A stretch of 35,575 bases of DNA. Origin: Candidatus Bathyarchaeota archaeon. Lineage in GTDB: Archaea; Thermoproteota; Bathyarchaeia; Bathyarchaeales; Bathycorpusculaceae. The notes beneath the pieces are model-generated. The model was not told the origin of the DNA, ran no database searches, and was given only the letters and a program-made list of their open reading frames with translations. Positions 1-35,575 of this stretch are shown piece after piece. Position numbers and translations under genes: made by a program. The stretch lies in assembly GCA_016927895.1 (NCBI GenBank), contig JAFGLT010000044.1:1-35575 (forward strand), given 5' to 3'. How positions within the stretch are numbered: position 1 is the first letter of the stretch; each line of letters begins with the position of its first letter.

Positions 1-936
1 CCGATAGTCCTCATCTCAGTGCAGTTCGTTTTCGTCTTCTACTCAGCCAACTTCATCGCACGAACCGCTGACTGGCACATAACCAAAGCCAACCCTTCAA
101 TACACCTCCTGAAATATAATTTGCCAATCAAAGAACACGATGACCTCAAGCAAACCCTCACGCAAGACCAAGTATTGGCAATAAAGAAGCAAGTCTACGA
201 TGAAATCTTGGCAAAACGCGGCGAAATCAACTGCGACGCTGCACAAAAAGTCTTCGGAAAACACGGCATAACATGCCAACCAGAGAACCTATCGGCTAAA
301 AAAGTAAACGTGTACGAACTCGTGAAGAAAGTAGCTGACAAATTCGGTTTTCCAGTGCCAAAAATCGTGGTGTCAAACACCATGGTTCCGAACGCCGCCG
401 CTGCTGGCCCCACTCCAAATCGCGGCGTAGTCCTGATAACTACGGGCCTGCTGGTTCAGCTTGAAGAAGAAGAAGTCATCAGCGTGCTGGGCCACGAGTT
501 CGGACACCTGAAAGGACGAGACCCGCTCCTTCTTTACGGGTTAACCTCCGCCGAGTTCCTCTTCAGATTCTACGTGCTTTTCCCACTATTCCCGTTCATC
601 TTCGGCTCGTTCCTGTTCTTCATCTACTTCTGGGCGGTAATGGTAGTAATATTCTTCATAGCTAAATTCTTCGAGGCGCGAGCAGACCTTACATCAGCCA
701 TAAAAATGGGCAAACCCGAAGTCTTAGCCGGCGCCCTAGAAAAAATCGGCTTCCAAAGACTACTTTACGAGCGGGCCCCATCCTTCCGCGTTCAAGAATG
801 GCTGGGTTTAGACCCGCATCCACCCATATACTTCAGAGTGAACCGCCTAGAGAAACTTAAAGCACCAGAAAAAGTGAAGCATCCTCTAATCCAATCAATA
901 AAAGACGTCTTATCAGGATTCAGAGACGCCATATAA
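1..936 (+). CDS. M48 family (HtpX/Ste24-like) membrane metallopeptidase, 5' truncated by window
   Basis: HEFGH zinc motif in 'VISVLGHEFGHLKGRD'; flanking TM segments; downstream 'FFEARADLTSA'; frame open to the window edge. Confidence 0.88.
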   Translation, partial: PIVLISVQFVFVFYSANFIARTADWHITKANPSIHLLKYNLPIKEHDDLKQTLTQDQVLAIKKQVYDEILAKRGEINCDAAQKVFGKHGITCQPENLSAKKVNVYELVKKVADKFGFPVPKIVVSNTMVPNAAAAGPTPNRGVVLITTGLLVQLEEEEVISVLGHEFGHLKGRDPLLLYGLTSAEFLFRFYVLFPLFPFIFGSFLFFIYFWAVMVVIFFIAKFFEARADLTSAIKMGKPEVLAGALEKIGFQRLLYERAPSFRVQEWLGLDPHPPIYFRVNRLEKLKAPEKVKHPLIQSIKDVLSGFRDAI

Positions 937-1047
937 GCAAAAGGAAAACTTGTTTCCCCCGCCATGCCGCGAATACAAGTTTGTTTTGTTTGCTGGAAAC
1001 AGTAAATTCTTTATATGCTCAGGGATTATTTCCAGTAAAAAAGGTGG

Positions 1048-1959
1048 TTGACCGCGGTTATCAAAAGCAGCACTTCAAAGCTCACGGCAGCAATCGCTGT
1101 ACTAACGTTCATAGTCGGCGCCACAGCTGTTTCTTATTCTGTGACGCTGTTTTTGGCAAACTATAGCCAGCAAGAGCAGCCAATAGTCTTGCGCGTTACG
1201 CAATGGTCGGGTTACATGGTAGCATCAGATGTGCAAATTGATGTGCAAAATCGTTCTTCTGTGGTGAGCAGCGTCAGTGGTTCTTGGACAGTGCCAGAGG
1301 TGAATGCTTCTGAGAACATGACGTTTTCAGGCGTGTGGGTGGGTATAGGCGGCTACGGAGAAGATACTTTGATTCAGACAGGAACTGAACAGGAATACGT
1401 TAACGGAAAAACTGTCTATTATGCGTGGTATGAACTTTTGCCTGATTATTTAGTTCGCGTCAACAACATTCATCTGCAACCGGGCGACACGATGACAGCC
1501 TCTATAAGCCTCGTAAATGAAAACACGAACACTTGGGCAATAACAATTAGGGATGTCACTCGAGACGAACAATTCAAAAAAACTTTTATCTACAACTCTT
1601 CGCGTTTATCAGCGGAATGGGTTGTTGAGAGGCCAAAGGTTAACGGTACGGTCAGCACTTTAGCGGACTTCGGAAACGTGACATTCACTGAGTGCAAAGC
1701 AACCTTAGACGGCGTCACTGGGGCAATTGGCAATTTTTCCTACGCGCAGCTTGTAATGCAGGAGGAGGATACACCGCTGGTTTCAGTTTCATCCCTTGAC
1801 GGCGACGAATCAGGTTTCACTGTAAGCTACTTGGAACCGCCAAGCCCAACCGCGTCGGCAAACGATTCAGCACAGAATGTTGCAGCCAAAACCGGCGCTT
1901 TCTCAGTGTACACGAAAACTGTGGGTTCCAAAAGGCCCAGAGAATTTTCTTTTGTTTAG
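1048..1959 (+). CDS. Membrane-anchored G1-like (eqolisin/glutamic) peptidase
   Basis: N-terminal TM, then 'GSWTVPEV...FSGVWVGIGG....LIQTGTEQEYVNGKTVYYAWYELLP' and 'SAEWVVERP', matching the G1 family Gln and Glu motif blocks; TTG start. Confidence 0.75.
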   Translation: MTAVIKSSTSKLTAAIAVLTFIVGATAVSYSVTLFLANYSQQEQPIVLRVTQWSGYMVASDVQIDVQNRSSVVSSVSGSWTVPEVNASENMTFSGVWVGIGGYGEDTLIQTGTEQEYVNGKTVYYAWYELLPDYLVRVNNIHLQPGDTMTASISLVNENTNTWAITIRDVTRDEQFKKTFIYNSSRLSAEWVVERPKVNGTVSTLADFGNVTFTECKATLDGVTGAIGNFSYAQLVMQEEDTPLVSVSSLDGDESGFTVSYLEPPSPTASANDSAQNVAAKTGAFSVYTKTVGSKRPREFSFV

Positions 1960-1988
1960 CTCTCTGTCTCCTTGAAAACTTTTATTCA

Positions 1989-2966
1989 TTGTTTCAATTT
2001 ACCCTTGTAGGAGGCTTAAGTTTGGGTTACGCTGTTCAGTTTATAACGCCTGAAGAGAAAGACATTCTTTACCAGAGTTACGAGTCAAGGTTTCTGTACA
2101 CTAACAAGGCTGAAATTTATGGTTGCTGCGTGAAGTTGCTGACTGAGCTGGAGCACGTGAAGAACGTGTGGGAAGACAACTTTTACACCATGAGCGAGAA
2201 CACAAGGTCTCATGCAAGGCTTATTGTACTTGAAGAAGCAGGTCAGCCGATGACTATCAAGTATGACCCTTACACTAAAACCGCTTTTCTGGTTAACGTG
2301 GACTATTACGGGTGGATAAAAAGCGTGGCGTTAGCTATGGCGGGTGATGTTTTGGAGGATGAACACAGGATTTATTCGGTTCACGGCGCTGCAATAGACG
2401 TGGGGTGCATGGGCGTTTCCATAATTGCGCCGTCAGGAACAGGTAAGACCACGCATTCTTGGGGGCTGTTGCGACTGGGAACTTCACGACTGGTTTCTGA
2501 CGACTGGTACTTCGTCAGGCTGTCCAACCGCGAACCGTTAGCGTTTGGCTCCGAAAAGAACTGTTACATCAACGCTGACATAGGCAAGATTTGGAACGAG
2601 TACGAACGGTTGGTTGACAAAGCAAGATTTGACAGGAAAGGCAGAGCAGTAGTAAACGTGAGGTGGATTGTAGGCGGAGGCGGCGTGATTCCCTTGGTGA
2701 CAATGAAAAAAATAATCCTGTTGAAAAGGGACCCAGACGACAAGAACATTGTGACTAAGCTGAGCACGGATGACGCTTTACAGTACCTATTGGCGCATGA
2801 CTTCTGCAACCCACATCAACTAGTGCGAGACAAGAGAAAAATCGAGCTTCGAAAAGAATTCTTTCGAAGATATTTCGAACAAACTGACGTTTACCTTGTT
2901 AACACGACTGGAACACCGCAAGCGACACAGTCGGAAATTAGGGCACTTTTATCGTTGAAAACGTAG
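1989..2966 (+). CDS. HPr kinase/PEPCK-fold-like P-loop protein
   Basis: Walker A 'GVSIIAPSGTGKTTHSWGLLR' and following 'LVSDDWYFVRL', as in the HprK C-terminal kinase fold. Confidence 0.65.
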   Translation: MFQFTLVGGLSLGYAVQFITPEEKDILYQSYESRFLYTNKAEIYGCCVKLLTELEHVKNVWEDNFYTMSENTRSHARLIVLEEAGQPMTIKYDPYTKTAFLVNVDYYGWIKSVALAMAGDVLEDEHRIYSVHGAAIDVGCMGVSIIAPSGTGKTTHSWGLLRLGTSRLVSDDWYFVRLSNREPLAFGSEKNCYINADIGKIWNEYERLVDKARFDRKGRAVVNVRWIVGGGGVIPLVTMKKIILLKRDPDDKNIVTKLSTDDALQYLLAHDFCNPHQLVRDKRKIELRKEFFRRYFEQTDVYLVNTTGTPQATQSEIRALLSLKT

Positions 2967-3039
2967 GTTAGTAACGCAAAAAAGAAATACCGCCTCAAAA
3001 TAGAGTAAAACCCTCTGCTTAAGGAGGAAAACGCCTGAG

Positions 3040-4317
3040 TTGAAGCTGATATACGTGGCTATTGACGGTATGGGTGACCTGCCGATTGCTGAGTTAGGGA
3101 ATAAGACACCCTTGGAAGCGGCTAACACTCCCCACTTGGACTTTCTCGCGGAAAACGGAAAAACAGGGCTGATGTACACTGTTAAAAAAGGCGTTGCCCC
3201 CGAAAGCGACGTGGCAGTAATTTCGCTTCTCGGTTATGACCCGTTCAAGTACAGCACTGGACGCGGCGTAATCGAAGCAGTAGGCGCTGGCCTTGACATG
3301 AAGGACGGCGACTTGGCGTTGCGATGCAACTTTGCTACTTTAGGCAAAGGCAGAGAGATACTTGACCGCAGAGTGAAAAGAACCCTCACCACCGAGGAAG
3401 CCAAAGAGCTAAGCGACACCGTAAACGAAAAGATAACTTTGGAGTCGTGCCCCGCAACATTCGAGTTCAAGAGCACGCTGGGTCACCGCGCAGTTCTTCT
3501 TTTCAAGGGCAAAGCCCGCTGTCTCTCCGGCAAGATAACAAACAGCGACCCCGCTTACTCCTACGTGAACGGCATAGGCGAAGCCACACCAGACGCGGAT
3601 ATGGTTCTCAAAAAAAGCGAGCCTATGGAGAACACAGAAGAAGCGCGCAACGCAGCAAACCTCGTTAACGAGTTCATAGAGAAGACACATAAAGTGTGGG
3701 AAAACCACCCCATAAACAAGAAACGCGCCGCAGCAGGCAAACTCAAAGCAAACTGCGTCCTCACACGGGATGCAGGCAGCCAGTTGCCCAAGTTCTTCAA
3801 CATCAACGAAAGGTACAACGTGAAGTTTGCGGCGCTTGCAGACATGCAAGCGGAAAGGGGCATAGCCCACCTAGCTGGTATGGAAGCAACTTTGTTGCCG
3901 CCGCCGTCAGGAGACCTTAAAAAAGACTGCACTCTCAGAGTCAAGAAGCTACTGGACATACTGCCCAGCTACGACTGCTTCTACATTCACCTTAAAGGAC
4001 CAGACGAACCTGGTCACGACGGCAACTGCAACCTAAAAACCAGAGTAATCGCCGCCATCGACGAATACTTTTTCGGTCCACTGCTAAAGGAAATATCGCT
4101 GAAAGACCACCTGTTCTGCGTAACCTGCGACCACGCAACACCTTGCGCCTTGAAAGTGCACAGCGACACACCAGTACCAGTGCTCATATCAGGCGGCAAA
4201 GTAACCGACAAACAAGCAGGCAAATTCTCCGAGAAAAACTGCACGAAAGGAAGCCTAGGTACTTTAGAACACGCCTACGAGTTAATGCCAAAACTCATGG
4301 GACTCCTGAAAAAATAG
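3040..4317 (+). CDS. apgM: 2,3-bisphosphoglycerate-independent phosphoglycerate mutase, archaeal type
   Basis: 'YVAIDGMGDLPIAELGNKTPLEAANTPHLDFLAENGKTGLMYTV', 'PESDVAVISLLGYDP', 'HLKGPDEPGHDGN', 'CDHATPCALKVHSDTPVPVLI'. Confidence 0.95.
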   Translation: MKLIYVAIDGMGDLPIAELGNKTPLEAANTPHLDFLAENGKTGLMYTVKKGVAPESDVAVISLLGYDPFKYSTGRGVIEAVGAGLDMKDGDLALRCNFATLGKGREILDRRVKRTLTTEEAKELSDTVNEKITLESCPATFEFKSTLGHRAVLLFKGKARCLSGKITNSDPAYSYVNGIGEATPDADMVLKKSEPMENTEEARNAANLVNEFIEKTHKVWENHPINKKRAAAGKLKANCVLTRDAGSQLPKFFNINERYNVKFAALADMQAERGIAHLAGMEATLLPPPSGDLKKDCTLRVKKLLDILPSYDCFYIHLKGPDEPGHDGNCNLKTRVIAAIDEYFFGPLLKEISLKDHLFCVTCDHATPCALKVHSDTPVPVLISGGKVTDKQAGKFSEKNCTKGSLGTLEHAYELMPKLMGLLKK

Positions 4318-4321
4318 CTTA

Positions 4322-4366
4322 GTCAAGAAATTTTGAGTCAAGAAATCTTTACGAGAACATTTTTAC
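4322..4366 (+). promoter_or_regulatory. Tandem palindromic promoter element plus TATA-like box upstream of 4403
   Basis: GTCAAGAAATTTTGAG / GTCAAGAAATCTTTAC, left half-sites 15 bp apart, followed by GAGAACA-TTTTTACA. Confidence 0.6.
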
Positions 4367-4402
4367 AATGAAACAAGCTTAATTTTATTTGGTGCTTCAC
4401 TA

Positions 4403-5503
4403 TTGGCTATTATGAGATGGGCAGTTTTAGCAACTGCTATCCTAGTCATTGTTTTCTTAATGGCACCATTAGCTCAAAGGGGAAACGTGGAAGCGAATCC
4501 TTATACTTTTAGTCCTGGAGTTTATGTTTACTCTCCAAAACCTGAAAAGGTTTATTGGGAACCAAATGTTGAAATTTCCTTTAAAATCATTCTTGATAAT
4601 GATTTGGCACAAATTAATTCCTTTTTTTACACGTTAGATAACAAAGCTAGGTCCCCGTTGACCTTCACCCGCGGCACGGAAGACCATCATGTTAATTATG
4701 ATAAGTATTATCCTAACTGGGAGACGTATACAGTTAATACAATTACAGTTCATAAAACTCTAAACTTGACTGATGGTACTCACAGAATAGCAGTTTTCGC
4801 TCAATATTCTGATGGAACAATCAAATCTGTTTTTTATAGATCAATAACTGTGGATATAACAGGGGCAATACCCTGCACACCCTTTATTATTTCACCTCTA
4901 AATCAAGCAACCTACAATACTACAGAAGTAGCATTAACTTACACAATAGAAAAAGAGATCCTTTGGTCCTACTATTCCTTAGATTCCGTTGATAACTCTG
5001 ATTTGAAATATTTTGAAGGTAATATGACCCTGCATAGCCTTTCTGAAGGTCAGCATAAGTTGAGATTATATGTAACTGCAAATCTCAAACCCGAAGTAGA
5101 CCCTATGTATGGACAACCCAATTATCATTCAACAGGGCAAACAATCAGCTTTTATGTGGATACAACGCCTCCAAAGGTCAGCAATCTATCCGTTAACGAC
5201 ATGGACTCAGGTGATACGATTCTTAGTTTCACTGTTGATGAAGAAGCAAGCTGGGTTGGTTACAGTTTGGATAATCAAGCAAATGTAACAGTTACTGATG
5301 ATGTTGTTTTAGGAGACTTGCCTATTGGTTCTCACAATGTAACGGTTTACGCTGAGGATACCGCTGGAAACATGGGTGTCTCAGAACCATTTTTCTTTTC
5401 TGTGGTAGAGCCTTTCCCAACTACATTGGTGTTAGCCCCTGTGATGACGGGGACTATTGTCGGCTTAGGTCTGCTGGTTTACTTCAAGAAACGCAAACAC
5501 TAA
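4403..5503 (+). CDS. Secreted/membrane-anchored Ig-like surface protein with VYFKKRKH tail
   Basis: Signal peptide-like N-terminus, Ig-like module 'VGYSLDNQANVTVTDDVVLGDLPIGSHNVTVYAEDTAGN', C-terminal TM then FKKRKH. Confidence 0.8.
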   Translation: MAIMRWAVLATAILVIVFLMAPLAQRGNVEANPYTFSPGVYVYSPKPEKVYWEPNVEISFKIILDNDLAQINSFFYTLDNKARSPLTFTRGTEDHHVNYDKYYPNWETYTVNTITVHKTLNLTDGTHRIAVFAQYSDGTIKSVFYRSITVDITGAIPCTPFIISPLNQATYNTTEVALTYTIEKEILWSYYSLDSVDNSDLKYFEGNMTLHSLSEGQHKLRLYVTANLKPEVDPMYGQPNYHSTGQTISFYVDTTPPKVSNLSVNDMDSGDTILSFTVDEEASWVGYSLDNQANVTVTDDVVLGDLPIGSHNVTVYAEDTAGNMGVSEPFFFSVVEPFPTTLVLAPVMTGTIVGLGLLVYFKKRKH

Positions 5504-5812
5504 ACAGAGGAAATGTTTGTTCACTTTTGCTTTCCCATGAGCGGCTTATGCCACAAATTCGAACACGGGTCTACGCTAAAGTCATACCCATATACAGGGG
5601 GATGTAAGTCAAAAATCGCAAAGCAGTTCAACGCTACCTCAAAAAACGGAAAAAATGGAAGCTGCTAGTTATGCTTTTCCTGAGCTTCCGAAACTGCCAT
5701 CCCTCACCATAAACGACCAACAAACAAGATTCAAAGGGCGATTCAAAACTCAGTTTATGGCAAATTTCGAATGGCAAACTTATATTACTGGAAACAAAGA
5801 AGCAATTAATAG

Positions 5813-6739
5813 GTGAACGTATTGATTGATTGGACTCAAAAAGAAGTTCTAATTTTAGCCTTTGACCACCGTTCCTCATTTACAAAAAAACTGTTCGGCA
5901 TCAAAAACCGCCAGCCAACAGCGGAAGAAAAAAAACACATAGAAGAATACAAAAAGCTGATTTTTATGGGCTTTCGTCAAGCTTTGGAAAAATCTGTTCC
6001 CAAAGAAATTGCTGGACTATTGGTAGATGAAGAATATGGCACTGACATACTTCGAGAAGCCAAAAAAAACGGCTTTACATTTGCCATGCCAGTGGAAAAA
6101 TCGGGTCAAGCCGAATTTGACTTTGAATACGGCGAAGACTACGCCAAACACATAGAAATGTTCGACCCAACTTTCGTAAAAGTTTTAGTACGTTATAACC
6201 CAGCAGAAGACACCATGCCAAATCAACGACAACTGAAAAGGCTGAAAACGCTCAGCGACTACCTACAAAAAACTAGCAAACCCCTTCTCTTTGAACTGAT
6301 AGTCCCCGCAACCCCACAGCAATTGACTGAATCTGCAGATTCCAAGGAGACATACGACTTGAAGTTACGTCCCAAATTAATGGTTAAAAGCATGCAGGAA
6401 ATTCAGGATGCTGAAATTGAGCCTTCAGTCTGGAAAGTAGAAGGAGTAGAAAACCCCAACGACGCAAAAGCCATCGTAAATCAAGCTCAAAGCGGTGGAA
6501 GACAAGTAGGTATCATAACTCTTGGACGAGGAGAATCCAAAGAACAAGTGCGCAAATGGCTTGCCGTTGGCGCCAAAATACCTGGGATAATTGGGTTCGC
6601 CGTTGGAAGAACCATTTTTATGCAACCGCTATGCGAATACAAGGCTGGAACAATTAGCCAGAATGAAGCAGTTGAAAAAATTGCTCTTAACTACGCTGAT
6701 TTAGTAAAATTATGGCAAAACGAAAAGCAAAAGCGGTAA
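5813..6739 (+). CDS. DUF2090/IolC-IolJ-type (2-deoxy-5-keto-gluconate-6-P aldolase-like) protein
   Basis: 'LILAFDHRSSFTKKLFG', 'LVDEEYGTDILREA', 'FELIVPAT', 'WKVEGVE', 'IITLGRGESKEQVRKWL', 'IIGFAVGRTIF'; GTG start. Confidence 0.75.
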   Translation: MNVLIDWTQKEVLILAFDHRSSFTKKLFGIKNRQPTAEEKKHIEEYKKLIFMGFRQALEKSVPKEIAGLLVDEEYGTDILREAKKNGFTFAMPVEKSGQAEFDFEYGEDYAKHIEMFDPTFVKVLVRYNPAEDTMPNQRQLKRLKTLSDYLQKTSKPLLFELIVPATPQQLTESADSKETYDLKLRPKLMVKSMQEIQDAEIEPSVWKVEGVENPNDAKAIVNQAQSGGRQVGIITLGRGESKEQVRKWLAVGAKIPGIIGFAVGRTIFMQPLCEYKAGTISQNEAVEKIALNYADLVKLWQNEKQKR

Positions 6740-6829
6740 CGCATCACCCTATCCAAGAGCATTATCACGCCCTAACTATTTTTAATATTTTTTCCAGTAT
6801 TCAATGACACATGGTTTAATCTGCGCAGC

Positions 6830-7297
6830 TTAGTATGGTTTACGGCTTAACCCTATGAAAACTGCAACGCCGCCTACGCTGACAACCGCAATTAGTATGA
6901 CCATAAACAGCATCTGTGGCATCCCAAAAATGTAATGGGTAATATCATAATTCAGCGTCACAAGCTTGTGCTCCGTTTGGTCAGTGTTAGTAAAGTTCAA
7001 CGAGCATTCGCCATCAACGTCGCAGACGAAACTTGTACTGAAGTCGCCTACTTCTCCGAGGTTTTGCACAGTACCGTTTGGAAAGGCTATAGAGAATTGT
7101 ATACGGCTACTAGTTGCTCCGATAACTTTGATCTGAATAAAAACACGATCTTCAGCTATCAAATTAAGGGGGTGAATTACTTCGTCGCCCTGCTTTACTG
7201 TGAAACTAGCAGTGTTGGCTTCCCCAAGCCCTACGAGAAAAGCAATCAGCACTAAAATAACAGGAAAGACGCAACACGTTTTCCTAAGATTTGCCAT
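6830..7297 (-). CDS. Small secreted/membrane-anchored protein, unknown function
   Basis: Signal peptide, beta-rich ectodomain, C-terminal TM. Confidence 0.6.
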   Translation of the reverse strand: MANLRKTCCVFPVILVLIAFLVGLGEANTASFTVKQGDEVIHPLNLIAEDRVFIQIKVIGATSSRIQFSIAFPNGTVQNLGEVGDFSTSFVCDVDGECSLNFTNTDQTEHKLVTLNYDITHYIFGMPQMLFMVILIAVVSVGGVAVFIGLSRKPY

Positions 7298-7449
7298 AGC
7301 AATCCTACTTCTAGCGTTTCACCCCATAATTCTTATGAAACCGCAATTCATAATCAGAATACTAATCTAAACGCAAGCTAGCGCCACATTAAACCACAAC
7401 GCAAAATTTACTAAGTTACCCACACAACTGTTCCAAGAGGTGCATTGCC

Positions 7450-7671
7450 GTGACATGCTACTTCAGGCACCTGAAACATGTTTTCGAAAAAGCAGGCATA
7501 GAAATTACTCCCACAAACAAAAAGGAAATAGACAGAATTATCCATGATATTGTAAGCGTTAACTACAAAAATTGCCCCGCCACTTGGACACAAGCAAAAA
7601 CGCTCATTTTAGAAGACGAAGCAAAATTTGCTTCAATGTTAAAAGCTGCGTGGGAAAAACACACAATCTAG
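7450..7671 (+). CDS. Conserved-looking small hypothetical protein (73 aa)
   Basis: Well-formed ORF, GTG start, acidic/alpha-helical. Confidence 0.55.
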   Translation: MTCYFRHLKHVFEKAGIEITPTNKKEIDRIIHDIVSVNYKNCPATWTQAKTLILEDEAKFASMLKAAWEKHTI

Positions 7672-7677
7672 TTTCAG

Positions 7678-8037
7678 TTAAGAACTAAGCAGGTCATTCA
7701 ATTGAACAAACAACTTCAGAAAACGCTGACCTTTTAGGGTTGCAACATACTTGTTCCTGTCAGCCACAAGTAAACCCTGAAAAGTCATGTACCCCAGATA
7801 CTTCTTCAACTGGGCATAATTCAGGTTTACCTTATACATAATATCCGTCTTAGCCTTTTGCTGTATACAATAGCACAGAATTTCCGCCATAATCTCCATC
7901 CGCTCTCGTTTTGAACCACTGGCGAAGTCCCAACCATTATTAAGCCTCATCTTCAGCTTCGTTTCGTCACCATATTCCAGCAACACCACCTGACGGTTAT
8001 CACTAACCCTATTTACTCTCACAATACCACTCCCCAT
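7678..8037 (-). CDS. Winged-helix ArnR1-like/archaeal N-terminal transcriptional regulator domain protein
   Basis: Start revised to the internal ATG (MGSGIVRV...); 'EIMAEILCYCIQQKAKTDIMYKVNLNYAQLKKYLGYMTFQGLLV', typical archaeal small wHTH. Confidence 0.75.
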   Translation of the reverse strand: MGSGIVRVNRVSDNRQVVLLEYGDETKLKMRLNNGWDFASGSKRERMEIMAEILCYCIQQKAKTDIMYKVNLNYAQLKKYLGYMTFQGLLVADRNKYVATLKGQRFLKLFVQLNDLLSS

Positions 8038-8089
8038 TTTCCTCCCCCTGTAAAATAAGTCTATAAACAGTTCACCTTCATAAAACAAT

Positions 8090-8599
8090 GTGACTGTATC
8101 AACACAACAACAAAAAAGCAAAAAAAACACCTCCCCACACACTTTAATAACACCGCAAAGAACAAAAAATGAGGGAAAAGACATACCCAAACAATTAACA
8201 ATTTTCTCAGATGGCGGCGCAAGAGGAAACCCTGGACCAGCAGCCATAGGATTCTTAATCCTCTCTGAAACTGGACAGGTTTTGACCGCAAAGTCGCGTT
8301 ACTTGGGCTCCCGCACGAACAATCAAGCTGAATACGAAGCGATAATAGCGGCACTTGAATCTGCAGTAGCTCTTCACGCCGATGAAGTCACCTGTCACCT
8401 CGACAGTCAACTAGTCGTCAAGCAAGTAACCGGAGAGTACCGCGTGAAAAACGCGGAGTTGAGGAAATTGTGGAGAAAAGTTCAAGAATTAACTAGAAGC
8501 TTCAAAAAATCCAGCTTCATAAGCGTACCCAGAACAAACAGCCAAATCCAAAAAGCGGATTCACTCGTCAACAAAGCATTAGATGCGCAACTCTGCTAG
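8090..8599 (+). CDS. Ribonuclease HI family protein
   Basis: 'IFSDGGARGNPGPAAIGFLI', 'RTNNQAEYEAIIAALE', 'CHLDSQLVVKQVTGEYRVKN'. Confidence 0.93.
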   Translation: MTVSTQQQKSKKNTSPHTLITPQRTKNEGKDIPKQLTIFSDGGARGNPGPAAIGFLILSETGQVLTAKSRYLGSRTNNQAEYEAIIAALESAVALHADEVTCHLDSQLVVKQVTGEYRVKNAELRKLWRKVQELTRSFKKSSFISVPRTNSQIQKADSLVNKALDAQLC

Positions 8600-8677
8600 C
8601 GCAATGCCGGAAAAAAGCAATAGCTGAAGGCAACACTTGATTTAGAATCTCTTAGTCTTACATGAAAAACAGGCAAG

Positions 8678-8854
8678 TTACCGAGTCTTCTTCACATATT
8701 GTGTATCGGAACAGGCAACTTGGATTTCAATGTCTTCGTCTACTAGGTGGGCTGTTCCGTCTGGGCAGTAGACTTTCTCGCCTTTACCGACCTTACTATA
8801 GCGTTTGCTACAAGCCTTAAATTGAGAACAACCATCACAATCTCGTGACAACAC
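8678..8854 (-). CDS. Cys-rich 58-aa miniprotein (not in the supplied ORF track)
   Basis: Hand translation from GTG: VLSRDCDGCSQFKACSKRYSKVGKGEKVYCPDGTAHLVDEDIEIQVACSDTQYVKKTR*; CxxC plus three further Cys. Confidence 0.6.
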   Translation of the reverse strand: MLSRDCDGCSQFKACSKRYSKVGKGEKVYCPDGTAHLVDEDIEIQVACSDTQYVKKTR

Positions 8855-9021
8855 TTCTCATCATCCCTTTTTTGAATGAGGTTAGTTCAACTTGCTTTTA
8901 TGTTTAGTTTCCTATCAATCTGTATTGTGTATATTAAATGGAGATACTGATTTAATGAGGGCTTTTTCTATTTCACGGTATTGAACACGTTTAAAAGAAA
9001 AAAGCGGCTCTTGATGCATGT

Positions 9022-9654
9022 TCACTTTCTTCGCCTAACAATCAACGCCAACAAAACCGTAATTATCACTGCCACCCCGATCAAGAGCGTGTAAAAAACA
9101 GCAGGGTCCAACCCCAGCAGTTGAGGCTGCCAAATGTTTGTCCTATCGACTATGGTGTTCATTGTATACTCTGGGAACTGTGAGTTTCCTTCAACAAGAA
9201 CGCCTGTGGCTTTGTCCCAGTAATACGTTGTTTCTGAAGTGGATGCGTGCGCAACTGTTCGTGTGGCACCAGCGTAAGTTCTCTCTTCAACGCTACTTAT
9301 GGTTATGTCACCCACGTTTTTGTCGAAGAAAGTGTCCCCGATGTCCAAGTTTGCAGGAATAATGAAGTCGTCTCCAAGCTGCCCCGTCTCCAAATTCAAA
9401 GTGATAGTCATGGTTTCCCTTGTTCCATTTGAATACTCCACTGTGATTTCAACACTGACGCTTTTTCCTTGAACATCCTTAATTTCCATCCTAGCCCACG
9501 TTACGTCGTGCCCCTCAGCAGGAGTTCCCGTGAATTCTACGTGATATTCTATCCAATCGCCAGTTTTCACACCCACAAAAACCTCAGCTAAAACGGTACC
9601 CAAACCAACAAGAACCGTGAACAAGATAATTGTTAAGCAAAGTTTCCTATTCAT
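9022..9654 (-). CDS. Secreted beta-rich protein with C-terminal TM anchor
   Basis: Signal peptide, 'GVKTGDWIEYHVEF', C-terminal 'LIGVAVIITVLLALIVRRRK'. Confidence 0.7.
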   Translation of the reverse strand: MNRKLCLTIILFTVLVGLGTVLAEVFVGVKTGDWIEYHVEFTGTPAEGHDVTWARMEIKDVQGKSVSVEITVEYSNGTRETMTITLNLETGQLGDDFIIPANLDIGDTFFDKNVGDITISSVEERTYAGATRTVAHASTSETTYYWDKATGVLVEGNSQFPEYTMNTIVDRTNIWQPQLLGLDPAVFYTLLIGVAVIITVLLALIVRRRK

Positions 9655-9751
9655 AGCACACCAAAACTACAGCTACTTTCTCGTTTTTAAGACTTTTAAA
9701 ATATTCAGAGAAAGAATTAGAAAAAACGTGCTACAAAGCCATTGGCGCTGT

Positions 9752-10810
9752 TCATAACGGTCTATTCCTGCTTTCTATTAGCTCCCTAACCGTCACCATT
9801 TCTAAGTCAAACCCGTAGCTCATTTTAGCTCGGACTCGCCCTCTGATTGCATCAGCGCCAAAACTGAAGGCAACAAGTGTCCCATTTTTAGCATTGCGCC
9901 GTCCCATTGCAGCCGCGAATTTTTCAATTACTTCTCTGCCGACCCCATCTTCCTGTCTTATCGAGACAGGCTGACCTCCAAGCGTGTACCCGTCTATCCC
10001 CATGCGAACGTCGCTTTGTGAAGCTGATTTGCCGTCCATTCTTTTAAGAACCCAATTTTGAAATTCACTGGGCGGCATTTTTTTAAGGTCTTCTTCCTTT
10101 ACACCCCGTTTCTTCACTACTACAAATGCGGTTATGGCGACCCCTGCAACCACGGCAACAGCAACCAAACCGTATGTGGTTCCGCCGATATCTAGAGCCT
10201 CGTTCTGTTCGCCGCCCTCTACTCCAGTACCACCACAATCTGGACATTCTATGTATCCGGTTCCATCACAGTGCGGGCATTCTATTGTAGCTGGTGCTAA
10301 GCCTGTTCCGTCGCAGTATGGACAAGGAACGTCGTCAGTTTCGAGGGTTATGCTGGTCGAGAATACTTGTTGCTCTTCAAGCGTTTTGTAGTCTTCAGAT
10401 GAAATGCCGCTTATAGTTAAAGAAACCTGGGTATTCTCGTTTGCGGGAAACAGAGTACGCGACGAGGTGCCAGTATACGTTTTGCTTTCGACTTCTACCG
10501 CTGCGGTAACCGTTCCGAAAATGTTAACGGATTCTTCATTTTCGTAACCGACCTGCACCGATATTTTACCATCATTCAGATGGGAAGACCTGCTCTTTTG
10601 AATGATTAAGGGATTCAACGTTCCAGACCCGTCGCAGTGCTCACACACAGCACCTTCTTCCACTGTTCTTTCACCAGTACCGTCGCAGTAAGGGCACTCT
10701 ATCTCGCCCGTTCCATCACATCTTGGACACACCGCCATAGTTAGAGCGACACTCAAGGCTGAACAAAGAAGGAACACAATGAACGCATCCATCAGTGATT
10801 TATTATTCAT
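9752..10810 (-). CDS. Membrane protein with DnaJ-type CxxCxGxG zinc repeats outside and a restriction-endonuclease-like domain inside
   Basis: Repeats CPRCDGTGE, CPYCDGTGE, CEHCDGSGT, CPYCDGTGL, CPHCDGTGY, CPDCGGTGV; one TM 'YGLVAVAVVAGVAITAFVVV'; C-terminal 'DVRMGIDGYTLGGQPVSIRQEDGVGREVIEKFAAAMGRRNAKNGTLVAFSFGADAIRGRVRAKMSYGFDLEMVTVRELIE'. Confidence 0.75.
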   Translation of the reverse strand: MNNKSLMDAFIVFLLCSALSVALTMAVCPRCDGTGEIECPYCDGTGERTVEEGAVCEHCDGSGTLNPLIIQKSRSSHLNDGKISVQVGYENEESVNIFGTVTAAVEVESKTYTGTSSRTLFPANENTQVSLTISGISSEDYKTLEEQQVFSTSITLETDDVPCPYCDGTGLAPATIECPHCDGTGYIECPDCGGTGVEGGEQNEALDIGGTTYGLVAVAVVAGVAITAFVVVKKRGVKEEDLKKMPPSEFQNWVLKRMDGKSASQSDVRMGIDGYTLGGQPVSIRQEDGVGREVIEKFAAAMGRRNAKNGTLVAFSFGADAIRGRVRAKMSYGFDLEMVTVRELIESRNRPL

Positions 10811-11132
10811 GAATCCTCATCCCCCTGAGAACTTTCAAATGATTTCTTTCTTGTTGCATAGACGTTAACTCTCAAACGCCTACTCCTCCCCAATCGCGCT
10901 AATTCAACAAAGCGATTATCTATGTTTCTTGACTTAAAAAACTTCGTAAAAAAACGCGTTTGCCAGCCTGCTGTAATAGGATAATCGGAGAAAATGTTTT
11001 GATTCTTTCAGTGAAAAACACGCATTTATCTCGGGACCAAAAAGCAAAAGAACGGTTGGGTACATGCGATTGCTGAAAGAAACTCCTGCGGAATTTTCTG
11101 AAGCCTTAAAGCCGTGTTAGATAGACTTTAAC

Positions 11133-11185
11133 AGAAACTTTACTAACAAAAAAGGGTGCTGTAAAGTTTCTTTTTGTAACACCCT
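11133..11185. repeat. Interlocked inverted repeats (possible pseudoknot or alternative hairpins)
   Basis: AGAAACTTTAC (11133-11143)/GTAAAGTTTCT (11161-11171), interleaved with AGGGTG (11153-11158)/CACCCT (11180-11185). Confidence 0.6.
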
Positions 11186-11207
11186 ATGGAGCTCAAGTAG
11201 GTATTGT

Positions 11208-11639
11208 TTAGTAGAAAAGCTCTTGGCTTTCTTGTTCTTGTTCTGCCTCGGTGTTTTCGGGTATCTCTTGTTCGTTGTCAAGAGCCATTACCCTGATAGT
11301 GTCCTCGTCTTGACCTTGTTCCTCTTCAGGAGCAGAGTTTGTCTCTGTAATGGATTCCTGAGTCTCAGTGTTTTCACTTGCAGTTGTGTCTTGTTCGATT
11401 GGGGTGCCCGTTGCCAACTGCTCCAACCGTGTTTCCAAGTTGGCGATTCTGGATGCTAACTCGCTTATAGTTTGTCTTTTTGCAGCGTTTTCGTTTTTTA
11501 ACTCTTGAATCGCTAGTTTTTCGTTGAGTATTCTGGAGCGCGTCTCCAGTTGCTTTAACTCTTCGTCTAAAGCACGTGATTCTTCTTCTAGGCGTATTTT
11601 TTCGTTGTGTAATTGTTCCATTTCGAGCGGTGTACTCAC
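11208..11639 (-). CDS. Prefoldin-like coiled-coil protein with acidic Gln/Glu-rich tail
   Basis: Heptad-like 'LHNEKIRLEEESRALDEELKQLETRSRILNEKLAIQELKNENA', then a low-complexity E/Q tail. Confidence 0.6.
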   Translation of the reverse strand: MSTPLEMEQLHNEKIRLEEESRALDEELKQLETRSRILNEKLAIQELKNENAAKRQTISELASRIANLETRLEQLATGTPIEQDTTASENTETQESITETNSAPEEEQGQDEDTIRVMALDNEQEIPENTEAEQEQESQELFY

Positions 11640-12013
11640 CTATTTCACCCAACATAAGCGTAGTAATTGCAGGATAATTTGTTTATGAAAAGGGAATCTG
11701 TATTGGGGGTTCAATTGTTGAGAACGGTTTATGTATACTGATTTTGGGTCTGTTTTGTTTTCGGTTTTTGTGTTTTGCTGCGGGTGTAACTGTGGTTAGA
11801 TTTGAAAGCTGTTGGTTTAGGAGGTTTGTCAATTTTTTTGTTGTGGTATGTGCACGGGATTATTTTTTGGTGTTTTTTCTCGTGAAATTTTTAGTTGTTG
11901 TTTTTGTTTTTTAGCTGGTGTTCACTGCTAGGATGCGGAATCGTGTATATTAATACATAATATTTTTATATCTAGAATCCAACTTTAAGGAGAGCATATG
12001 TGAGGCAAAAAAT

Positions 12014-12382
12014 ATGGGAACCGTTCTCGTAGTGGATGATGCAAAATTCATGAGAGCAGTACTCACAAAAATTATCGCGCAATCTGGCCACGAAGTGGTA
12101 GCAGAGGCATGCAACGGCGACGAAGCCATACAACAATTCCAACAAGCAAAACCCGATTTAGTCCTAATGGACATAGTCATGCCACCAGGAACAAGAGCCA
12201 AAGACGGAATCGAAGCTCTCAAGCAAATAGTTTTAGCAAACCCAACAGCGAAAATCGTAATGGTCAGTTCTTATGGCCAACAAGCACTAATAGCTGAAGC
12301 CCTAAAAGCCGGAGCCAAAGACTTCATTGTGAAACCGTTCCAACCTCAAAAAGTGATGGAAGCCCTTGCCAAGTATTGCTGA
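12014..12382 (+). CDS. cheY: Chemotaxis response regulator CheY
   Basis: 'VLVVDDAKFMRAVL', 'LVLMDIVMP', 'IVMVSSYGQ', 'GAKDFIVKPFQ'. Confidence 0.9.
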   Translation: MGTVLVVDDAKFMRAVLTKIIAQSGHEVVAEACNGDEAIQQFQQAKPDLVLMDIVMPPGTRAKDGIEALKQIVLANPTAKIVMVSSYGQQALIAEALKAGAKDFIVKPFQPQKVMEALAKYC

Positions 12383-13022
12383 GGAGCAGCCATTGCCAAC
12401 TAACCTGTTAGATTCACGAAATATAGAGGTAGAGGAACCCGTTTCCTTAGTCGACATCGTGGAACTGCAAAGACTGAGCACACAACTTAACGCACGAGCA
12501 CAAATCGCCGCAAAGTGCACAGCATACCCTCAAGGTAAACCAAACATCGAAGAGGTGCGGGTAGCCATGGCGGAAATGAAAGTCGGAAGCAAACCAATCG
12601 AGCTAGTTACAAACGTTGGATCCTGTGTAGCAATTTGCCTATACGATTCAACTAATAAGTGTGGGGGGTTAGCTCACATCATGCTTCCAAACTCCGCCAT
12701 CGCACCTCAAAACTTTCCTCCATGCAAATTTGCCGACACTGCCATCCCAGCGCTAGTAAAATCTTTACGGGAAACCACCAGAAAAGAAGCGCATTTATCT
12801 GCCAAAATAGCAGGCGGCGCCAATATATTCAAGTTTGAAAACAACGATGGCCCAACAATCGGCGAAAAAAACGTTGAGGCTGTCAAAATGGCTTTGAACG
12901 CCAACAAAATCAAGTTAGTTGCCAAGGATGTTGGAGGGTCCTATGGACGCAGAATCAACTTCAGCATTAGGAGCGGCGTTGTAACTATTCGACGTTCCAA
13001 CGGAGAGATTGAGCACCTATGA
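12366..13022 (+). CDS. cheD: Chemoreceptor glutamine deamidase CheD (start uncertain; N-terminal extension may be partly spurious)
   Basis: 'NVGSCVAICLYDSTNKCGGLAHIMLPNS', 'AKIAGGANIF', 'DVGGSYGRRINFSIRSGVVTIRR'. Confidence 0.9.
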   Translation: MPSIAEEQPLPTNLLDSRNIEVEEPVSLVDIVELQRLSTQLNARAQIAAKCTAYPQGKPNIEEVRVAMAEMKVGSKPIELVTNVGSCVAICLYDSTNKCGGLAHIMLPNSAIAPQNFPPCKFADTAIPALVKSLRETTRKEAHLSAKIAGGANIFKFENNDGPTIGEKNVEAVKMALNANKIKLVAKDVGGSYGRRINFSIRSGVVTIRRSNGEIEHL

Positions 13023-13744
13023 GAAAAAAAAGTAAGAATTCATCAAATAAAGCTGCGGAAAAGAAGGACTTAGAGATGTTTTTGGAGCTCGGCAACATCG
13101 GAGCGGGGCACGCTGCAACTTCATTGTCTGAGATTCTTCAGCAACAAGTAGATATTGATATTCCGCGAGTCGGCACTATCCCACCTGATATGCTGCCTAA
13201 GTTTTATCAAAGTAACAATATGCCAGCAACTGCAGTTTATATCCATCTTATGGGAGAATTAGAGTGCCACTTCCTATTCATTTTCGAACTGCCTGAATTA
13301 AGAGAAATTACATCCCTCATGACAAGAAGCATCTCCCAGAAAGAATGTGAATCTTCTATGGAGTCATCCGCAATAGAAGAACTTGGCAATATTCTAATAG
13401 GGTCATTTCTCACCGCGATTTCTGACTTCACAGGCCTCAACCTTATTTCAACACCTCCTATGCTTATAGGAGCTCCCTTCGACGCTATAATCAACGAGTT
13501 CATGGTGAAATTAGCTTCAGACTCTGGAGACGCATTAGTTTTTGACACATGCTTCAGACGTACAGGCGACTACTATGCACCTACGCAACTTATGATATTT
13601 CCGAGCCCTGAACTGAGAGAGCTACTGATACGGAAATCAAACGAAATCATAGAGGATGAAAAAAGTGACAATGTTGAACTAATCTGTGCTGAAAACTTGA
13701 CCGAACCTGACGACGTAGCAAAATCGCAGGAGACATCAAATTAA
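13019..13744 (+). CDS. cheC: CheC-type CheY-P phosphatase (both ExxN sites intact)
   Basis: 'ELGNIGAGHAATSL...P' and 'SAIEELGNILIGSFLTAISDFTGLNLISTPP', both fitting E-x2-N-x22-P. Confidence 0.9.
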   Translation: MRKKSKNSSNKAAEKKDLEMFLELGNIGAGHAATSLSEILQQQVDIDIPRVGTIPPDMLPKFYQSNNMPATAVYIHLMGELECHFLFIFELPELREITSLMTRSISQKECESSMESSAIEELGNILIGSFLTAISDFTGLNLISTPPMLIGAPFDAIINEFMVKLASDSGDALVFDTCFRRTGDYYAPTQLMIFPSPELRELLIRKSNEIIEDEKSDNVELICAENLTEPDDVAKSQETSN

Positions 13745-13758
13745 TTTGGTGAACGATA

Positions 13759-14442
13759 ATGGTCGGAAAAGCTACAACCATAAAAACCGTTAACGCCAAA
13801 GGAAACTTTAGCGATCTTGAAATACTTCTAGAAATTGGAAGCATGGGCGCTGGGCACGCGACTACTACCCTCTCACAGATGGTGGGTGAACCAATTAAAA
13901 TTGAAGTTCCGCGAGTACATATTGTTGAGCCACATCTGGTTCCTAGAATTTATTCAAAGCACGACACGACCGTCGCGGCTGTTTTCCTGAAGATGAGGGG
14001 GGCTGCAGACTGCGATCTTATGCTGAGTTTTGAGGAGGAAGAATCCAAGAAAATCGCTGAGTTAATGATAAACTCTGTAGAAAAAGAAGTCACGCGCGAA
14101 ATGGAGTTATCTGCTATGGAAGAACTTGGGTCTATAGTATTGTGTTCCTTCCTCAACGCCATGGCAGATTTCACATTGACTAAACTTATGGCAACGCCGC
14201 CAGAGATAATTATTGATTCATTTGACGCAATCATCGACGAACTTCTAATTCAACAAGCGCTCTGCTCAGAAGTTGCAGTAATTTTTGACGCGCGCTTCAA
14301 ACGGCGCAACAGCTCAACAGAAGGTTTTCTCATAACGTTTCCCAGTTACAGTCTTCAAAGAATGCTTGTTGAAAAAGGAAAGGAATGGTTGGGCAATGAA
14401 CTTTCCGTAGAAAAAGACACGCTGCCGCCTTTAATGGGGTGA
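13759..14442 (+). CDS. cheC: CheC paralogue with both catalytic Asn replaced by Ser
   Basis: 'LEIGSMGAGHATTTLSQ' and 'SAMEELGSIVLCSFLNAMADFT'. Confidence 0.88.
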   Translation: MVGKATTIKTVNAKGNFSDLEILLEIGSMGAGHATTTLSQMVGEPIKIEVPRVHIVEPHLVPRIYSKHDTTVAAVFLKMRGAADCDLMLSFEEEESKKIAELMINSVEKEVTREMELSAMEELGSIVLCSFLNAMADFTLTKLMATPPEIIIDSFDAIIDELLIQQALCSEVAVIFDARFKRRNSSTEGFLITFPSYSLQRMLVEKGKEWLGNELSVEKDTLPPLMG

Positions 14443-14474
14443 ATTGAGAAAACGTAAGACATGAATGTGAGAGA

Positions 14475-15434
14475 ATGAAAAACGCACAAGTCAAGCAAAA
14501 CACAGGGAAATCGGGTGAGATGATTTCGGTTGAGGACTTCCTAGAGGATGTAGCCTACCAAAAAATGAAAAAGTTACTGCATGAAAAAGTTGGGCTTGAC
14601 TTTAATGGTTACCGCGAAGAATATCTCAAAAGACGATTTTCAATTCGATTGAGGGCGACGGGCACCAACACTTACAGACTGTATGTACGGTACCTGCAGA
14701 AAAACCCCGATGAGTATAATCGGGTTATCGACAATTTGGTAATTAACTACACTACTTTTTTCAGAGACAAAGACGTTTACGGGTACCTTGAAAAAATCGT
14801 TCTCCCAAGACTTTTCAGGTCTAATAAAGTTAGAATCTGGAGCGCAGGATGCGCGACAGGAGAAGAACCTTACTCGTTGTCAATTTTGGTTCACAAAGTG
14901 CTTGGTAAAAAGCGGGCAAATTATGATGTTAAAATTTTAGCCTCAGACATAGACGAAAACGCTCTAGGTAAAGCTGCAAAGGCTGAGTACAGTAGAAAAC
15001 AACTGAATGGTATGAGAGACTCTTTAATCGCTGAGTATTTTTCGACTAACGGCGAGTCATATCAGGTGAAAGATTTTGTTAAGCAACTGGTTAGCTTTGA
15101 AAGCCATGATTTGATGAAGCCCTCTTTACGTAAAGGCTTTGATCTGATACTGTGTAGGAATGTTATGATATTTTTCTCACGGGAAAGCCAGCAGAAAATT
15201 CACATGCACTTTTACAATACGCTTCGAGAAGGTGGGTACCTTGTGATTGGCAAAGCTGAAGTGCTAAGCGGTCAGCTAAGTCAGCAACTCTTGTGTGATA
15301 ATGTTAACTGCCGAGTTTACCAAAAGTCGTTTAAAGATGGCTACAACAGGTCACCCAGTGAGTTGAGTGTAACGAATGGATACACACTTAACCTAAATAA
15401 TTCATCTGGAGGTCAATGTTTAGTTGCACATTAA
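14475..15434 (+). CDS. cheR: Chemotaxis protein methyltransferase CheR
   Basis: 'NYTTFFRDKDVYGYLEKIVLPRL', 'RIWSAGCATGEEPYSLSILV', 'ILASDIDENAL', 'FDLILCRNVMIFFS'. Confidence 0.93.
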   Translation: MKNAQVKQNTGKSGEMISVEDFLEDVAYQKMKKLLHEKVGLDFNGYREEYLKRRFSIRLRATGTNTYRLYVRYLQKNPDEYNRVIDNLVINYTTFFRDKDVYGYLEKIVLPRLFRSNKVRIWSAGCATGEEPYSLSILVHKVLGKKRANYDVKILASDIDENALGKAAKAEYSRKQLNGMRDSLIAEYFSTNGESYQVKDFVKQLVSFESHDLMKPSLRKGFDLILCRNVMIFFSRESQQKIHMHFYNTLREGGYLVIGKAEVLSGQLSQQLLCDNVNCRVYQKSFKDGYNRSPSELSVTNGYTLNLNNSSGGQCLVAH

Positions 15435-15478
15435 GCTCGAATACGCCTGGAAGAGCAGCACGGGCTCTATAAAGAAAA

Positions 15479-17920
15479 ATGGGTGGTTACTTGCCAATGG
15501 AGACTAATGAGTATAGAGAATTGTTCATCGAAGAGGCAAGGGAACATATTGATGCGCTTACAAAGTCACTTTTGGTTCTGGAGAAAAACAGCGAAAACAT
15601 AGAAGTCGTCAACATGCTTTTCAGGTCAGCCCACACCCTCAAAGGTTCTTCGGGTATGATGGGTTACGCAGACCTCCAAGGCCTCACCCATGCAATGGAG
15701 GACGTTTTTGATGACATGCGAAAGGGAAAAAAGCCTTCAAGCAACCTAATCAGCGTTCTTCTTGAATGTGTAGATGCGCTCTCATCAAAATTAGAGAACA
15801 TACAAAACATGGTTGAAAGAGAAATCAACGTTGCAGATTTAATACTTAAACTTCAAGCGGCATCGGAGCTTCCTGAAGAACCTGAAAAAATTGAAAGCCG
15901 AGAAGAAATTGAAGAAACAACTTTTATACCGATAACAACCCTGGAGAATGTTGGCACCTCGGGTATAGAACTTAGCGAAACAGAAAAAGAAGCCGTATTA
16001 AATGCTGAAAGCTTTGGCGAACACTGCTACTTCGTAGATCTCAAATTCAGCAAAGACTGCGCCTTCAAAAGCGTCAGGTCAATCTTAGTTATAAGCAAAA
16101 TTTCAGAGCTGGCAGAAATAATCAAGACACAACCCGAACAAAGAGAAATTGAAGCCTTTAAAGAGGAAAGGCTTGACTTCGGATTACAAATAGCAATCAC
16201 CAGCAAATATGAAGCAAACGAAATTGAAAAATGCGCCCGACAAGTCTGCGAAATAGAAGCCGTGAGCGTCGCTCCCTTCAATCCTACTGCACCACGGGAA
16301 ATAAAGCTCGCCACCACAGTTGAAACAGAACCAACCATTGAAGCTGAAACAACAATAGCCGCTGAAACAGAAACAGCAGTTGAAACCACAGCAGCAGAAG
16401 AAGTAGAAGCTGAAGAAGAAACCGAAGAAGCTGAAATAGTTGAAACCAGTGAGGCAGAAATCGGCGGTGAAATAGAAGCTGAAGTAGACGAGGAAATAAG
16501 CGACGAACCAGAAGTAGAGTCTTATATTATAAATTCAGCAGAGAGTCTCCCAGAGAGTTCGGCAGAGAACCATCAGCAGACTCCTCAGGTGGCTTTGCTT
16601 GAAGAGCCTGAAGAGCTGGAAGACGAGGAGCCTTTGCCTGTGGAGACCGTTGAAAGCACCACTGTAGAGCTTGAGGAAGCGCCTGTGGCACCTTGTGTTG
16701 ATAAGCCGAGTGGTCAGGTTAGTGAAGCGACGAGGATTTTTGCTGAAGTTCGGGCTGCTCAGACGGTCAGGGTAAAATTTGAGCAGCTTGACAAAATAAT
16801 GAATTTGGTTGGCGAGCTAGTAATAAACAAGATTGCTTTGCTTCAGGTAACTTCGGAGGATACAGGCGGAGAGATAAAACGTATTGCTGGCAACATTGAT
16901 CGTCTCACATCTGACCTTCATGACCTTGTGATGCAGGTGAGGATGGTTCCAGCGTCCCAAATCTTTGACAGGTTTCCGCGGTTGGTGAGGGATATTTCTC
17001 TGCAGAAGGGTAAGGAAATTGACCTTTTGATGGAAGGAAGGGATATTGAAATTGACCGTACTGTGCTAGATGAGATTGGCGAGCCGTTGATACATCTGCT
17101 TAGAAACAGCATTGACCATGGGATAGAGACACCTGACGAAAGAAAGAAAGCGGGCAAGAATCCTGTGGGGAAGATACGGCTGTCAGCGCAGAGGAGCGGC
17201 GACAACGTCATTATTGAGGTTGAAGATGATGGTGCTGGGCTTGACCCAGAGCGGCTTAGGGCGTCTGCGATTGAGAAGGGTTTTGCGAGCGAAGAAGAAG
17301 CTGAGAAGATGAGCCGGAATGAGTTGGTGAGCATGATTTTCCTGCCTGGCTTCTCAACAAGCAATGAGGTTACTGAAACAAGCGGCAGAGGCATCGGGAT
17401 GGATGTCGTGAAGACAAAAATCGCGGCTCTCGGCGGCACTGTTCAGTTTGAAACACGGCGGGGCAGGGGAACAAAGACCAGTATTAAAGTTCCGCTCACG
17501 TTGGCAATAATCAAGGCGATACTCGTACAGGATTCAGGACAGACCTTCACGATACCAACAAGTCAAGTCTCAGAAATCGTCAAAGCAAACAGAAACGACA
17601 TTAAAGTACTGGGGCGAACAGACGCTATAGTCGTCAGAGGCAAAGTCGTTCCAGTTGTTCACTTACACAAGCTACTTGGACTTGAAGGCTCAAACGAAGA
17701 AGAATTTGAGCTTTTAATAACACACCTAGGCGATGAAAAGACAAAGCTCGGTTTAGTGGTGGACTCAGTTCTGAGGCAGCAGGACATCCTAGTGAAGCCT
17801 ATCAGCGACACCTTAAAGAGCGTCAGAGGGATCAGCGGCGCTACAATCCTAGGCGACGGACAAGTAGTACTAGTGTTAGATGTGGGGCAGTTCATCAACA
17901 AAGCGCATCAAAACGCGTGA
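15479..17920 (+). CDS. cheA: Chemotaxis histidine kinase CheA (start may be the ATG at 15497)
   Basis: HPt 'MLFRSAHTLKGSSGMMGY', dimerisation 'IMNLVGELVINK', HATPase 'LLRNSIDHGIETPDERKKAGKNPVGKI', 'GRGIGMDVVKTKIAALGG', CheW-like C-terminus. Confidence 0.95.
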   Translation: MGGYLPMETNEYRELFIEEAREHIDALTKSLLVLEKNSENIEVVNMLFRSAHTLKGSSGMMGYADLQGLTHAMEDVFDDMRKGKKPSSNLISVLLECVDALSSKLENIQNMVEREINVADLILKLQAASELPEEPEKIESREEIEETTFIPITTLENVGTSGIELSETEKEAVLNAESFGEHCYFVDLKFSKDCAFKSVRSILVISKISELAEIIKTQPEQREIEAFKEERLDFGLQIAITSKYEANEIEKCARQVCEIEAVSVAPFNPTAPREIKLATTVETEPTIEAETTIAAETETAVETTAAEEVEAEEETEEAEIVETSEAEIGGEIEAEVDEEISDEPEVESYIINSAESLPESSAENHQQTPQVALLEEPEELEDEEPLPVETVESTTVELEEAPVAPCVDKPSGQVSEATRIFAEVRAAQTVRVKFEQLDKIMNLVGELVINKIALLQVTSEDTGGEIKRIAGNIDRLTSDLHDLVMQVRMVPASQIFDRFPRLVRDISLQKGKEIDLLMEGRDIEIDRTVLDEIGEPLIHLLRNSIDHGIETPDERKKAGKNPVGKIRLSAQRSGDNVIIEVEDDGAGLDPERLRASAIEKGFASEEEAEKMSRNELVSMIFLPGFSTSNEVTETSGRGIGMDVVKTKIAALGGTVQFETRRGRGTKTSIKVPLTLAIIKAILVQDSGQTFTIPTSQVSEIVKANRNDIKVLGRTDAIVVRGKVVPVVHLHKLLGLEGSNEEEFELLITHLGDEKTKLGLVVDSVLRQQDILVKPISDTLKSVRGISGATILGDGQVVLVLDVGQFINKAHQNA

Positions 17921-18069
17921 AACATCATTTTTTTCAGCTCTGCCTAAAGCACCATATTTTTTTGTTGAGGGGCTGAATTCCTAGGTCGAAACATGAAATA
18001 TTACTTTGATAGAAAGAGTGCTTAATTGCTGTTCTTCCATTTGCATGTCAGCAAGGAAGATGACTATAA

Positions 18070-18414
18070 GTGGGAGAAAACAGCCAAGTTAAATCGGAAA
18101 ACGCGCGGAATGTGATTCTAAGCTACCAAGACAATGTATACTATGTTAAAAAGGTAAACGTACAATTTCAGGAAGGCGCTGACTTGCTTAAGGCTGTTTT
18201 TCACGCCAGAAAAGCCAAGGACACGCGTTTTCAAGACCTTGAGGTTAAAATCAGCCAAGCCGCTTACAACATGCTGATTGAATACACAAAACTTGACAAC
18301 TTCGATTTAATACTGGTGCTGCGCATCGAAGGCAACAAGTCAAAATGGTGCCTCATGAGCGAAGAATGGCTGAAAAAAAGAGTCGGCGACGGCAAAGTAT
18401 GCTACATAGTTTAG
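18070..18414 (+). CDS. Hypothetical protein downstream of cheA (114 aa)
   Basis: Well-formed ORF; no family recognised. Confidence 0.5.
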   Translation: MGENSQVKSENARNVILSYQDNVYYVKKVNVQFQEGADLLKAVFHARKAKDTRFQDLEVKISQAAYNMLIEYTKLDNFDLILVLRIEGNKSKWCLMSEEWLKKRVGDGKVCYIV

Positions 18415-18529
18415 TTTTAGCAAAAAAGCTAATGCCTTCCCTAAAAAGGGAAAATCTTTTTCGAGGATTATCTGTCGCTTTGGCAAGCAACATACCGAAA
18501 TCAGGAATTCTTTAGAATATCGTAGGCTT

Positions 18530-18593
18530 GTCAAGAAACCTTGACTAAGCAAAAGCGGAGTTTAGTCAAGAAACCTTGATAAAAACGCTTTTA
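18530..18593 (+). promoter_or_regulatory. Two palindromic elements plus TATA-like box upstream of 18630
   Basis: GTCAAGAAACCTTGAC (18530-18545, perfect 6+4+6) and GTCAAGAAACCTTGAT (18565-18580), then AAAAACG-CTTTTA. Confidence 0.65.
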
Positions 18594-18629
18594 CAACAGA
18601 AACAGCCCAACATTATACAGGGTTGAACT

Positions 18630-20588
18630 ATGAAGACGAAGAAGACGTTAGCTTTAATTCTGCTGGCAATTCTGTCTTTAGCGCTGCTTTTGACTTTAGA
18701 AAAGGGAAAAGCACAATCATCCAATGGTGACAGCACCATTCGAATTCGGTCCGACGGCATTGTTGAAGGCACCGATAAGATTCAACGTAACGGCAACGTG
18801 TATACTCTTACTGGCAACCTTAATAGTCAAGCTAATTCTGACGAAGCTTTCATTTTTTTGGAGCGAGACAACATAATACTTGACGGCGCAGGCTACACCG
18901 TTCAGGGAAAAGGATACGGAACAGCAATCTACATGCTACGAAGACAATCTGTTACCATTAAGAATTTCAACATCATAGGATTCGAGACAGGCATTAACTT
19001 CTGGACCGTCCGAAATTGGCCATCCGATTCAAAGTTTTGGGGATTGCCACCAGCATCTAACAACAAACTTCTCGACAACAACATAACCGTCGAAGGAACT
19101 GTTAACGGCGCGGAAGCTGGTTGGGCGATTTATCTTCAAGAAGCTATCCGAACTTCTATATCAGGCAACACTTTAATCTCACAAGACCCTAAAGGCGGAA
19201 TTTTCTTCGGTTTTACAACAGCAGAGACATCTTTAGTGAATAACACGTTTGTTACCTGTGGTCTTTTCATCAGGGATTCAAATCAAACTAATGCCATAGG
19301 CAACACGGTTGACGGCAAGCCACTCATCTTGCTTGATGGCGCATCAAATCAGGTCATTAATGATGCGGGCCTCGTCTACCTCTTTAATTCCGAGAACATA
19401 GTCTTAAAAGACATCCAAATTTTGGTTGACTATGGAAAGACTATACAATTAGTAGGATCAAAAAACATCAAAGTGACAAACTGTGAAGGCTATGTTGTTC
19501 TAATAAATTCGGATCACATTACTATTAACGATAATTATCTAAGGACGATTGAACTACTCGAAAGTAATTATAATGAAATCGCCCAAAACACAATCATTAC
19601 AGATGGTGTTTGCATTAACATTTTTGGACCATCCAATCACAATAACATATATGAAAACATTCTTTTGTACAACGCTGATTTTGAAACAACAACTACCTTT
19701 GGCAATTCAGGCGAACAAGCGGGGATAAATCTTGCTCTCGATTGCCAATACAACGATATCCACGGGAACAACATACTCAATCACAGCAATGCAATTGAAT
19801 GCTCCACCAGTTCATCAAATAACATTTATTCTAACAACATTATGAACTCAAATAGTGGAATTACGCTCTCTGCGTCAAACCAGAACACAATTTTCCAAAA
19901 TGACATAGAAAAATGTGGATACGCTGTTAAAATTGTTGGAAGTGACAATGCTTTTTACCATAATAACTTTGTTGAAAACGAACATCAGGTTTCAATATCA
20001 CATCAGACCCTGTTTACGTCCAATATTATAGTTGCTTATTCCACTAACAACACATTCGATTCAGGCTATCCCTCAGGAGGCAATTATTGGAGTGACTACA
20101 ATGGTGATGATGCCGACGGCGACGGCTTAGGAGACACACCTTACGCTGTTTACGAGAACCATACGGATCGCTATCCACTCATGACTCCTGTAGTCTTGGA
20201 CACTACACCGCCTGTTTTAGACACTATGTCACCTTCAATTTCGATTATCTCACCTGAAAACAAGAGCTACATATCGAGCGATGTTAACTTGACGTTTACT
20301 TTAAGTGAAAAAACATCATGGATAGGCTACAGCCTAGACGGACAACATAATGTGACCATAACTGGAAACACAACCTTAAACGGATTGTCATATGACTCTC
20401 ATAATCTTACGATTTACGCTAGAGACAGAACAGGCAACACGGGCGCCTCTGAAACAATAACTTTCTTGATAACGGAGGAAACGGAGCCAGACCCTTTCGC
20501 AACAGCCCTTGTCGTGGCTGCTTCTACAGGAACAGTTGCCATTGTTGGCTTAGGTGTACTGGTCTACTTCAAGAAACACAAACACTAA
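18630..20588 (+). CDS. NosD-like right-handed parallel beta-helix surface protein with Ig-like module and VYFKKHKH tail
   Basis: Repeated 'N.I..N.I......GI.L' rungs, 'GGNYWSDYNGDDADGDGLGDTPYAV', Ig-like module, C-terminal TM + FKKHKH. Confidence 0.85.
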   Translation: MKTKKTLALILLAILSLALLLTLEKGKAQSSNGDSTIRIRSDGIVEGTDKIQRNGNVYTLTGNLNSQANSDEAFIFLERDNIILDGAGYTVQGKGYGTAIYMLRRQSVTIKNFNIIGFETGINFWTVRNWPSDSKFWGLPPASNNKLLDNNITVEGTVNGAEAGWAIYLQEAIRTSISGNTLISQDPKGGIFFGFTTAETSLVNNTFVTCGLFIRDSNQTNAIGNTVDGKPLILLDGASNQVINDAGLVYLFNSENIVLKDIQILVDYGKTIQLVGSKNIKVTNCEGYVVLINSDHITINDNYLRTIELLESNYNEIAQNTIITDGVCINIFGPSNHNNIYENILLYNADFETTTTFGNSGEQAGINLALDCQYNDIHGNNILNHSNAIECSTSSSNNIYSNNIMNSNSGITLSASNQNTIFQNDIEKCGYAVKIVGSDNAFYHNNFVENEHQVSISHQTLFTSNIIVAYSTNNTFDSGYPSGGNYWSDYNGDDADGDGLGDTPYAVYENHTDRYPLMTPVVLDTTPPVLDTMSPSISIISPENKSYISSDVNLTFTLSEKTSWIGYSLDGQHNVTITGNTTLNGLSYDSHNLTIYARDRTGNTGASETITFLITEETEPDPFATALVVAASTGTVAIVGLGVLVYFKKHKH

Positions 20589-20745
20589 ACACTATTTGTG
20601 CGTGTGTGTTTTTTCTTGTGTTTTTAGAGAAGGTTAGTAGGAGAGTAGGCGAGAGTAGGAGAAAGAGAGGGGTTGGGGATAGTTTCTATATATAAGGGGG
20701 CTATATACTGTTCCGAGCTCGATAGCGTGGCGCATGTTTTTGCTG

Positions 20746-21774
20746 TTAATCTTTGTTGGGTTCAAGTATTACTTTTAGGGATTCGCCTGCTTCTGCCATT
20801 AATCTGAAGCCTTTTGCAGCTTGCCGCAAGCTTAGCTTATGTGTTATCATGTCCTTAACGTTCAGTTTTCCTTCAGCCAAAATGCCTAAGGATTCTTCAA
20901 GCTCATTTGGTGCTGCACCATAAGAGGTTTTCACGGTGATTTCGTTTCTCCAAAACTGGTTTATAGGCAATGGAACCTTCACTGACGGTTCAGGCACAGC
21001 AAAAAACAGGATTGTCCCACCTTTATCCACACAGTCCAAAGCTGCCAAAGCCGCCTGTGTCGCCCCACTGCAAACCAGCACCTTATCCGCCAACCGTCCA
21101 ACGTTAACCTCCTTAAGCTTCTCCGGCAGATTCTCCTTCGCATCTATAGTGAAGTCAGCACCAAATTTTTTCGCCAACTCCAACCGGTACCTGTTAATAT
21201 CAGCCACCACAACCCGCCGCACGCCATTACGCTTAGCCAACTGCACATGCAATATCCCAGACACGCCACTCCCAATCACCAGCAAAACATCATCCTTCTG
21301 AACCCCAGTCAACCGTTGACCCCGAACCACACACGCCAAAGGCTCAATAAACGTCCCCTCCGCAAAAGACAAACCAGCTGGCAACTTGTAAACGCCACTT
21401 TCAACGTTAATCCTCGGCACACGAATATACTGCGCAAAACCACCAGGATAATAATTCGTCGTATGCAAAGTCTCGCACGCCGTATGATTCCCCCGTAAAC
21501 AGTAACGACACTTATTACACGGCACATGATGCGACACAAAAACACGGTCACCCACCTTTAACCCCGCTACTTTGTCGCCTACCTCTTCAATTACGCCTGT
21601 AGCTTCGTGACCCAGAATCTTCGGCGCCTTTGGAACCCTGTACCACTCCGTAACGTCGCTTCCGCATATGCCGCTTGCCATAACCTTCACTAAAATTTCG
21701 TCATCCCCGATGTCAGGCTTAGGCACCTCTTGTATTCGCACGTCTTTGTTGTTATAGTAAACGGCTGCAAGCAC
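20746..21774 (-). CDS. Zinc-dependent medium-chain alcohol/polyol dehydrogenase
   Basis: 'ASGICGSDVTEWY', 'LGHEATGVIEEVGDKV', structural Zn 'CNKCRYCLRGNHTAC', Rossmann 'VIGSGVSGILHVQLAK'. Confidence 0.92.
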   Translation of the reverse strand: MLAAVYYNNKDVRIQEVPKPDIGDDEILVKVMASGICGSDVTEWYRVPKAPKILGHEATGVIEEVGDKVAGLKVGDRVFVSHHVPCNKCRYCLRGNHTACETLHTTNYYPGGFAQYIRVPRINVESGVYKLPAGLSFAEGTFIEPLACVVRGQRLTGVQKDDVLLVIGSGVSGILHVQLAKRNGVRRVVVADINRYRLELAKKFGADFTIDAKENLPEKLKEVNVGRLADKVLVCSGATQAALAALDCVDKGGTILFFAVPEPSVKVPLPINQFWRNEITVKTSYGAAPNELEESLGILAEGKLNVKDMITHKLSLRQAAKGFRLMAEAGESLKVILEPNKD

Positions 21775-21800
21775 ACGGGTTCACCAGAAACACTGAAGTC

Positions 21801-22610
21801 TCAAGCGGTTCCAGCTTTCACCTTTTCAAAAAGGTTCTGCGCCTCTTCCGGCGTGTAACCATCATGAATTATGGCTCTTATCGCGCGTATCGCAGCTACC
21901 GGATGTTCAGTCTGCCAAATATTCCTTCCCAAGTTCACGCCTATCGCACCTTTCTCCATGCCGTCATAAACGAAGTCGAACACTTCGCGCTGAGTTTCAG
22001 TTTTCGGTCCGCCAGCAATGACCACAGGCACTGGACAACCATCAATAACCTTCTCAAAATTCTCCTCGCAATAATACGTTTTCACGACTCTAGCGCCAAT
22101 TTCAGCGGCAACACGGCAACACAACGCCAGATAACGAGCTTCACGCTTCTCAAGCTCCCTGCCAACCGCGGTAACAGCCATAACAGGTATCCCGTAATCC
22201 TCACACGCATCCACCAGCTTAGCCAAGTTAGACAAAGTCTGATGCTCATATTTGCTGCCCACAAACACGGACATGGAAACAGCGCTTGCGTTAAGCCTGA
22301 TAATCTCCTCAATCGACGTGACCAAGTTTTCGTTAGCTAAATCTTCACCAACCACAGTTGTTGCGCCTGACACACGCATAATAACAGGCTTAGGTATTGC
22401 AGGGTCAATACAGTTCCTCAAAACACCACGGGTCATCATCAACGCGTCAGCATACTCCCACAACGGGTTTATGGTTTCACCAGGTTTCTCCAACATACGC
22501 GTTGGTCCTTGGAAGTATCCGTGATCTATCGGCAGAAAAAGAGACTTTCCATCCGCTTGAATAAGACGTGCTAAACGGTTTTTCATTCCCCAATCCATGT
22601 AATGTTTCAC
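21801..22610 (-). CDS. Class I aldolase, LsrF/ADH-synthase (DeoC/FbaB-like) family
   Basis: 'MDWGMKNRLARLIQADGKSLFLPIDHGYFQGPT', 'VVKTYYCEENFEKVIDGCPVPVVIAGG', 'GAIGVNLGRNIWQTEHPVAAIRAI'. Confidence 0.85.
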   Translation of the reverse strand: MKHYMDWGMKNRLARLIQADGKSLFLPIDHGYFQGPTRMLEKPGETINPLWEYADALMMTRGVLRNCIDPAIPKPVIMRVSGATTVVGEDLANENLVTSIEEIIRLNASAVSMSVFVGSKYEHQTLSNLAKLVDACEDYGIPVMAVTAVGRELEKREARYLALCCRVAAEIGARVVKTYYCEENFEKVIDGCPVPVVIAGGPKTETQREVFDFVYDGMEKGAIGVNLGRNIWQTEHPVAAIRAIRAIIHDGYTPEEAQNLFEKVKAGTA

Positions 22611-22745
22611 CGCGGAACCTTTAGTTCCAGAATTAAATAAGCTTTTGTTTCAATCTCAAATCAAAAATTGCAATCGAGTTTTTCCAAGTCGCTTTAAAGG
22701 CGCGGAAAAAAACCTATATTAAACTGGAGAAAGGAAAATTCAGGT

Positions 22746-23066
22746 GTGAAAGAAATGAAAATTACTGAAGTGGTGAAAACAAGCTCCTTTGAAAATGTTC
22801 ACAGCGTTGAAGCGAAAAAAATTTATGCCGATGACAACGCTCAAGTAATCCATATGGCGTTGAAACCTGGGCAATCGCTGAAGAAGCATACTACACCAGT
22901 TGACGTTTTCTTTTACATTCTTGAAGGAAAAGGCGCAGTGGAAATCGGAGACGAAAAACAAGAAGTTGAAAAAGACACTTTGATTGAAAGCCCAAAAGAC
23001 ATCCCGCATCTGCTTCAAAACACTGGAGAAGACATTTTCAGGTTTCTGGTAGTAAAACTGTCCTAG
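22746..23066 (+). CDS. Cupin-domain protein
   Basis: 'MALKPGQSLKKHTTPVDVFFYILEGKGAVEIGDEKQEVEKDTLIESPKDIPHLLQNTGEDIFRFLVVKL'. Confidence 0.9.
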   Translation: MKEMKITEVVKTSSFENVHSVEAKKIYADDNAQVIHMALKPGQSLKKHTTPVDVFFYILEGKGAVEIGDEKQEVEKDTLIESPKDIPHLLQNTGEDIFRFLVVKLS

Positions 23067-23275
23067 CGGCAAGACCCTGCTGACTTCTAAACCTTTAGCC
23101 GTCACAATTGGATTGTGCCTTCCGTTATTTCAGGTTGCGCTCCTCAAAACTTCTTTGTGCTGAACCACAGCATTCCAAAAACTTACCACATCGGCTTAAC
23201 CCCGTTTTCGAATGGTTTATCAGTTTGATTAAAATATTCGTGAATGGAAATTATGGTTATTCGGGTTGATGCCTT

Positions 23276-25078
23276 TTGGAATCACAGTGTTCGTTGAGAT
23301 GTCCTGTCTGCGGAACCCAAATTGATCCAGGTGACACGTTGACGAGGATGCAGATTACGTATGATACTTTTGGGGGAAAAAAATATTGTTTCTGCAGCAA
23401 AAACTGCAGGAAGCACTTCATAGAAGATCCTAGAATCGCGTATTTCTCCATGGAAATAGGCATCAGCAAAGACATTCCCACGTACAGTGGCGGTTTGGGT
23501 GTTTTGGCAGGCGACATTGTGAAAGCCAGTGCAGACTTGAAGCTGCAGATGGTTGCGTTGACGTTGGCGAGCAGGAAAGGTTATTTCAAGCAGAAGCTCA
23601 CGGAACGCGGGGAACAGCAAGAGTTACCTGACGAGTGGAATCCATCTGAATCCCTGTTCCTTATGCCGAAGATGGCTACGGTGACAATTGAAGGTCGACA
23701 GGTGAAGGTTCAGGCTTGGCTGTATGAGCATCAAAGTCCCACTGGTGGTATGGTTCCGATTCTTTTTTTGGATACCGACGTGGAAGGCAACGCTGATGAG
23801 GATAGGAGGATTACGGATTATCTTTATGGTGGTGATAAGCGGTACAGGTTTAAGCAGGAGATTGTGCTGGGGATAGGCGGCGTGAAGCTTCTTAAAGAGT
23901 TAGGTTTCAAGGTTAGAAAGTATCATATGAATGAGGGGCATTCTGCTCTTTTGACTTTCGAGTTGTTGAAAGAGAAGAGTATGGACGCTGAAAAAATTCA
24001 GACGCTTTGTGTTTTTACGACTCACACTCCGATTGAAGCTGCGTTTGACCAGTATTCTTATGATATGGTTGATGAGGTGCTGGGTAAGGAGTACTTGATG
24101 TTGAATGTGAAGCAGTATGCTGGTCAGGATAATTTGAATATGACTTATTTGGCTTTAAATTTGAGTAAGTATGTGAATGGGGTTTCTAAGGCGCATATGG
24201 AGTATTCTAGGAAGTTGTTTCCAGGTCACTACATCAGGTCTGTTACTAATGGGGTTCACTCGTACACTTGGACTTGCCCGGTTTTCAGGGCGCTTTTTGA
24301 CAAGCATATTCCAAGCTGGGCGAACGAACCTGTTTTGCTTGTTAGAGCTTTGGAAATCCCAAGTCAGGAAGTTTGGGATGCTCATGTTAAAGCGAAAACT
24401 GGTCTTATCGAGTTTGTTGAGAAAAGCAGAGGCGTGAAGTTGAATCCGGACGTGTTGACGTTGGGTTTTGCTAGGAGAGCTACAGGGTACAAGAGGTCAA
24501 CGTTGATTTTTTCTGACTTGCATAGGTTGTTGGAAGTGAATAAGAGCGGGAAAATTCAGATGGTGTTCTCTGGGAAAGCGCATCCACGCGACGTTGAAGG
24601 TAAACGGTTGATACAAGAGATCTACAATTACGCTGATAAATTGAAAGACCAGATGAAAATCGTTTATCTTGAAAACTATGACATGGATGTTGCGGGAAAG
24701 CTTACGTCAGGAGTTGATGTTTGGCTTAATACTCCTATTCCGCCGATGGAAGCTTCTGGAACCAGCGGAATGAAAGCGGCTCACAACGGCGTGGTAAACT
24801 TTAGCGTGCTGGATGGCTGGTGGCTTGAAGGCTGCATTGAGGGCGTTACAGGCTGGTCGATTGGCCCACACCCGAAAGAGTTTGTTACAGAAGAGGAAAG
24901 AAGAGAGATTGAACTTCGCGACTTGTACAGTAAGCTGGAGTACTTAATTGCTCCGACTTTTTACGGTGACAGGGACGCGTGGATAGAATTAATGAAAAAC
25001 TCCATTGCCAGAATTGCACATTACTTCCAGATTCAATGGGTTATACGCAGGTACATTACAGAAGCTTACCTCATTTAA
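23276..25078 (+). CDS. YHS-domain fused to alpha-glucan (glycogen) phosphorylase
   Basis: N-terminal 'CPVCGTQIDPGDTLTRMQITYDTFGGKKYCFCSKNCRKHFIEDP' (YHS), directly followed by 'RIAYFSMEIGISKDIPTYSGGLGVLAGD' and PLP region 'EASGTSGMKAAHNGVVNFSVLDGWW'. Confidence 0.88.
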   Translation: MESQCSLRCPVCGTQIDPGDTLTRMQITYDTFGGKKYCFCSKNCRKHFIEDPRIAYFSMEIGISKDIPTYSGGLGVLAGDIVKASADLKLQMVALTLASRKGYFKQKLTERGEQQELPDEWNPSESLFLMPKMATVTIEGRQVKVQAWLYEHQSPTGGMVPILFLDTDVEGNADEDRRITDYLYGGDKRYRFKQEIVLGIGGVKLLKELGFKVRKYHMNEGHSALLTFELLKEKSMDAEKIQTLCVFTTHTPIEAAFDQYSYDMVDEVLGKEYLMLNVKQYAGQDNLNMTYLALNLSKYVNGVSKAHMEYSRKLFPGHYIRSVTNGVHSYTWTCPVFRALFDKHIPSWANEPVLLVRALEIPSQEVWDAHVKAKTGLIEFVEKSRGVKLNPDVLTLGFARRATGYKRSTLIFSDLHRLLEVNKSGKIQMVFSGKAHPRDVEGKRLIQEIYNYADKLKDQMKIVYLENYDMDVAGKLTSGVDVWLNTPIPPMEASGTSGMKAAHNGVVNFSVLDGWWLEGCIEGVTGWSIGPHPKEFVTEEERREIELRDLYSKLEYLIAPTFYGDRDAWIELMKNSIARIAHYFQIQWVIRRYITEAYLI

Positions 25079-25428
25079 ACATGGTTTGCCCTGTATTCAG
25101 AAAGGATGCTTTCGATTAGGTGACTTCTATTGCAGTATTTTCCTTTTTGAACTTGCTCGTCAATCCAGTTCAGCAAATCCTTGTCTACGGATGCAAAAAG
25201 GCTGGCTTTGCCTTCTAGGTTCAAACTTGCGATTATTATGTATCCTTTCTCTATGAGCCAATGGTGAAACTGCCAAGTCGTGTAAACACAAGCGGTGCTA
25301 CACGTCTTTCTGATTTGCTCGTACTCTTCAGAATGTTCTTTCTGCTGGTTCAGCTTCATCTGCACTGGACATTTCACGTCGTTGCAGAATTCTCTGCGCT
25401 TATACTCGGAAAACCCTTCAAGAGACAT
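25075..25428 (-). CDS. Cys-containing N-terminal domain plus C-terminal ribbon-helix-helix protein
   Basis: Start revised to MSLEGF; 'CNDVKC...KTCSTACVYTTWQFHHWLIEKGY' then RHH-like 'ASVDKDLLNWIDEQVQKGKYCNRSHLIESILSEY'. Confidence 0.65.
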   Translation of the reverse strand: MSLEGFSEYKRREFCNDVKCPVQMKLNQQKEHSEEYEQIRKTCSTACVYTTWQFHHWLIEKGYIIIASLNLEGKASLFASVDKDLLNWIDEQVQKGKYCNRSHLIESILSEYRANHV

Positions 25429-25489
25429 TTTTTCATCAACGGCTAATCCTAATCCAAAACTAATAAGCATATTCGTTGCTTGTTACTTT

Positions 25490-25939
25490 TCATTCAACAA
25501 GCAGGTGTTGCCAGAAGTTCTCGCGTTTACGGGCAAACAAGCCGACGAAAAGAACAATCATAAGTGCATGTACCAACAGGGACGCGGTTTGTGCACCACC
25601 GAGAAGTGGAACAAATGGACTTGGCGTTTCAGTTGAATCGAGGAAAGGCCAGAAAACCGGGTTATAGGTGTGGTTTGTAACGTCTAGCAGTGCGTGGGAG
25701 AGACATCCGATAGCGGAGGAGAAAACGAGAGTAAGGGAGAACCTGCATTTTTCTTTGACTTTAAGCTTGTCGACTGGAAAGACTGCGCTGGTTAATCTTG
25801 GGTAGACGAAAACTGTTATTCCTGTGGCGAGTAGTGTGCCAACCGTTAAAGACCCTATGATGCTGTGAAGAATCAGGTGAGTTGGAACATCGATTCCGAA
25901 TAGCAGGACCATGAAGGGGATTTCAAGGTCAGGAAGCAT
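25490..25939 (-). CDS. DUF4184/DUF457-like membrane metal-dependent hydrolase family protein, possibly 5'-truncated
   Basis: 'MLPDLEIPF', 'HLILHSIIGSL', 'GCLSHALLDVTNH'; TM-rich; coding similarity appears to extend upstream with no start codon. Confidence 0.6.
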   Translation of the reverse strand: MLPDLEIPFMVLLFGIDVPTHLILHSIIGSLTVGTLLATGITVFVYPRLTSAVFPVDKLKVKEKCRFSLTLVFSSAIGCLSHALLDVTNHTYNPVFWPFLDSTETPSPFVPLLGGAQTASLLVHALMIVLFVGLFARKRENFWQHLLVE

Positions 25940-26019
25940 CGAACCAACGATTACTGCTGGAAGAACGAGTTTTCCTCCAAGCCTGTAAATGATGTAAGCA
26001 ACTGGATGATGATTGCTTA

Positions 26020-26048
26020 GTCAAGAAACCTTGACAAAAACCCTTTTA
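26020..26048 (+). promoter_or_regulatory. Palindromic element plus TATA-like box upstream of 26083
   Basis: GTCAAGAAACCTTGAC then AAAAACC-CTTTTAAT. Confidence 0.65.
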
Positions 26049-26082
26049 ATTGTAAATGTGCCGTAGTATTATAGGGATAAGC

Positions 26083-27432
26083 ATGAGTAAAAGCGTTGCA
26101 TTGCTGCTTGTTCTCATCTTCCTAGCCGCGTCAAGTTTAGTTGCGTTTAAGCCTGTGTCTTCTGCTGATTCACCTAGCGGTTATTGGGTGTCAAAAGCTC
26201 CGATGCAATTGGCAAGAAGCGGTTTGGGAGCTGCAACCGTTAACGGGAAAATCTATGCTATAGGCGGTTTCGTAGCTAACGGCGTCGCAACGGGCGCCAA
26301 CGAAGAGTACGACCCATCAACGGATACTTGGGAAACCAAGGTGCCTATGCCTACGCCCAGAGCTCATTTTGCAACAGCAGTCTACCAGAACAAGATTTAC
26401 TGCATAGGGGGAACAGGCGACGGAGTGAACGAGGTCTACGACCCAGCAACGGACACTTGGGAGACTAGGGCGTCTATGCCTACGCCTAGATCTTATGTAA
26501 CAGGTAACGTGGTTAACGGCAAAATATACGTTATAGGCGGAGATTCTAATAAGACTATTAATGAAGTTTATGATCCGGAAACCGATTCGTGGTCTACAGC
26601 AGCTTCTATGCCCACAGGGTCATGGGGTTATGCTTCAGCCGTCGTTGAAAATAAGATATACATTATAGATTCAGACCTGAATCAGATTTACGATGTTGAA
26701 ACTGACATGTGGAGTCTCGGAGCGTCTCCGCCTTTTGGGCGTCTTGGATATGGGAAAGCAGGTGTAACCACGGGCGTAAACGCGCTTAAACGAATTTACG
26801 TTTTAGGCGAGAAGGTCTATGAACAACCAGCTTTGAATCAGGTTTATGACCCCCAGAATGACAGGTGGACGCAGGGCTCTGCTGTGCCGACTTATCGCAG
26901 CGGCTTCAGCGTTGCGGTAGCGGATGACTTGCTTTACGTTATTGGGGGTTATACCGTGAAGGATATCAGTATTAATGAATACCTCAAGACGGGAGAAATG
27001 TACCCGCTTATTTTTTACGCTACAAACGAGCAGTATGTGCCTTTCGGTTATGGTACGCCTGACCCGTCTTATGATGGTACGGCGCCTGAAGTCACGGTTT
27101 CGTCGCCAGAAAACAAAACTTACTACACGACCGACATCGCGTTGAATTTTACTGTTAACGAGCCAGTCTCTCTGATGAGGTATGAGCTTGACGGCGAAAA
27201 CGCTGTTGAAATCTCAGGGAACACGACGCTCACCGGATTATCTTACGGAGCACACAACTTGACCGTTTACGCAACAGACGCTTCAGACAACAAAGGCACA
27301 TCAGAAACAATCGCATTCACCGTAGCTGAGGAACCGCCTTTTCCGACGGCGCTTGTAGCAACAGTTTCCGGCGCATCAGCAACCATAATAGCCGTAGGTT
27401 TGCTGGTCTACTTCAAGAAACGCAAACACTAA
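26083..27432 (+). CDS. Kelch-repeat surface protein with Ig-like module and VYFKKRKH tail
   Basis: Kelch units 'NGKIYVIGGDSNKTINEVYDPETDSWSTAASMPT'; start revised to MSKSVALLLVL; Ig-like module; TM + FKKRKH. Confidence 0.88.
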   Translation: MSKSVALLLVLIFLAASSLVAFKPVSSADSPSGYWVSKAPMQLARSGLGAATVNGKIYAIGGFVANGVATGANEEYDPSTDTWETKVPMPTPRAHFATAVYQNKIYCIGGTGDGVNEVYDPATDTWETRASMPTPRSYVTGNVVNGKIYVIGGDSNKTINEVYDPETDSWSTAASMPTGSWGYASAVVENKIYIIDSDLNQIYDVETDMWSLGASPPFGRLGYGKAGVTTGVNALKRIYVLGEKVYEQPALNQVYDPQNDRWTQGSAVPTYRSGFSVAVADDLLYVIGGYTVKDISINEYLKTGEMYPLIFYATNEQYVPFGYGTPDPSYDGTAPEVTVSSPENKTYYTTDIALNFTVNEPVSLMRYELDGENAVEISGNTTLTGLSYGAHNLTVYATDASDNKGTSETIAFTVAEEPPFPTALVATVSGASATIIAVGLLVYFKKRKH

Positions 27433-27580
27433 ACACGTAGTTGCTTGAGATTAACACTTTATGCTTTTACACTTTAACTGTCAAATAGTACACACTCACA
27501 CTTAGATTCTAGGTTTTATTTATATAGGCCATTAAGTGAACTGCAGGCATAAACGGAAAGAGAACTGGCGCAAATTTTTT

Positions 27581-27612
27581 TAAAAAAAGGGTTTTCGTTA
27601 AGATTCCTTGAC
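27581..27612 (-). promoter_or_regulatory. Leftward copy of the palindromic promoter architecture
   Basis: Minus strand GTCAAGGAATCTTAAC then GAAAACC-CTTTTTTTA; same spacing as the copies above. Confidence 0.5.
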
Positions 27613-27753
27613 ACAAAAAAAATTGACAAACAAAAAGTACGGTTTAGTGTAAAGGCAGATGCGTTGCGTGTGCTTTGTTTTGGCATTGAATTTAAAAGTC
27701 TTCGTTTTCAACTGTATTTCTATGCGATAAGATTGGATTACGGAGTGCCGCGT

Positions 27754-28200
27754 ATGGTAGATGTGACTGTGAGTGCTGAAGACCAGTTGACTGCTAGTGC
27801 TTTTCACACGTATGTTTATCTTGTTAAGGCTGGGAAGCCTGTTGGTCCGAGAGAGGTGATGCGGGGGGCGAACCTTACCAGTCCCAGTGTGGCGTACAGG
27901 AACTTGCAGAAGCTAATCGACTTAGGCTTGGTGCTTAAAGACGAGTACGGCAATTACGTCGTTAAGGAAAAAGTGGGTCTCAAAGGGCACATGTGGCTGG
28001 GAAAAACTATTGTTCCACGGTTCGTGGTTTTCGGGTTTATTTTCGTGGGCGTGTTAATTGCCGAGTTGGCTATACTGATTCCCCACTTGTTTTTCGCGAC
28101 TTCCGTGGAGGGTTCCTTCTGGCTCTTAACTATAATAACGATAGTTGCCGCGGCGATTTTTCTATTTGAAGGGTCACGGTTTCGAAAGAAGAGCGAATAG
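27754..28200 (+). CDS. Membrane-tethered winged-helix transcriptional regulator (start revised)
   Basis: 'TASAFHTYVYLVKAGKPVGPREVMRGANLTSPSVAYRNLQKLIDLGLVLKDEYGNYVV' wHTH, then two TM helices and C-terminal 'FRKKSE'. Confidence 0.75.
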   Translation: MVDVTVSAEDQLTASAFHTYVYLVKAGKPVGPREVMRGANLTSPSVAYRNLQKLIDLGLVLKDEYGNYVVKEKVGLKGHMWLGKTIVPRFVVFGFIFVGVLIAELAILIPHLFFATSVEGSFWLLTIITIVAAAIFLFEGSRFRKKSE

Positions 28201-28255
28201 TATTTTGTATGCCGCAGGCATTCAATAACTTGCAGGCTTAAGCTCATTGGTTTGT

Positions 28256-28281
28256 GTTCCAATGTTGGAACGTTTTGTTCC
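28256..28281. promoter_or_regulatory. Phased GTTCC/GGAAC half-sites upstream of the 28334 kelch gene
   Basis: GTTCCAATGTTGGAAC (perfect 7+2+7 palindrome), then GTTTTGTTCC. Confidence 0.5.
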
Positions 28282-28333
28282 TTGAATAGAACTAATAGCG
28301 GCTTTTTAATTAGCGTATTATGGTGAGGAACAA

Positions 28334-29737
28334 TTGAGCAAGGTTGCCGCTTTGATGCTTGTTCTTCTAAGCCTAATTGCATCGTGTGTAGCCTTCGTTA
28401 ATGCCGTTTCAGATTCTGAGCGGTCACGCTGGGATACTTGGGGGTCTAAGGCTTCAATGCCCACAGAGAGGGTTACTGTGAGCGCTGCTGTAGTAAAGGG
28501 CAAGATCTACGTCATAGGAGGGAACGGAGACTATCACAATACAAACGAAATGTACGATCCAACAACAGATACATGGACGAAAAAAGCGCCTATGCCAACT
28601 CCGAGAAAAAGTTTCGGCATAGCTGTATATAAAGATAAAATTTACGTGATAGGCGGATTAACCGAGTCAGATGGTGGTTACTATGATGGAATTACTGGCG
28701 CAAACGAGGTTTACGACCCCGCCACAGATACGTGGGAAAACAAGACTTCCCTGCCCACAAGACGATACGGAATAGGTGCAAACGTTATTGGAGGCAAAAT
28801 CTACGTTATAGGCGGAAAGAACGCCTCTGGCCGGATTGACGAAGTAAACGAGGTTTATGACCCAACCACGGACACATGGACGAAAATGGCGCCTTTACCG
28901 ACCCGGGTTAGTTTTTACGCGTCTGCAGTAGTTGACAACAAAATCTACGTGATTGGGGGCACCAATGGTTCAGTTTATGGCGATTTAACTCAGATATATA
29001 ACCCTGAAACTGACACGTGGAGTAAGGGAGCGCCTATTCCCTTCCCCGTTACTGGTGTGGGTGCCGGTGCAACCACTGGGGTCTGGGCGCCAAAAAGAAT
29101 CTATGTTATAGGTGCTGTCCAGCCTTATGGTTTAGCGGATCAAGGAGGAAACGTGATCGTAGTCAACAATGTTCAAAATCAAATTTATGACCCAGAAAAA
29201 GACGCTTGGACCACTGGCGCAGCATTGCCTATAGCGAGAATTCTGTTTGGGGTCGCTGTAGTGGACGATATGTTGTACGCAATTGGAGGCACGAACTCGA
29301 TGATTTTCTCTTCTTACATCACTTTCGGAGATAATCAACAATACACGCCCTACGGATATGGAACAATTTCGCCCGTGGTTTCTGTTGTATCTCCTCAAAA
29401 CAAAAAATACATCTCTGGCAATGTTTCGTTAGCTTTTGCGGTGAACAAGCCATTTATGTGGACGGGCTACAGCCTTAACGGACAAGACAACATAACAATC
29501 ACGGGCAACACCACTCTATCGGGATTATCAAGCGGCTTGTACAACATAACCGTATACGCAAAAGACTCGTTTGAAAACACTGGGGCTTCAGAAACAATCA
29601 CTTTCAGAATAACAGAGCCTTTCCCAACCATGTTTGTCGCAGTCGCTACTGTGGCAGTGACTGTTGGCTTAGGTCTTATTGTCTACTTCACAAAAAACAA
29701 GAAAAAACAGGTTGTAAACGCGACGAAAGGTTCTTAA
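28334..29737 (+). CDS. Kelch-repeat surface protein with Ig-like module and a divergent C-terminal tail
   Basis: Kelch units 'NEVYDPTTDTWTKMAPLPTR'; Ig-like module; C-terminal 'VGLGLIVYFTKNKKKQVVNATKGS'; TTG start. Confidence 0.87.
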   Translation: MSKVAALMLVLLSLIASCVAFVNAVSDSERSRWDTWGSKASMPTERVTVSAAVVKGKIYVIGGNGDYHNTNEMYDPTTDTWTKKAPMPTPRKSFGIAVYKDKIYVIGGLTESDGGYYDGITGANEVYDPATDTWENKTSLPTRRYGIGANVIGGKIYVIGGKNASGRIDEVNEVYDPTTDTWTKMAPLPTRVSFYASAVVDNKIYVIGGTNGSVYGDLTQIYNPETDTWSKGAPIPFPVTGVGAGATTGVWAPKRIYVIGAVQPYGLADQGGNVIVVNNVQNQIYDPEKDAWTTGAALPIARILFGVAVVDDMLYAIGGTNSMIFSSYITFGDNQQYTPYGYGTISPVVSVVSPQNKKYISGNVSLAFAVNKPFMWTGYSLNGQDNITITGNTTLSGLSSGLYNITVYAKDSFENTGASETITFRITEPFPTMFVAVATVAVTVGLGLIVYFTKNKKKQVVNATKGS

Positions 29738-29875
29738 GCTATTGGGCATTCTTCTAAACGGCAAGAAAAACCACCGTAGGCAACGCCTAGGTTTAAGTAT
29801 TAGCTTGTTTCCTTTAAGGGGAAAGAGCTGTATCAACTAAAAAAGTTAAAATAGTTGAATGAAGAGGTGAAAAGT

Positions 29876-30193
29876 ATGGAAAACGTTTACGCCGCGATGC
29901 TCCTTCATAAGGCAGGAAAAGAAATTAACGAAGAAAACGTGACAAACGTTTTGACAGCGTCAGGAATAACCGTTGACGCTGTACAAGTTAAAGCTCTAGT
30001 AGCTTCTCTAAGCGAAGTAGACATTGACGAAGCAATCAAAGCTGCTCCTACAATGATGGCCGCCGCGCCGGCATCAGCAGCTGCACCAGCCGCAGAAGAA
30101 AAACCGAAAGAAGAAGACAAAAAGAAGAAAGCTGAAGAAGAACAAGCCAAAGAAGACGCAGCGCTAGAAGGTTTAGGTGCCCTGTTCGGGTAA
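29876..30193 (+). CDS. rpl12: Ribosomal protein P1/L12 (archaeal)
   Basis: '[31 protein letters not shown]', Ala-rich hinge, charged tail and terminal 'GLGALFG'; start revised from 29855. Confidence 0.96.
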
Positions 30194-31330
30194 ACCGCCA
30201 TTTTCTATTTTTTGATCCATTTCCCTATCTTGAGTTTTTTGTTTCCTTTCACTCAAAAGGTACCAAGCCACTACGGGCACCCACCCTATAATAATCATCA
30301 AAGTGCCTGGAAAACCACCTATTTCTCGGTTAAGCAAAGGCTGAAGCAAAACCAAAACTTCTTCTAGAAACGCTTCGAAGATGCCGAAGGAAAGGGTCAT
30401 GGCTATCACCGAGATGTAGCCCGCTTGTTTACCGAACTTCTTGTAAGTTTGGAGTGCAAGGATTCCCGCGAAAAAGAAGTCGCCGAGACCTAACCCTCTA
30501 AATTGAATTGCCCCTGCCGTTGAAAAAACGAACGGCACATTCGGCAAGTGAACTAGAACTGGAAGCCCTAACCCAGTGAACTGTTCTGCCGCATCTACCA
30601 TGGTGCCCGTGCCCAAAACCAGAATTATGTCCACTACCGTTAGAAGCACCGCGAAAAGCGACACTGTTTTCCAAGTGAACAAAGACCCCAAATAAAGAAT
30701 AATCAATACAGCAAACGTCAAGGCAAAAACATCCAGTAGAATCGGAGCCCAAACTGGCGTACCATCGTACGCTACGTTGAAGAACACGAACAGCAACACG
30801 AATAATGCTGGTGGCTGAACCGCAATGTACCATCTTTCTTGCGGCTCCGCTTTTTTCATATCAATTATTATTGAAGCGAGAGCGAACACTGCTAAGCCGT
30901 AAAACGCCAGCGTCCTATAAATTGCTAAGCCATCAGCAAAAGGCTCCATCAGACCAATCGTTCCCGCAAATAAACTGGCAACAGCAAACCCCAATGAAAA
31001 CAGCTGCGCGCTTCTTTGTTTCATTCCTGAAAAAAGGTACGAAAAAATGAAGAGCAGCATGGAATAAGAGAAAAGAAACACCAGCATTATGACATTCTGA
31101 AAAAGATTTCCGGGATCAATGACGGAAACGTAGCCGATAACGGAAACCGCCACGAAAATCATCACCACAAGCAGGACAACGTCCCGCGTGCGAAGCTCCC
31201 TTTCCTCAAAAGTTGTTTTCAACTTTCCTTCGGTTCGCTCATTCAAAAGCAAAGCAGCAATTGAGACACCTAATAGCGCAAGGGGCATTGCAATGTCAAG
31301 GGTTGGCATGAACAGCACATAGTTAAACAA
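30173..31330 (-). CDS. Multi-pass membrane protein resembling archaeal presenilin/SPP-like GxGD aspartyl protease
   Basis: About 9-10 TM; '[35 protein letters not shown]' then '[24 protein letters not shown]' (GLGD motif). Confidence 0.6.
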
Positions 31331-31383
31331 TCATTTATTTCTTTATCCCAAAATCGCCTTCAACCAATATAAATCAGCGAACA

Positions 31384-32241
31384 TCACCAGCCAAACTTCA
31401 AGTTAAACACAGCTAACGACGCGAAAAGAGCTTCTTCAGTTCTAACGGTCTCAGTTCCCTGCTCAGGAACCGTATTAACCACAAAATCCACAACTGAGTT
31501 CAGGTCAGCGCCTTCAGCTTCCACAATCTCGTGCAATCCCCGTGATGGCGAACCAAACGCCACAAGCACGCAATCAGACTTCCACCATTTCTCAGCCATT
31601 TTTTCAGCTACATCCACAAATTTAACACCAATCTTGGATGTGGCAATGGCCAAATCGAATTTTCTGTTTTCCAAGAGTCTTGCAAAAGAACGGTTTTCAA
31701 GTGTAACCTTGTATCCCCAGTAACCTGGAACTTCGTCTCTTCTTACCGTTTGAGCTTCAACGTGTTCACCCGCCTGAACTATTTGCAGCGTCAAGCGTTT
31801 GCCTAAAGCCCACTGGGTTTCTCGTATTAGCGCAGGCCGTTCAACGCCGATGTCCACGAGCACACCTTCCTTAGTTTTGCCGGTGGTCACGCCTTCACGG
31901 TACTCGCCAACCTTCAGTTTCCTTGATTTCCTGTTTAACGGGTGATGGGGAGTCCGCAGCGGCGGCAAAATCCCAGCGTATTTCAACCTTGGGTCCAGTT
32001 TGAAAAAGCGTTTGCGAAGATACTGAGGCGTCTCCAAATAAGACAGTAACAGCGCAATAAAGTCGGCTTCGTTCTTCTGCTTGGTTTGTCCGGTGTTATC
32101 AGGGTAAACTATGATTTCGTCCACTCTGAAAACCGCAGCGGCTCTGCCTATCAAACCTATTTTAGAGGTTTTCTCGCGTAAATGGGGAGTATCCAAAATA
32201 ACTGACGTTGGTATCGCTATTGCAAGCTTCTTTCCACTCAT
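31384..32241 (-). CDS. SPOUT-superfamily RNA methyltransferase (COG2106/MTH1-like)
   Basis: 'AIAIPTSVILDTPHLREKTSKIGLIGRAAAVFRVDEIIVY', OB insert 'VGEYREGVTTG', 'VLVAFGSPSRGLHEIVE', 'DFVVNTVPEQGTETVRTEEAL'. Confidence 0.9.
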   Translation of the reverse strand: MSGKKLAIAIPTSVILDTPHLREKTSKIGLIGRAAAVFRVDEIIVYPDNTGQTKQKNEADFIALLLSYLETPQYLRKRFFKLDPRLKYAGILPPLRTPHHPLNRKSRKLKVGEYREGVTTGKTKEGVLVDIGVERPALIRETQWALGKRLTLQIVQAGEHVEAQTVRRDEVPGYWGYKVTLENRSFARLLENRKFDLAIATSKIGVKFVDVAEKMAEKWWKSDCVLVAFGSPSRGLHEIVEAEGADLNSVVDFVVNTVPEQGTETVRTEEALFASLAVFNLKFGW

Positions 32242-32338
32242 TCCACCGTGCTCCTTCCACCGAAAAACCTGTCCATGTCTACGCTCAGCTTAAAAGTTAA
32301 AAACTGAATATAAAAGTGCGGGTACAGGGTGAAGCAAA

Positions 32339-33445
32339 GTGGCAGCATCAGACTTGGATGATACGGACAAAATAAGAGAAGTCGATAAGAGCGATATGCT
32401 TGCGTTCTGCGTGGACGCCGCAGAGCATTACCGAGAAGCCGCAAGGATAGCTGAAAAAATCTCCCTTAGTTATGCGAATCCTGAGAACATAATTGTTGCG
32501 GGCATGGGCGGCTCCGCAATTGGAGGCGAACTGCTGAAAGACTGGACTCGCGACAAAGCGCAGATTCCAATAGAAGTAAGCAGGGCTTACTCGTTGCCGG
32601 CTTACGCGAACGAGCGCAGCCTCGTGTTAGTCATGAGTAATTCAGGGGAGACAGAAGAAACCCTTAGCACCTTCGTTGACGCCGTGAAAAGGCGTTGCAT
32701 GGTTTTCTGTGTAAGCTCAGGCGGCAGCTTGCTCGAGTTTGCTGAGAAGCTTGGTGTGCCGTACCTGCGTGTTCCTTCGGGTATGCCGCCGCGGGCATCT
32801 CTTCCCTACATGTTTGTGCCTCTGCTTAAGGTGCTGGAGAAAGGTGGTGTTGTTTCAGGCGTTTCTGAGGAGCTTTCGGAGGCGACCCAGTTATTGGCAC
32901 ATGTTGCCGGTGAAAACGCTCCTGATAAGCCTGTGAAAGATAATTTTGCGAAGATGTTGGCTTCGGGAATCAACGGAAGTGCTCCTGTGATTTACGGGTT
33001 TGGCTTTTATCGTAGCGTGGCGCAACGTTTTAAGCAGCAGTTCAATGAGAACAGCAAGCTGCCTTCGAAATGGGAGTTTTTCTCGGAGCTTAATCATAAC
33101 GAGATTGTGAGTTGGGAAAATACGAAGCTTGCAGAATGCTTTTCTACGATTTTCATCAGGGACAAGGCGGAGTCCGATGCGATTCGTAGCAGAATCGAAA
33201 CGACAAAGACGCTTTTACCTTCTGGCTCGAACATGTTCGAAGTGTGGAGCCAAGGCAGTTGTGCGCTTGCGAGGATGCTGTCAACTATTTGCGTTGGAGA
33301 TTTCACGAGCGTCTATCTGGCAGTTCTTTGTGGTGTTGATCCTACGCCTGTGGAGAAAATAAGCTTGTTGAAAGAGAAAATGAATCAGGTTGGAACGAAA
33401 GAGAAGGTGAAGCGTGAACTGGCGTTGTTGGCTGGGTCACGCTGA
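32339..33445 (+). CDS. Bifunctional phosphoglucose/phosphomannose isomerase
   Basis: 'ENIIVAGMGGSAIGGELLKDW', 'LVMSNSGETEETLS', 'VPSGMPPRASLPYMFVPLL', 'FFSELNHNEIVSWE'; GTG start. Confidence 0.93.
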   Translation: MAASDLDDTDKIREVDKSDMLAFCVDAAEHYREAARIAEKISLSYANPENIIVAGMGGSAIGGELLKDWTRDKAQIPIEVSRAYSLPAYANERSLVLVMSNSGETEETLSTFVDAVKRRCMVFCVSSGGSLLEFAEKLGVPYLRVPSGMPPRASLPYMFVPLLKVLEKGGVVSGVSEELSEATQLLAHVAGENAPDKPVKDNFAKMLASGINGSAPVIYGFGFYRSVAQRFKQQFNENSKLPSKWEFFSELNHNEIVSWENTKLAECFSTIFIRDKAESDAIRSRIETTKTLLPSGSNMFEVWSQGSCALARMLSTICVGDFTSVYLAVLCGVDPTPVEKISLLKEKMNQVGTKEKVKRELALLAGSR

Positions 33446-34498
33446 AGCGTTTTCTTTTATGAATGCGGCAAACGCTTTTTCTGCGGTTTCAAGCGGCATC
33501 ATTTGTGGGGGTCGTTTGAAGGCGTATGCGCAGAGTGGAATTAGTGCGCCTGTCTGCTTCTTGTTTAAAGCTAGTTTTGTGGCTCTTATCACATCGAAGA
33601 GCACGCTGCCTGCGTTTGGCGCGTCAACAGTGCTGAACTTCAGGTCTATGCGCATTGGAGCATTGCAGAAGTAAGTGCCGCTTATCCAGAAGTAGCTGTC
33701 GCGGTTGTTTTGCAGGAAATCCACGTAGTCAGTTGAGCCTGCTACAATTTCCGCTTTGTACGGCAACGCGGATGCTACTGACTGGGTTTTTATGGTGCGT
33801 TTGGCTTCGCGCGTGCGGTCCAACGTATCAAGCGACTCGGTTCCACCGCCAACGTCTAGCTGGTACGTTTCCGTGATTTTTACGCCGCTGTTTGAGAGCA
33901 GTTTAAGCAGGGTCTTGTGAAGCGCCGTTGAGCCAACTTGGTCAACGAGGTCGTCTCCTGCAAGGGGTAGCTGCGCGTCCTCAAATTTCTTTGCCCACGC
34001 CACGTCGCTTGCTATGTAAGTTGGCGTGGCGTTTATGAAGGCGCATTTTGCGGTTAATGCTTGTTCCGCGTAGTAGCGTGAGGCGTTTGTTGCTCCGCTT
34101 GGAAGCAGGTTTACGAGGACCTCTGCGTTTGCTTCGCGGAGGGTTTCAGCCACGTTAACGCCGGGTTGGTTGCTGGCCTGGATGACGTTTGCGGCGCTTT
34201 TACCTATACCATCTAACGTTTGAGCTTTCTGAACGGTTACCCCCGTCTTTGGGATGTCAGTGACTCTTGGGGCGTTGTTGGGCGGTGCAAATATGGCTTC
34301 AGCTAAGTCTTTACCAACTTTCCGGTTGTCTACGTCAAACGCTGCAACGACTTGGATATCGCTGGGCGCGTATCCGCCTAGCTGAGGATTGCGTAGTCCA
34401 ACCGGGTTTTCCGCGAACATACTATAGTAACGTAAACCTTGAATTAAGGCTGAGGCGCAGTTTCCCACGCCTGCCAAAGCAACTTTAATTTTCGCCAT
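33437..34498 (-). CDS. Myo-inositol-1-phosphate synthase (start revised)
   Basis: 'KIKVALAGVGNCASALIQGL', 'VVAAFDVDNRKVGKDL', 'VNLLPSGATNASRYYAEQAL', 'AGDDLVDQVGSTALHKTLL', 'DVGGGTESLDTLDRTREAKRT'. Confidence 0.94.
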   Translation of the reverse strand: MAKIKVALAGVGNCASALIQGLRYYSMFAENPVGLRNPQLGGYAPSDIQVVAAFDVDNRKVGKDLAEAIFAPPNNAPRVTDIPKTGVTVQKAQTLDGIGKSAANVIQASNQPGVNVAETLREANAEVLVNLLPSGATNASRYYAEQALTAKCAFINATPTYIASDVAWAKKFEDAQLPLAGDDLVDQVGSTALHKTLLKLLSNSGVKITETYQLDVGGGTESLDTLDRTREAKRTIKTQSVASALPYKAEIVAGSTDYVDFLQNNRDSYFWISGTYFCNAPMRIDLKFSTVDAPNAGSVLFDVIRATKLALNKKQTGALIPLCAYAFKRPPQMMPLETAEKAFAAFIKENASA

Positions 34499-34630
34499 CT
34501 TTGCCACCTTGTTTGGGCATTTCTTATCTGCTTTGTCCTTATAAAAACCATCGCTACACACCGGCTGGAAACCAGCATCAATATTGTCCTCGGCGGGTAG
34601 ACCCCCCTATAGGTTTCTGCATAGAACTGC

Positions 34631-34648
34631 TATTAGGAGCCTAATAGG
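34631..34648. repeat. Perfect palindrome CTATTAGG-AG-CCTAATAG
   Basis: 8-bp arms read directly in the ino1/surface-protein divergent intergenic region. Confidence 0.6.
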
Positions 34649-34666
34649 CAACAAGTATGCGGTTTG

Positions 34667-34710
34667 TCAAGAAAGTTTGAGTCAAAGAATCTTGACAAGA
34701 ACGCTTTTAC
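34667..34710 (+). promoter_or_regulatory. Tandem palindromic promoter element plus TATA-like box upstream of 34745
   Basis: GTCAAGAAAGTTTGAG / GTCAAAGAATCTTGAC, left half-sites 15 bp apart, then AAGAACG-CTTTTACA. Confidence 0.62.
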
Positions 34711-34744
34711 AGCAGAAACAACCCAGCATTAATGGGAAAAAGTC

Positions 34745-35575
34745 TTGGAAAATTATATTACAAAAAGACTAGCTCTAATCTTGGCATTGTTAATGCTATT
34801 GCCGTTATGCTATTTTAGCCATGAAGCGAAAGCTGATACCTTAAGTCCATTAGTGGATAGGTCTGAGGAACTGAATGTAACTGCTGTTATAGAAATTAAT
34901 TCTCCTCAAAACACAACATATTCTACACGTGAAATTCTATTAAATTTCACCTTGGTATATGAAGGACAGGATTATGACGTTGGCTATAGTGTAGATGGAG
35001 GAGCTATTCAAAGAATACAGGTATCTAAAATTTCAGAAAAGCCAGCTCCTTACCTGTTTATGCCACCTTATGTTAGGGTTACTTGTAGGGGCACTATTGT
35101 TCTTAGAGATTTGTCAGATGGTATCCACGCCATTGTAGTTTATGGTGGGTATTATTATGGAGGAATAAATCAGAGATTTGAAGTTTTCAAACGTGCTTCC
35201 ACAAACTTTACCATAGATACAGTTGCACCAAATATTTCACTTCTGTCTCCAGAAACCAAAGTCTACAATATTTCTACTTTATCTTTGAACTTCACAGTTA
35301 ATGAGCCAGTTTCACAATTAACATACAGCTTGGACGGACAAAAGAATGTAACTATTTCTGGAAATACAACATTAACCAACCTTTCTTATGGTGAGCATAA
35401 TGTTACAGTTTACGCAACAGATGAAGTAGGAATCATTGGTGTATCAGAAACAATCTCATTCACTATTACAGAACCACCTGAACCTTTCCCAACAACACTG
35501 GTCGTAGCTTCTGTTATCACAGTAGTAGTTGTAGGCATAGGTCTGATAGTCTACTTCAAGAAACGCAAACACTAA
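34745..35575 (+). CDS. Ig-like surface protein with VYFKKRKH tail
   Basis: N-terminal signal peptide; two Ig-like modules; 'PFPTTLVVASVITVVVVGIGLIVYFKKRKH'. Confidence 0.83.
   Translation: MENYITKRLALILALLMLLPLCYFSHEAKADTLSPLVDRSEELNVTAVIEINSPQNTTYSTREILLNFTLVYEGQDYDVGYSVDGGAIQRIQVSKISEKPAPYLFMPPYVRVTCRGTIVLRDLSDGIHAIVVYGGYYYGGINQRFEVFKRASTNFTIDTVAPNISLLSPETKVYNISTLSLNFTVNEPVSQLTYSLDGQKNVTISGNTTLTNLSYGEHNVTVYATDEVGIIGVSETISFTITEPPEPFPTTLVVASVITVVVVGIGLIVYFKKRKH

What the first reader, a model, noticed from the sequence alone, without database searches (positions are those of the whole stretch)
9752..10810. DnaJ zinc repeats linked through the membrane to a restriction-endonuclease-like domain with altered active site
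Six CxxCxGxG units flank a beta-domain on the N-terminal (predicted extracytoplasmic) side, followed by one TM and a C-terminal domain whose 'GIDGY..GGQPVSIRQEDGVGREVIEKFAAAMGRRNAKNGTLVAFSFG' resembles the PD-(D/E)XK domains in DNA methylase-associated nucleases ('GIDG...P.QVKQS..VGR..ID.F...'). The usual Q-x-K is S-I-R here, so catalysis may be lost and only binding retained. A membrane-bound nuclease-like domain with redox/zinc-sensing ectodomain is an unusual architecture.
Basis: partly seen in the sequence, partly recalled or inferred. Interest (0 to 1): 0.7.

Follow-up and report, generated by a model that had tools for sequence, protein, structure and literature searches.

The report
Archaeal surface receptor with pseudo-nuclease tail
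In one family of Bathyarchaeia, a membrane protein joins a zinc-stapled rod on the outside of the cell to a worn-out DNA-cutting domain on the inside, a conserved combination I found described nowhere, which probably binds something (DNA or a partner) rather than cutting it.

Summary
The gene (window 9752-10810, MINUS strand, 352 aa) encodes an N-terminal signal/anchor, three CxxCxGxG units, a beta-sandwich, three more units, one TM helix and a C-terminal domain. That domain has a genuine Mrr-type PD-(D/E)XK fold: AlphaFold pLDDT 91, pTM 0.82; best viral structural match a phage 'restriction endonuclease' (E 1.2e-8, TM 0.71); profile-profile match to Mrr domains prob 95.6, control 0.1. Thirteen species of one Bathyarchaeia family carry the full architecture; all 12 cysteines are invariant and dN/dS is about 0.14-0.31. 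The catalytic site is eroding: Asp kept (12/13), Q/E position highly variable (Ser here), Lys lost in 3/13 (Arg here). Motif spacing is mirror-symmetric (11-17-beta-15-11; 17-15-15-beta-15-15-17 in a 4+4 relative), implying a nested, DnaJ-like zinc-stapled rod with the beta-sandwich at its tip. Relatives share the TM-pseudonuclease core, one with a linker instead of the rod, one with a TIR domain behind it. Best reading: a receptor or tether whose inner domain binds rather than cuts. Redox or zinc sensing is not shown. New variant of a known kind; ligand and partner unknown.

The parts
9752..10810 (-). whole gene, 352 aa plus stop
   Evidence: open frame; 12 full-length orthologues in the family; dN/dS 0.14-0.31 where dS is measurable
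10730..10810 (-). N-terminal hydrophobic signal peptide or anchor (residues 1-27)
   Evidence: hydropathy, basic residues before it, in all 13 type A proteins
10622..10729 (-). N-terminal zinc arm, CxxCxGxG motifs 1-3 (residues 28-63)
   Evidence: cysteines invariant in 14/14; spacing
10331..10615 (-). beta-sandwich between the arms (about residues 66-160)
   Evidence: AlphaFold strands, pLDDT mostly 92-98; Foldseek hits to beta-sandwich proteins
10223..10324 (-). C-terminal zinc arm, CxxCxGxG motifs 4-6 (residues 163-196)
10109..10165 (-). transmembrane helix (about residues 216-234), K/R cluster after it
9770..10096 (-). cytoplasmic Mrr-type REase-like domain (about residues 239-347)
9992..9994 (-). 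Asp273 (GAC), retained catalytic-type Asp of GIDG
9962..9964 (-). Ser283 (TCG) at the Q/E position of QxK
9956..9958 (-). Arg285 (AGA) at the Lys position of QxK

Best explanation
A single-pass (type I) membrane receptor or tether. Outside the cell, two mirror-image arms of CxxCxGxG units pair with each other (1-6, 2-5, 3-4), each pair holding one metal, probably zinc. This makes a short rigid rod that carries a beta-sandwich at its tip. One TM helix leads to a cytoplasmic domain akin to the Mrr-type nuclease domain fused to some DNA methylases. In this gene the domain is probably catalytically dead (Asp kept, Gln to Ser, Lys to Arg) and works as a binding module, most likely for nucleic acid, otherwise for a protein partner through the REase dimer surface. 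Shown by computation: architecture, fold, homology, erosion of the site, purifying selection. Inferred: metal identity, nested pairing, inside/outside topology, non-catalytic binding, direction of signalling.
For: Fold: AlphaFold model of the C-domain, pLDDT 90.7, pTM 0.82. Viral library top hit 'Restriction endonuclease' E 1.2e-8, TMq 0.71. PDB hits are the RPB5 subunit (prob up to 1.00, E 1.6e-3), EcoT38I and FokI (prob 0.96). hhalign to bona fide Mrr domains prob 95.6, E 1.2e-8; ectodomain control prob 0.1. Pfam Mrr_cat is hit by 22/27 members at E<=1, best 1.4e-6. Non-catalytic: in nine Mrr domains of the same class D and K are invariant; here K is R/R/N in 3 of 13 and the Q/E column ranks 111 of 118, while W253, I284, Q286, F298, G310, A314 and F315 are invariant. 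dN/dS 0.15-0.23 in the C-domain and 0.14-0.31 in the ectodomain where dS is measurable. In the TIR-fused relatives the D is gone and the K mostly gone while the fold core stays. Rod: equal arms in 14/14 and mirror spacing, 11-17|15-11 and 17-15-15|15-15-17. Topology: acidic ectodomain (-8 to -27), basic C-domain (+5 to +11), K/R cluster after the TM.
Against: Most of the 13 members keep both D and K, and two (L009, L010) keep the full D-Q-K set, so catalysis in some orthologues is not excluded. Arg285 rests on one base of a metagenome-type draft assembly. DNA binding is supported only by net charge and ancestry. No partner is suggested by gene neighbourhood: neighbours differ between genera. 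Model coordinates were not readable, so zinc geometry and motif pairing were not measured.
Confidence: 0.45

Rival explanations
1. An active or conditionally active membrane-anchored nuclease that guards the envelope against incoming DNA; S-x-R in this gene is a tolerated variant or a local loss.
For: D273 kept in 12/13 and K in 10/13; two orthologues keep D-Q-K. A cytoplasmic membrane-anchored PD-(D/E)XK guard was proposed for COG4741 (PMC1189080).
Against: Q/E position is nearly unconstrained and K is replaced in three species by R or N; K is rarely replaceable in this superfamily (general knowledge). TIR-fused paralogues lost both D and, mostly, K.
Confidence: 0.2
2. A membrane adaptor of an immune-like pathway: the REase-like domain pairs with the same domain of the type C paralogue and switches its TIR domain.
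For: Type C carries the same TM-REase module with a CAP12/PCTIR TIR; A or B occurs together with C in nine Bathycorpusculum genomes; REase domains often dimerise (general knowledge).
Against: The window genome has no PF10137 protein and only one copy of the domain; A occurs without C in genera g1, g4 and g25, and C without A or B in G018 and G033.
Confidence: 0.15
3. An extracytoplasmic folding factor: the zinc arms act as a J-less chaperone or disulfide isomerase, as proposed for plant BSD2/PSA2-type proteins, and the inner domain is mainly an anchor or regulator.
For: DnaJ-type CxxCxGxG motifs; J-less DnaJ zinc-finger proteins act at thylakoids (PMC4806229, PMC5915565).
Against: Mirror-symmetric arms around a beta-sandwich look structural; type B keeps the inner domain after the zinc rod is gone, so the inner domain is not just its anchor.
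Confidence: 0.12
4. The C-terminal domain is not REase-like and the resemblance is chance.
For: This sequence alone is below the Pfam Mrr_cat cut-off.
Against: Structure and profile evidence agree.
Confidence: 0.02

Closest known systems
C-terminal Mrr-type domain of DNA methylases (Bathyarchaeia example L071; Pfam Mrr_cat PF04471)
   Same: Homology along the whole domain: GI(D/N)G, P-x-x-(I/V)-K-Q, VGR..(V/I)..F, IVAF.F
   Different: No methylase here; fused to a TM and zinc ectodomain; Q to S and K to R in this gene
COG4741 and RmuC membrane-helix PD-(D/E)XK proteins (PMC1189080)
   Same: N-terminal membrane segment and PD-(D/E)XK fold; COG4741 predicted cytosolic and proposed as a guard against foreign DNA
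   Different: COG4741 keeps a catalytic E-(V/I)D-E(V/I)K motif and no zinc ectodomain is described; sequence kinship not tested here
Inactive REase domains of defence systems (BREX/BR helicases, PMC12839542; NACHT-associated iREase PF22722)
   Same: PD-(D/E)XK fold with degenerate motif, proposed to sense nucleic acid or nucleotides
   Different: Those sit with NTPases or helicases; this one is on a single-pass membrane protein with no NTPase; PF22722 match is weak
DnaJ/Hsp40 zinc domain (PF00684) and J-less zinc-finger proteins (BSD2, PSA2, FIP, anti-TRAP)
   Same: CxxCxGxG-type units, probably nested zinc pairs as in DnaJ
   Different: Six units in two mirror arms around a beta-sandwich, predicted extracytoplasmic, no J domain, no DnaJ C-terminal domains
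RPB5 N-terminal domain of RNA polymerase
   Same: Top PDB fold match; from general knowledge (SCOP) a REase-like fold with no nuclease activity
   Different: No sequence kinship shown; a cytoplasmic/nuclear polymerase subunit

Membership tests
PD-(D/E)XK superfamily, Mrr_cat (PF04471) | REase-like alpha/beta core fold | tested here: met
   AlphaFold pLDDT 90.7, pTM 0.82; Foldseek to a restriction endonuclease E 1.2e-8
PD-(D/E)XK superfamily, Mrr_cat (PF04471) | profile homology to Mrr domains | tested here: met
   hhalign prob 95.6, E 1.2e-8, control 0.1; this sequence alone is below Pfam's cut-off
PD-(D/E)XK superfamily, Mrr_cat (PF04471) | catalytic D...(D/E/Q)xK | tested here: not met
   D273 present, but Ser283 and Arg285 in place of Q and K
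PD-(D/E)XK superfamily, Mrr_cat (PF04471) | nuclease activity | not testable with these tools
   needs biochemistry
DNA methylase-REase fusions | N-terminal DNA methylase domain | tested here: not met
   no methylase match in P0001; present in L071
DnaJ / Hsp40 | J domain and DnaJ C-terminal domains | tested here: not met
   only the CxxCxGxG part matches
DnaJ / Hsp40 | CxxCxGxG zinc-binding units | tested here: met
   six strict motifs, 12 Cys invariant in 14/14; PF00684 32.2 bits against cut-off 32.7; metal binding itself not tested
NACHT-associated inactive REase (PF22722) | profile match | tested here: inconclusive
   8/27 members at E<=1, best 0.011; not listed for this sequence
NACHT-associated inactive REase (PF22722) | NACHT NTPase in the same protein | tested here: not met
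   none in P0001
CAP12/PCTIR TIR effectors (PF10137) | TIR-like domain | tested here: not met
   absent from P0001 and its genome; present in type C, 28.1 bits over cut-off 24.7
COG4741 membrane nucleases | sequence kinship to the COG4741 domain | not tested
   layout compared from PMC1189080 only

The most novel reading that the evidence does not exclude
A surface-receptor signalling system of Bathyarchaeia in which a nuclease fold was recruited as a non-catalytic cytoplasmic signalling or nucleic-acid-binding domain; interchangeable ectodomains (zinc rod, linker) sit outside, and in some genomes the same module carries a TIR effector, giving an archaeal outside-to-TIR immune-like pathway.
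Probability: 0.12. Interest if true: 0.85.

Novelty: new variant of a known kind. Interest (0 to 1): 0.5.

Why it matters
It shows a restriction-nuclease fold that looks like the inner half of a membrane receptor, with relatives running from a catalytically complete DNA-methylase-linked domain through eroded membrane forms to a TIR-fused paralogue, nearly all inside one archaeal family. It also gives a simple, testable design rule: mirror-symmetric CxxCxGxG arms making a zinc-stapled rod with a domain at its tip. If the inner domain binds DNA, the protein would be a chromosome-to-envelope tether or an outside-to-DNA sensor in a group with almost no experimental cell biology.

Tried and rejected
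Single-protein scan of genome contigs with P0001 found no relative, and profile A1 had no stretch conserved enough to use; a closer alignment worked and supplied organism names. PADLOC: only weak matches. PDB sequence search with P0001 gave only low-scoring hits, and with the C-domain profile only LlaBIII, E 0.39. Full-length Foldseek search was dominated by beta-sandwich proteins with low TM-scores, so the C-domain was folded alone. A defence-island or operon explanation was tried and dropped: in Bathycorpusculum, types A and B share one chromosomal position beside the tRNA-splicing endonuclease gene, and neighbours differ in the other genera. A PDB sequence search with the TIR of type C gave only chance-level hits. 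Papers: no description of the combined architecture found among the open-licence papers searched. Considered and rejected: calling it a DnaJ (no J domain), a restriction enzyme (motif not met), or a mobile/defence element (vertical synteny).

Full report
What is there. The gene is on the minus strand, 10810 to 9752, 352 aa. It has six strict CxxCxGxG motifs, at residues 28, 39, 56 and 163, 178, 189; shuffling the protein 20,000 times never gave more than one. A hydrophobic N-terminus, an acidic ectodomain, one TM helix (near residues 216-234 here) and a K/R cluster just after it are present in all 13 orthologues. This is the expected pattern of a type I membrane protein with the C-terminus inside; topology is inferred from hydropathy and charge, not measured.

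Where it occurs. Organism names of close relatives place the family in Bathyarchaeia, with genus g5 matching Candidatus Bathycorpusculum. The complete architecture (type A) was found in 13 of 91 genomes of the same family, plus one broken copy with stop codons in G023. Searches of 163 genomes of the order, about 257 of the class and a sample of 400 of the phylum found no type A outside that family. In the window's genome the domain is single-copy.

Four further arrangements share parts of it. Type B: signal peptide, Pro/Thr-rich linker, TM, same inner domain (L014-L018). Type C: signal peptide, short linker, TM, same inner domain, then a CAP12/PCTIR TIR domain (PF10137, E 2.2e-6, above cut-off). 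Type D: DNA methylase with the same domain at its C-terminus (L071 intact; L019 a remnant). Type E: the zinc ectodomain and TM without the inner domain (L024). In a maximum-likelihood tree B is one clade nested among A, C is one strongly supported clade, and the two D sequences group. In Bathycorpusculum types A and B sit at the same chromosomal position next to the tRNA-splicing endonuclease gene, so B looks like A with its ectodomain replaced by a linker, inherited vertically rather than carried on a mobile element.

The inner domain. AlphaFold on a 26-sequence alignment gave mean pLDDT 85 for the full protein and 95-98 over most of the inner domain; folded alone it gave pLDDT 90.7 and pTM 0.82. 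Foldseek against viral structures: top hit a phage 'Restriction endonuclease', E 1.2e-8, TMq 0.71, with several more such annotations among the 11 hits below 1e-3. Against the PDB: the RPB5 subunit of RNA polymerase (prob up to 1.00, E 1.6e-3), EcoT38I and FokI (prob 0.96). That RPB5's N-terminal domain is itself REase-like and non-catalytic is from general knowledge (SCOP). hhalign of the 27-member profile against nine bona fide Mrr domains from the same class: prob 95.6, E 1.2e-8; the ectodomain profile as control gave prob 0.1. Pfam Mrr_cat is hit by 22 of 27 members at E<=1, though this sequence alone is below the cut-off.

The active site. The nine Mrr domains of the same class have invariant D and K and mostly Q two before K. 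Here D273 is kept in 12 of 13 type A proteins; position 283 is S/L/Q/A/Y/R and ranks 111 of 118 columns in conservation; position 285 is K in 10, R in 2 (this gene and L005), N in 1. Two orthologues (L009, L010) keep D-Q-K. In type C the D is gone and the K mostly gone. The core residues W253, I284, Q286, F298, G310, A314 and F315 are invariant, and C-domain dN/dS is 0.15-0.23 for pairs with measurable dS. So selection holds the fold while the catalytic positions wear away. I infer a binding role; residual activity in members with D and K is not excluded. The C-domain's net charge of +5 to +11 is compatible with nucleic-acid binding but is weak evidence.

The ectodomain. All 12 cysteines are invariant in 13 type A proteins and in L024. 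Motif-to-motif spacings are mirror images about the beta domain: 11, 16-18 | 15-16, 11 in type A, and 17, 15, 15 | 15, 15, 17 in the 4+4 relative L024. The short strands predicted between motifs 1-2, 2-3, 4-5 and 5-6 (residues 36-38, 47-55, 171-177, 186-188) fit antiparallel pairing of the two arms. The economical reading is nested pairing as in DnaJ (1-6, 2-5, 3-4), a zinc-stapled rod holding the beta-sandwich at its tip. No J domain or DnaJ C-terminal domain is present, so it is not a DnaJ. Nothing tested supports redox or zinc sensing.

Mechanism and rivals. Best supported is a receptor or tether with a non-catalytic inner domain (0.45). An active envelope nuclease remains possible for some orthologues and has a proposed precedent in COG4741 (PMC1189080). 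An adaptor role with the TIR paralogue fits nine Bathycorpusculum genomes that have A or B together with C, but the window genome lacks a PF10137 protein. A chaperone-like ectodomain has plant precedents at thylakoids, but the inner domain persists in type B after the zinc ectodomain is gone.

Known versus new. Membrane-anchored PD-(D/E)XK domains and inactive REase sensor domains are both described (PMC1189080, PMC12839542). The combination with a mirror-armed zinc rod, and the shared module with a TIR paralogue, were not found in the open-licence papers searched; most subscription papers were not searchable. I rate it a new variant of a known kind.

Noticed in passing
L020-L022, L026-L030, L111: Paralogue family: signal peptide, TM, the same REase-like domain with D and mostly K lost, then a CAP12/PCTIR-type TIR domain (L021 is cut by the contig end); a membrane-tethered pseudo-nuclease-TIR protein in Bathycorpusculum. 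The listed ORF of L111 (G031) starts just before the REase-like domain and may lack the signal peptide.
   Followed up: partly
L024 (G027:C21): Secreted/TM protein with 4+4 CxxCxGxG units around a beta domain and mirror-symmetric spacing 17-15-15|15-15-17, no inner domain.
   Followed up: partly
L023/L155 (G023:C84:2817-3848): A type A gene broken by several stop codons: recent loss in one species.
   Followed up: no
window 4403-5503, 18630-20588, 26056-27432, 28334-29737, 34745-35575: Five surface proteins (including Kelch and NosD/beta-helix types) share an Ig-like module and a very similar C-terminal anchor 'PFPT.(L/F)V...VGLG.LVYFKKRKH'-like, possibly a sorting signal.
   Followed up: no
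window 12014-17920: Chemotaxis cluster cheY-cheD-cheC-cheC-cheR-cheA directly beside the gene; the same order is seen in same-genus G083 (L079).
   Followed up: partly
window 11208-11639 (-): Coiled-coil-like, acidic-tailed protein without a Pfam match, upstream of the gene in all three genomes of the genus.
   Followed up: no
window 9022-9654 (-): Secreted protein with C-terminal TM directly downstream (97 bp gap), also beside the gene in G082 (L080).
   Followed up: no
L156 (G227:C69): 580-aa protein with a DnaJ-type zinc insert and hydrophobic segments in another family of the class; a different protein with CxxCxGxG units.
   Followed up: no
window 1048-1959: Peptidase A4 family protein in an archaeon, PF01828 E 4.9e-33.
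   Followed up: no
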